From: Candidatus Moraniibacteriota bacterium
Lineage (GTDB): Bacteria; Patescibacteriota; Minisyncoccia; Moranbacterales; GCA-2747515
Assembly (NCBI GenBank): GCA_018401135.1
Contig: JAGYLL010000004.1
Span: forward strand, 1 to 38,988
DNA length: 38,988 nucleotides
Direction of reading: 5' to 3'
The notes under the pieces: generated by a model
The model's database searches: none
Told to the model about the DNA's origin: nothing
Seen by the model: the letters and a program-made list of their open reading frames with translations, nothing else
Position numbers and translations under genes: made by a program
Shown here: positions 1 through 38,988 of the stretch, piece after piece
Layout of the letters: the number at the start of each line of letters is the position of its first letter
Position numbering within the stretch: position 1 is the first letter of the stretch

Positions 1-16
1 TCTAAAGAAAAATGCA

Positions 17-56
17 AATACAAATCCCTCCCCCTCGAAGACTCGGGTACTCCCTT
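17..56 (+). repeat. 40-bp dispersed repeat, copy 1
   Basis: This 40-base stretch is repeated essentially identically at 1780-1819. Here it continues into an uninterrupted palindrome (CTCCCT at 51-56, then AGGGAG at 64-69). The other copy is interrupted at the same point by the IS110 element, so this copy shows what an unoccupied site looks like. Confidence 0.85.
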
Positions 57-243
57 TTCCTCAGGGAGAGAATCCCTCCGTCCTTTCGACCGAAGCACTC
101 TTCTAAGAGTGCGAAGCGGAGAAATCTCTCCGAATTTTCTTCTCCGTCTTTTTGAGGAACGAGTCTGCGACGTGACGAACCTGCTCTGTGGAATCGGACT
201 TTATTCCACAGGGGCAATCCAGGATAAAGAGAAAAAATAAAAA
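57..243. repeat. Non-coding repeat-rich stretch before fic
   Basis: No convincing gene is seen. The part at about 77-135 is an inverted relative of 1647-1694: both contain a GAGATTTCTCC core and a GGTCGAAA-GACGG core in opposite orientation, separated by hairpin-forming sequence (ACTCTTCTAAGAGT at 98-111). This is typical of short dispersed intergenic repeats rather than protein-coding sequence. Confidence 0.5.
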
Positions 244-354
244 ATGTTACATTTATTATGGCTTATAATAGATCATATCTGCAATATTTGCCGTATTTTA
301 TTTGACGGATTGTATCATAAATGTTACATTTAATACATAATAATGTTACATTTA
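244..354 (+). promoter_or_regulatory. Three direct ATGTTACATTTA boxes before fic
   Basis: The 12-mer ATGTTACATTTA occurs exactly at 244-255, 321-332 and 343-354. The last copy abuts the ATG at 356 with one base between, and the second lies 22 bases upstream of it, about two helical turns. No Shine-Dalgarno is present, so the transcript may be leaderless. Repeats overlapping a promoter are what a self-regulating winged-helix protein would bind; this assignment is inference. Confidence 0.6.
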
Positions 355-355
355 T

Positions 356-1420
356 ATGTCTATACACAAAGAAAAACTCTATAAAAGACAAGAAGTGATC
401 CTTTCTTTTGTCGAGGAAAAAGAATCTGTTTCTGTTGCACAAATAGTTGCTTTTCTCGGCGAGAAAGGGGAAAAAGTGACGAGAATGACGGTTTTGCGTG
501 ATTTGGAAAAAATGCTAGAGATGGATTGTATAGAGAGACAGGGGACGGCTGGACGTTCCGTTACGTACCAACTTTCTACAAGGTATCCAATGATAAAAAA
601 AATAGATGAAGAAAAATATTTTTCCTTAGATGTAGATCAGAGGAGCATCAAAGAAAAATTCAATTTTGATATTTTTTCTCAAATGAAAAATATCTATACC
701 GATGAAGAAAAAGATACATTGATCGAGCTCAATGCAATGTACAAAGAAAAAATGAAGCATATTGCACCCGATGCCCTAAATAAAGAAATCGAAAGACTTA
801 CCATTGATTTTAGTTGGAAATCTTCTAAGATCGAGGGAAATACCTATAGTCTTCTTGAGACAGAACAACTGATAAAAAATGAAAAAGAAGCATCAGGACA
901 TACCAGAGAAGAAGCAATTATGATTTTGAATCATAAGAAAGCTCTGGATTATGTCAGAGAGAATAAAGAAAAATTTCAAACCATATCCATTGGACATATA
1001 GAAAATATCCATTCGTTATTGGTAGATGATATGAATATCACCAAAAATATACGAAAAACATTAGTGGGTATAACAGGAACAAAGTATAGACCTTTGGATA
1101 ATGAATTTCAGATTAGAGAGGCTTTAGAGCAAACGTGTAAAGTGGTAAATGAAATTGAAAATGTTTTCGAAAAAGCGGTTGTTTTGATGTTGCTTATTGC
1201 TTATATTCAACCTTTTGTCGATGGCAATAAACGCACAAGCCGACTCTCGGGCAATGCTATTTTGCAATCTTTTGATGTGTGTCCTCTCTCGTATCGTAGT
1301 ATGGATGAAGGAGAATACAAAAAAGCAACATTGCTTTTCTATGAACAAAATAATATAACTTCTTTCAAAGAGCTATTTCTCAAACAGTTTGCGTTTGCAG
1401 TAGAAAATTATTTTGGATAA
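356..1420 (+). CDS. Winged-helix / Fic domain protein with altered Fic motif
   Basis: 354 residues. Residues about 5-75 form a winged-helix DNA-binding domain. The middle contains the Fic inhibitory motif S156-SKI-E160-G161, matching (S/T)xxxE(G/N). The Fic core motif, normally HPFx(D/E)GNGRxxR, reads QPFVDGNKRTSR from residue 285. The general-base histidine is therefore glutamine, and the second Gly is Lys as in Doc-like NKRT motifs. Fic proteins usually transfer AMP or another NMP to hydroxyl side chains. With the His replaced, this one may be inactive as a transferase and act mainly as a DNA-binding regulator (inference). The three 12-bp boxes directly upstream suggest autoregulation. No partner antitoxin or toxin gene is beside it. 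Start chosen at the ATG just after the last box. Confidence 0.85.
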   Translation: MSIHKEKLYKRQEVILSFVEEKESVSVAQIVAFLGEKGEKVTRMTVLRDLEKMLEMDCIERQGTAGRSVTYQLSTRYPMIKKIDEEKYFSLDVDQRSIKEKFNFDIFSQMKNIYTDEEKDTLIELNAMYKEKMKHIAPDALNKEIERLTIDFSWKSSKIEGNTYSLLETEQLIKNEKEASGHTREEAIMILNHKKALDYVRENKEKFQTISIGHIENIHSLLVDDMNITKNIRKTLVGITGTKYRPLDNEFQIREALEQTCKVVNEIENVFEKAVVLMLLIAYIQPFVDGNKRTSRLSGNAILQSFDVCPLSYRSMDEGEYKKATLLFYEQNNITSFKELFLKQFAFAVENYFG

Positions 1421-1779
1421 TTTCCCCTGTCCCGTTGCGGTAATCTCCTCCGAATTCTTCCCCCTGAGAAAAAGGGGGATTGAGGGGGATTTTCTTGTAT
1501 TTTTCCCCACGAAGGTGGGGAACCAGTTCGGATCTTTCTCTCTGGACCCCCACCTACGTGGGGGAGAAATTCCCTTCTCTTTCTTTATGACCCCTTTTTT
1601 CTTTCCCCGCGTAGGCGGGGAACCACTCCGAACCCATACACAAAAGAGAGATTTCTCCACTCGTTCGCTACGCTCACTCGGTCGAAAAGACGGAAAGAAA
1701 AATGCAAAGAAAATACTGGACCCCTGCCTACGCAGGGGAAAGAAAGCTATTTCACTCATAGAAAAAAAGAAAAGAAAAG
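1421..1779. repeat. REP-like palindrome island
   Basis: Non-coding. It holds at least four GC-rich palindromes: CCCCAC-GAAG-GTGGGG at 1505-1520 followed by AACCAGT; CCCCCAC-CTAC-GTGGGGG at 1547-1564 preceded by TGGA; CCCCGC-GTAG-GCGGGG at 1605-1620 followed by AACCAC; and CCCCTGC-CTAC-GCAGGGG at 1721-1738 preceded by CTGGA. They alternate in orientation (palindrome-AACCAGT, then its inverse), giving paired units like bacterial BIMEs. Similar units lie at 3025-3110 and 38899-38988. A degenerate inverted repeat of the window start lies at about 1647-1694. An ORF across the region is repeat-derived and not considered coding. Confidence 0.75.
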
Positions 1780-1819
1780 AAATACAAATCCCTCCCCCTC
1801 GAAGACTCGGGTACTCCCT
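1780..1819 (+). repeat. 40-bp dispersed repeat, copy 2, interrupted by the IS
   Basis: Same 40 bases as 17-56, ending CTCCCT. The right half of the palindrome (TTTGGCAAAGGGAG) resumes at 2979 after the IS110 element. Removing the element restores CTCCCTTT-TGGC-AAAGGGAG, a perfect hairpin with 8-bp arms. Confidence 0.85.
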
Positions 1820-1836
1820 GCTATAAGAAACTCTTG

Positions 1837-1842
1837 TATAAT
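1837..1842 (+). promoter_or_regulatory. -10 box for the bridge RNA
   Basis: Perfect TATAAT. In the integrated form no good -35 lies upstream (the flank reads CTCCCT). If the element circularises, the right end plus core gives TTGTCT, placed exactly 17 bases (1820-1836) before this TATAAT. The promoter would then be complete only in the circle, as described for other IS110 elements. Confidence 0.75.
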
Positions 1843-1848
1843 GATCTT

Positions 1849-2030
1849 GAAAGCTTGCGAGCGATGATGAACAACTTCTCCCTTCTACATTCTAAATGTA
1901 TCAGCAAAGAATATCATCATCGCTATCGGGCATACACAAACGGCTCAATAAACTTGTTTCCCTTTTTTGGGACGATAACCAAGCAGGCTAGCCATAAGTG
2001 TATGATAGCAAGGAATTCATTAATTCGTAA
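1849..2030 (+). ncRNA. IS110 bridge RNA (seekRNA) candidate
   Basis: Two large stem-loops fill the non-coding end. Loop 1 is closed by an 11-bp perfect stem (1860-1870 with 1914-1924) and has an inner hairpin (1886-1891 with 1895-1900). It contains CTCCCT (1878-1883), identical to the left target plus core (1814-1819), and AAAG (1906-1909), complementary to core plus right target CTTT (2977-2980). Loop 2 is closed by CATACAC (1931-1937) with GTGTATG (1998-2004), plus GGCT/AGCC and a CCC-T6-GGG hairpin. It contains AACTTGT (1951-1957), identical to the right end before the core (2970-2976), and AGCAG (1982-1986), complementary to CTGCT (1818-1822). This is the target-loop/donor-loop layout known for IS110 bridge RNAs. 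Ends of the RNA are estimated. Confidence 0.82.
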
Positions 2031-2041
2031 AAAAATACTAT

Positions 2042-2971
2042 ATGAAAACCTATACAGGCATAGATGTATCTAAAGCGAAATTGGATATATGCGTAAAAGA
2101 CATAGAAGGAAATGTTATACATTCTCAAACATTTCCTAATACAGATAAAGGAGTAGCGATGCTACAAAAAAGTATTCCCAAAGAAAGTAAAATAGTCATA
2201 GAGTCTACGTCTCACTATCATTGGCTTGTTTGTTTAAAACTTTCCGAACTTTTCTTTGAAGTGTCTGTTATTAACCCTCTTCTTACTAAGAAATATGAGA
2301 GGTCTTCTATACGAGGAGCTAAGACTGACACTATTGATGCACGACGATTAGCAGATATCGCTCGAATAGAGACTGATCTCCCTCCTTTTTTTGATAGTAA
2401 AGAAGTACTCACTAAGAAAAAATACAAGAGTCTTTTAGCTAAACTTTCTCAAGTGAGACAAGAACTCAAACGATCCCATAAAAGCGCACTAGAGGCATTA
2501 GAAACTGTAGGTGTTTCTATTGACTTTACTATGATAGAAAAAGCTATCCATGCCATTGAGAGTGCTATTGATTCTTTAAAAAAGATACTAGAAAAAAATG
2601 CTGATGCACTTGCAAAGAAAACAGCAGAAGTTCCAGGCGTGTCTTTGTTTCAAGCTACAGTTCTTTCTACTGCCATATCAGGAAGAACATTTCAAACAAG
2701 AGAAGAACTTGTTGCTTTCTTTGGTCTTGATGTAAGAAAAAGAGAATCTGGTGTTTGGAGAGGAAAAGAATGTATTTCTAAAAGAGGAAATCCTTTTTAT
2801 CGAAAGATTCTTTTTCAGCTTGGATGGAGCTTAAAGACTCATAATGAAAAATATCGAACCTATTATGAAAATATGATGAATCGAGGAAAGCATTATTTCA
2901 CATGTATTCTAGCTACAGCTCGGAAGTTTTTAAGAGAGTTCTTTCGATTTTATAAAGAGGTTTCCTTATAA
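2042..2971 (+). CDS. IS110-family transposase (DEDD recombinase)
   Basis: 309 residues, close to the usual 300-400 of the family. The N-terminal RuvC-like DEDD domain shows D8 (TGIDVSKAKLD), E54 (KIVIESTSHYHW), D96 and D99 (KTDTIDARRLA). A coiled-coil linker follows at about residues 130-200. The C-terminal Tnp domain has the VPGVSLFQATVLS, ESGVWRG and ISKRGNPFYRK segments expected of the Tnp_20 region, which supplies the catalytic serine. With the bridge RNA encoded just upstream it would recombine donor and target DNA at CT cores. The gene is intact. The stop at 2969-2971 overlaps the donor-guide match at the right end, so coding sequence runs almost to the end of the element. Confidence 0.95.
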   Translation: MKTYTGIDVSKAKLDICVKDIEGNVIHSQTFPNTDKGVAMLQKSIPKESKIVIESTSHYHWLVCLKLSELFFEVSVINPLLTKKYERSSIRGAKTDTIDARRLADIARIETDLPPFFDSKEVLTKKKYKSLLAKLSQVRQELKRSHKSALEALETVGVSIDFTMIEKAIHAIESAIDSLKKILEKNADALAKKTAEVPGVSLFQATVLSTAISGRTFQTREELVAFFGLDVRKRESGVWRGKECISKRGNPFYRKILFQLGWSLKTHNEKYRTYYENMMNRGKHYFTCILATARKFLREFFRFYKEVSL

Positions 2972-2978
2972 CTTGTCT

Positions 2979-3245
2979 TTTGGCAAAGGGAGAGTGGAAA
3001 GAGGTTTTCCTTCTTATTCCCCGTCCCGCCAAGGCGGGAGGGAACCAGTGTTGGCATTATGAAAGAAAAATGCAAAGAAAATGCTGGACCCTTCCTGCTG
3101 TGGCGGGGGAAAGAGGAGTGCGGAGGAGGGAAAGAGAAAAGATGAAACAAAGGAAAAGAGAGAAGAAGAAAAAAAGAAAATATTGGCGTGCGAGTCATTT
3201 TTTTAACAAAGAAACAAGAGGAGAATTTTTGAAGATAAACATTTA
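2979..3245. repeat. REP-like repeats right of the IS
   Basis: Resumes the palindrome broken by the IS. A CCCGCC/GGCGGG palindrome at 3025-3038 is followed by AACCAGT, and a degenerate inverted partner lies at about 3088-3110 preceded by GCTGGACCC. The run just before the partner (about 3060-3090) nearly repeats 1695-1723. The rest is purine-rich low-complexity sequence. No gene is supported. Confidence 0.6.
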
Positions 3246-3308
3246 AAAATATTTACAAAAAGCTTTTTCTTTATACTGTATTTTCATATAAAACTATTTT
3301 TACGAGAC

Positions 3309-6122
3309 ATGAAAAAAGAAGTAATTAGAATAGGGAGCTCAAAGAAAAATATTCTCCACATTGTTAGGTGCAAGGAAGATAATCTCAAAAATATAACAGT
3401 ATAAGTATTCCGAAATCAACAGTGGCGGTTATTACGGGTCCTTCTGGATCAGGGAAATCTTCTTTGGCTTTTGACGTCATACATGGCAGAGGGCAGAAGA
3501 TTTTTGGTGCGCATTTCTGCTTTTTGCACAGAAGTATTTTGGATATAGGATCAAACCCAATGTTGATCGTATGAGGGAATTTCTCAACTATTGCTATCGA
3601 TCAAAAAAGCGTTATGGGAAACCCACGATCAACAATTAAGGAACGCTTTCAGAAATGTATGATTATCTCGAGCTGTCTTTGTGGCAGGAGGAAGCGTACA
3701 TTGTTCACAATTCGTGCAAAAAAGAATTACCCAGAAGAAATCTGTTCATGAGATGACAAAAGAAATAAGCACAGAATGTTTGGACCAAGAAATATGCATA
3801 AGTGCTTTGTGAAGAAAAATGAAAGAAGCGCATACGTTTCAAAATAGAACGATGAAACAGTTAGGAATAAAAAGTTTTTATAAAAAATAAAGAAATTTCT
3901 CTTACGGAATATCTCTTTCTGATTGGAGGGCTTTGGAGAGTTTAGAATTTTTTCTTGATCAATTTTTTCTAAAAAAAGGAGCTGTTGACAATGAACGACT
4001 TGCACAATCTTTGGAAAAAGCATTTCTTGAGGGTGATGGTTTAGCTATAGTAAGATGTGGTAAAAAAATATTTCATTTTCGAAGACAATGGTATTGTGAT
4101 ACGTGTTGTATTCGTATTCCTGATTTTACGGCAGGGCATTTTTCTTTCAATCATCCCGAAGGAGCGTGTCGAGAATGTAGCGGTCTCGGAGAGCGTCTTG
4201 TTTTAGATCCCGATCTTGCAATCACAAGTAATCGACTAACACTCGAAGAAGGTGCTCTTGGACACCTTACTCGATTTTTGGGTAAACGATCTGCTCCACA
4301 TTCTTTTTTTCATTCTTTGGAAAAGTTTGCTTTACAGCATTCTATTGATATAACTATTCCATTAGGAATGTTGAAGGTTACTCAAAAGAAAAAACTTTTT
4401 TATTCTATAAAAGAAGAAAAGTCTTCTTATGAAGGAATAGTTTCTTTCTTGGGACGGAAGCACAAAGAATCTACTTCTGAATCTATGCGTTTAGAATTAG
4501 AAAAATGTATGCAATGTAAAGTATGTGATGTTTGCGAAGGGAAACGACTTCGAAAAGAAAGTTTAGCTGTTACGTACGAAGGAAAAAATATAGCTGAGTG
4601 GTCAGAAATGTCTTTGGAAGATTTTTATCAGAAATGTTTGGAGGTTGTAAGAAATAACAAGCATAGAAAAGAATTTTTTTATCTTGGATTACACACTCTT
4701 TTTAAAGAACTTATCGTTCGAGCTCGAACGCTTTGTGAAATCGGCTTGGGATACCTTTCTCTTCATCGAACAACACTCACGCTTTCTGGGGGGGAATCTC
4801 AAAGAATACGCTTGGCAGTTCAACTTATTTCTGAATTATCTGGAGTATTATATGTTTTAGACGAGCCTTCAAGGGGCTTACATCCTCGAGATACAAAGCG
4901 ACTTATCCAAACGTTTGTCTCTTTGCGTGATAGGGGAAATATGGTTTTGGTTGTAGAACATGATAGAGATATTATTACGCATGCAGATTGGTTAGTGGAT
5001 ATGGGTCCTGGTGCAGGAAAAGAGGGTGGCGAGATTTTATTTTCAGGAAATCTCAAACAAGCTTCTCATGTAAAAACACTCACAACAGAATATCTTTTTG
5101 GAAAAAAGAAAATTTCTTCTGGAAAACATCGATCGGGAGAAGGAAAATGGATTGTGGTAAAAGGAGCAAGACAGCATAATCTCAAAAATATTACCGTAAG
5201 AATTCCCCTTGGACGGATGACGGTGATAGCAGGAGTTTCTGGATCGGGTAAATCTACATTCGTACATTCTATTTTATCTCGCGCACTCAAACAACATTTT
5301 TTTAGGTCCAAAAAGAAGCCTGGAAAATATACATCTTTATCTGGCGTACAGCATCTGGATAAAGTAATTACTATAACACAAGCACCTATAGGAAAATCTT
5401 CACGATCTAATGTCGCTACGTATTCAGGGATGTTTTCTTCTATACGAACTCTTTTTTCTCAAACAAAACAAGCAAAAGATCGTTTATACGATGCAGGAAG
5501 ATTTAGTTTTAATCTTAAAGGAGGTCGTTGTGAATTTTGCCAAGGAGAAGGAATGAAAAAAATAGAAATGTATCTTCTCCCTGATCAATACATACAATGC
5601 GAGGTGTGTCAGGGAGATCGTTATAGTAAAGAAACATTAGAAATTCGTTATAAAGGTATGAATATAGCAGATGTTTTGAATATGAGTGTAGAATATGCAA
5701 GGGTGTTTTTTGCTGATCAATCTCTTATAGCAGAAAAACTTTCTGTTTTGGAACGTGTGGGACTTGGGTATCTTCGATTGGGACAAGGAGCGCCTGATTT
5801 ATCTGGGGGGGAGGCACAGAGAATTAAACTTGCTACAGAGCTTTCTCGGAAATCAACAGGAAAAACACTGTATATTCTTGATGAGCCTACGGTAGGTTTG
5901 CATTTCGAAGACATACGGAAACTCTTAGAGATTCTTGATGATCTTATCGAACGAGGAAATAGTGTTCTTATGGTAGAGCATAATACAGATGTTATACGAT
6001 ATGCTGATTATATTATCGATTTTGGTCCAGAGGGGGGAGAAAAAGGAGGAAATATTATTTTTGAAGGCACTCCTCGTGAGCTGAAAAAATATTCCAAAAG
6101 TATAACGGGTAAATTTTTATAA
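3309..6122 (+). pseudogene. uvrA: uvrA-like excinuclease ATPase, 5' part degenerate
   Basis: From the ATG at 3309 the reading gives a UvrA N-terminus (VRCKEDNLKNITV), then a stop. A shifted frame gives VITGPSGSGKSSLAFD (first Walker A, nt 3437-3460). Further UvrA-like pieces (a SIDQKS-like segment, MYDYLEL) follow in different frames with stops up to about 3890. From 3933 a single frame of 729 codons stays open. It has a zinc-finger segment (GACRECSGLG), first ABC signature LSGGESQR (residue 284 of this frame), LDEPSRGLHP, second Walker A GVSGSGKST (434), the third zinc module (CEFCQGEG, CEVCQGD), second signature LSGGEAQR (623) and LDEPTVGLH. The damage removes the first Walker A and the UvrB-binding region. 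A functional short product from the TTG at 3933 cannot be excluded but would lack half of the first ATP site. Confidence 0.85.
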
Positions 6123-6144
6123 AAAAATAAAAAAGGGTATATGT

Positions 6145-6197
6145 ATACAATAAACATTATTATCGAATTTTCCCTTTATTGTATTGTGTGGTAAAAT
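6145..6197 (+). promoter_or_regulatory. Inverted repeat plus extended -10 promoter
   Basis: Arms ATACAATAAA (6145-6154) and TTTATTGTAT (6175-6184) are perfect 10-base inverted repeats. They could be an operator or the end hairpin of the upstream gene. Immediately after is TGTGGTAAAAT, an extended -10 (TG at 6189-6190, TAAAAT at 6192-6197). No -35 is evident. Confidence 0.55.
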
Positions 6198-6224
6198 TAA
6201 AATTCAATTATTAATAAAATATAT

Positions 6225-6629
6225 ATGGAAACATGGCAAAAAATAGTTCTCGGAATAGGAGTAGTTCTTATTGTAGGTTTTCTGGTATGGGGAATATTCT
6301 TTCCTGAGAGGGGAAGTGAAAAAGTTCAAGGGGATGGTGATGAAGGAAATCCCAATGCTTCTGTCGTATATTACTATGGTGACGGATGCCCTCATTGTGA
6401 AACGGTGCAGAATTTTTTACAAGAAAACGCTATTACTTTTGGAGAAGATCTAGCAAAAAAAGAAGTGTGGAAAAATACAACGAATCAAAAAGAAATGCTT
6501 GATCGAGCACGTGTGTGTGGTTTGGATGAAAAATCTGTTGGCGTTCCATTTCTTTTTGCTGATGAAAAATGTTTTATAGGAGAGCCTGATGTAAGAGGAT
6601 ATTTTGAAGAAAAAATGTCTATAAAATAA
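6225..6629 (+). CDS. Membrane-anchored thioredoxin-fold protein (CPHC)
   Basis: 134 residues. One transmembrane segment at about residues 7-27 is followed by an acidic linker, then a thioredoxin/glutaredoxin-like fold beginning VVYYYGDGCPHC with the redox pair C-P-H-C, the DsbA-type active site. VGVPFLF carries the cis-proline expected opposite the active site. Two further cysteines (in ARVCGL and EKCFIG) could form a structural disulfide. It probably faces the outside of the membrane and acts in disulfide exchange or as a reductant; partner unknown. It has its own promoter with an extended -10 at 6189-6197, about 28 bases before the ATG. Confidence 0.75.
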   Translation: METWQKIVLGIGVVLIVGFLVWGIFFPERGSEKVQGDGDEGNPNASVVYYYGDGCPHCETVQNFLQENAITFGEDLAKKEVWKNTTNQKEMLDRARVCGLDEKSVGVPFLFADEKCFIGEPDVRGYFEEKMSIK

Positions 6630-6690
6630 TTGTATCTTATAGGCTATATCTAGATAGAAAAAATGTAAAATATATCTTTCTAGAAAAGTG

Positions 6691-6699
6691 TGGTATACT
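6691..6699 (+). promoter_or_regulatory. Extended -10 promoter (TGTGGTATACT class)
   Basis: TG at 6691-6692, one base, then TATACT at 6694-6699. It overlaps the upstream GTG that would extend the next reading frame, which argues for the ATG at 6736 as the true start. Confidence 0.65.
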
Positions 6700-6735
6700 T
6701 GTGAAGTAATAAAAATTCAATTTCCATTTCAGCCT

Positions 6736-7800
6736 ATGTTGGCATCTTTGGATATCATTTACAAAAAGAAAAAGAAAAAAATTTTTCGAGAAGAGGTATA
6801 TCTTCTTTCGCGAGGAGTTCGATCACATCGTTTTTTTACGGAAGACTCTCAACGATATATAACACAGAAAGAATTGCAAAAAATGCAATCGGCATATCGG
6901 CTAATACGGCACGGTCAATATTTTGATGGAGCTTCGCAAAGATTTTCTTCTCAGAAAAAGAGTAGAAGAGTCCCTTCTTTTTCTCAGGTAAGATTTCAGA
7001 GATCTTTTTTTGGTCTGAAGCATTCTTTGGCAGATGTGTATGGAAATTTTTCTTTCCCTATTTCTCCTTTGCGCGCTTGGAATTTTTCTCTTGTAGGGGC
7101 TATTCTTTTTGGTATGGTTTCTATGAGTATGATATACAAATCCTTTGGTCAAAATGCATCTGCTCAAAAAGAAGTTTTGAGTAATCAAGAAGATGCCTAT
7201 GTCGAAATGATATCAGAAAGTGAAGGACAGGTTTTGGGAGAAGCTATGGAATTTATTCAAAAAGAAGAGGTTGAATATCTCGCTTTCCAAAAAGAAGAAG
7301 CAGAAAAAATACAACGAGATCAGGAAGAAAAGGAAAAGAAAGAATTAGAACAAAAACAAGAATTTAGAGGAACGATTGAAAATATGGTAAAAGGCTACCC
7401 TATAGAAAAAATGTTACCTGCTATTTTTAAGCAAGATGATATTATAGCAGCTTATCTTATCGCGATTGCCAAAAAAGAGAGTAACTGGGGGAAAAGAGTC
7501 CCTGTTCTTGAAGGAAAAGATTGTTATAATTATTGGGGATATCGAGCGATAAGAGAGAGAATGGGAACGGGGGGTCATACATGCTTTAATGATGTAGAAG
7601 ATGCTGTGGAAACGGTGGGCGCTCGAATAGCATGGTTTGTCTATCAAAAAAAACTTGAAACGCCAGAAAAACTTATTGTGTGGAAATGTGGATTTTCTTG
7701 TGCGGGACATGATGATTATGGAGTTGAAAAATGGATTCGGGACGTAGATTTGTATTTTTCAAAAATTTATAAAGAAGGAGAAAAAGAGAAAAAAGAATAG
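6736..7800 (+). CDS. Membrane-anchored peptidoglycan-hydrolase-like protein
   Basis: 354 residues from the ATG at 6736; a GTG at 6688 would put the promoter inside the gene. It has a basic cytoplasmic region of about 110 residues, one transmembrane segment (NFSLVGAILFGMVSMSMIY, about residues 115-135), and a Glu/Lys-rich coiled coil (about 165-220). The C-terminal lysozyme-like domain has AIAKKESNWGKRVP, where the E is the likely catalytic acid, and YNYWGYRA, as in glucosaminidase/transglycosylase-type folds. Its cysteines (KDCYN, HTCFND, KCGFSCAG) suggest disulfides outside the cell, consistent with the CPHC protein just upstream. Exact substrate bond not determinable from sequence. Confidence 0.65.
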   Translation: MLASLDIIYKKKKKKIFREEVYLLSRGVRSHRFFTEDSQRYITQKELQKMQSAYRLIRHGQYFDGASQRFSSQKKSRRVPSFSQVRFQRSFFGLKHSLADVYGNFSFPISPLRAWNFSLVGAILFGMVSMSMIYKSFGQNASAQKEVLSNQEDAYVEMISESEGQVLGEAMEFIQKEEVEYLAFQKEEAEKIQRDQEEKEKKELEQKQEFRGTIENMVKGYPIEKMLPAIFKQDDIIAAYLIAIAKKESNWGKRVPVLEGKDCYNYWGYRAIRERMGTGGHTCFNDVEDAVETVGARIAWFVYQKKLETPEKLIVWKCGFSCAGHDDYGVEKWIRDVDLYFSKIYKEGEKEKKE

Positions 7801-7804
7801 ACTC

Positions 7805-7832
7805 TTGACAACTCCTTGTGAAGTGATACAAT
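7805..7832 (+). promoter_or_regulatory. rRNA promoter
   Basis: TTGACA at 7805-7810, a 16-base spacer, and TACAAT at 7827-7832, preceded by TG one base earlier (extended -10). It is the only strong promoter before the 23S gene and starts right after the upstream stop codon. This supports transcription of 23S-5S separately from 16S. Confidence 0.8.
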
Positions 7833-7840
7833 CCCCTTTG

Positions 7841-8120
7841 CATATTAAAGAAATAAACAAGAAAAAAAGTTTATTCTTTTCTTTTATTTTTTGTTAAAGC
7901 GTTTGTAGTTTACGATTTTTCGTCTATAAACGCTTTCGCAAAAAATGGCATTTTGAAAAATTAGGATATGTAAGCGTTGTGTCTGAAAAAGCGAAAGTTT
8001 TTCGGGGGCAAAGAGCAACATAATAGAGTAGGAAAAAAATGCGAAACTAAAGACAAAGGGATTTCCCTTTGTCAACCGATTTTTCTTTGATATTTATATC
8101 AAAGAAAAGGTAAAAATAAG
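7841..8120 (+). promoter_or_regulatory. 23S rRNA leader with processing hairpins
   Basis: No gene. Structured leader: an AT-rich imperfect hairpin at about 7847-7880; AAAGCGTTT with AAACGCTTT around 7896-7938; a perfect GACAAAGGGA/TCCCTTTGTC hairpin at about 8053-8074; and a long TTTCTTTGATAT/ATATCAAAGAAA hairpin at about 8082-8107, next to the mature 5' end. These are plausible RNase III-type or anti-termination structures. No 16S or tRNA is present. Confidence 0.6.
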
Positions 8121-8616
8121 AACCAAAGATTGCGAGGGCACACGGTGGATGCCTTGGTTGAAGCGAGCGATGAAGGACGTGGAAGGCTGCGATAAGCCTC
8201 GGGGAGCTGTCAAACAAGCTGTGATCCGGGGATTTCCAAATGGGGTAACCCTTGTCGTTTACGACAAATCATTATCTGAATACATAGGGTAATGAAGCGA
8301 ACTCGGGGAATTGAAACATCTTAGTACCCGAAGGAAAAGAAAACAATAGTGATTCCGCAAGTAGTGGCGAGCGAACGTGGAAAAGTCTAAACCTTACTCT
8401 TTATGGGTAGGGGGTTGCGAGATGGTTTTACTCGTTTTATCGGGGTAAAAAACAATTTCTTAGCAAAACGTCTCTGGAAAGAGCGGTCAAAGAGGGTGAA
8501 AACCCCGTATGCGAAAAGTAATTGTTTTTTATGAGATCATTCTCAAGTAGGGCGGAGCCGGTGAAACTCCGTCTGAATCAGGGAGCACTAAACTTCCAAG
8601 ACTAAATATTGCTTCA

Positions 8617-8656
<40 letters not shown>

Positions 8657-10100
8657 CATCCCGAAAGGGAGATGAAATAGTACCTGAAACCGTGTGCCGA
8701 CAAAGAGTCAGAGTTCCGCCTCGGCGGGATGATGGCGTACTTTTGTAGAACGGGCCAGCGAGTTTGTTTTTGCGGCAGCTTAAGGGGCGATGCTCCGGAG
8801 GCACAGTGAAAGCGAGGCTTAATAGGCCGTTAGTCGTAAGAACAAGACCCAGCCGGGTGAGCTACGCATGAGCAGGATGAACCTCGGGTAACACTGAGAG
8901 GAGGTCCGAACCCACGCACCGTGCAACATGCGGGGATGACTTGTGCGTAGAGGAGAAATTCCAATCGAACTCGGCAATAGCTGGTTCCTTCCGAAATAGC
9001 TTAGGCGCGTTTCGTTAATAATCACGAGAGGTAGAGCTACTGAATGAGATTTCGCGGTTCGCCGTAGGAATTTCAATCAAACTCCGAATGCTTGTGATGG
9101 TATCGAAGCAGTCAGAACTCCGGGGCTAAGCTCGGAGCTCAAGAGGGGAACAGCCCAGACCGTCATCTAAGGTCCCTAAATCCATGCTCAGTGGTGAAGG
9201 AGGTGAGATTTCTCAGACACCTAGTAGGTTGGCAAAGCAGCCACCCTTTAAAGAGTGCGTAACAGCTCACTAGTTTAGAGATTTCGCGCCGAAATATAAC
9301 GGGCTTAAGCATGGTACCGAAGATACGGATCCGTCTTTGACGGGATGGTAGGAGAGCGTTCCTTGTGCATTGAAGCTGTAGGGTGACCCATGGTGGAGCG
9401 CAGGAAGTGAGAATGCTGGCATGAGTAACCGCAATCTTGGTGAGATTCCAAGACGCCGAAAGTCCAAAGGTTTCCCGCTATGTTAATCATCCGGTGAGTC
9501 GGTCCTAAGGCGAGGCCGAAAGGCAAATGATGGACAGCCGGTTAATATTCCGGCACCAATATACTATTCGATGGAGTGACGTATTGCTGTACCCTTTGCG
9601 CATTATTGATTTGCGTAGAGATACTGAGAATGTATGATAGGCAAATCCGTCATACAATAATTCGAGGTATCGATCGATTTTCTTGCTGCAAGAAATAAGA
9701 AAGGGGAGCGCGGTACCGGGAAAAGCTTCTAAGGTTCGTAGTATATTGTCCGTACCGAAAACCGACACAGGTGGACAGGGCGAGTAGCCCAGCGAATGAG
9801 TGATTTCGTTAAGGAACTCGGCAAAAACAGCTAGGCGTAACTTAGGGATATGCCTTGCCAGTGCCCGAACAGAGTATTTATAATAATGTATCAAGACATA
9901 TTTCTTAAGGTATTTGAATACTGTGTTCGGGTACTGGCCGCAGCGAAAGATCCCAACCGACTGTTTACCAAAACACAGGTCTCTGCAAAAGCGAAAGCTG
10001 AAGTATAGGGGCTGACACCTGACCAGTGCTGGAACGTTAACGGGAGCGGTGCAAGCCAATCCCAGCGCCAGTGAACGTCAGCGATAACTATAATCGTTCT

Positions 10101-10375
10101 AAGGTTTCGAATATTTTATAGAAATATAAAGTATTTGAAAGGACTGGAACGATTATGGTGTTTGTGAATTCATGAAATAATGCTGCCTCCTCACACAGCA
10201 ATGTGTGGTTGGTCCTTAAAAAATATGGCTATATGCTGGGAAGTATTTTTGTAAAAAAACAACTATCAGCAGGAAGTCTTTGTAAAAAGACCCCTCAGAG
10301 ATCATACGCCATACTCCTTTTGCCTAAGAATAAAAGGATGAAGATATGATCCTCGTGCATCAAGGAACGAAGATG
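10101..10375 (+). ncRNA. Group I intron in 23S rRNA (helix 69 region)
   Basis: The conserved core is visible: P2 (10192-10197 with 10202-10207, GCAA loop), P3 TATGGC (10224-10229) with GCCATA (10308-10313), P4 TGCTG (10234-10238) with CAGCA (10267-10271), P6 (10276-10281 with 10286-10291), P7 GATCATA (10300-10306) with TATGATC (10345-10351), P8 (10315-10321 with 10332-10338), and P9-like CATC/GATG (10358-10361 with 10372-10375). The R-like CTCAGAGATCATA and S-like AAGATATGATCC boxes are clear. A P1 candidate pairs exon ATAATCGTTCT (10090-10100) with GGAACGATTAT (10146-10156), with U10100 opposite G. A 16-bp AU hairpin with a GAAA loop (10105-10140) extends P1. No endonuclease ORF. Splice junctions are approximate. 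Confidence 0.9.
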
Positions 10376-10646
10376 AAATTCCTTGTCGGGTAAATTCCGA
10401 CCCGCATGAAAGTGTAACGAGTTGGGAACTGTCTCAACGAGAGTCGGTGAAATCGCAGTGGGGGTAAAGATGCCCCTTCCTACGGCAAGACGAAAAGACC
10501 CCGTGGAGCTTTACTATAACTTGGTATTGAATGAAAGTTTTGGTTGCCGAGCATAGGTGGGAGACTTTGATCCTCTCTGATTCCGGTCGAAGGGAGTCAT
10601 CAGTGGAATACCACCCTGTCGAAGTTTTCATTCTCACCCTGGACCG

Positions 10647-10786
10647 TTAGATATATCAATGGAAAAGTGGACTGAGAGTAAGCGAAACATAGTTTAGGTA
10701 ATAATGTTCTCTTGTCTTTAGAGAAAAGAGAAAAAATGTATTTTCTTTATTCCAGTCTTCATTCTTCTAAAATTAAGTATAACTAC
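10647..10786 (+). other. About 140-nt insertion at tip of 23S helix 79
   Basis: GGACCG (10641-10646) and CGGTCC (10787-10792) form the stem that in most bacteria carries only a short loop. Here about 140 AU-rich bases sit between them. Parts can pair weakly (near 10666-10675 with 10752-10762), but no group I core is seen. It may stay in the mature rRNA as an expansion or be cut out as an intervening sequence. Confidence 0.7.
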
Positions 10787-11059
10787 CGGTCCGGGGACAG
10801 TGCCAGTGGTAGTTTGACTGGGGCGGTCGCCTCCCAAAATGTAACGGAGGCGTTTACAAAGGCTGGCTAGGGACGGATGGAAATCGTTCTGATAGTGCAA
10901 ACGCAAAGCCAGCTTTACTGAAAGACTTACAAGTCGCTCAGTCACGAAAGTGGAAGTTAGTGAACCGACCATCACATGTTAGGAGTGTGGAAGATCATCG
11001 GATAAAAGTTACCCGGGGATAACAGGCTTATCGCGCCCAAGAGTTCATATCGACGGCGC

Positions 11060-11118
<59 letters not shown>

Positions 11119-11586
11119 TGGCTGTTCGCCAATTAAAGTGGTACGCGAGCTGGGTTCAAACCGTCGTGAGACAGGTTGGTCTCTATCTGCCATAGGCGTT
11201 TTGCTTAAGGGAGTCTTTTCCTAGTAATGAGAGGACCGAAAGAACGAACCTCTGGTGTATCGGCTGTTCCGCCAGGAGCACTGTCGAGTAGCTACGTTCG
11301 TGTGGAAGGGATAACCGCTGAAAGCATATAAGCGGGAAGCCCACCCTAAGATGAGGCAAATTTTGGTGCTTGCACCAATGATGTTTCCTGAAAGATGATC
11401 AGGTTGATAGGCTCCAGATGTAAGCTCTGTAAAGAGTTCAGTCGAGGAGTACTAATGAGCATTAATGATTTTTTGTTTTTATTTTTTGGCTTTTTTCTCG
11501 TGTCGTTAAAGACTTGAGAAAAAGGTTTCGGTTGACAGAGTGAAATATCTTTGTTATTTTCCTTCGTATACTATTTGATACGCATT

Positions 11587-11731
11587 ATTCTCGGTGCCTC
11601 GAGCGGAACGGGTACACCTGTTCCCATTTCGAACACAGCAGTTAAGCGTTCCAGCGCCGATGGTATCCCGCACTTTCTGTATGAACTATCGTACAAAAAG
11701 TGCGGGGGAGAGTAGGTCGGTGCCGAGAATA
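11587..11731 (+). rRNA. rrf: 5S ribosomal RNA, enlarged
   Basis: It shows the terminal stem ATTCTCGGTGCC/GGTGCCGAGAAT and conserved CCCATTTCGAACACAGCAGTTAAGC, CGCCGATGG and GAGAGTAGG. The span of about 145 nt exceeds the usual about 117-120. The extra length is in the helix IV arm, where CCGCACTTT and AAAGTGCGG pair and enclose a further CTGTATGAACTATCGTAC-type loop. Flanking bases extend the terminal stem (GCATTATTC/GAATAATGC), typical of the precursor. Confidence 0.93.
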
Positions 11732-11761
11732 ATGCGTGTCAAGAAAAACGATATACTATAG

Positions 11762-11785
11762 AAGCGTCCTCAAGAGGACGCTTTT
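11762..11785 (+). terminator. Rho-independent terminator of the rRNA unit
   Basis: AAGCGTCCT (11762-11770), loop CAAG, AGGACGCTT (11775-11783), then a short T run. The following gene's -10 element begins immediately at 11787. Confidence 0.85.
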
Positions 11786-11786
11786 G

Positions 11787-11795
11787 TGGTATACT
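11787..11795 (+). promoter_or_regulatory. Extended -10 promoter
   Basis: TTGTGGTATACT: TG at 11787-11788 and TATACT at 11790-11795, touching the terminator T tract. It drives the gene starting at 11825. Confidence 0.65.
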
Positions 11796-11824
11796 AAAAA
11801 AAGAATGATTTTTAAAAAAAATAT

Positions 11825-12646
11825 ATGCTTACAAGACAGAAAAAACAAACGATATATATTATTTTTTTCTTTATACTCTTTTTGGGTATTCTTGGTGGAG
11901 GTGTTCGAGTATTTTCTCCGAATCCTACTTGTACAGATGGTATAAAAAATCAAGGGGAGGAGGATATTGATTGTGGAGGTCCTTGTTTGTCTTGTAGTGA
12001 AAATATTGAAGCAGAGGATATTAAAGTTGTTGAGACAGCACTCCTTCCTGTTTCTTTTGGTATTTATGATACCGCAGCCTTCATTCAAAATCCTAATAAT
12101 CTTTTTGGTTCTGGAAACATTTCCTATACAGTTGAATTTATTAATGAAAATGGATTAATCCTTAAAACAGTAAAAGACAGAGCTTATATCCTTCCTGCTC
12201 AAGGAAGATACCTTATGCTTTTAGAAGAGAGGGTTGAGGGTTTTCCTGTTCGTGTTGAATTTCGCATTGATTCAATTACGTGGGAAAAATTTAGTGAATA
12301 TGAAGCACCATCTCTTACGATAACAAATAAAACTTTCGAAAAAGTTTCTTCAGGAACAGATTATGCGCTTGCTAAGGGTCTTGTCCGAAATCAAAGTCCT
12401 TATGATTTTGAAACAGTAGAAATTTATGTAGCACTTCGAAATGCTTTAGGAGAAATTATTGCTATAAATAAAACTGATATGCAAACGGTTCGCTCTAGTG
12501 AAAAAAGAGACTTTCCTGTCGTATGGAAGTATATTTTTGAAGGGGAAGTTACTTCGATAGATGCTCAAGCCATTACGAATATGTTTGAAAATCAAAATTT
12601 TATAAAACTCTTTTTTCCTGGAGGAAGATTTCAACAATATAAGTAA
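11825..12646 (+). CDS. Membrane-anchored protein with CxDG..DCGG motif
   Basis: 273 residues, function unknown. An N-terminal transmembrane anchor (about residues 9-29) is followed by a cysteine motif, CTDGIKNQGEEDIDCGGPC then LSC (about 37-58). This short Cys module is seen in many secreted bacterial proteins just after a signal or before adhesin-like domains. The remainder is mostly beta-strand (SFGIYDTAAFIQNPNN, YTVEFINENG, GLVRNQSPYDFETVEIYVALRN), like tandem immunoglobulin-like/FxLYD-type domains that carry extra-cytoplasmic cargo or contacts. It is likely exported and outward-facing. It has its own promoter after the rRNA terminator and ends 8 bases before rodA, suggesting co-transcription with rodA. 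Confidence 0.7.
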   Translation: MLTRQKKQTIYIIFFFILFLGILGGGVRVFSPNPTCTDGIKNQGEEDIDCGGPCLSCSENIEAEDIKVVETALLPVSFGIYDTAAFIQNPNNLFGSGNISYTVEFINENGLILKTVKDRAYILPAQGRYLMLLEERVEGFPVRVEFRIDSITWEKFSEYEAPSLTITNKTFEKVSSGTDYALAKGLVRNQSPYDFETVEIYVALRNALGEIIAINKTDMQTVRSSEKRDFPVVWKYIFEGEVTSIDAQAITNMFENQNFIKLFFPGGRFQQYK

Positions 12647-12654
12647 ATGAAATT

Positions 12655-13788
12655 ATGCTAAAAAAAGGTATCTCAGATATCAGCATTCTTTTGATTATCC
12701 CTTTTTTACTTATAGTATTGAGCTTGGTCACTTTGTATGGTTTCGGAGTTCCTTATTCTGAGGGAAGCCTTTATTATTTTCAAAGACAGGCACTTTTTTC
12801 TTGTGTGGCTTTTTTTGTAGGATTCCTTATGTTTAAACTTTCCTACAAAGCATTGAAGTTCATAAGTACCCCACTTTATTTTGGAGCCGTTCTTCTTTTA
12901 GGAATCGTTCTAATTTTGGGAGATTCTGTTCGTGGAACAGTCGGTTGGCTTGATTTTGGATTTATTAAGCTTCAGCCTGTAGAAATAGTGAAAGTCATTC
13001 TTATTTTTTTTCTTGCAAGTTTTTTCGTTGCAAAAAGAAATCTCTTTGGAGAAAGTGTTCGCATTGTAATTTCATTTGTACTCACAGGCGTCCTTGTTTT
13101 TCTTGTTCTTTTACAACCAGATTTTGGATCATCTCTGATACTTCTTGCTATTTGGGCAGGTATGCTTTTTGTTTCTGATATGAAAACACGTTATGTTTTA
13201 TACCTTCTTCTTATCGGAGCATTCGTTGCTGGAGGCTCTTGGTTCTTTCTTGAAGATTATCAGAAAAATCGTATTCTTACGACGATTAATCCTGAGGCTG
13301 ATGCACGAGGAAGTGGATATAATGTTTTACAATCTTTGGTTGCCATAGGATCAGGGGGTATAACGGGGAAAGGAATAGGAAATGGATCTCAATCACAACT
13401 TCTTTTTTTACCAGAAAAACACACAGATTTTATTTTTGCTGCTATAGTAGAAAATATAGGTTTGGTGGGGGCGATAACTATTCTTCTTCTGTACGGTATA
13501 CTTCTCCATCGAATAGCTTTCGTTGCTATTACTGCGGGAGACAGTTTCGGTTTTCTTATTGCCTCTGGAGTATACAGTATGTTATTTTTTCAAATAGTGA
13601 TAAATATTGGAATGAATATAGGATTGGTTCCTGTTACAGGAATTCCCTTGCCCCTCATAAGTTATGGAGGAAGCTCTCTTATAGCCACAGCACTTGGCTT
13701 GGGTATGGTTGCTAATATTGCCTATCAGAAACGTTTTTCGAAAGATGATGATAAAAAAATATGGCTTGACGAGGGGTCTTTCTCGTGA
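12655..13788 (+). CDS. rodA: RodA/FtsW-type SEDS peptidoglycan polymerase
   Basis: 377 residues, the usual length for RodA, with about ten transmembrane segments. SEDS signatures: LQPDFGSSLIL, GSGGITGKGIGNGSQ, FLPEKHTDFIFAAIVEN (the loop with conserved acidic residues) and PLPLISYGGSSLIATALGLGM at the C-terminus. SEDS proteins polymerise glycan strands from lipid II together with a class B PBP. It is more RodA- than FtsW-like because of LPEKHTDFIF, but the distinction from one sequence is not absolute. Follows the DCGG protein by 8 bases. Its last codons overlap the -35/-10 promoter of the next gene. Confidence 0.92.
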   Translation: MLKKGISDISILLIIPFLLIVLSLVTLYGFGVPYSEGSLYYFQRQALFSCVAFFVGFLMFKLSYKALKFISTPLYFGAVLLLGIVLILGDSVRGTVGWLDFGFIKLQPVEIVKVILIFFLASFFVAKRNLFGESVRIVISFVLTGVLVFLVLLQPDFGSSLILLAIWAGMLFVSDMKTRYVLYLLLIGAFVAGGSWFFLEDYQKNRILTTINPEADARGSGYNVLQSLVAIGSGGITGKGIGNGSQSQLLFLPEKHTDFIFAAIVENIGLVGAITILLLYGILLHRIAFVAITAGDSFGFLIASGVYSMLFFQIVINIGMNIGLVPVTGIPLPLISYGGSSLIATALGLGMVANIAYQKRFSKDDDKKIWLDEGSFS

Positions 13789-13794
13789 TATTCT
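13766..13794 (+). promoter_or_regulatory. Promoter of the zinc-ribbon/L25 genes
   Basis: TTGACG (13766-13771), a 17-base spacer and TATTCT (13789-13794), with TG one base before the -10. It overlaps the 3' end of rodA. Confidence 0.7.
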
Positions 13795-13818
13795 ATTAAG
13801 GTCGTAAGGTTATATTTT

Positions 13819-14145
13819 ATGCAATCTCCTGCTATACAAGGGTATCCTACGCAGTGTCCCGTATGCTCCTCTCATTACAATCATTCGGAGGAAACCGAAG
13901 TCATTTTCGAAAATCGTGGAGAAAGTGTTATCCACGTATCTTGTCAAAAATGCAAGAGTTTTTTTCTTTTTTCGTTGAGGATGAATCCGATGGGACTTGC
14001 AGGTATAGGTATGCTTACCGATTTAAATCGAGAAGAGGCTATATTTTTTTTAAATAAAAGAAGGCGTATTTCAAATGAGGAGATTCTTTCTGTTTATGTA
14101 GAATTAAAAAATGAAAAGGTGGGAGTAAACAATTTATTTTCTTGA
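13819..14145 (+). CDS. Small zinc-ribbon protein of unknown function
   Basis: 108 residues. Two CxxC pairs (CPVC near residue 14, CQKC near 53) make a zinc ribbon around a beta-rich core. The rest is helical and has basic stretches (NKRRRISNEEI). It has no transmembrane segment. The gene has its own promoter and precedes rplY by 17 bases, so the two may be co-expressed. The ribbon suggests nucleic-acid or protein contact; specific function not recognised. Confidence 0.65.
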   Translation: MQSPAIQGYPTQCPVCSSHYNHSEETEVIFENRGESVIHVSCQKCKSFFLFSLRMNPMGLAGIGMLTDLNREEAIFFLNKRRRISNEEILSVYVELKNEKVGVNNLFS

Positions 14146-14162
14146 AATTATTTTAAAGCACT

Positions 14163-14819
14163 ATGGATACTATTATATTGAAAGCAGACGTTCGCAAAGA
14201 AAGAACCTTAAGTCGTTTACGAAGAGAAGGGTATATCCCAGCAGTTGTTTATGGAAAAGAAGAAGGATCAGTCTCTCTTGAAATTTTTGGAAAAGATTTT
14301 ATAAAAATACATTCTCGCGTTGGTGAAAATGTTGTATTTGGGCTGAATCTTACGGGAGGAAAAAAATACAATGTGCTTGTGAGGGATATTGAACGACATC
14401 CACTTACAGGAGGTATTACGCATATAGATTTCTATGCTGTAAATATGAATGAAGAAGTAGAGACAACTGTTGAATTGGAATATAGAGGAGAATCTCCTTT
14501 GGTAAAAGGAGAAGGTGGTATTTTGGTAAGAAATATTGATGAGGTCGCGGTAAAGGCTTTACCAAAAGATATTCCATCAACTTTGATTGTAGATATTAGC
14601 ACACTTGTTTCTTTTGATGATGTTATTCATATAAAAGACCTTGTTGTTTCTGATGCAGTAGAAATTCTTGCTGATCCAGAAACAATTCTTGTTTCTGTCT
14701 CTCGACCACGAACAGAAGCTGATCTAGATGCTGACTCTCAACAACCAGATGTTTCTCAGGTAGAAGTTGTCGAAAAAGGAAAGAAAGAAAAAGATATTAT
14801 TGAAGAAGAGGTGAAGTAA
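14163..14819 (+). CDS. rplY: 50S ribosomal protein L25/TL5 (Ctc type)
   Basis: 218 residues with both domains of the long L25 form. The N-terminal 5S-rRNA-binding domain (LKADVRKERTLSRLRREGYIPAVVYG) extends to about residue 90 (HPLTGGITHIDFYAVN). The C-terminal TL5/Ctc beta domain (EVAVKALPKDIPSTLIVDIS, VSDAVEILADPETILVSV) ends at about 185, followed by a charged tail. L25 binds the loop E/helix IV region of 5S rRNA, so the enlarged 5S helix IV arm about 2.4 kb upstream is worth comparing. A good terminator follows. Confidence 0.95.
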   Translation: MDTIILKADVRKERTLSRLRREGYIPAVVYGKEEGSVSLEIFGKDFIKIHSRVGENVVFGLNLTGGKKYNVLVRDIERHPLTGGITHIDFYAVNMNEEVETTVELEYRGESPLVKGEGGILVRNIDEVAVKALPKDIPSTLIVDISTLVSFDDVIHIKDLVVSDAVEILADPETILVSVSRPRTEADLDADSQQPDVSQVEVVEKGKKEKDIIEEEVK

Positions 14820-14850
14820 GGTAAGCTTTTTAGAAATATCTTTTTTCAAA

Positions 14851-14880
14851 AGAAAGCATCTTTGCGGATGCTTTCTTTTA
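14851..14880 (+). terminator. Rho-independent terminator after rplY
   Basis: AGAAAGCATC (14851-14860), loop TTTGCG, GATGCTTTCT (14867-14876), then TTTA. It separates rplY from corA. Confidence 0.85.
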
Positions 14881-14896
14881 TAGTAAATATACGTAT

Positions 14897-15811
14897 ATGA
14901 TTTCCTATTTTTATCAAGATAAAAAACAAAACACTCTTACACAGCTTTCTTCCAAGAGGGACGGTGTATGGATTTCTGTTGAAAATCCTACCGAGGAAGA
15001 ATTAGAATATCTCCAAAAAGAGTTCCAGCTCGAAAGAGATTTATTACACGATGCTCTTGATCCCAATGAAGTCCCTCGAATGGAAAGTGAAGAGAGTGGT
15101 ATATATGTTTTTGTACAGACACCTTCCTATTCAAAAAAACTTGTCACTACTACACACCCTGTTCTTATTATTTTGGCAAAAGATGCCATCATAACATTTT
15201 CAAAAAATCATATGGATTTTTTAGATATTTTTGTTGATGAGAAAAAGGGAATACAAACTTCTCAACAAACGAGAGTATTGATAGAATTCTGGTTTGCTCT
15301 CAACAGAGCTTTCACAAAGCATTTGGCAAGAATAGGGAAGGAATTAAGAGGTTTAAGCTCAGATGTTGAGCATATTGGGGTAGATGATATTGCAAAATTT
15401 GTTGAATACGAAAAGACCTTGAGCGACTTTCTTTCTGTGCTTGTTCCTATGAAGGCAATTCTTCACCGATTACTTTCTGAGAAAAATATTCGTTTTGATG
15501 AAGAAGAAAAAGATCTTATGGAAGATATTTTCTTGGCAATGGGTCAACTTATAGAAACATCGCAATCTAGCCATAGGCATGTAGTTAATATCCGAGAGGC
15601 TTCTTCGGTGATTATGACACATACGTTGAATCGCTCTATACGCACACTTACCATTTTGACTATTGTTTTGAGCATTCCTATGATTCTCGGCTCTCTCTAC
15701 GGAATGAATGTTAATCTTCCTTTTGATGAAGCTTCTTGGATATTTCTAGCAATTATAGGAACCTCTTTTATTGGCATGGGTGCTGTCTTTGTTTTTCTTT
15801 TACGACGATAA
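14897..15811 (+). CDS. corA: CorA-family magnesium/divalent-cation channel
   Basis: 304 residues, typical length. A cytoplasmic alpha/beta funnel domain is followed by a long helix, then two C-terminal transmembrane segments: TM1 about 243-265 with the signature YGMNVNLPF (GMN motif) and TM2 about 275-300 ending in LLRR. CorA assembles as a pentamer and admits Mg2+ (or Co2+/Ni2+). The gene starts 17 bases after the rplY terminator. A palindromic hairpin follows it. Confidence 0.92.
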   Translation: MISYFYQDKKQNTLTQLSSKRDGVWISVENPTEEELEYLQKEFQLERDLLHDALDPNEVPRMESEESGIYVFVQTPSYSKKLVTTTHPVLIILAKDAIITFSKNHMDFLDIFVDEKKGIQTSQQTRVLIEFWFALNRAFTKHLARIGKELRGLSSDVEHIGVDDIAKFVEYEKTLSDFLSVLVPMKAILHRLLSEKNIRFDEEEKDLMEDIFLAMGQLIETSQSSHRHVVNIREASSVIMTHTLNRSIRTLTILTIVLSIPMILGSLYGMNVNLPFDEASWIFLAIIGTSFIGMGAVFVFLLRR

Positions 15812-15837
15812 ATACATAAGATCAGAAACACATTGCA

Positions 15838-15870
15838 CTCTATGAGCTCATAGAGGCTATACCTTTTTAT
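15838..15870 (+). terminator. Palindromic hairpin after corA
   Basis: CTCTATGAGCTCATAGAG (15838-15855) is a perfect 18-base palindrome; as RNA it folds with an AGCU loop. A CTTTTT run follows at about 15862. Probable weak terminator. Confidence 0.5.
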
Positions 15871-16289
15871 CATACAATTCATCGCAAATATAAAGGAATT
15901 CGAGGAATAATGATTTGTCTATAATCATTATCTTATGATTAGTAAAGATACTCTCAGAAAAGCAGAGATTTGATTTTTTAAGAAAAACACTCAATTCAAA
16001 TAAAATTCAACACCTTCCTGTAAAAAGAGAATCAGACAATGATAAGAAAAATTATTGAAGAAATTAAAAAAAATTAGATGGAAACATTATTATGTGGGAA
16101 AAGATCTATGAAAAGCCATCCTGTAGAGTATACTTTATCCAAAAAATCTGCTTCATTATTTTCAAAATAAACTCTCTCCCAGTAATCCATTGTCTTATTA
16201 GAGTTTCATAATTTTAACATACTCAAAAGTGCAATTTAGGGTGGCCTTATACAAGTGTATTGCAGTTTTTCTTTGGAGATTGTTTTATA
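15871..16289. other. Non-coding, degenerate stretch
   Basis: No open frame with coding character is seen. It contains a perfect 9-bp inverted repeat (ATAATGATT at 15907-15915, AATCATTAT at 15923-15931). Sequence just before the GIY-YIG relic probably derives from the same decayed gene. Confidence 0.5.
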
Positions 16290-16500
16290 CTTTCTCATAT
16301 GGAAATATGAAATTCTCCAGATAGACATTTCTGAGAGAAGGCTTGCAGAACATAGACGAGGTAAGACAAAGACAACGAAGAAATGACAAATATACAAGTT
16401 GTCTACACAGAAGAATATTCTTCGAGAGTCGAAGCCCGTTTCAGGAGAGAAATATTTAAAAACATCTGCAGGAAGAAAGTTTTTAAAGAAACAATTACCA
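16290..16500 (+). pseudogene. GIY-YIG nuclease relic next to tRNA
   Basis: One frame reads ISERRLAEHRRGKTKTTKK then a stop (about 16325-16385). A shifted frame gives VYTEEYSSRVEARFR (about 16399-16443), and another SGEKYLKTSAGRKFLKK (about 16441-16492). Together these match the second half of small GIY-YIG domain proteins (RRL.EH..G, EEY.sR.eA..RE..lK...GR.FLK). At least two frameshifts are present, so it is a pseudogene. The C-terminus runs straight into the tRNA-like sequence, an arrangement common for GIY-YIG genes in CPR genomes. Confidence 0.7.
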
Positions 16501-16504
16501 ATTT

Positions 16505-16579
16505 GGACCGGTAGCTCAGTTATTAGAGCATCGCCCCATCACGGCGAGGGTTGCGTGAGTTCGAGTCTCGTCCGGTCCA
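16505..16579 (+). tRNA. Degenerate tRNA-Asp-like sequence
   Basis: A cloverleaf can be drawn: acceptor GGACCGG/CCGGTCC, D stem GCTC/GAGC, anticodon stem TCGCC/GGCGA, and T loop TTCGAGT. The closest familiar relative is tRNA-Asp (loop CTGTCAC, variable GGGTC). Here the anticodon loop is CCATCAC, so position 33 is C instead of U and the anticodon would be ATC instead of GTC. The D loop lacks the GG pair. The T stem has two extra bases (GCGTGAG). The discriminator is A rather than G, and no CCA is encoded. Either an unusual tRNA or, more likely, a tRNA pseudogene beside the broken GIY-YIG gene. Confidence 0.6.
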
Positions 16580-17213
16580 ACAAAGAAAAAACGGAATCTT
16601 TATGTGCATTTGCTTTTTTATTTTTTAATAAATGTGAATGAGACTCGAACGGGGAGGAGGTTAGGGGAACGAAAGTTCTGTTTGAGGTTATTCCTCATAG
16701 CCCTATTTTTATACCCAAAATGCTGCATTCTTCTTCTCTTCGGGGAGAATAGAATTTATGCACACTCTCAAGAAGTGATACTTATCTTTGCCTCCAAATG
16801 CCACTGAGGGGAAAAAAGTCATCAAAGATTTCCGAGAAAGATTTGTAGTGAAAAAGTGCAATCACTGGACAAGAAGTACTTCTCTTTCTTTTGATTGTTT
16901 TTGAAACTTTATTATAATTCCAATATCGATTGATCTTCTTTTCTCATCAAAAGCCGTAGCTCTATTTTTTGGGTGCCCATTTTTATTTTTTCAAATGGTT
17001 CCGCTTTGGAGTCCCATGTTATGTATATAGTCATAGAATTATAGAGGAATAGTTAAATATAATTAAAAATTTTTTATATTTTTTGTAGCATATCTTTTGG
17101 ACTTTTTCAAATATTATTGCATTTTCTACAAAAGTCGTTTTTTGATATACTTTTCATTCCTTATCTTACAAAGGTCTTTAAAATATTTTTATTTAGTAAA
17201 ATTTTTTCTTTTG
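16580..17213. other. Non-coding stretch, no gene seen
   Basis: About 630 bases without a supported gene. A short segment near 16636-16655 resembles a tRNA T arm on the minus strand (GTTCGAGTCTC), but no cloverleaf could be built around it. The last 150 bases are strongly AT-rich and lead into the promoter of the next gene. Confidence 0.5.
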
Positions 17214-17222
17214 TGGTATACT
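17214..17222 (+). promoter_or_regulatory. Extended -10 promoter
   Basis: TTTTGTGGTATACT with TG at 17214-17215 and TATACT at 17217-17222, 40 bases before the ATG at 17262. Confidence 0.6.
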
Positions 17223-17261
17223 AATAAAGTATGCAAGAAGAAAATGCAAAAAATTTTTTTG

Positions 17262-18566
17262 ATGCGAAAAAGATATATTTCTATCTTTGCTTTATTATTC
17301 ATTCTTTTTGTTGTGGGAAATAATGTTTTTGCTCAAGAATCTTCAGAGGGTGAAGAGGATGACAGAAGAACAAAACGACTCTGTCGAAGAAGAAAAAGAA
17401 CGAGGAAGAAGAAAGAAAAAGCACAAGAAGAATATGAAACACAAGAAAACTCTAAAAACACAAGAAGAAAAACCTGAAGTGATCATAAAGAAGTTCTATC
17501 TATACATGAAAGCTCGGAGCAACTCTTTTCCTGAGATCTGTCAAACAGAAACCGTTATAGAAACAACAGAAGAAACTATAAAGAGAAAAAGGCGAATGAT
17601 CTTTTGGAGAGAATAGAAATTCAAAATATTTCTTAGGGGTCTTTCAAAATCTTTACATACAATCCCAAACTTTTTAACGGCTTTGGGGAAGAGGGTATGT
17701 TTTCCAAAATTGCTCAAGCAAAAGATCAATTCCATAACTATGCAAGAAAAATATACGAAATAATGGAGGAAATTGATGAAACGAAAAAAAAAGTGTCTGA
17801 AGAAAAGGGTGCTCTGGAAGGGTTAAAAAAAGAAAAAGAAGAGCTCCTTACTCTCAAAGAACAACAAGCCTCTTCTCTTAATCAAGAAAAACAATATCAG
17901 TCGCAAAAAGTAGTTGCTACAGAAGCAACGGTCGCTGAGCTTCAGACAAAGCTCGTAGAGCTTCAACAAGACATCTCTCTTCTTACAGGTAAATCGTATA
18001 CTGCTAAAAACATAAAAGAAGCTGTGGAGTATGCTAGTAAGCAAACAGGTGTTCCTAAGGGTGTTTTGTACGGATTTCTCAAAATGGAAACAAATCTTGG
18101 TGCAAATACAGGGCAATGTACTTATAAACAGGTAAAAAAAGATGCTATTAGTTTATGGTATGGAACAAGCTCTAAGTGGAAGGCTTCTCGAGATCTTTTG
18201 GAAAAACGAGAAAGTATTTTCTATGATATTGTGAAAGATCTTGGATATGAAAAAGATAGAAAAGTTTCTTGTACGCCTCGTTCGTATAGGGGGCAAGGAG
18301 GTGCTATGGGAGTAGCTCAATTTATGGCAGATGTGTGGAAAGGATATGAGTCTCAAATAATAACACAAACAGGACATAAAAATCCTGATCCGTGGAGCCT
18401 TACCGATGGCGTTATGGCTATGGCACTCAAACTTAAAAAGGCAGGAGTTACTTCAGATAGTGAGTCTGCTATTCGATCTGCTGCGAGAAGTTATTTAGGA
18501 ACAGATCACGCACCTTATTATCAAGGAATTATTTATTGGTCCAAAAATTATCAAAAGATATTTTAA
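17262..18566 (+). pseudogene. Exported coiled-coil lytic transglycosylase, disrupted
   Basis: The 5' part encodes a clear signal peptide (MRKRYISIFALLF...NNVFA|QE), and the start ATG at 17262 follows the promoter. After about 30 codons the frame becomes Arg/Lys-rich and stops at 17477. A +1 frame carries EEQNDSVEEEKER-type coiled coil to 17616. The first frame is again protein-like from about 17580 (KKANDLLERIEIQNIS), with a TAG at 17634. From 17697 it stays open for 289 codons: a PcsB-like coiled coil (to about residue 100) and an SLT/MltB-like domain (FLKMETNLGANTGQC, GGAMGVAQFMADVW, AMALKLKKAGV, SAARSYLG). The catalytic Glu would be in KMETN. So at least two indels and in-frame stops split signal peptide from enzyme, and export of the 289-residue part looks lost. 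Confidence 0.72.
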
Positions 18567-18720
18567 GTATTAAACACATTATCTAAAAGAGATAGTAACT
18601 AAAAATAGTTGATGATGTTGTTTATAAAAAATTTATAAGGTATTCTCAAAAAACTGATAGAATGTTTTTAGGAGAAAGTTTTCAGAGGAGTGCAAAAGAT
18701 AATACTATAAGAATAGAGGT

Positions 18721-19176
18721 ATGTATATTAAAGATATTATGACAAAAGATGTCATTGCTATTTCTCCCGAGACAATGATAACAGAGGTGGCTGATATTAT
18801 GACAAAGAATCGTTTTCATGGAGTTCCTGTCATTGAAAAAGGAGAGCTCGTTGGAATAGTTACGGAAACAGATTTTTATATTCGTGGAACAAATATTTCC
18901 CTTCCTTCGTTTGCTACTTTTTTAGAAGATATCGATACTCTAGAAGTTAAGGATTTTGAAAAAAGACGATTTCTCAAAAAAGTAATTCAAGCAAGGGCAA
19001 AAGATATAATGACTTCTTCATGCATTACGGTGCCTGAAACAATGAGCCTTTCTGATCTCCTTTCTTTTTATCAAAAAACCGAATATCATACACTTCCCGT
19101 TGTGAATGATCAAAATAAAATGGTGGGAATCGTAACGCGGTCAGATCTTATACATCTTCTTAGTGTTTCGAGTTAA
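18721..19176 (+). CDS. Tandem CBS-domain protein
   Basis: 151 residues made almost entirely of two CBS motifs. CBS1 is MYIKDIMTKDVIAISPETMITEVADIM to GVPVIEKGELVGIVTETDF (about 1-60). CBS2 is ARAKDIMTSSCITVPETMSLSDLL to HTLPVVNDQNKMVGIVTRSDLI (about 90-147). CBS pairs bind adenine nucleotides and act as energy or ionic sensors. As a stand-alone protein its target is unknown. TATAAG lies about 18 bases before the ATG with AGAGGT between. It ends 9 bases before the next gene, suggesting co-transcription. Confidence 0.88.
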   Translation: MYIKDIMTKDVIAISPETMITEVADIMTKNRFHGVPVIEKGELVGIVTETDFYIRGTNISLPSFATFLEDIDTLEVKDFEKRRFLKKVIQARAKDIMTSSCITVPETMSLSDLLSFYQKTEYHTLPVVNDQNKMVGIVTRSDLIHLLSVSS

Positions 19177-19185
19177 ATATATTCT

Positions 19186-20679
19186 ATGACTCCTTTAGGA
19201 AAAATTTTTCATAGATTACTTCATAAACCTCCTCTTCAAAAAGAAAAAACATCTCTTCGAGACATTGATAGGGGTGCTTTGGAGGCATATTCTTGGTGGA
19301 AAAATACCTATGTATATATTAGGAAAAATAGAATTCGAACATGGAAAGTTATTTTCATTTTAGCTTTTATTTCAGGGATGATATCAGCAACAATATGGTT
19401 GGTGCATATACGAATAGAAACTACTTCGGATGCTTTTTTTCAGGCGGATGTTCCTATGGAAGTTATAAAATACAAGGGATGCGTTGCTGACGGTGTTCTT
19501 TCTGGTTATGGTGGGAGAACAGAGGAAACTATTGCATTACTCGAACGATCAGATTGTGTATATTTGCATCGATCTGTTGAGACATGGCTCGCACATCCAA
19601 ACTTTACACTTGTTGAAAAAAATTTACAGAAATTTACTCGAAAAGACTTTATTTTTGGTATGTTTCTTGCTGAAGCTATTAATCCAACATTACAACCTTA
19701 TAAAGCTGATGGAAAAACATTTGATTTTTCTAAAATGTGTAAAGAGGGGAGTTATGGTTTTTGGGGACCAGATACGTGTAAAGCAGACTTCTCTCGCTTG
19801 GAATACCGAAGGTATTTAGAACATATTACGCAAAAGGCTATAGATATAGGAATACAAGGATTTCTTTTTGGTCAAATTATGCTTCAAGACGGGAATATTT
19901 CCAGTAGCTCTTATGCGTATGAAATTGTTGCTTCTATGAGAGATTATGCGAAGAAAAAAGGAAAAAAAATTATTATTGGAGCACAAACGAATGTTATCGC
20001 AGATCCATCGTATCTTCATCTTTTTGACTATATTGAAGGTGGTGTGGGAATAAATGAGCAAGGGAATATTGAAGAAGATATTTGTTTTTCTCGGTGGTGG
20101 GATCCTGAAAAAGGGGGTTGGTGCTGGGCACTTTTATGGCATGAAAAATACGCTTCACAAGCAAAAAACGTTATTTTGCATCTAGATTGGCGAGGAGATC
20201 CTTCTGATGATATGAGTATATTTGCGAGAATGGATCAAGATTTGAGAGCAAAAACACTCAAAAATCTCTATGGTTTTTTTCGAGAAAAAGATATGGGATT
20301 TTTTTTACCGATGCTTGCTGTGGTTGCAAAAGATAATAATGGTGGATGTTATGGTCCACAAGAAGACTTTTACTCACCTAATAATATATTTGGCTGTAGA
20401 GACGAATCAATTATTCATGAAATACTTACGTATAGAGATTTTTTTTACGAAAGCCCTCTCAAACAAAAACCTCTTTTTAATGAAGCATCTTTTATTTCCC
20501 AAATTGTTCCCCAAGAAATGATAGCAGGACAAAAATATACCATTTCCATTTCTTTGCAGAATTCAGGAACAACAATATGGGAGGACGATCAAAACAGACT
20601 TGGTTCTAAAGTCCTCAGGACAATGATATATGGGGAGAATCGTACAATCTACGGAGAAAGTTTTTCTACAGTGAAATAA
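19186..20679 (+). CDS. Membrane-anchored barrel-like protein with C-terminal Ig domain
   Basis: 497 residues. A cytoplasmic N-terminus (about 1-60) is followed by one transmembrane segment (about 63-82, VIFILAFISGMISATIWLV) and a large extracellular alpha/beta region. KKIIIGAQTNV, FDYIEGGVGIN, NVILHLDWRGD and MGFFLPMLAVVAKDNNGGC resemble strands of a TIM-barrel glycoside-hydrolase-like fold with acidic residues at strand ends. From about residue 440 an NBR1/FW-type Ig domain starts (VPQEMIAGQKYTISISLQ NSGTTIW) but is cut by a stop at 20677-20679; its remainder continues in other frames to about 20823. Catalytic function not identified. Follows the CBS gene by 9 bases. Confidence 0.65.
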   Translation: MTPLGKIFHRLLHKPPLQKEKTSLRDIDRGALEAYSWWKNTYVYIRKNRIRTWKVIFILAFISGMISATIWLVHIRIETTSDAFFQADVPMEVIKYKGCVADGVLSGYGGRTEETIALLERSDCVYLHRSVETWLAHPNFTLVEKNLQKFTRKDFIFGMFLAEAINPTLQPYKADGKTFDFSKMCKEGSYGFWGPDTCKADFSRLEYRRYLEHITQKAIDIGIQGFLFGQIMLQDGNISSSSYAYEIVASMRDYAKKKGKKIIIGAQTNVIADPSYLHLFDYIEGGVGINEQGNIEEDICFSRWWDPEKGGWCWALLWHEKYASQAKNVILHLDWRGDPSDDMSIFARMDQDLRAKTLKNLYGFFREKDMGFFLPMLAVVAKDNNGGCYGPQEDFYSPNNIFGCRDESIIHEILTYRDFFYESPLKQKPLFNEASFISQIVPQEMIAGQKYTISISLQNSGTTIWEDDQNRLGSKVLRTMIYGENRTIYGESFSTVK

Positions 20680-20823
20680 AACATTTTGTATTTACTGTAA
20701 CAGCTCGAAGAAAATGGAGAATATACCTTTCAATGGAGAATGGTGCAAGAAAGGAAATAAAGAATGGTTTGAAGGCCAATTTTTACGACTAAAACTCCTG
20801 TTCATGTGATAAAACTGGATTAG
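20680..20823 (+). pseudogene. Frameshifted tail of the Ig domain
   Basis: After the stop, shifted frames read HFVFTVTA, then ENGEYTFQWRMVQERK, then KEWFEGQF, then TTKTPVHVIKLD and a stop. In order these are the rest of an NBR1-like Ig domain (FTVTAP..GEY.FQWRMVQE..EWFG). Three or more indels in 140 bases show relaxed constraint on the C-terminus. Confidence 0.7.
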
Positions 20824-20923
20824 AATTTTATTTTGTTGCCTATTGAATTTATTGTGGAGAAAGCTAAGGAGGGTTTTAAATTTTAATAAAAATATCTATT
20901 AATGGGATGTGCACCTGAAATAG

Positions 20924-21096
20924 TATCATCACAGTAATGAAAATTATCTTTTGTGTTGAGATCTAAAATAGTATGACGAAATGATTTTTTAGATAAACAC
21001 TTCACTACTATATAAAAAGACTCCTCCTCAAAGAAACCATATCTATAAAAAAAGTATCTTGAAAAAGTATATGCAGGGATTAATAAACGAAAAAAG
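20924..21096. repeat. Dispersed repeat A, copy 1 (about 173 bp)
   Basis: About 90% identical, without indels, to 38684-38856. On the minus strand both copies keep an open frame with a shared core of about 49 residues (YTFSRYFFY...FHYCD). Differences change residues as often as not, so coding status is undecided. No known family recognised. Confidence 0.8.
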
Positions 21097-21103
21097 ACAT
21101 ACT

Positions 21104-21297
21104 TATGCATATCTTTTTACGATGTACTAGGGGAAATAGAATACAATACCCATAGACACCATAGACACCATAGACACCATGGTATGAGAAGAGGATGATA
21201 CCAAAACAAAAAATTGCGTCAACGCTATTGCATTCACTCAGCATTACTAACTACATACAACAATCATCATAAGGGTTATGTAAGAGAGCGATATTTG
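21104..21297. repeat. Dispersed repeat B, copy 1 (about 194 bp)
   Basis: Closely similar to 26391-26574. Shared blocks include TATGCATATCTTTTTACGAT, GTCAACGCTATTGCATTCAC and AGGGTTATGTAAGAGAGCGA. It lies directly before the T-box leader of ileS; the other copy lies directly before the promoter of the Fur-family gene. No protein or known RNA is recognised. Confidence 0.8.
21151..21177. repeat. Three tandem 9-bp units CATAGACAC
   Basis: CATAGACAC occurs three times in a row inside repeat B copy 1; copy 2 has a single unit followed by diverged sequence, so the array expanded or contracted after duplication. Confidence 0.85.
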
Positions 21298-21536
21298 CAT
21301 AAATGTTTTGTTTGCGATAGTATAGAAATACAAAAAATAAAGGCTATGAAAGAGTTATCCCTCTGGAGCTGAAGGAAGAAATACAAAATGTTTTTGTAGA
21401 GTAGAACCTTTCGGATCGCTTCGTAAAAGCGAAAAAAGAAGAGCATTACGTTTGAGAGAATATCTCTCCCGCAATGCTGAATTAAGGTGGTACCACGGCA
21501 CATGTCGTCCTTATGGATGGGGTGTTTTTTATTTTT
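21298..21536 (+). promoter_or_regulatory. T-box riboswitch controlling ileS
   Basis: The T-box core TTAAGGTGGTACCACGG (21482-21498) matches the family consensus AGGGTGGNACCGCG. Antiterminator: AAGG (21484-21487) pairs with CCTT (21509-21512) and ACG (21495-21497) with CGT (21506-21508). The bulge contains TGGT (21488-21491), which fits tRNA 3'-ACC-A73; A73 is the tRNA-Ile discriminator. Terminator alternative: TCGTCC (21505-21510) with GGATGG (21515-21520), then T6AT5 (21525-21536). A stem III candidate is AGCATT (21442-21447) with AATGCT (21473-21478) around a GAGAGA/TCTCTC hairpin. Stem I probably lies between about 21300 and 21395; the specifier codon could not be assigned with confidence. 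Uncharged tRNA-Ile would favour readthrough. Confidence 0.85.
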
Positions 21537-21550
21537 AGAGCCTTTAATAT

Positions 21551-24500
21551 ATGAAATACTTTCAATGCGTGGATACGAAAAAAACCGTCGATGAGCGAGA
21601 ACGAGAAATTCTTGATTTTTGGGAAAAAGAAAAAATATTCCAAAAATCTCTTATTCTTCGTGAGGATTCGCCTCGATATTCTTTTTTTGACGGACCTCCT
21701 TTTGCTACAGGAACGCCTCATTATGGACATTTAGTGCAAAGCATACTCAAAGATGTTGTTCCTCGATATTGGACTATGCGGGGGAAATATGTAGAGCGTC
21801 AGTGGGGTTGGGATTGTCATGGGCTTCCTATTGAAAATATCGTGGAAAAAGAAATGGGATCAAAAAGTAAAAAGGATATTGAAGCTCTTGGTATTGAAAA
21901 ATTCAATGAACATTGTCGCTCTAACGTATTAAGTTATGTCGAGGAATGGAAAAAAGTTATTTCTCGATGTGGTCGATGGGCTGATATGGATAATGCCTAT
22001 CGAACTATGGATCCAGAATATATGGAAAGTGTATGGTGGGTTTTTGGCGAACTTTGGAAAAAAGGCTTGATTTATGAAGGATACCGATCTTTACATATCT
22101 GTCCACGATGTGAAACAACTCTCTCACAATCAGAAGTAGCAGAAGGATATAAAGATATAAAAGATATTTCGGTTGTTGTAAGGTTTGAACTTGAAGACGA
22201 GTCAAAAACGTTTATTCTTGCGTGGACGACGACACCATGGACGCTTTTGGGAAATGTTGCCTTGGCGGTAGGAAAAGATATAACTTATAGCGTGGTAGGT
22301 ATTGAAGGAGAAGAAGAAAAATATATTGTTGCCGATGATAGAATAGAAAGTATTTTCGGGGATAAAAAATATACAAAAGAAAAAACTTTGCAAGGTTGTG
22401 ATCTTATTGGGAAATCTTATAAACCTTTATTTACTTTTGCTAGAGAGAATAAAAAAATCGAAAATCGTGAAAATAGTTGGAAAATATATGGAGCAGATTT
22501 TGTTACGACAGAAGAAGGGACAGGCGTTGTACATATTGCTCCTGCGTATGGATCAGATGATATGGCACTAGGAAAAGAACATACACTTTCTTTTGTTCAA
22601 CATGTGGGAATTGATGGAATAATTGCAGAGGGGTATGGAAATTTTTCAAAAAAAGATGTTCGGCCACGAGCAAAAAATAAACCAGAAGAAATACGTGAAA
22701 TTGATATTGAAATTCTCAAAGTGCTTAAAGAAAATAAGGGATATTTTTCGCACAAAAAATATGAACATAGTTATCCGCATTGTTGGCGATGCGATACAGC
22801 ACTTCTTAATTATGCGACAACAAGTTGGTTTGTTGCCGTAGAAAAAATAAAAAAAGAACTTCTTAGAACGGCTCAGAACATTCACTGGGTTCCAGAGCAT
22901 ATAAAAGAAGGCCGTTTTGGAAATTGGCTTTCTGGCGCACGAGATTGGTCTGTTTCCCGGCAACGATTTTGGGCAAGTGCTCTTCCCGTGTGGAAATGTG
23001 AGAAATGTACGAATATTCGTGTAGTTTCTTCGGTTATGGATATTTCCCAAGAATTAGGGGGGGTAAATCGTTTGTATCTTGTGCGACATGGAGAGGCGAA
23101 AAATAATACGCAAAACTTTTTGGATTCGACGGGAAATCCAGAGAATCATCTAACGGAAAATGGTAAGCAACAAGTAATGCTTTTGACACAAAAACTTTTC
23201 AACAAAACGATTGATGGTATTTTTACCTCACCCCTTCTTCGTACAAAAGAAACGGCAACTCTTTTGGCAGAAAAATTAGGAGGAGAGATTATAGAAGATG
23301 ATCGTCTTCGTGAAATTGGACACGGGTCGCTTGAGGGAAAATCAGCAGATACTTTGCGGACACCCTATCCAACGATATTTGATCAGAAAGGAGTGGGTCT
23401 CCCAGATGGAGTGGAGACTATTGATGCGCTTGAAATGCGTGTAAAAGATTTTCTTAAAGATATCAATACGAAATATCGCAATAAAACATTTATCATTGTT
23501 TCTCATGCTGACCCAATTACTATTTTTCATGGTCTTTCTCAGGGACTTTCGAGAGAGGAGATGAAACAAGGATGGTATCCAAAAAATGCAGAGATTAAAT
23601 CAATTTTTTCTAAGAAGATAGATCTTCATCGTCCCTATATTGATGAGGTTATACTTTCTTGTGATTGTGGTGGAGTAATGCATAGAGTTCCTGATGTTTT
23701 GGATACGTGGTTTGATAGTGGATCTATGCCGTATGCACAAATGCATTATCCTTTTGAAAATGAAGAAAAATTCAAAAAAAGTTTCCCTGCTGATTTTATT
23801 GGGGAGATGGTAGAACAAAGTAGGGCGTGGTTTTATTATCTCCACGTTCTTTCTACTGGTGTAATTGGATCACATGCCTTTAAGAATGTTGTTGCAAGTG
23901 GTGTAGTTCTTGCTGAAGACGGAAAGAAAATGTCCAAAAAACTCAAAAATTATCCTGATCCTAGTACGGTTTTGGAAAAGTATGGAGCTGATGTTTTACG
24001 TTTGTATCTCCTTAGTTCTCCTGTGGTTACGGCAGAAAATATTAATTTTAGTGAGAAAGAAATGGGAGAGCTTTCACGAGGACTATTTCGTATGCTTTGG
24101 AATACATATTCGTTTTTTATTATGTATGCTGATATAGACGGATGGATACCATCTTTGAAAAAAAATGATAAGGAGGAAGAAAAGAAACATATATTGGATC
24201 GCTGGATACTTTCTGAATTCCGTAAGACAGTTCATTGTGTAAATATAGCGATGGAAGCGTATGAGCTTTCCAAAGCCGTTCGATACTTCTCTCCCTTTGT
24301 AGATGATCTTTCAAATTGGTATATACGAAGAAGTCGTAAGCGTTTTTGGAAAAGTGAAAATGATAGTGATAAAAATGAGGCATATGCGACATTATATTAT
24401 ATTTTACGAGAATTTTCTAAACTCTTAGCACCTTTCGCTCCTTTTGTAGCAGAAGAAATGTATAGAAATCTTATGGGAAATTTTTCTTCTCCGGGGGCAA

Positions 24501-25105
24501 AGGAAAAGGGAGAGCTATCCGTACATCTTACAGACTATCCACAAGGAGAAATGGAGAAAAATAAAGAAGATGAGATGAGTATGCAAATGAAAAAAACTCG
24601 TGCTATTGTTAATCTTGGCCTTCAACTACGTGCCAAAGAAAAAATAAAAGTCCGACAACCCCTCTCAATTTTATATGTTATGTGCGAACCTCGTTTGCAA
24701 AAAGAATATACCGATATGATAGTGGAAGAATTAAATGTAAAAGAAGTAAAGTTTATTTCAAAAGAGAATGTATCTGAGAATAAGGAGAATATCGTTTGGT
24801 CAGAGATACAAGATTTGAAAGTAGGACTTTCTTTGGAGATAACTCCTGAGCTTCTTTTAGAAGGACAAGCAAGAGAAATTGTTCGTATTATTCAGGAAAT
24901 GCGAAAAAAGGCTGGGTATGCTATAGATGACCGTATTTGTCTGGGTTATGTCGGAAAAGAGGATGTCTTTGAAGCATTTGGTGAGGAGGTTATTGCATAT
25001 GAGACATTGTGTAAAAGTGTACGTAATGCAGTTCTTGAAAAATATGATATACTTGAAGAAGTGCTTATAGATGGAGAAAGAATGAAAATTTCTCTGTATA
25101 AATAA
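21551..25105 (+). CDS. ileS: Isoleucyl-tRNA synthetase with inserted histidine-phosphatase domain
   Basis: 1184 residues, longer than the usual about 930-1050. Class I signatures: PPFATGTPHYGH (HIGH-type, near residue 56) and KMSKK (793-797). The CP1 editing region shows LAWTTTPWTLLGN and the GTGVVHIAPAYGSDD segment; RDWSVSRQRFWASALPVW follows. Between CEKC and the DLHRPYIDEV block (691 onward) lies an extra domain of about 180 residues (about 508-685). It is a histidine phosphatase: LYLVRHGEAKNN (R512 H513 G514), SPLLRTKETA, LREIGHGSLEGKS and VSHADP (H652). All catalytic residues of that superfamily are present. The anticodon-binding region follows normally. Governed by the T-box upstream; a 51-residue Cys-rich ORF starts 9 bases downstream. 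The domain's substrate is unknown; such fusions may occur in other CPR IleRS. Confidence 0.95.
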   Translation: MKYFQCVDTKKTVDEREREILDFWEKEKIFQKSLILREDSPRYSFFDGPPFATGTPHYGHLVQSILKDVVPRYWTMRGKYVERQWGWDCHGLPIENIVEKEMGSKSKKDIEALGIEKFNEHCRSNVLSYVEEWKKVISRCGRWADMDNAYRTMDPEYMESVWWVFGELWKKGLIYEGYRSLHICPRCETTLSQSEVAEGYKDIKDISVVVRFELEDESKTFILAWTTTPWTLLGNVALAVGKDITYSVVGIEGEEEKYIVADDRIESIFGDKKYTKEKTLQGCDLIGKSYKPLFTFARENKKIENRENSWKIYGADFVTTEEGTGVVHIAPAYGSDDMALGKEHTLSFVQHVGIDGIIAEGYGNFSKKDVRPRAKNKPEEIREIDIEILKVLKENKGYFSHKKYEHSYPHCWRCDTALLNYATTSWFVAVEKIKKELLRTAQNIHWVPEHIKEGRFGNWLSGARDWSVSRQRFWASALPVWKCEKCTNIRVVSSVMDISQELGGVNRLYLVRHGEAKNNTQNFLDSTGNPENHLTENGKQQVMLLTQKLFNKTIDGIFTSPLLRTKETATLLAEKLGGEIIEDDRLREIGHGSLEGKSADTLRTPYPTIFDQKGVGLPDGVETIDALEMRVKDFLKDINTKYRNKTFIIVSHADPITIFHGLSQGLSREEMKQGWYPKNAEIKSIFSKKIDLHRPYIDEVILSCDCGGVMHRVPDVLDTWFDSGSMPYAQMHYPFENEEKFKKSFPADFIGEMVEQSRAWFYYLHVLSTGVIGSHAFKNVVASGVVLAEDGKKMSKKLKNYPDPSTVLEKYGADVLRLYLLSSPVVTAENINFSEKEMGELSRGLFRMLWNTYSFFIMYADIDGWIPSLKKNDKEEEKKHILDRWILSEFRKTVHCVNIAMEAYELSKAVRYFSPFVDDLSNWYIRRSRKRFWKSENDSDKNEAYATLYYILREFSKLLAPFAPFVAEEMYRNLMGNFSSPGAKEKGELSVHLTDYPQGEMEKNKEDEMSMQMKKTRAIVNLGLQLRAKEKIKVRQPLSILYVMCEPRLQKEYTDMIVEELNVKEVKFISKENVSENKENIVWSEIQDLKVGLSLEITPELLLEGQAREIVRIIQEMRKKAGYAIDDRICLGYVGKEDVFEAFGEEVIAYETLCKSVRNAVLEKYDILEEVLIDGERMKISLYK

Positions 25106-25114
25106 TTAAGGTGT

Positions 25115-25270
25115 ATGCGTATGGATGAAGAAAAAAAAGAGGAGAACAAAGAAGAAAAAAATAAAGAAGCTGCTGGGTGTGATTGTCAAGAAGGGGGAGA
25201 GGATTGTTGTCGTGAAAAACAGGATTCTCAAGAAGATGGATGTTGTGGAGGCGGTTGTTGCGGAGTATAA
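25115..25270 (+). CDS. 51-residue Cys-rich small protein
   Basis: Starts 9 bases after ileS at ATG 25115 (an alternative in-frame ATG is at 25121). The first 20 residues are Glu/Lys-rich (EEKKEENKEEKNKE). The second half carries eight cysteines in pairs: GCDC, DCC, GCCGGGCCGV at the C-terminus. The CC-GGG-CC tail suggests metal binding or a redox role; no known family is recognised. The position implies co-transcription with ileS, and a terminator follows 10 bases after the stop. It could be a translated artefact, but the non-random Cys pattern and tight spacing favour a real gene. Confidence 0.7.
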   Translation: MRMDEEKKEENKEEKNKEAAGCDCQEGGEDCCREKQDSQEDGCCGGGCCGV

Positions 25271-25280
25271 AAAGGAATGA

Positions 25281-25316
25281 AAAAAGCGCCGTTTCGATAT
25301 TTGACAGGCGCTTTTT
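25281..25316. terminator. Bidirectional terminator
   Basis: AAAAAGCGCC (25281-25290) and GGCGCTTTTT (25307-25316) with a 16-base loop. It has A/T runs on both sides, so it can end both the ileS transcript and the minus-strand gene at 25327-25494. Confidence 0.85.
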
Positions 25317-25326
25317 CCTTCTCTTT

Positions 25327-25494
25327 CTAACGCAAAGACAGCGTTGTTAGCGATAGAGTAAGAAGACACAAGGTAAGGAGAATCCATATTCTTTTCCAAA
25401 CCTCGAGAGTTTCCTTTATATAAACTATCAAGGAGACCAGAGCGAGAAGACTAAAGAAAGAACAAAGAAAGATAATGTCTAGGCTTATGTTCAT
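25327..25494 (-). CDS. 55-residue membrane protein, unknown function
   Basis: Minus-strand frame starting at 25494. Two hydrophobic segments (about residues 5-25, IIFLCSFFSLLALVSLIVY, and about 35-54, IWILLTLCLLTLSLTTLSL) are separated by a short charged loop KETLEVWKR, a helical hairpin. GGAG lies about 9-12 bases upstream of the ATG on the minus strand. It converges on the bidirectional terminator shared with ileS, which supports transcription in this direction. No homologue recognised. Confidence 0.5.
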   Translation of the reverse strand: MNISLDIIFLCSFFSLLALVSLIVYIKETLEVWKRIWILLTLCLLTLSLTTLSLR

Positions 25495-25580
25495 AGGAGG
25501 TTCTCCGTGAAGCGTGTAGGATTTTCATACCCCTTTCTTCATAAAAAGCATAGTCTTTTTATTTATATTGTCAAGAGAAG

Positions 25581-26306
25581 ATGTTTATGGAATATCGATA
25601 CACAGCCATTATTTTGGGAAAACGTGACATTGGAGAGACTGACCGTTTTTATACTTTTTTTACGCAAGAAGGTGGAAAAGTTACTGCCAAAGCAATAGGT
25701 GTTCGTAAATCGAATGCAAAGCTTTGTGCTCACCTGGAAACAGGAAATCTCACTACACTCACTGTTATGAAGCGAAGGGGTATGGGGAGAATAGTTTCGG
25801 CTTTTTGTGAGAAACGATATTTTTCTGAAGAAATATCTTTGGAGGTTTCTCAAGAAATAATATATATTCTTTCTCTTTTGGATCGTATTGTGGAAGAAAA
25901 TGAAAAGGATGAAATTCTTTTCCAACTCCTCTTTTCTTTTCTTGAGGTTTCTCAAGAAATAATAAAGAGAGGAGAGGAAGAGAAAGTTTTTCTTCTTGTA
26001 CAAGGTTTCCTTTTCCAGCTCCTTTGGCAACTTGGTATGGCACCTCATATACAAAAATGTACTTCTTGTAATAAAAAACTTTCTGGAAACAAAATATATA
26101 TGAGTGCAGAATATGGCGGTGTTTTGTGCTATGAATGTGGTGTTTCTCGTCAACATACTTTTTTGGTAACACAAGACACGATAAAACTTTTACGACTTTT
26201 TTCTTCTCATTCTCTCGTTTTACTTACAAAGATCAAAGTGAGTTCTCGACATATTTCTGACGTTCGAAATCTTTTGAATATTTTTTTTACACGACTTGCT
26301 CGATAA
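25581..26306 (+). CDS. recO: DNA repair protein RecO
   Basis: 241 residues. An N-terminal OB fold (YRYTAIILGKRDIGETDRFYTFFTQEGGKVTAKAIGVRK) has the typical RecO opening, followed by a helical middle. A C-terminal zinc finger has CTSC (about residue 160) and CYEC (about 183). RecO loads RecA on SSB-coated DNA with RecR. Start is ATG 25581 or 25587; the second matches the family N-terminus (MEYRYTA) equally well. It is on its own between the terminator region and repeat B. Confidence 0.9.
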   Translation: MFMEYRYTAIILGKRDIGETDRFYTFFTQEGGKVTAKAIGVRKSNAKLCAHLETGNLTTLTVMKRRGMGRIVSAFCEKRYFSEEISLEVSQEIIYILSLLDRIVEENEKDEILFQLLFSFLEVSQEIIKRGEEEKVFLLVQGFLFQLLWQLGMAPHIQKCTSCNKKLSGNKIYMSAEYGGVLCYECGVSRQHTFLVTQDTIKLLRLFSSHSLVLLTKIKVSSRHISDVRNLLNIFFTRLAR

Positions 26307-26390
26307 TTTTTGCAAGAGCTTATTGTCAATAAAATGGGAAGATAGAACAATACCACAAAACGATAAAAAAGAATTTTTTTACCTATTACC

Positions 26391-26574
26391 TATGCATATC
26401 TTTTTACGATGTACTAGGGGAAATCGAATACAATACCCATAGACACCGTAGAGGTTATGGGTATGTATGAAGGGGATAACACCGAAACAAAAGATTGTGT
26501 CAACGCTATTGCATTCACTCAGTACTACTAACTGCAACAATCCTCATAAGGGTTATGTAAGAGAGCGATATTTG
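26391..26574. repeat. Dispersed repeat B, copy 2
   Basis: Related to 21104-21297 with small indels. Its end (GAGAGCGATATTTG) runs directly into the -35 box of the Fur-family gene, so transposition or duplication of the repeat may have supplied or replaced upstream sequence. Confidence 0.8.
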
Positions 26575-26615
26575 ACAATGTTTGAGAAAGCGTTTATTAT
26601 TGCAATTAGGTTGCA
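26572..26615 (+). promoter_or_regulatory. Promoter and palindromic operator candidate of the zinc operon
   Basis: TTGACA (26572-26577), a 17-base spacer, TATTAT (26595-26600). Directly after, TGCAA-TTAGG-TTGCA (26601-26615) is a 5-5-5 inverted repeat covering the expected transcription start, four bases before the ATG at 26619. A repressor bound there would block initiation; autoregulation by the Fur-family product is inferred. Confidence 0.65.
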
Positions 26616-26618
26616 TTT

Positions 26619-27053
26619 ATGAAAAAAGATGAGAACTATCGTGTAAAAAAAATGGGAAAGCGAATGACGCCTGTTAGACGAGCATTGCTGGATATTTTTA
26701 TGCGAGCAAAAGAACCTTTTTCTCTGGAAGATGTTGAAAAAACATTACACATATCTGGAATGCGACCTGATTTTACCACGCTTTGGAGGCAGATAGACTT
26801 TTTCTTACAAGAGGGTATCATCGAACAATTAGATATCCCTGGTCGCAAGCGTTTCTTCGAAAAAAAGCAACAGCACCACCATCATTTCATATGTTCTTCT
26901 TGTGGGGAGAAGCAATGTCTTGGGGAGAAGAAAATTCATAGAGCTATAAAAAGCATTATCTCTTCTGTAGAAAAAGAAGGCTTAAAGATTGATTCGCATT
27001 TTTTCTCTCTCAAGGGAAGGTGCCAGATATGTATTCAAAAAAATAGTGTATAA
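26619..27053 (+). CDS. zur: Fur-family regulator, probably Zur
   Basis: 144 residues, normal for Fur. Winged helix: MTPVRRALLDIFMRAKEPFSLEDVEKTL to FTTLWRQIDFFLQEGIIEQL (about 15-70). The dimerisation domain has HHHHFICSSCGEKQCL (about 87-103) and a C-terminal CQIC pair, giving a structural CxxC...CxxC zinc site plus a His-rich sensory site. Assigned to zinc rather than iron because the next genes encode a ZnuABC-type uptake system. A palindrome lies at its own start. The transcript would have almost no leader and no Shine-Dalgarno. Confidence 0.85.
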   Translation: MKKDENYRVKKMGKRMTPVRRALLDIFMRAKEPFSLEDVEKTLHISGMRPDFTTLWRQIDFFLQEGIIEQLDIPGRKRFFEKKQQHHHHFICSSCGEKQCLGEKKIHRAIKSIISSVEKEGLKIDSHFFSLKGRCQICIQKNSV

Positions 27054-27082
27054 AATTATTAAAAAAGTAAAATACGTTATAT

Positions 27083-28141
27083 ATGGAAAATAATGAAAAA
27101 AAACGGTTTTGTATGCTCGACAAGTTTCGTTCATTAAAACGGTCTTCTCAGTTAGGCATAGGGTTCGTTCTTTTTGGAATACTTGTTTTTGGTTTTTTGG
27201 TTTTTTCTGGTGAAAAAAATGAAGTAATTCCTATAGAATCTCTTTCTGATGAAAAAGAAAAACTTCAGGTGATAACAAGTTTTTATCCTTTAGCTTTTAT
27301 GGCTGAAAAAATAGGAGGTGAGAAAATTGCTATTTCCAATCTTGCTGGCTCGAGAGATGTGCACTCTTATCAAGTGACTCCTTCTGATATGAAGAACATA
27401 TTTGAAGCTGATCTTGTTATTTTTCAAGGAGAGGGATTTGAGCCTTGGATAGAAGATGTTGTTTCTCAATTAGAAAGTGCCGATATTCCATTTCTTTCTC
27501 TTCTAGATAAAATGCCTTTATCTGAAGAAGAGGGACATCATGAAGAAGAGGGACATCATGAAGAAGAGGGACATCATGAAGAAGAGGGACATCATGAAGA
27601 AGAGGGACATAGTCATGATCATGGAGGAAAAGATCCTCATACATGGGTTGATCCTCTTTTGGCAAAAGAAATGACTCGTCTTATTCGAGATACTCTTATT
27701 CAAATAGATGACCAGAATAAAGATCTCTACGAAAAAAATGCTCAAATTCTTTTAGATGCTCTCGATGTTTTGGATCAAGAATATCAGCAGGTACTTGCTG
27801 TATGTGATCGAGAAGAAGTTATTGTTTCTCATAATGCCTTTGGTTATTTAGCAAAACGGTATGACTTTGTGACACATGCTATTGCTGGAATTTCTACTCT
27901 CGATGAGCCTTCTGCCAAGCTTTTGGCTGAACTAAAAAAGGAAGCATCTTCTGGGGTAACTCACATTCTTACAGAAGAGGGATCGGTTACAAAATATGCC
28001 GAAACACTTTCTTTGGAAACAGGATTACAAATACTCCCTATAAATCCTATGGGAAGAGGAACACTTGATCCTTCCAAAGATTATTTTGATGTTTCTCGAG
28101 AAAATCTTCAATCACTTGCTCTTTCCTTGGGTTGCGAGTAA
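27083..28141 (+). CDS. znuA: Zinc ABC transporter substrate-binding lipoprotein-like protein (ZnuA)
   Basis: 352 residues. An N-terminal membrane anchor (about residues 22-42) is followed by the cluster A-I binding protein fold: VITSFYPLAFMAEKIGG, GSRDVHSYQVTPSD (first His ligand), ADLVIFQGEGFEPW, DPHTWVDP (second), VSHNAFGYLAKRY (third), and a final acidic ligand segment (TEEGSVTKYAETL). The metal-capturing loop at about residues 148-180 is four perfect EEEGHH units plus EEEGHSHDH. Such His/Glu-rich loops are typical of zinc-specific members. Instead of a lipobox it is anchored by the N-terminal helix. Starts 29 bases after zur. Confidence 0.93.
   Translation: MENNEKKRFCMLDKFRSLKRSSQLGIGFVLFGILVFGFLVFSGEKNEVIPIESLSDEKEKLQVITSFYPLAFMAEKIGGEKIAISNLAGSRDVHSYQVTPSDMKNIFEADLVIFQGEGFEPWIEDVVSQLESADIPFLSLLDKMPLSEEEGHHEEEGHHEEEGHHEEEGHHEEEGHSHDHGGKDPHTWVDPLLAKEMTRLIRDTLIQIDDQNKDLYEKNAQILLDALDVLDQEYQQVLAVCDREEVIVSHNAFGYLAKRYDFVTHAIAGISTLDEPSAKLLAELKKEASSGVTHILTEEGSVTKYAETLSLETGLQILPINPMGRGTLDPSKDYFDVSRENLQSLALSLGCE
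27524..27612 (+). repeat. 18-bp tandem repeat coding EEEGHH
   Basis: Four identical 18-bp units GAAGAAGAGGGACATCAT (27524-27595) plus a partial fifth. Nucleotide identity, not just amino-acid identity, shows recent slippage-type expansion of the zinc-binding loop. The identical units form a contiguous in-frame array, not a CRISPR. Confidence 0.95.
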
Positions 28142-28172
28142 TAATGAAGATACTATTTTTACATAGTATCCT

Positions 28173-28928
28173 ATGCACGAATCATCTCTTCCTATTTTAG
28201 AAATTAAAAATCTTACCGTAAAACGTGATGGAGTTCTTGTTTTGGATTCTATTACTTTTCGTGTTGATAGGGGAGAGTATATTGGTCTTTTAGGTCCCAA
28301 TGGTGCGGGGAAGACCACCCTTCTCCTTGCTATTTTGGGGAAAATACAACCAACAGAGGGAAGGGTAAAAATCGCTCCAGATATTCGTATGGGATATGTT
28401 CCACAGAAATATCTTCCAAATAGTTCTTTTGCTGTCTCTGTCGGAGAAATTATTTCTATGGGATTTCAAAGAAGTTCTTTATGGAAAGATCAAGGAGAAA
28501 AAGAAAAAATTCTTCAAGTACTTGATGCTGTCGGTTTGGAAAAAAATTTTTATTCGAAAAATTTTATGAAACTTTCTGGGGGGCAAAAGCAGAGAGTTAT
28601 TATAGCACGAGCACTTGTTCATAAGCCTAACTTCCTTTTATTTGATGAACCAACAAGTGGCGTAGATTACAAAACAAAAATAAAAATTTATGATCTTTTG
28701 GCAGAACTTAATGAAAAAAAAGGAATAACTATTTTGTTTGTTTCTCATGAAATTGAAAAAGTCGTTAGTGTCTGTAAACGAGTTCTTTGTTTGGATAAGC
28801 ATCTCCACGAAGGATGTCATCCTCAATATCTTGCACAAGGAGAAAAGGAAGGTATACAAAATAAAGAAAAAGTAGTTCCTGTGTACCATAAAAAACAAGA
28901 AAAAGCTATTCACGAAAAACATTTTTAA
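28173..28928 (+). CDS. znuC: Zinc ABC transporter ATPase (ZnuC)
   Basis: 251 residues. Walker A GPNGAGKTTLL (about 40-50), Q-loop YVPQKY, signature LSGGQKQRV (about 135), Walker B FLLFDEPTSGVD (about 155-166), and H-switch VSHE. The C-terminal 35 residues are His- and Lys-rich (KHLHEGCHPQ, VYHKKQEKAIHEKHF), which may interact with zinc. It couples ATP hydrolysis to ZnuB. It begins 31 bases after znuA and ends 9 bases before znuB. Confidence 0.93.
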   Translation: MHESSLPILEIKNLTVKRDGVLVLDSITFRVDRGEYIGLLGPNGAGKTTLLLAILGKIQPTEGRVKIAPDIRMGYVPQKYLPNSSFAVSVGEIISMGFQRSSLWKDQGEKEKILQVLDAVGLEKNFYSKNFMKLSGGQKQRVIIARALVHKPNFLLFDEPTSGVDYKTKIKIYDLLAELNEKKGITILFVSHEIEKVVSVCKRVLCLDKHLHEGCHPQYLAQGEKEGIQNKEKVVPVYHKKQEKAIHEKHF

Positions 28929-28937
28929 GATAGTTTT

Positions 28938-29756
28938 ATGGCATTGAGTGATATTTTTTTATTAGAATTTGCACAAAGAGCTTTATATGTAGGTCTCCTT
29001 GTTTCTTTTGTGGCTGGTATTTTGGGTGGGTATGTTGTTGCTGGAAGGCATTCGGTTTTTTCTGATATGTTGGCACATACATCTCTTGCAGGTGTGGGAA
29101 TGGGTATTTTTTTTGGATTTTCTCCAACCAATGGGGCATTAGCAGTTTCTTTTTTATCTGCTTTTTTTCTTTGGCTTTTTTTGAGAAAAGAGAAATTTGC
29201 TCCAGAGTCTATTACGATGGTTTTACTTTCTGGAGGATTGGCTATCGCACTTGTTTTCGCTCACCTTGCCAAAGACAATCCACTTTCTTTGGAAACATTT
29301 CTTTTTGGGAGTATTCTTGCTGTGCGACCCGAAGAAGTTTGGCAATTTCTTTTTGTATCTTTAGGCATTCTTATATTCATTCTTTTTTTTGGAAGGAGAC
29401 TTGAAACGATAGTATTGGATCCCGAATATGCAGATATACGATTTCCTTTCTCCAAATGGGTAAATCTTGCCTTTCTTTTGAGTATAGGGATGTTTGTTGG
29501 ATTCTCTTTGAAAATAATAGGAGGATTACTTATTGGAGCCTTGCTTGTCATACCGATTGTAACAGCACAGATTTTTTCTCGAAGTTTCCAACAAACACTT
29601 TTCTTTGGAATTTTCTTTAATATGGTCGCTACTTTTTTCGGAATAATTTTCTCTTTCTATGTAGATGTTCCTACAGGAGCGAGTATAGTTTTAGTTCTCA
29701 TTCTACAATTACTCATTGTTTTTCTTGGAAAAAATATCTTCTCTCTTCTTCGATAG
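28938..29756 (+). CDS. znuB: Zinc ABC transporter permease (ZnuB)
   Basis: 272 residues with about eight transmembrane helices. Family signatures: VAGILGGYVVAGRHSVFSDMLAHTSLAGVG (the region contacting the ATPase), LLIGALLVIPIVTAQIF and PTGASIVL near the C-terminus. Belongs to the ABC-3 family of Zn/Mn/Fe importers. It is the last gene of the zur-znuA-znuC-znuB cluster. Confidence 0.93.
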   Translation: MALSDIFLLEFAQRALYVGLLVSFVAGILGGYVVAGRHSVFSDMLAHTSLAGVGMGIFFGFSPTNGALAVSFLSAFFLWLFLRKEKFAPESITMVLLSGGLAIALVFAHLAKDNPLSLETFLFGSILAVRPEEVWQFLFVSLGILIFILFFGRRLETIVLDPEYADIRFPFSKWVNLAFLLSIGMFVGFSLKIIGGLLIGALLVIPIVTAQIFSRSFQQTLFFGIFFNMVATFFGIIFSFYVDVPTGASIVLVLILQLLIVFLGKNIFSLLR

Positions 29757-29814
29757 AAGGTGCGATGTGGAAATTGCTTTCTTATAGATACCTATATTTT
29801 TATACTATTTTTTG

Positions 29815-29823
29815 TGGTAAAGT
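29815..29823 (+). promoter_or_regulatory. Extended -10 promoter of the PBP gene
   Basis: TTTTTGTGGTAAAGT with TG at 29815-29816 and TAAAGT at 29818-29823, only 9 bases before the ATG at 29833. The transcript would start at or within a few bases of the start codon, so it is probably leaderless. Confidence 0.6.
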
Positions 29824-29832
29824 GAGGTTACT

Positions 29833-31908
29833 ATGTTTTTAGGAAAAAAAGTATTCATTATTTTTAAAAAAATAGCTTTTTTTATAAAAGATGTTTTTGT
29901 TGTTGTCTTTTTTATTTCCCTTTTCTCTTTTATGGGTATTATGTCTGGCATTTGGTATCTTTATACCTACGAAGTTCCTGAAATGGAGAGATTGCACGAA
30001 GGATCTTTGTCACAAACGAGTGTTTTGTACGATAGAACAGGAAAACATATTCTTTATGAGCTCTACGGAGAAGAGAATAGGAAAATTATTGCTCATCAAA
30101 ATATTCCTGATGTAATAAGAATAGCTACTTTGGCTGGAGAGGATATTAATTTTTATCAACATTACGGTGTAGATCCAAGAGCAATACTCCGTGCATTAAG
30201 AGCTAATCTTAAGAGTGGAGGTATAGAAGAGGGTGGTTCTACTTTGACGATGCAATTAGTTCGTAATTTGTATTTATATCGAGCACAGACATTCGAAAGG
30301 AAAATTATTGAAGCATTGATGGCCTTTCGTCTTGAGACTATGTATACGAAAGATGAAATTTTTGATTGGTATCTCAATACTGTTCCTTATGGATCAAATG
30401 CCTATGGCATACAAGCAGCAAGTGAAACTTTTTTTGGTAAAGATGCTAAAAACCTTACTCTTGATGAGGCTTCTTTTCTAGCAGTTCTCCCGAAAGCGAC
30501 AACATTTTTTTCTCCATATGGAGAAAATACTTCCTTTTTAAAAGCAAATCAAAGAAAAATTTTGGATACTATGTTAGATAGAAATATGATTTCGTTTGAA
30601 CAATATCGAGATGCTTTGTCGATAGATACTTTTGCTAAACTACAAAAGAAAAAAAATGCTATTATTGCTCCACATTTTGTTTTTTATACGCTTTCTCAAT
30701 TACAAAAAGAATATGGCGAGGAACTTCTTCGAATAGGAGGCTTACGCATTCTCACTACTTTAGATAAGGAAATGCAAGAACAGGCAGAAAAGATGGTTTT
30801 GGAAAAAGCAAAAGAAAATAAAATTCTGCATAATGCTGAAAACGCCTCTCTTGTTGCTCTTGATCCTAAAACAGGTGAAATTTTGACTATGGTGGGAAGT
30901 AGAAATTATTTTGATCAAGATATTGATGGAGAGGTGAATGTTGCTACGAGCCCAAGACAACCAGGATCTGCTTTTAAGCCCATTGCCTATGTAAAGGCTC
31001 TTGAGTTGGGACTACAACCAGATTCTGTACTCTATGATGTTCCCACAAGCTTCGGCCCTGATGGGAGTGGGGGTGAATATAGACCCCAAAATTATAATGA
31101 GGGTTTTTCCGGTCTAATTTCTCTGAAAAAAGCATTGGCAATGTCTCTTAATATTCCTGCGGTAAAAATACTCTATATTGCAGGTCTTGATAATACATTA
31201 GAATTGTCAAGTCGATTGGGAATTACTACTCTCAATGATCGTAATCGATATGGACTTTCCTTGGTTCTTGGTGGAGGAGAAGTTTCTCTTTTGGAACTTA
31301 CGGGAGCTTTTGCGGTTTTCGGCAATGATGGTGTAAAAAACGATGTAAAAAGCATACTAAGTGTTTCAGGAATGACAGGAAATCAAATCGATTTTTCTCA
31401 AAAAGAGGCGGTTCGAGTTATAGATCTTCAAGTAGCAAGAAAAATAAATAGTATGCTTTCTGATAATGAAGCACGCTCATCTGTTTTTGGTCCCCAAAGT
31501 ACTCTTTTCATACCAGAATATCCATCTGTAGCAGTAAAAACAGGGACAACGCAAGAATTTCGGGATGGCTGGACTATTGGATACACACCAGATATTGCCG
31601 TTGGAATATGGACAGGAAATAATGATAATCGCCCGATGAAAGCGGGGTCTCCTGGCGTATATACCGCAGCACCTCTTTGGAATGAATATATGCGATATGC
31701 TTTGGGACGTTTGTCAGAAAAAGAAGTATTTATTCCTCCAGATCCTTGGGAGAAATCATCTCTTCCTATGATAAATGGAAGAGGTTCGGGAAGAAGTTTA
31801 TTGTATTATGTTTCTCAAGCGAAATTTTCTGGAGCACCACGATACGATCAAGATATGATAAATCGTTGGGATTCGGCATTGAGAAGACCAATAGAAGAGA
31901 AAAAATAA
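29833..31908 (+). CDS. Class A penicillin-binding protein (PBP1A-like)
   Basis: 691 residues. A cytoplasmic tail and TM helix (about 16-42) are followed by a GT51 transglycosylase with the catalytic Glu in AGEDINFYQHYGVDP (E103) and GGSTLTMQLVRNL. The transpeptidase domain has SPRQPGSAFKP (S379, K382), SLNIPAVK (SxN) and VKTGTTQEFRDGW (KTGT from 569). It polymerises and crosslinks peptidoglycan outside the membrane. All catalytic residues are present. Followed 21 bases later by a VanZ-like gene. Confidence 0.95.
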   Translation: MFLGKKVFIIFKKIAFFIKDVFVVVFFISLFSFMGIMSGIWYLYTYEVPEMERLHEGSLSQTSVLYDRTGKHILYELYGEENRKIIAHQNIPDVIRIATLAGEDINFYQHYGVDPRAILRALRANLKSGGIEEGGSTLTMQLVRNLYLYRAQTFERKIIEALMAFRLETMYTKDEIFDWYLNTVPYGSNAYGIQAASETFFGKDAKNLTLDEASFLAVLPKATTFFSPYGENTSFLKANQRKILDTMLDRNMISFEQYRDALSIDTFAKLQKKKNAIIAPHFVFYTLSQLQKEYGEELLRIGGLRILTTLDKEMQEQAEKMVLEKAKENKILHNAENASLVALDPKTGEILTMVGSRNYFDQDIDGEVNVATSPRQPGSAFKPIAYVKALELGLQPDSVLYDVPTSFGPDGSGGEYRPQNYNEGFSGLISLKKALAMSLNIPAVKILYIAGLDNTLELSSRLGITTLNDRNRYGLSLVLGGGEVSLLELTGAFAVFGNDGVKNDVKSILSVSGMTGNQIDFSQKEAVRVIDLQVARKINSMLSDNEARSSVFGPQSTLFIPEYPSVAVKTGTTQEFRDGWTIGYTPDIAVGIWTGNNDNRPMKAGSPGVYTAAPLWNEYMRYALGRLSEKEVFIPPDPWEKSSLPMINGRGSGRSLLYYVSQAKFSGAPRYDQDMINRWDSALRRPIEEKK

Positions 31909-31929
31909 AAAATGTGATAGAATAGAAAA

Positions 31930-32364
31930 ATGAAACGAAAAATAGAAAAAAATTTTGTACAAATATTTTTTTGGTATTACCTTCCTCTTTTTGTTTGGAT
32001 AGGAATTATATGGTTTTTAAGCTCCCAAGAAGGAACAATTACGAAAGAAGCTCCTCAGTGGAGTTTTTATGTACAAAGAAAAGGAGCTCATATAGTAGAA
32101 TTTTTTCTTCTCACGTTTCTTTTTTGGCGTGTCATAGGTCTTTTTATAAAAAATAACCTTGATAGATTTGTATGGACGTTTGTGTGGGTTCTCTGGATGG
32201 CAATACTTGACGAAAGTCATCAGAACCTTGTTGTTGGACGAGAGGGAAAAGTTTCAGATGTTATCATTGATATGATTGGAGCAAGTTTGGCTCTTCTTAC
32301 TCTACGATGGGTACATTCTTATTTTCCAAAAAATAGATTTTTCAAAAAAATATGCAAGAAATAA
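31930..32364 (+). CDS. VanZ-like membrane protein
   Basis: 144 residues with four hydrophobic segments. VanZ-family residues: RKGAHIVEFFLL (about 49-60), and LDESHQNLVVGREGKVSDVIIDMIGA (about 98-123), matching the family DE.hQ...GR.g...D...n..G pattern. VanZ proteins are small polytopic membrane proteins linked to glycopeptide or envelope phenotypes; molecular role unclear. Its 3' end overlaps the P-type ATPase start by 13 bases, so translation is probably coupled. Confidence 0.85.
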   Translation: MKRKIEKNFVQIFFWYYLPLFVWIGIIWFLSSQEGTITKEAPQWSFYVQRKGAHIVEFFLLTFLFWRVIGLFIKNNLDRFVWTFVWVLWMAILDESHQNLVVGREGKVSDVIIDMIGASLALLTLRWVHSYFPKNRFFKKICKK

Positions 32365-35108
32365 ACAAGAAAAAAAATCAAAAGAAAAACATTCCCTTTC
32401 ACGGGTGGTCTTCTAAAAAAGTTTTAGAGTTCTTTCATTCTCGGGCAGAAGGAATTTCTTCTCAAGAAGCTGATATTCGATTGAAAAGATATGGAGAAAA
32501 TGTTTTACAAAAAAAGAAAAGTATTAATATTTTTTTTCTTTTCCTCAAGCAATTTCATAATGTTCTTATTTATATTCTTTTTTTAGCATCAAGCATTTCT
32601 TTTTTTGTTGGACACGCTTTGGATGCGTGGATTATTCTCGTTGTTATTTTTTTTAATGCATCTCTTGGTTTTATTTTGGAATATAAAGCAGAAAAATCTA
32701 TAGAAGCGTTGAAAAAGATTATGGCGCCAAATGCAAAAATTCTTCGTGATAATGTTGTAAAACAAATAGCTTCTCAATATCTTGTTCCAGGAGACATTGT
32801 TTTTCTTGAGGAGGGGTCTATGGTTCCTGCTGATGGAAGGGTTCTTTTTACTAAAGATGTTCGAGTGGTAGAGAGTTCTCTTACGGGAGAATCTTCTCCT
32901 CAACAAAAAACAAGCGAAATTCTTTCTGAAAATATTTCTTTGGCTGATAGAGAAAATATGCTATGGATGGGAACTTTTATCGCTTCTGGAGAGGCGAGAA
33001 TGATAGTTACAGCGACAGGCTCTTATACTCAATTAGGTCAAATAGCTCAAAAAATGGAGAGCATAGAAGAAGTCCCTACGCACTTTAAAGAAAGAATACG
33101 TTTACTTACGTGGCAAATGGGGATTATTGCTTTTTTTGGTACGATAACAACATTTTTAGCAGCTCTTTTTTTGGCAAAAATGGATATATTTGATGTCTTT
33201 TTGGCTACCATAGCCACTCTTGTCTCGAGTATTCCCGAAGGACTTCCTGTTATTCTTACCATTGTTTTGGCAGTGAGCGCTTCTCGTATGGCAAAAAGAA
33301 AAGCTATTGTCCGTTCACTTCCTTCTATTGAAACACTTGCTGTCGTTGATACTATTCTTACTGATAAAACAGGGACGCTCACGGACAATACGATGAATAT
33401 AATGAAAATGTATGCTTTTGGAAACGAAGAAATTACTATTTCTGGTCAAGGGTGGAATTTCGATGCAAGATTTTCACAGGGAGAAAATGCCGTAGCTCCT
33501 CTTGAAAATAGAACATTAAGAAAACTTATTCACATAGCAGGACAATGTAATGTAGCGAAAGTATATCCCATAGAAAGAAAAAAAGAAGATTCAACCGTGA
33601 AGGACTTTGAAGTTATTGGTGACCCTACAGAGGCTTCTCTTGTAGTCCTTGCTAGAAGAGCAGGTCTTACACAAGAAATACTAGAAGCATCCGAAGTAAG
33701 ATTAGATGATATGCCATTTCGATCGCAAGAGCAATTGCGAGCAACACTTATTTACAAAAAAGATGAAGAATCTCATCAAATATATGTAATAGGAGCTCCT
33801 GAAAAAGTAATAGCAAAATGTTCATTTGTTTTTCATAATGGACATATAAAAAGTTTTCAAGAGAGTCATCAAAAAGAGATTCTTCAGCGAGTATACGGAT
33901 GGTCTAGTGATACGATGCGGGTTTTAGCTTTGGCCTATCGCGAACAACTTCACCCTTCAAAAAATATTCAAATACAAGACATCGAAAAACTTGTTTTTGT
34001 GGGTCTTGTGGGGATGCTAGATTCACCACGAGAAGGCGTTTCGGAATCAATTTCTCAAGCAAAAAGAGCGGGTATACGAGTGATTATGGCAACAGGAGAT
34101 CATAAAGAAACAGCTTTTGCCATAGCTAAAAAAATCGGAATTGCTTCCGAACAAGACAAAGCCTATTCGCAAGAAGAATTGGAAAAAATGACAGAGAAAG
34201 AGTTTTCTTTGGCGGTAAGAAATGCCAATGTCTTTGCTCGACTTACTCCAGATATGAAATATCGAATCACCACAATACTTCAAAAAGAAAAACGAATTGT
34301 TGCAGTTACAGGAGACGGTGTGAATGATGCTTTGGCTCTCAGAAAGGCAGATGTGGGTGTCGCTATGGGAAAGAATGGAAGTGATGTTGCTAAGGAAGCG
34401 GGTGCTATTATTTTGGCAGATGATAATTTTACGACCATAGTAAATGCTATTGAAGAGGGAAGAATTGTTTTTCATAATGTACAGAGAGCAAGCTCTTTTT
34501 TAGTGACCACAAATTTTGCTGAACATACAACTATTATAAGTGCACTCTCTTTAGGAATGCCACTCCCTCTTCTTCCAACGCAAATACTTTGGCTCAATCT
34601 TGTGACGAGTGGTTTACCTGACGCAGCTATTGCCGTAGAGCCAAGTCATGGACGAGCACTTCACCAACCACCTATGAAAGCTCATGCGCAAATACTTTCT
34701 CGAGAAATAGCACCTTTTCTTGCATTGATGACTGTCACAATGGCAATTCTTTCTTTGGGAACATTTACATGGTTTTTGGAGCAAGGTATAGATAAAGCAC
34801 GATCAGCAGGTTTTACGGTATTATGCGCAACACAACTTTTTAATGCTTTTACTATGAGGTCTCTGCATCAGAGCGTTTTCTCGATAGGATTTTTTAGAAA
34901 TCGTTTTCTTGTGATAACCGTTGCTCTTTCTTTTGTTCTTCTTTGTGCCTCCATTTATTTTCCTCCTTTTCAAAAAGTTTTCAAACTCACAGAATTACCC
35001 CTTTCAGAATTTTTATTACTTATAGCACTCTCTTCCATCGTTTTCTTTGTGGGAGATGTGTATAAGCGTATGCGATATAAGCAACATAAAAATCTTTCAC
35101 AAACATAA
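32352..35108 (+). CDS. P-type cation ATPase, Ca2+-type (P2A-like)
   Basis: 918 residues, full length. An N-terminal cation ATPase domain (GWSSKKVLEFFHSRAEGISSQEA) precedes an actuator with TGES (178-181). The TM4 motif is SSIPEGLPVILTIVLAVSASRMAKR; phosphorylation is at DKTGTLT (D338). The nucleotide-binding domain is followed by ATGDHKETAFAIAKKIGI and the TGDGVNDALALRKADVGVAMG hinge (about 653-673). C-terminal helices carry NLVTSGLPDAAIAVEP. PEGLP in TM4 is typical of Ca2+/Mn2+-pumping P2 ATPases. Overlaps the preceding VanZ-like gene. The transported ion is inferred. Confidence 0.92.
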   Translation: MQEINKKKNQKKNIPFHGWSSKKVLEFFHSRAEGISSQEADIRLKRYGENVLQKKKSINIFFLFLKQFHNVLIYILFLASSISFFVGHALDAWIILVVIFFNASLGFILEYKAEKSIEALKKIMAPNAKILRDNVVKQIASQYLVPGDIVFLEEGSMVPADGRVLFTKDVRVVESSLTGESSPQQKTSEILSENISLADRENMLWMGTFIASGEARMIVTATGSYTQLGQIAQKMESIEEVPTHFKERIRLLTWQMGIIAFFGTITTFLAALFLAKMDIFDVFLATIATLVSSIPEGLPVILTIVLAVSASRMAKRKAIVRSLPSIETLAVVDTILTDKTGTLTDNTMNIMKMYAFGNEEITISGQGWNFDARFSQGENAVAPLENRTLRKLIHIAGQCNVAKVYPIERKKEDSTVKDFEVIGDPTEASLVVLARRAGLTQEILEASEVRLDDMPFRSQEQLRATLIYKKDEESHQIYVIGAPEKVIAKCSFVFHNGHIKSFQESHQKEILQRVYGWSSDTMRVLALAYREQLHPSKNIQIQDIEKLVFVGLVGMLDSPREGVSESISQAKRAGIRVIMATGDHKETAFAIAKKIGIASEQDKAYSQEELEKMTEKEFSLAVRNANVFARLTPDMKYRITTILQKEKRIVAVTGDGVNDALALRKADVGVAMGKNGSDVAKEAGAIILADDNFTTIVNAIEEGRIVFHNVQRASSFLVTTNFAEHTTIISALSLGMPLPLLPTQILWLNLVTSGLPDAAIAVEPSHGRALHQPPMKAHAQILSREIAPFLALMTVTMAILSLGTFTWFLEQGIDKARSAGFTVLCATQLFNAFTMRSLHQSVFSIGFFRNRFLVITVALSFVLLCASIYFPPFQKVFKLTELPLSEFLLLIALSSIVFFVGDVYKRMRYKQHKNLSQT

Positions 35109-35119
35109 TAGAGAGAAGT

Positions 35120-35461
35120 ATGGAAGAAAAAGAAATAGTGTGTACAGAGATAGAAGTAAAAGGCTTTCGATTTTCTCTGAAGGAAGATGGTCAAGAAATT
35201 GCTCGTGCAACGCTTTATTTTCTGAAAAATGATCTTCATAAAGAAAAATTTGGTTTTATGGAAGACGTTTTTGTGAGAGAAGATTTTCGGGGAAGGAAAC
35301 TAGGAACAAAACTTGTAGAAAAAATTATACAATGTGCTAAACAAGAAAAGTGTTATAAACTTATAGCAACAAGTCGTTTTGAAAGGGATTCTGTTCATAT
35401 CTTGTATAAAAAACTTGGATTTGAAGAAAAGGGGAAAGAATTTCGTATAGATTTTTTTTAA
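35120..35461 (+). CDS. GNAT-family acetyltransferase
   Basis: 113 residues, small for the family but with the core. FMEDVFVREDFRGRKLGTKLVEKIIQCAKQ contains motif A (acetyl-CoA pyrophosphate loop RGRKLGT, about 53-60), followed by CYKLIATSRFERDSVHILYKKLGFEEKGKEFRI (motif B). Substrate unknown. Sits 11 bases after the ATPase and 10 before the next gene, so it is in the same likely operon. Confidence 0.88.
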   Translation: MEEKEIVCTEIEVKGFRFSLKEDGQEIARATLYFLKNDLHKEKFGFMEDVFVREDFRGRKLGTKLVEKIIQCAKQEKCYKLIATSRFERDSVHILYKKLGFEEKGKEFRIDFF

Positions 35462-35471
35462 GGAAAAAAGT

Positions 35472-36173
35472 ATGTATCAATTAATGCAAAACTGGAGTCA
35501 AAAAGAAAAATCTCGTGTAGTAAAAATACTTGTTGAAGCAAGTCTTTCAAATAGTATATTCCTTCTTTTTCTTTTTTGTGGAATTTCTCTGATGACGGCA
35601 GGTATCATCGTGGGTGATACATTAGTTCTTATAGGCGGTATACTTGTAGTACCTTTTCTTTTGCCATTTCTTAGTTTTTCTCTTGGAGGAGTCCTTTCTG
35701 ATTTTTGGATTATGAAGAGAGCATTTCAATCAGTATTTATTTGTATTGTTTCTTCTCTAGTTCTTTCTTTATGTGTGAGTATGATTTTTTCTTTTTTTTC
35801 TTTTGACTCTTTATTTTACAATACATATCAAAAAGATATTCCTTTATTTTATTTTATCCTTTCTTTATTCGTAGGATTATTGAGTACCCTTTCTCTTTTT
35901 GTTTCAAAAACTTCCTTTCAATTGGTGCCTGGATTTTTTATGACCATTCTTCTCCTCGGACCTCTTATTTCTGTTGGTATAGGACTTTCTCATCTTGATT
36001 GGTTATACGCACTTTCTTCTTTTTCAATATTTCTCTTAAATATGTTTGGGATTATTTTTTCCTCAACTTTAGTTTTTCTTTTTGCAGATTTTTCTCGTGA
36101 AAATAAGCAAAAAGCAGAGAATAAAAAATCTTTTTTTGATAAAGTAGAAGAGCTAGATCCACAACAAACATAG
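35472..36173 (+). CDS. DUF389-like integral membrane protein
   Basis: 233 residues with about six transmembrane helices. The segment EASLSNSIFLLFLFCGISLMTAGIIVGDTLVLIGGILVVPFLLPFLSFSLG resembles the DUF389 core, in which a small soluble-to-membrane entry and the VxIGGMLxxPLxxPxxxxSLG pattern recur. The C-terminus is charged and cytoplasmic (SRENKQKAENKKSFFDKVEEL). Function of the family is not established. Follows the GNAT gene by 10 bases. Confidence 0.65.
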   Translation: MYQLMQNWSQKEKSRVVKILVEASLSNSIFLLFLFCGISLMTAGIIVGDTLVLIGGILVVPFLLPFLSFSLGGVLSDFWIMKRAFQSVFICIVSSLVLSLCVSMIFSFFSFDSLFYNTYQKDIPLFYFILSLFVGLLSTLSLFVSKTSFQLVPGFFMTILLLGPLISVGIGLSHLDWLYALSSFSIFLLNMFGIIFSSTLVFLFADFSRENKQKAENKKSFFDKVEELDPQQT

Positions 36174-36199
36174 AGAGGCTATCCAAAGGGAAATAAATA

Positions 36200-36208
36200 T
36201 GCTATACT
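36200..36208 (+). promoter_or_regulatory. Extended -10 promoter
   Basis: TG-C-TATACT at 36200-36208. It overlaps the upstream in-frame ATG at 36199, so the gene start is taken at 36241. A 6-codon frame (MLFAYD, 36228-36248) overlaps the start and may or may not be translated. Confidence 0.55.
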
Positions 36209-36240
36209 TATGTATAAGAGAATATAAATGCTTTTTGCTT

Positions 36241-36558
36241 ATGACTGAAGAAAAAAAAACGAGTACCCATGATGAATGGAAAGAAATGGCATTGTTGTAC
36301 GTTGGAAAGATTATACAAGAAGTTACGAGTGGGTTGTCAGAAAAAATTCGATTGGCGATAGAGCGAGTAGTTTTTGGTTTTATTCGTCGCATTATTGTTT
36401 TGGGAGTTGTTTTTGTGGGAAGCATTTTTTTGGTTCTTGGTTTAGTGCACTTTCTCAATGAAAGTATAGGATCTTCTTGGATTGGATACTGTATAGTAGG
36501 GGGAATGCTTGTTGTTATGGGAATATTTATTTCTCTTGTATCAAAATATACAAAATGA
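36241..36558 (+). CDS. Small membrane protein, holin-like/phage holin family 3-like
   Basis: 105 residues from the ATG at 36241. An amphipathic N-terminal half (EWKEMALLYVGKIIQEVTSGLSEKI) is followed by two transmembrane helices (about 48-68, RIIVLGVVFVGSIFLVLGLVHF, and about 78-98, WIGYCIVGGMLVVMGIFISLV). The layout resembles small putative Actinobacterial holin-X/YtxH-type proteins that pair with stress or envelope proteins. The DUF883/YtxH-like protein just downstream fits this. Function unknown. Confidence 0.6.
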   Translation: MTEEKKTSTHDEWKEMALLYVGKIIQEVTSGLSEKIRLAIERVVFGFIRRIIVLGVVFVGSIFLVLGLVHFLNESIGSSWIGYCIVGGMLVVMGIFISLVSKYTK

Positions 36559-36591
36559 TAATGTTTTTCTTTTAAAGTAATAAAAAAGTAG

Positions 36592-36624
36592 TATACTCGT
36601 AAGGTAATTAAAAATAAGTATAAT
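36592..36624 (+). promoter_or_regulatory. Candidate -10 boxes before the YtxH/DUF883-like gene
   Basis: TATACT at 36592-36597 (32 bases before the ATG) and TATAAT at 36619-36624, which is too close to serve unless the start were downstream. The first is preferred. Confidence 0.4.
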
Positions 36625-36628
36625 ATAT

Positions 36629-36874
36629 ATGGATACGAAAAAAGTTCACGATCAGGCAAAAGAAGCTCTCGAAGATATGAGAAAGAAAGCAGAAAAAGAA
36701 GCTGAAAAGGTAAAAAAAGCAGTCGAAGATGCTGGAAAAAAAGCTCAAGACTATATCAAAAAGAACCCAGCAAAAGCTACAGCGGTCAGTGCTGGAGTAG
36801 GAGCTGCTCTTGGTGCTATGCTTGCTTTTTTTATGAAAGGGAAGAAAAAAGAAGACACAAAAGAAAAGAAATAA
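36629..36874 (+). CDS. YtxH/DUF883-like small membrane-associated protein
   Basis: 81 residues. An amphipathic Lys/Glu/Ala coiled coil (about 1-45) is followed by IKKNPAKATAVSAGVGAALGAMLAFFM, a single glycine-rich membrane helix of the type seen at the C-terminus of ElaB/YqjD/DUF883 and YtxH proteins, and a charged tail. In other bacteria such proteins are stress-related or ribosome-to-membrane anchors. Role here inferred only. Own promoter; a strong hairpin follows. Confidence 0.65.
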   Translation: MDTKKVHDQAKEALEDMRKKAEKEAEKVKKAVEDAGKKAQDYIKKNPAKATAVSAGVGAALGAMLAFFMKGKKKEDTKEKK

Positions 36875-36902
36875 AGAGAGATATTCTTTGTATAAGTAAG
36901 AT

Positions 36903-36942
36903 GGGGGAGAGAAAGTTTTTTCTCTTTCTCTCTTAATCCCCC
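36903..36942 (+). terminator. Long hairpin between small membrane gene and glycosyltransferase
   Basis: GGGGG (36903-36907) with CCCCC (36938-36942), and AGAGAAAG (36908-36915) with CTTTCTCT (36924-36931), separated by short loops. Only a three-T run follows, so termination would be weak. It may instead stabilise or attenuate. Confidence 0.45.
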
Positions 36943-36967
36943 TTTGCATTTCTTAAATTTCTGTCAT

Positions 36968-38116
36968 ATGCGAATAGGAATAGATGCGAGAACCATTCTT
37001 AATCCCCAACAAGGAGATGCTATTGGATCAGGTCATTATACGTACCAGCTTATTCGTCATCTTTTAGAGAGGGATAAAGAAAATGAATATGTTTTATTTT
37101 TTGATTTTCGTGTTAGAGAAAAAGATGTAAAAAAGTTTACAAAGGATAATGTACATATTCGTTTTTATCCTTTTTCTGATTACAAGAAATATCTTCCGGG
37201 TATGTATAGTGAAATACTTGGAAGAGCTATACTTGCCAGAGAACATCTCGATATTCTCCATTCAACTTCTCCATTAAGTCGTATCCCCTCTGGATACAAA
37301 GGACTGAGTGTGACAACCTTCCACAATCTCGGAGTTTTTGCTTTTGAAGATCTTTATCCTCCTTTTCGCAGGGTTCGAGAACAAATGCTTTCTCGTTTTA
37401 TGGCAAAAAAAAGCGATCACATTATTGCTGTTTCTGAGGCATTGTCTGATGATATTCAAAAACGTTTTTCCCTTCCTTCTTCCAAAATTTCTGTCATTCA
37501 TACGGGAGTAGATACTCGTTTTTTTGAACAAGAAGAAAATAAAAATAGTAATTTTTATGACAAGCATAGTATTCATTCCCCCTACATTCTTTTTCTTGGC
37601 ACACTTTCTCCTCTAAATAATATATCTCGACTTCTAGAGGCATTTGCCCGTTTTTGCAAAAAAAATAAAAAATACCAATTAGTTTTGGCAGGAAAGCGAG
37701 ATTGGCTTTCAGGGGAGTATCGACGAATGGTAAAAGATCTCGGTATTGCCTCAAAAGTTGTCTTTACGGGATATGTTGTAGGAGATGACCTCGTTCCTTT
37801 ATTTAGAAAAGCGGAATTTTTTATTATGCCCTCTCTTTATGAAGGATTTGGTTCCACTGTACTCGAAGCACTTGCAACAGGTACGCCTACTATGGCATCA
37901 CGAGTAACTTCACTCCCTGAAATTGCTGGAGAGGCAGTTCATTTTTTCAATCCCTTCGATGTGGAAGAAATGACTAAGAGTATGATGTTATTTGCCTCAG
38001 ATCCAAAACTTCGTAAAGAATATTCCCAAAAAGGACCTTTGTGCGCGAAAAAATACCAATGGCAAAAAACAGCCCAAGAAACATTAGAGGTCTATAAGAA
38101 AATGGTAGAAGAATAA
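36968..38116 (+). CDS. GT4-family glycosyltransferase (GT-B)
   Basis: 382 residues from ATG 36968; an upstream TTG at 36944 would add eight residues of poor fit (the family begins MRIGIDAR). The N-terminal Rossmann domain has GIDARTILNPQQGDAIGSGHYTYQL. The linker is followed by the C-terminal nucleotide-sugar domain with HTGVD, FLGTLSPLNNISRLLEAF, FTGYVVGDDLVPLFRKAEFFIMPSLYEGFGSTVLEALATGTP (EX7E motif) and a C-terminal helix. It transfers a sugar in surface polysaccharide or lipid synthesis; acceptor unknown. Confidence 0.93.
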   Translation: MRIGIDARTILNPQQGDAIGSGHYTYQLIRHLLERDKENEYVLFFDFRVREKDVKKFTKDNVHIRFYPFSDYKKYLPGMYSEILGRAILAREHLDILHSTSPLSRIPSGYKGLSVTTFHNLGVFAFEDLYPPFRRVREQMLSRFMAKKSDHIIAVSEALSDDIQKRFSLPSSKISVIHTGVDTRFFEQEENKNSNFYDKHSIHSPYILFLGTLSPLNNISRLLEAFARFCKKNKKYQLVLAGKRDWLSGEYRRMVKDLGIASKVVFTGYVVGDDLVPLFRKAEFFIMPSLYEGFGSTVLEALATGTPTMASRVTSLPEIAGEAVHFFNPFDVEEMTKSMMLFASDPKLRKEYSQKGPLCAKKYQWQKTAQETLEVYKKMVEE

Positions 38117-38199
38117 AAAAATATTGCTTTTTTAAAAAATAAAAGATACTTTGGAGGAGGTTCCTTACTATAAACCTTCTTTTTAAAGGAGAAAAAAAG

Positions 38200-38604
38200 A
38201 TGACCTCTTATCCCACACCGAAATTTGATAAAGGGCATGAGGGGAGGGTGTGCAGAGCAAAGAATCTCTATGGAGAAAATTATAGAGAGAGACTGCAAGT
38301 TTTTATAGACAGAGAAGTGCTTGATTCAAGAAAGAAACAAGGATCTATTCTCGTTATAGCGGAGGTTATGGGTCTTCTTGGAAGAGAGGGCTTGTCTGTA
38401 ACGGGTTTTAAAACGGTTTCTCGAGAGGGAAAAGAAATGAAAATCTATAGTGCAGATCTTTGCCCGAGAGATTTCACTTGTTTCAAAAAGCTTTTTGCTG
38501 AGTACGCTCTCGAGGAAGAACGTAATCCAGGGAGTCATTCTGTGATTAAGAGGCTGAAAGAAATGTGTGAGCACAGACAATCAATTGTACTTGCTTTAAG
38601 GTAA
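38200..38604 (+). CDS. Hypothetical protein with strong Shine-Dalgarno
   Basis: 134 residues, no family recognised. It starts with a polar segment (MTSYPTPKFDKGHEGRVCRAKNLYGENY). Predicted mixed alpha/beta: QGSILVIAEVMGLLGREGLSVTGFKTVSREGKEMKIYSADLCPRDF, then a helical end (CFKKLFAEYALEEE, VIKRLKEMCEHRQSIVLAL). No membrane segment or signal peptide. AAAGGAG lies 7 bases before the ATG, one of the clearest Shine-Dalgarno sites in the window, in contrast to the many leaderless-looking genes. A terminator follows. Confidence 0.7.
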   Translation: MTSYPTPKFDKGHEGRVCRAKNLYGENYRERLQVFIDREVLDSRKKQGSILVIAEVMGLLGREGLSVTGFKTVSREGKEMKIYSADLCPRDFTCFKKLFAEYALEEERNPGSHSVIKRLKEMCEHRQSIVLALR

Positions 38605-38626
38605 AAATGAAGGAGGTTGGTGAGAG

Positions 38627-38660
38627 AAAAGTGCCTTAGAAAATCAAGGCACTTTTTTTA
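38627..38660 (+). terminator. Rho-independent terminator
   Basis: GTGCCTT (38631-38637), loop, AAGGCAC (38646-38652) extended by flanking A/T pairs, then a T7 run. Ends the 38200-38604 gene. Confidence 0.85.
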
Positions 38661-38683
38661 TATAAAAAATTTGTATAAAATAC

Positions 38684-38856
38684 TACCATCACAGTAATGA
38701 AAATTATCTTTTGTGCTGAGATATAAAATAGTATGACGAAATGATTTTTTAGATAAACACTGCACTACTATATAAAAAGATTCACTCTCAAAGAAACCAT
38801 ACTTATAAAAAAAGTATCTTGAAAAAGTATATACAGAGAGCAATAAACAAAAAAAG
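38684..38856. repeat. Dispersed repeat A, copy 2
   Basis: Matches 20924-21096 along its whole length without gaps; about 15 differences in 173 positions. Lies between a terminator and the REP array at the window end. Confidence 0.8.
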
Positions 38857-38898
38857 AAATAACATAGGAAGAGAAGAGAGATTTTCTTAGAATTTTTT

Positions 38899-38988
38899 CC
38901 CGCCACGGCGGGAGGGGAGGGAACCAGTCTTAGTCTTTTCCCCACGTATGTGGGGATCCAGTCTTAGCTAATTCCCCGCGTAGGCGGG
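38899..38988. repeat. Array of three REP-like palindromes
   Basis: CCCGCC/GGCGGG (38899-38912) followed by AACCAGTCTTAG; CCCCAC/GTGGGG (38940-38955) followed by ATCCAGTCTTAG; CCCCGC/GCGGG (38974-38988, cut by the window end). The same family as at 1505-1738 and 3025-3110, here in direct tandem orientation. Confidence 0.8.

Follow-up and report, generated by a model that had tools for sequence, protein, structure and literature searches.

The window, a 38,988-nt stretch of Candidatus Moraniibacteriota DNA, carries a complete IS110-group insertion sequence on the forward strand at 1820-2978 (1,159 bp, second core included), with limits computed by empty-site comparison. We consider it very probable (about 0.95) that this is an intact, probably mobile element with a bridge RNA guiding its insertion at a CT dinucleotide.

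Insertion site and limits of the element

The host genome comprises 820 kb in 64 contigs, which bears out the CPR-type genome supposed in an earlier reading made from the sequence only. It contains the dispersed repeat AAATACAAATCCCTCCCCCTCGAAGACTCGGGTACTCCCTTTTGGCAAAGGGAGAG, and copies of this repeat without an insert were found in contigs C63, C15, C48, C6, C11, C23 and C14 (some of them partial) and in the window itself at 15-80 on the forward strand. The left half of the repeat at the element (1780-1819) is 100% identical over 40 nt, and the left flank equals the empty copies up to ...GGTACTCCCT, that is, through ...TACTCC-CT, whose last two bases are the left CT core (1818-1819) and the boundary between target and element. 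Behind the right CT core (2977-2978), the right flank CTTTTGGCAAAGGGAGAG equals the empty copies again and goes on as CT-TTTGGCAAAGGGAGAGTGGAAAGAGG; this right half of the repeat with its flank (2979-3004) is joined to the left half without interruption in contig C11, with one base different (TTTTAGC). The insertion point, read directly from the empty copies, is the CT within the palindrome CTCCCTTTTGGCAAAGGGAG, and the target sequence around it is GGTACTCCCTTTTGGC. The insertion is thus scarless and site-specific with overlap of the core, as in the IS110 group, and its limits were checked independently through the empty copies. No extra copies of the element and no stand-alone copies of its RNA were found in the host genome; the element is single-copy, so the sites of several copies could not be compared there.

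Several other features of the window were recorded. The stretch at 356-1420, between the two target-repeat copies at 15-80 and 1780-1819, encodes a Fic-domain protein whose N-terminal region is winged-helix-like, and immediately left of the element, at 1490-1740, there is a cluster of additional short palindromic repeats resembling CCCCACGAAGGTGGGG / CCCCGCGTAGGCGGGG. On the other side there is a uvrA-like open reading frame (3933-6122, 729 aa), and upstream of it, at 3300-3932, a UvrA-like N-terminal stretch (for example VITGPSGSGKSSLAFDVIHGRG) is broken by stops and frameshifts, probably reflecting a decayed uvrA start or assembly errors. The 23S rRNA gene at 8122-11478 measures 3,357 nt against a model of 2,925 positions, implying several hundred inserted bases, as an intron or insertion; no group I intron was matched in this gene at gathering score.

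The recombinase

The gene at 2042-2971 on the forward strand encodes a protein of 309 aa, which matched PF01548 (1e-25) and PF02371 (8e-14) above the cut-offs. A profile built from seven relatives matched the structurally solved recombinases of IS621 (8wt6) at 4.5e-40 and ISCro4 (9t56) at 2.5e-39 over residues 1-305, almost the entire length of each. D8, E54, D96 and D99 (DEDD) and S236 are invariant across the recombinase alignment, and they align with the corresponding residues of IS621 by positions counted on the profile alignment. The protein therefore has the length (300-460 aa), the DEDD RuvC-like PF01548 domain and the PF02371 domain of the IS110 group and aligns with IS621 from end to end, catalytic residues included; the earlier assignment of this gene as an IS110 recombinase is confirmed. 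Its stop codon TAA (2969-2971) overlaps the left donor sequence AACTTGT at 2970-2976 in the right end of the element.

Four guide segments around the CT core

The left target guide CTTCTCCCT (1875-1883, 9 nt) agrees with GTACTCC-CT at 7 of 9 positions, with mismatches at positions 1 and 3; its contiguous part CTCCCT (1878-1883) is identical to the left flank plus core (1814-1819). The right target guide AAAG (1906-1909) is reverse-complementary to bases 2977-2980 and thus pairs with the core CT and the following TT; at only 4 nt, it is weak and not above chance when taken alone. The donor sequence of the element is TTATAACTTGTCTGCTATAA. For this sequence, the left donor guide AACTTGTT (1951-1958) agrees with the donor left side at 7 of 7 positions, AACTTGT at 1951-1957 being identical to 2970-2976, and the donor-loop base opposite the core C is U, a wobble. 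The right donor guide AGCAG (1982-1986) pairs with CT-GCT, being reverse-complementary to the core CT and the GCT of the left end. All four guides lie on the forward strand.

We scored the four guides in order and compared the score with those of 2,000 shuffled versions of this left end in which dinucleotide composition was preserved. The results showed that the element scored 23.5 of 26, while the shuffles had a mean of 19.2 (sd 0.81) and a maximum of 22.5, so that 0 of 2,000 reached the observed value. Every string on which the sequence-only reading had based its four guide matches is present where it was placed, and its judgement that such a pattern is hard to get by chance is upheld. In IS621, the base directly behind each right guide forms a handshake pair with the other DNA at its position 7 (PMC11208158), and the bases here fit this rule: A1910 with T at donor position 7, and G1987 with C at target position 7.

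Predicted fold of the bridge RNA

The predicted bridge RNA occupies about 165 nt on the forward strand (1848-2013, ends inferred), with a fold z-score of -3.7 to -3.9. The region 1820-2041 folds more stably than 200 of 200 shuffles (z -3.7). In the predicted fold, a target-binding loop (1861-1923; stem 1861-1870/1914-1923, inner hairpin 1886-1900) is followed by a donor-binding loop (1931-2004; stem 1931-1937/1998-2004, inner hairpin 1959-1972), the latter also captured by a donor-loop covariance model, and each loop consists of a left guide, a hairpin and a right guide. This is the layout published for IS621, and the fold read from the sequence earlier thus holds at the level of prediction. 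As in the IS110 group, one loop has guides for the target and the other for the donor, in each case centred on a dinucleotide core, and the RNA lies in a long left end of 222 nt, opposite a right end with 7 non-coding nt.

The same layout was found in four relatives, so that stems and hairpins are retained in 5 of 5 elements although their sequences differ. RNAalifold on the full five-sequence alignment recovered the structure only in part because the helix sequences differ completely, and the helices were therefore inspected one sequence at a time. No bridge-RNA family of Rfam 15 was matched, either by gathering score or by E-value, and weak Rfam matches to miRNA and snoRNA families were rejected as far below threshold.

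Covariation of guides with donor ends and target sites in relatives

The sequence-only reading had made its claim depend on whether the loops of homologous elements covary with their donor ends and target sites; they do. Joint change of guides, donor ends and target sites is seen in three relatives whose boundaries are known; for the fourth, only the donor guides could be judged. In a swap matrix, each of the five RNAs fitted its own DNA best, and the guide scores of G047, L089 and L091 were likewise equalled by 0 of 2,000 shuffles. Donor position 10 is G in the window element and A in G047, L089, L091 and L092, and donor position 11 is C, C, C, A and G in the same order; the right donor guides track these changes, reading AGCAG, AGTAG, AGTAG, ATTAG and ACTAG. 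The five elements share a common ancestry, and the agreement of their donor guides is not five independent events.

The recombinase of G047 (WGDO01, Patescibacteria S145_42) is 55% identical to that of the window element. Its donor AACTTGT-CT-ACT is matched by the guides AACTTGT and AGTAG in the donor loop, and the target loop holds CCCCCCT and TAAAG. The genome provides about ten left and seven right ends of this element for comparison. Ten left flanks have the sequence CC[C/T]C-CT, in keeping with CCCC-CT in the guide, and 7 of 7 right flanks read CT-TTA. Agreement of the sites with the left guide is confined to positions 4-9, consistent with the left guide of the window element, whose mismatches fall at positions 1 and 3. 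The palindrome CCCCCTTTANAAAGGGGG had 53 forward and 44 reverse matches in the G047 genome with one mismatch allowed, against 0 for a backwards control; this genome (loci L070-L088) thus holds about 50 copies of a palindrome targeted by its own IS110 element, for which about ten insertions are seen.

L089 (Peregrinibacteria RIFOXYB2_FULL_33_20; recombinase 57% identical) has the donor AACTTGT-CT-ACT with guides AACTTGT and AGTAG, and its right target guide GAAGAGAG pairs with 8 of 8 positions of CT-CTCTTC. In L091 (44%), the donor AACGGGT-CT-AAT is accompanied by the guides AACGGGT and ATTAG, the left target guide GTAGCCCT is identical to the flank, and the right guide CCGCTAG pairs with CT-AGCGG. 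L092 (42-43%) has the donor AACGGGT-CT-AGT and the guides AACGGGT and ACTAG, and AACGGGT stands in the right end as well as in the guide in both L091 and L092. The target guides of L092 gave no clear match (42 of 2,000 shuffles scored as well), and its contig ends at the core. The donor-loop model, trained on these five elements, scored this RNA at 70-74 bits beside each of them and gave no strong match elsewhere; it did not match the more distant loci (L094-L097 and beyond), which were left out of the covariation analysis as their cores and limits are not established.

Predicted circle junction and promoter

The predicted circle junction reads AACTTGT-CT-GCTATAAG. Joining the ends gives TTGTCT-17-TATAAT, a consensus match at 10 of 12 bases, in which the -35 hexamer (2973-2978) is formed by the right end plus core and the -10 hexamer TATAAT lies at 1837-1842 on the forward strand; the 17-nt spacing exists only in the circular form. 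No promoter of like quality was found in the integrated form. A promoter reconstituted at the circle junction, as in the IS110 group, is thus predicted from consensus. G047 has the same junction promoter by consensus match, and another junction promoter, with the -10 spanning the junction, is predicted in G047, L091 and L092.

Subterminal inverted repeats flank the junction: the right arm TATAAG (1822-1827, forward strand) and its partner CTTATA (2965-2970) are 10 nt apart across it. They measure 6 bp in the window element, and its two closest relatives have repeats of 5 and 9 bp, with the spacing constant at 10 nt. Such repeats are 2-3 bp in IS110 and 7-17 bp in IS1111 (PMC11208160); the ATA/TAT of the short repeat is present in the window element and extended to 6 bp.

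By analogy with IS621, excision would join the ends of the element at the CT core into a circle, and the junction would create the promoter TTGTCT-17-TATAAT, from which the bridge RNA of about 165 nt would be transcribed from the left end and bound by the recombinase. The donor loop would then base-pair with AACTTGT-CT-GCT, formed by the joined ends, and the target loop would base-pair with CTCC-CT-TT within the dispersed palindromic host repeat, and strand exchange at CT, catalysed by the recombinase, would insert the element.

Alternative explanations

Several points count against this reading: the two mismatches among nine positions of the left target guide, the 4-nt right target guide, the single copy in the host genome, the target guides of L092 with their unclear match, and the common ancestry of the five elements. 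The same mismatches, together with the single copy in the genome, would suit a decayed, immobile IS110 copy that was formerly RNA-guided and is now inactive. We regard this as improbable, since the open reading frame is intact with all catalytic residues, both CT cores are intact, the left donor guide is exact and the -10 hexamer is a consensus match. It is more improbable still that the structured 5' region is a mere leader regulating the recombinase of an IS110 element, with guide matches that are remnants or coincidence: the RNA does lie directly upstream of the recombinase gene, but the four guides jointly exceed chance, and guides stand at corresponding loop places in the relatives and change with donor ends and targets. 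An IS1111-group element is suggested by the inverted repeats, which in the three closest elements reach 5-9 bp and so come near the 7-17 bp described for IS1111 (PMC11208160). Such an element would encode its RNA in the right end, which in the window element has only 7 non-coding nt; the RNA found here lies in the left end, which refutes that identity and leaves it a negligible probability.

In the three closest elements, the stop codon falls within the donor site, leaving 7 non-coding nt in the right end. Within the preferred reading of an intact, RNA-guided IS110 element, we tentatively propose, as a possibility somewhat short of even odds, that there is a compact IS110 clade of Patescibacteria whose recombinase gene extends into the donor site. 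One short stretch would then combine the roles of stop codon, target of the donor guide, core and -35 hexamer, and the 5-9 bp subterminal repeats would be intermediate between IS110 and IS1111.

Distribution

The donor-loop model matched this RNA in 3 of 131 genomes of the order. Near relatives sit in other groups of Patescibacteria, Peregrinibacteria included, which suggests horizontal spread of the element. Searching genome contigs with a single protein found nothing, whereas a query with the alignment did find relatives; a scan of viral contigs gave one weak match only.

Comparison with known systems

RNA-guided IS110 recombination, insertion in palindromic repeats and the junction promoter were already published in 2024 (PMC11208160; PMC11208158; PMC11187229). 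Our literature searches turned up no account of bridge RNAs from IS110 elements of Patescibacteria; supplementary data of published surveys may include some. What is new is the member and its exact parts; the mechanism itself has been known since 2024. The finding extends RNA-guided IS110 recombination, as predicted here, to the ultra-small Patescibacteria, and the guides, targets and empty sites are given exactly. The compact 309-aa recombinase, with its well-defined donor and target, offers a candidate for reprogramming tests, reprogrammability being expected from IS621, and the small family, in which target loops differ and the left donor guide is fixed, is a natural example of two loops changing independently.

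The element resembles IS621 (PMC11208160; PMC11208158) in its recombinase with DEDD and serine, an RNA from the left end in which the target loop comes before the donor loop, a CT core with four guides around it, right guides followed by the handshake bases A and G, a junction promoter (predicted here) and insertion in palindromic repeats. It differs in its distant sequence, a stop codon inside the donor site with a non-coding right end of 7 nt, a predicted -35 hexamer equal to donor left plus core, and a subterminal repeat of 6 bp versus 2-3. The ISCro4 transposase (PDB 9t56), compared at the recombinase level, aligns over its full length. G047 and L089 share with the element 55-57% identical recombinases, the left donor AACTTGT, the RNA layout and the minimal right end, and differ in target guides, targets (CCCC-CT-TTA; GTCCCT-CT-CTCTTC) and the right donor guide AGTAG. 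The seekRNA elements of the IS1111 group (PMC11187229) have the same recombinase class and RNA-guided principle, but their RNA lies in the right end, whereas that of the window element lies in the left end.

Follow-up and report, generated by a model that had tools for sequence, protein, structure and literature searches.

A complete histidine-phosphatase domain in the zinc ribbon of a patescibacterial isoleucyl-tRNA synthetase, and its recurrence in related synthetases

Aminoacyl-tRNA synthetases (aaRS) with extra domains are common. The MetRS of Mycoplasma penetrans carries an appended aminotransferase and has been shown to be bifunctional (PMC7694997), and histidine-triad (HIT) hydrolases confer resistance to peptide-nucleotide antibiotics such as microcin C (PMC7157772). 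For isoleucyl-tRNA synthetase (IleRS), NCBIfam already has a named form with an additional small enzyme domain (NF040702, ileS_w_GNAT), which in that case is a GNAT (N-acetyltransferase) and not a phosphatase. The solved IleRS of Priestia megaterium (IleRS2; 8c8u/8c8v), Thermus thermophilus (1ile) and yeast (7d5c) have no enzyme domain at the tip of their zinc ribbon.

The window analysed here is a stretch of 38,988 nt from a Candidatus Moraniibacteriota bacterium (assembly GCA_018401135.1, contig JAGYLL010000004.1). It carries an ileS gene with a histidine-phosphatase (HP) domain inserted between the two halves of the zinc ribbon. The relevant features are as follows (positions in the window).

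21551..25105, + strand: ileS, type-2 (eukaryote-like) isoleucyl-tRNA synthetase with inserted HP domain, 1184 aa
22220..22561, + strand: core motifs of the CP1 editing domain, intact (AWTTTPWT, residues 224-231; GTGVVHIAPAYGSDD, residues 323-337)
22997..23008, + strand: first half of the zinc ribbon, CEKC (483-486), immediately N-terminal of the insert
23063..23614, + strand: inserted HP domain (PF00300), residues about 505-688 (Pfam match 508-682, nt 23072-23596)
23084..23092, + strand: RHG motif (R512, H513, G514)
23240..23242, + strand: second catalytic Arg, R564 (in SPLLRTKET)
23312..23314, + strand: general-acid Glu, E588 (in RLREIGHG)
23501..23512, + strand: SHAD motif (S651-H652-A653-D654), with H652 as second catalytic His
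23660..23674, + strand: second half of the zinc ribbon, CDCGG (704-708), immediately C-terminal of the insert
23927..23941, + strand: KMSKS signature (KMSKK, residues 793-797)
25581..26306, + strand: recO (Pfam), downstream of ileS

The ileS ORF is a single frame with no internal stops. Its product matches the Pfam tRNA-synt_1 domain (E 1.6e-128, split in two pieces) and the anticodon-binding domain (E 1.8e-33), and scores 880.9 bits (with neighbours in frame) against the ileS equivalog TIGR00392, above the curated cut-off of 621.4. The HIGH (HYGH, residues 57-60) and KMSKS signatures, the CP1 motifs and the class I scaffold are all present, and a WFDSG motif lies at residues 720-724. Searches with phmmer against the bacterial solved IleRS gave E values of 1e-216 to 1e-218, and the full-length structure model aligned to 8c8u, 1ile and 7d5c with VIA-align Z scores of 43.5, 39.8 and 44.7, consistent with the same scaffold; CP1 editing motifs, zinc ribbon, HYGH and KMSK signatures are common to the window IleRS and the solved type-2 group. 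A search of the window genome with the ileS profile found no second full-strength match. A RecO-like ORF is also seen 3′ of ileS in the family with a separate HP gene described below (N-termini read by eye).

The initial annotation had placed an HP domain within IleRS between CP1 and KMSKS, and this is borne out by the His_Phos_1 match (PF00300; E 5.6e-34, 117.9 bits against a gathering score of 21.7) and by the landmark motifs on both sides. The insert interrupts the zinc ribbon at its tip loop, between the two cysteine pairs, a position occupied in insert-free relatives by a short loop such as ELESLSGKKINDLHKH. The residues that mark branch 1 of the HP superfamily (RHG, second Arg, second His and Glu) are all present, with H513, from knowledge of the family, presumably the phospho-acceptor. 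The insert matches its flanks in GC content (0.38 against 0.37/0.35) and in GC3, which gives no hint of an assembly join. The window genome has no other HP. In the full-length model the HP block has pLDDT values of 75-96 and the aaRS scaffold is intact around it; Foldseek/VIA searches with this model returned synthetases only and were uninformative on the HP fold, and a single-sequence model of the isolated domain was poor (pLDDT 45) and was left out of the conclusions.

The nearest solved HPs are phosphoserine phosphatase 1 (4ij5, E 1.2e-19) and the PhoE-type phosphatase (1h2e/1ebb). The window HP scores well short of the cut-off for every NCBIfam subfamily listed: the best match, archaeal dPGM (NF038349; E 5e-29), reached 101.6 bits against a cut-off of 225, while phosphoserine phosphatase PspA (NF045917) and alpha-ribazole phosphatase CobC (TIGR03162) reached 90.8 and 90.7 bits against 350 and 162.9, respectively. 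No NCBIfam entry for an IleRS with an HP came up in the profile search.

That the domain looks active, as first proposed from the window alone, is well supported by its relatives, in which the catalytic residues have not been lost. All four residues of the R-H...R...H tetrad are present in 75 of 76 aaRS-embedded HP domains (about 30-45% identity) and the Glu is kept in about nine tenths of them; R512, H513, R564, E588 and H652 are among the columns that do not vary across an alignment of 28 IleRS-HPs. Judged from dN/dS in one close pair (0.059 for the HP, 0.081 for the aaRS), the HP is under purifying selection like the aaRS part.

A survey of 136 sampled Patescibacteria genomes found HP-bearing IleRS in 21 of them, spread over 17 families; most sampled IleRS of this group are without HP. 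HPs also lie inside ValRS (over the NCBIfam valS cut-off), both before and after the WFSS motif, and some IleRS carry one after KMSKS. Tandem and triple HPs occur, and about six insertion sites were found in total over the two synthetases. GNAT, NUDIX and serine hydrolase domains are also inserted in IleRS/ValRS loops of relatives. A CYTH-like insert proposed from sequence reading in one locus (L089) was not confirmed by Pfam.

One family in the order of the window genome includes nine genomes in which an HP gene lies immediately 5′ of an insert-free ileS on the same strand. Sequence reading, not profiles, gave the following neighbours: a gene read as argS mostly precedes this HP gene, a HIT-like ORF sits between HP and ileS in L128, and an HD/RSH-like ORF adjoins the HP in the ileS operon of L035. 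In an unbiased PF00300 survey, 11 of the 13 HPs in ORFs longer than 500 aa were in IleRS/ValRS; for NUDIX, which is several times commoner per genome, only 2 of 151 among the matches listed were in any ORF of that length. HP is biased to IleRS/ValRS and NUDIX has no such bias. The link to Ile charging suggested by the initial annotation gains from the recurrence in IleRS and ValRS and from the stand-alone HP beside ileS, and the domain is almost certainly, on comparative sequence evidence, a working phosphatase recurrently linked to Ile/Val-tRNA charging.

Mapping HP presence on the IleRS tree required at least 16 changes, of which 10 are unavoidable given well-supported branches, which speaks against one ancient insertion with vertical descent. 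Presence is patchy and sister enzymes differ in it, showing that the HP is dispensable. A single clade of the main-site IleRS HPs was mildly rejected (AU p 0.029), and the ileS-adjacent HPs branch inside those of IleRS/ValRS. A single clade of all aaRS-associated HPs is compatible with the data (AU p 0.42), which is not proof of such a clade; by the same value, capture of an unrelated random HP on each occasion is not shown, and the embedded HPs seem to be related to one another, not picked at random. Among the best 80 related loci, the only named HP-IleRS from outside Patescibacteria is on a contig of a 'Spirochaetia' MAG (L184), which looks mis-binned: it is 8.5 kb long and has an 'LPCRQAG' stretch known from Patescibacteria. 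For other named phyla among these 80 loci, the matches cover the IleRS flanks only.

The reading we tentatively favour, at somewhat less than even chances, is that the housekeeping IleRS is a bifunctional enzyme whose HP handles a nucleotide-type compound at the branched-chain synthetases. A complete branch 1 HP stands in the exposed tip of the zinc ribbon, and the editing and aminoacylation parts are left intact. H513 would take up the phosphate of a small phosphomonoester as a short-lived phosphohistidine, and E588/H652 and R512/R564 would work as in characterised HP members. The weakest step is the substrate, for which we guess at a nucleotide that is either a by-product of the synthetase or an inhibitor directed against it; candidates are AMP/adenylate by-products, products of Ap4A-type dinucleotides, and adenylate mimics that carry a phosphate and poison the enzyme. 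HIT hydrolases offer a precedent, by analogy, for nucleotide detoxification around aaRS (PMC7157772), and the chemistries of the other enzymes inserted in these synthetases (NUDIX, GNAT, serine hydrolase) or encoded next to them (HIT-like, HD-like) would suit clean-up or detoxification of such molecules. Against a nucleotide role stand the dispensability of the HP, its lack of any match over cut-off to a substrate-specific family, and its closest solved relatives, which act on phosphoserine or on many phosphomonoesters and not on known nucleotides.

A wider version, which is rather doubtful, is that a dedicated Patescibacteria HP lineage serves IleRS/ValRS and, with NUDIX, GNAT and serine hydrolase domains, makes them self-cleaning synthetases that detoxify in cis. 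The targets would be adenylate-type by-products or nucleotide inhibitors, and the HP would have entered the synthetases repeatedly, at several positions, or would have stayed on as a gene of the ileS operon. If true, this would point to undescribed nucleotide by-products or inhibitors at the IleRS/ValRS of uncultivated bacteria that make up a very large group.

The alternative that survives best, although we consider it unlikely, is an active HP with an unrelated job, such as general phosphomonoester scavenging or a phosphoserine-type activity, housed in IleRS/ValRS where exposed loops tolerate domains with close ends and where, in a small genome, ileS is always expressed. The GNAT, NUDIX and serine hydrolase domains in the same kind of loop, the patchy presence, the phosphoserine phosphatase 1 and PhoE-type broad phosphatases as closest solved relatives, and the lack of any other HP in the window genome all suit it. 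It fits less well with the predominance of HP over the commoner NUDIX, which is hardly ever in long ORFs, with an HP that turns up at about six positions of two related synthetases and also as a gene next to ileS, and with the apparent relatedness of the embedded HPs.

Less probable still is a regulatory sensor, in which the HP would bind or cleave a phosphorylated signal (for instance a glycolytic intermediate or a ppGpp-like alarmone) and tune Ile/Val-tRNA charging via the zinc ribbon. Its placement within the catalytic part and the HD/RSH-like ORF of L035 are in keeping with this, but sites both before and after KMSKS are a poor fit to one allosteric route. Pure sensors often lose catalytic residues, and here these are kept throughout.

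It is improbable that the HP dephosphorylates a macromolecule, either the 3′ or 2′ end of tRNA or the synthetase itself (e.g., after a HipA-like kinase), so restoring charging. Such a role would account for an HP sitting on, or made with, the synthetase, and relatives acting on phosphoamino acids exist, the closest solved one being phosphoserine phosphatase 1; we know of no HP that acts on tRNA ends, which counts against it.

A catalytically dead structural insert is very improbable: aaRS loops in general accept inserts, the only point in its favour, and it is opposed by the intact tetrads and purifying selection. An assembly artefact is refuted, as the architecture recurs in dozens of genomes with no composition break and the match is far beyond chance. 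Replacement of the cell's glycolytic cofactor-dependent phosphoglycerate mutase, to which the best NCBIfam match (archaeal dPGM, 102 bits against 225) and the status of sole HP in the genome might point, is hardly credible. Two ORFs of the window genome (538 and 511 aa) encode PF01676 metalloenzymes as large as a cofactor-independent mutase, and at least one such protein is present in most of the sampled HP-IleRS genomes.

An intact HP found repeatedly in the catalytic part of two synthetases and as a neighbour gene gives strong comparative support to a phosphate-removing step coupled to tRNA charging, which is apparently undescribed so far; the full-text literature searched, covering few subscription papers or preprints, yielded no description of HP domains in IleRS or ValRS. 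The host organisms are mostly uncultivated, and the proteins are expressible in E. coli, making the question directly testable.

Compared with known systems, the window enzyme departs from the solved IleRS in its HP segment, which their alignments skip, and its HP differs from the solved branch 1 HPs, with which it shares the PF00300 match and the RHG, R, E and H residues, in sitting within an aaRS. Like the enzymes of NF040702, it is an IleRS with an extra small enzyme domain, but it has no Pfam match to GNAT, and HP-IleRS proteins score far below the cut-off of that family. HIT hydrolases remove a nucleotide inhibitor of aaRS, and a HIT-like ORF, by sequence reading, adjoins ileS in L128; they cleave another bond by another mechanism, and no toxin is known for HP-IleRS. 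The M. penetrans MetRS, described in one species (PMC7694997), likewise combines a synthetase and a second catalytic domain, again in a bacterium with a reduced genome. Its extra domain is an N-terminal appendage that supplies the amino acid, whereas the HP is inserted in the catalytic part of the enzyme.

The ileS gene (21551–25105, +) is a single uninterrupted ORF of 1184 codons, and its product scored 880.9 bits against TIGR00392 (ileS; cut-off 621.4). Pfam identified a class I synthetase body in two pieces, an anticodon-binding domain, a C-terminal DUF5915 and a histidine-phosphatase domain (HP; PF00300, E 5.6e-34, residues 508–682). Among the matches listed in a TIGR00392 profile search, the two halves of this gene were this genome's only ones of ileS strength, and a PF00300 search of the genome (820 kb, 97% complete) found no second HP. 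Across this gene region, the named sequence nearest to the window belongs to a Candidatus Moraniibacteriota MAG (L194), in keeping with a Moranbacteria-like Patescibacterium of the Parcubacteria group. The initial annotation had placed the HP between CP1 and the KMSKS half, and the order of landmarks confirms it (CP1 at 323–337, HP at 508–682, KMSKK at 793–797). The landmarks, in the numbering of the window IleRS, are:

57–60, HYGH
224–231 and 323–337, CP1 motifs
483–486, CEKC, zinc-ribbon cysteine pair
512–514, R512-H513-G514 of the HP
564, R564 of the HP
588, E588 of the HP
651–652, S651-H652 of the HP
691–698, DLHRPYID
704–708, CDCGG, zinc-ribbon cysteine pair
720–724, WFDSG
793–797, KMSKK

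From these positions, the HP lies inside one zinc ribbon, between both cysteine pairs. Insert-free relatives provide the empty-site comparison and have a mere loop here, such as CDKCAEKRVIGSVEELESLSGKKINDLHKHIVDEITFKCEKC in locus L149. Insert and flanks are equal in base composition.

An AlphaFold2 model of the full IleRS, built with 29 relatives, had a mean pLDDT of 88 and a pTM of 0.77. Block values across its HP region ran from 75 to 96, and strands alternate with helices there; modelling the isolated HP from its single sequence gave a poor result, which was left out. The synthetase part aligned with yeast IleRS (Z 44.7), the mupirocin-resistant IleRS2 of Priestia megaterium (Z 43.5) and Thermus IleRS (Z 39.8), and by these alignments the modelled body is that of a normal type-2 IleRS, no part of which is replaced by the insert.

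HPs with such residues work by moving phosphate onto the RHG histidine, with water as the final acceptor. Loss of catalytic residues in relatives, raised initially as a sign of a purely structural insert, was not seen: 75 of 76 HP domains of IleRS and ValRS (a set that leaves out L088, a transporter fusion) have an intact R-H..R..H tetrad, the exception being L087, a ValRS copy whose second His is lost. Of the 76, 70 retain the Glu. Few columns are invariant across 28 aligned IleRS-HP regions, and all five catalytic positions are among them. In the closest pair, dN/dS was 0.059 for the HP and 0.081 for the rest of the protein.

A search for the HP domain in 379 genomes from the phylum, with the HP profile then mapped on fetched regions, located it within IleRS in many families. 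An ileS-profile survey counted HP-bearing IleRS in 21 of 136 genomes and 17 families (G000, G006, G025, G043, G046, G053, G061, G062, G070, G075, G089, G092, G103, G106, G115, G118, G121, G126, G132, G133 and G135); the majority of IleRS in the window's own order are without it. ValRS also carries HPs, inserted on either side of the WFSS motif (L079 and L081 exceed the valS cut-off; the remainder were assigned by a DTWFSS motif). Two HPs occur in five IleRS (L068, L069, L075, L077, L078), and HPs downstream of KMSKS in three (L077, L080, L084). Genome G046 combines an IleRS bearing HP and GNAT with a tandem-HP ValRS. Phyla beyond Patescibacteria were sampled only indirectly; an HP-bearing IleRS on a short Spirochaetia-labelled contig (L184, 2–3088, +) looks like a mis-binned Patescibacteria contig. 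The insertion sites in IleRS (window numbering) and the multiple or mixed inserts are:

about 500–706, main site
just past the DLHxxxxD strand, second copy of tandem pairs
about 736, further site
about 867, further site
L084 3167–7882 (+), IleRS of 1572 codons, three HPs at three different sites
L260 2375–6208 (−), ValRS of G046, two tandem HPs
L086 2141–6772 (+), IleRS with serine hydrolase, NUDIX (both Pfam-confirmed) and HP
L080 3638–7990 (−), IleRS with GNAT (Pfam-confirmed) and HP
L079 2695–6537 (+), ValRS with serine hydrolase (Pfam-confirmed) and HP
L089 3424–7446 (+), HP and a putative CYTH-like domain

With the HP excised, the IleRS-body tree (a quick tree) requires at least 16 changes in HP presence, 10 of them forced by well-supported branches. 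Close relatives disagree (HP present in L126 but absent from L147, present in L120 but absent from L151), and L147 carries a serine-hydrolase-like insert, judged by similarity to that in L122. In family f3, of the window's order, IleRS lacks the insert and an HP gene of ~190–250 codons immediately precedes ileS, in the same orientation, in 9/9 regions containing both, mostly behind a gene read as argS. Some f3 regions have a HIT-like, HD-like or other small ORF between HP and ileS. Neighbouring ORFs, identified by reading the sequences, include:

L128 5061–5564 (+), HIT-like, between HP and ileS
L035 about 9042–9548 (+), HD/RSH-like, ileS region
L132 5789–6352 (+), NUDIX-like, behind ileS

A recO-like gene follows ileS wherever the f3 region extends far enough, and recO is downstream of the window ileS too. 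Elsewhere in the window, a Fur-family regulator (26619–27053) adjoins a gene for a ZnuA-type zinc-binding protein (27083–28141) with a perfect HHEEEG repeat in its presumed metal loop, and a 497-codon ORF (19186–20679) has a hydrophobic N-terminal segment and no Pfam match.

In an HP tree that included 23 ordinary stand-alone HPs, most synthetase-embedded HPs group with the f3 operon HPs, which nest among the IleRS/ValRS copies near the window HP (SH-aLRT 90). A single clade of all synthetase-associated HPs was not rejected (AU p 0.42); one of main-site IleRS HPs alone was mildly rejected (p 0.029). Support for the deep branches is weak. In our reading, an HP lineage has probably been passing among the ileS operon, IleRS and ValRS, joined by some additional recruitment.

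Small enzymes seem prone to settle in synthetase loops, and an NCBIfam entry already exists for IleRS with GNAT (NF040702). The main rival reading, that an active phosphatase with an unrelated job nests there, is only a little less probable than the favoured one given below. Mere availability of small domains does not explain the IleRS/ValRS pattern. When 69 genomes were surveyed for PF00300 without bias (roughly 80 HP genes), 13 HPs lay in ORFs of >500 codons, and 11 of these were synthetases (8 IleRS, 3 ValRS). NUDIX is several times commoner, yet was in such ORFs for 2/151 among the matches listed, a sample of the best rows of a longer list. The other two long ORFs, and two further Patescibacteria fusions, are:

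L261 2488–4143 (−), D-2-hydroxyacid-dehydrogenase-like fusion
L262 1653–3647 (+), alpha/beta-hydrolase-like fusion
L082 4366–5676 (−), fusion to a DedA/UptA-like membrane protein
L088 4685–6556 (−), fusion to an MFS transporter

The window HP matched no named HP subfamily above cut-off, and among solved structures it comes closest to phosphoserine phosphatase 1 (E 1.2e-19) and PhoE-type phosphatases. It is unlikely to serve as the glycolytic mutase, given that the genome encodes two PF01676 proteins of cofactor-independent-mutase size. The evidence linking HP and IleRS is wholly comparative; that HPs turn up repeatedly within or next to Ile/Val synthetases suggests a substrate that arises at these enzymes or is directed against them. 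Since NUDIX, GNAT and HIT-like enzymes keep company with the HP, the most economical guess, to which we give somewhat less than an even chance, is that it would act on adenylate-type molecules.

HIT hydrolases defend against a nucleotide that inhibits an aminoacyl-tRNA synthetase (PMC7157772), and one fusion of an HP to ATP sulfurylase, which forms adenylates, has been recorded in Sulfolobus (PMC11237513). No description of HP domains in IleRS or ValRS was found in the open-access papers searched. Extra catalytic domains on synthetases have been described, as in a MetRS-aminotransferase (PMC7694997); judged by its sequence, the window IleRS would be another bifunctional synthetase, one whose partner is new and whose recurrence is unusual.
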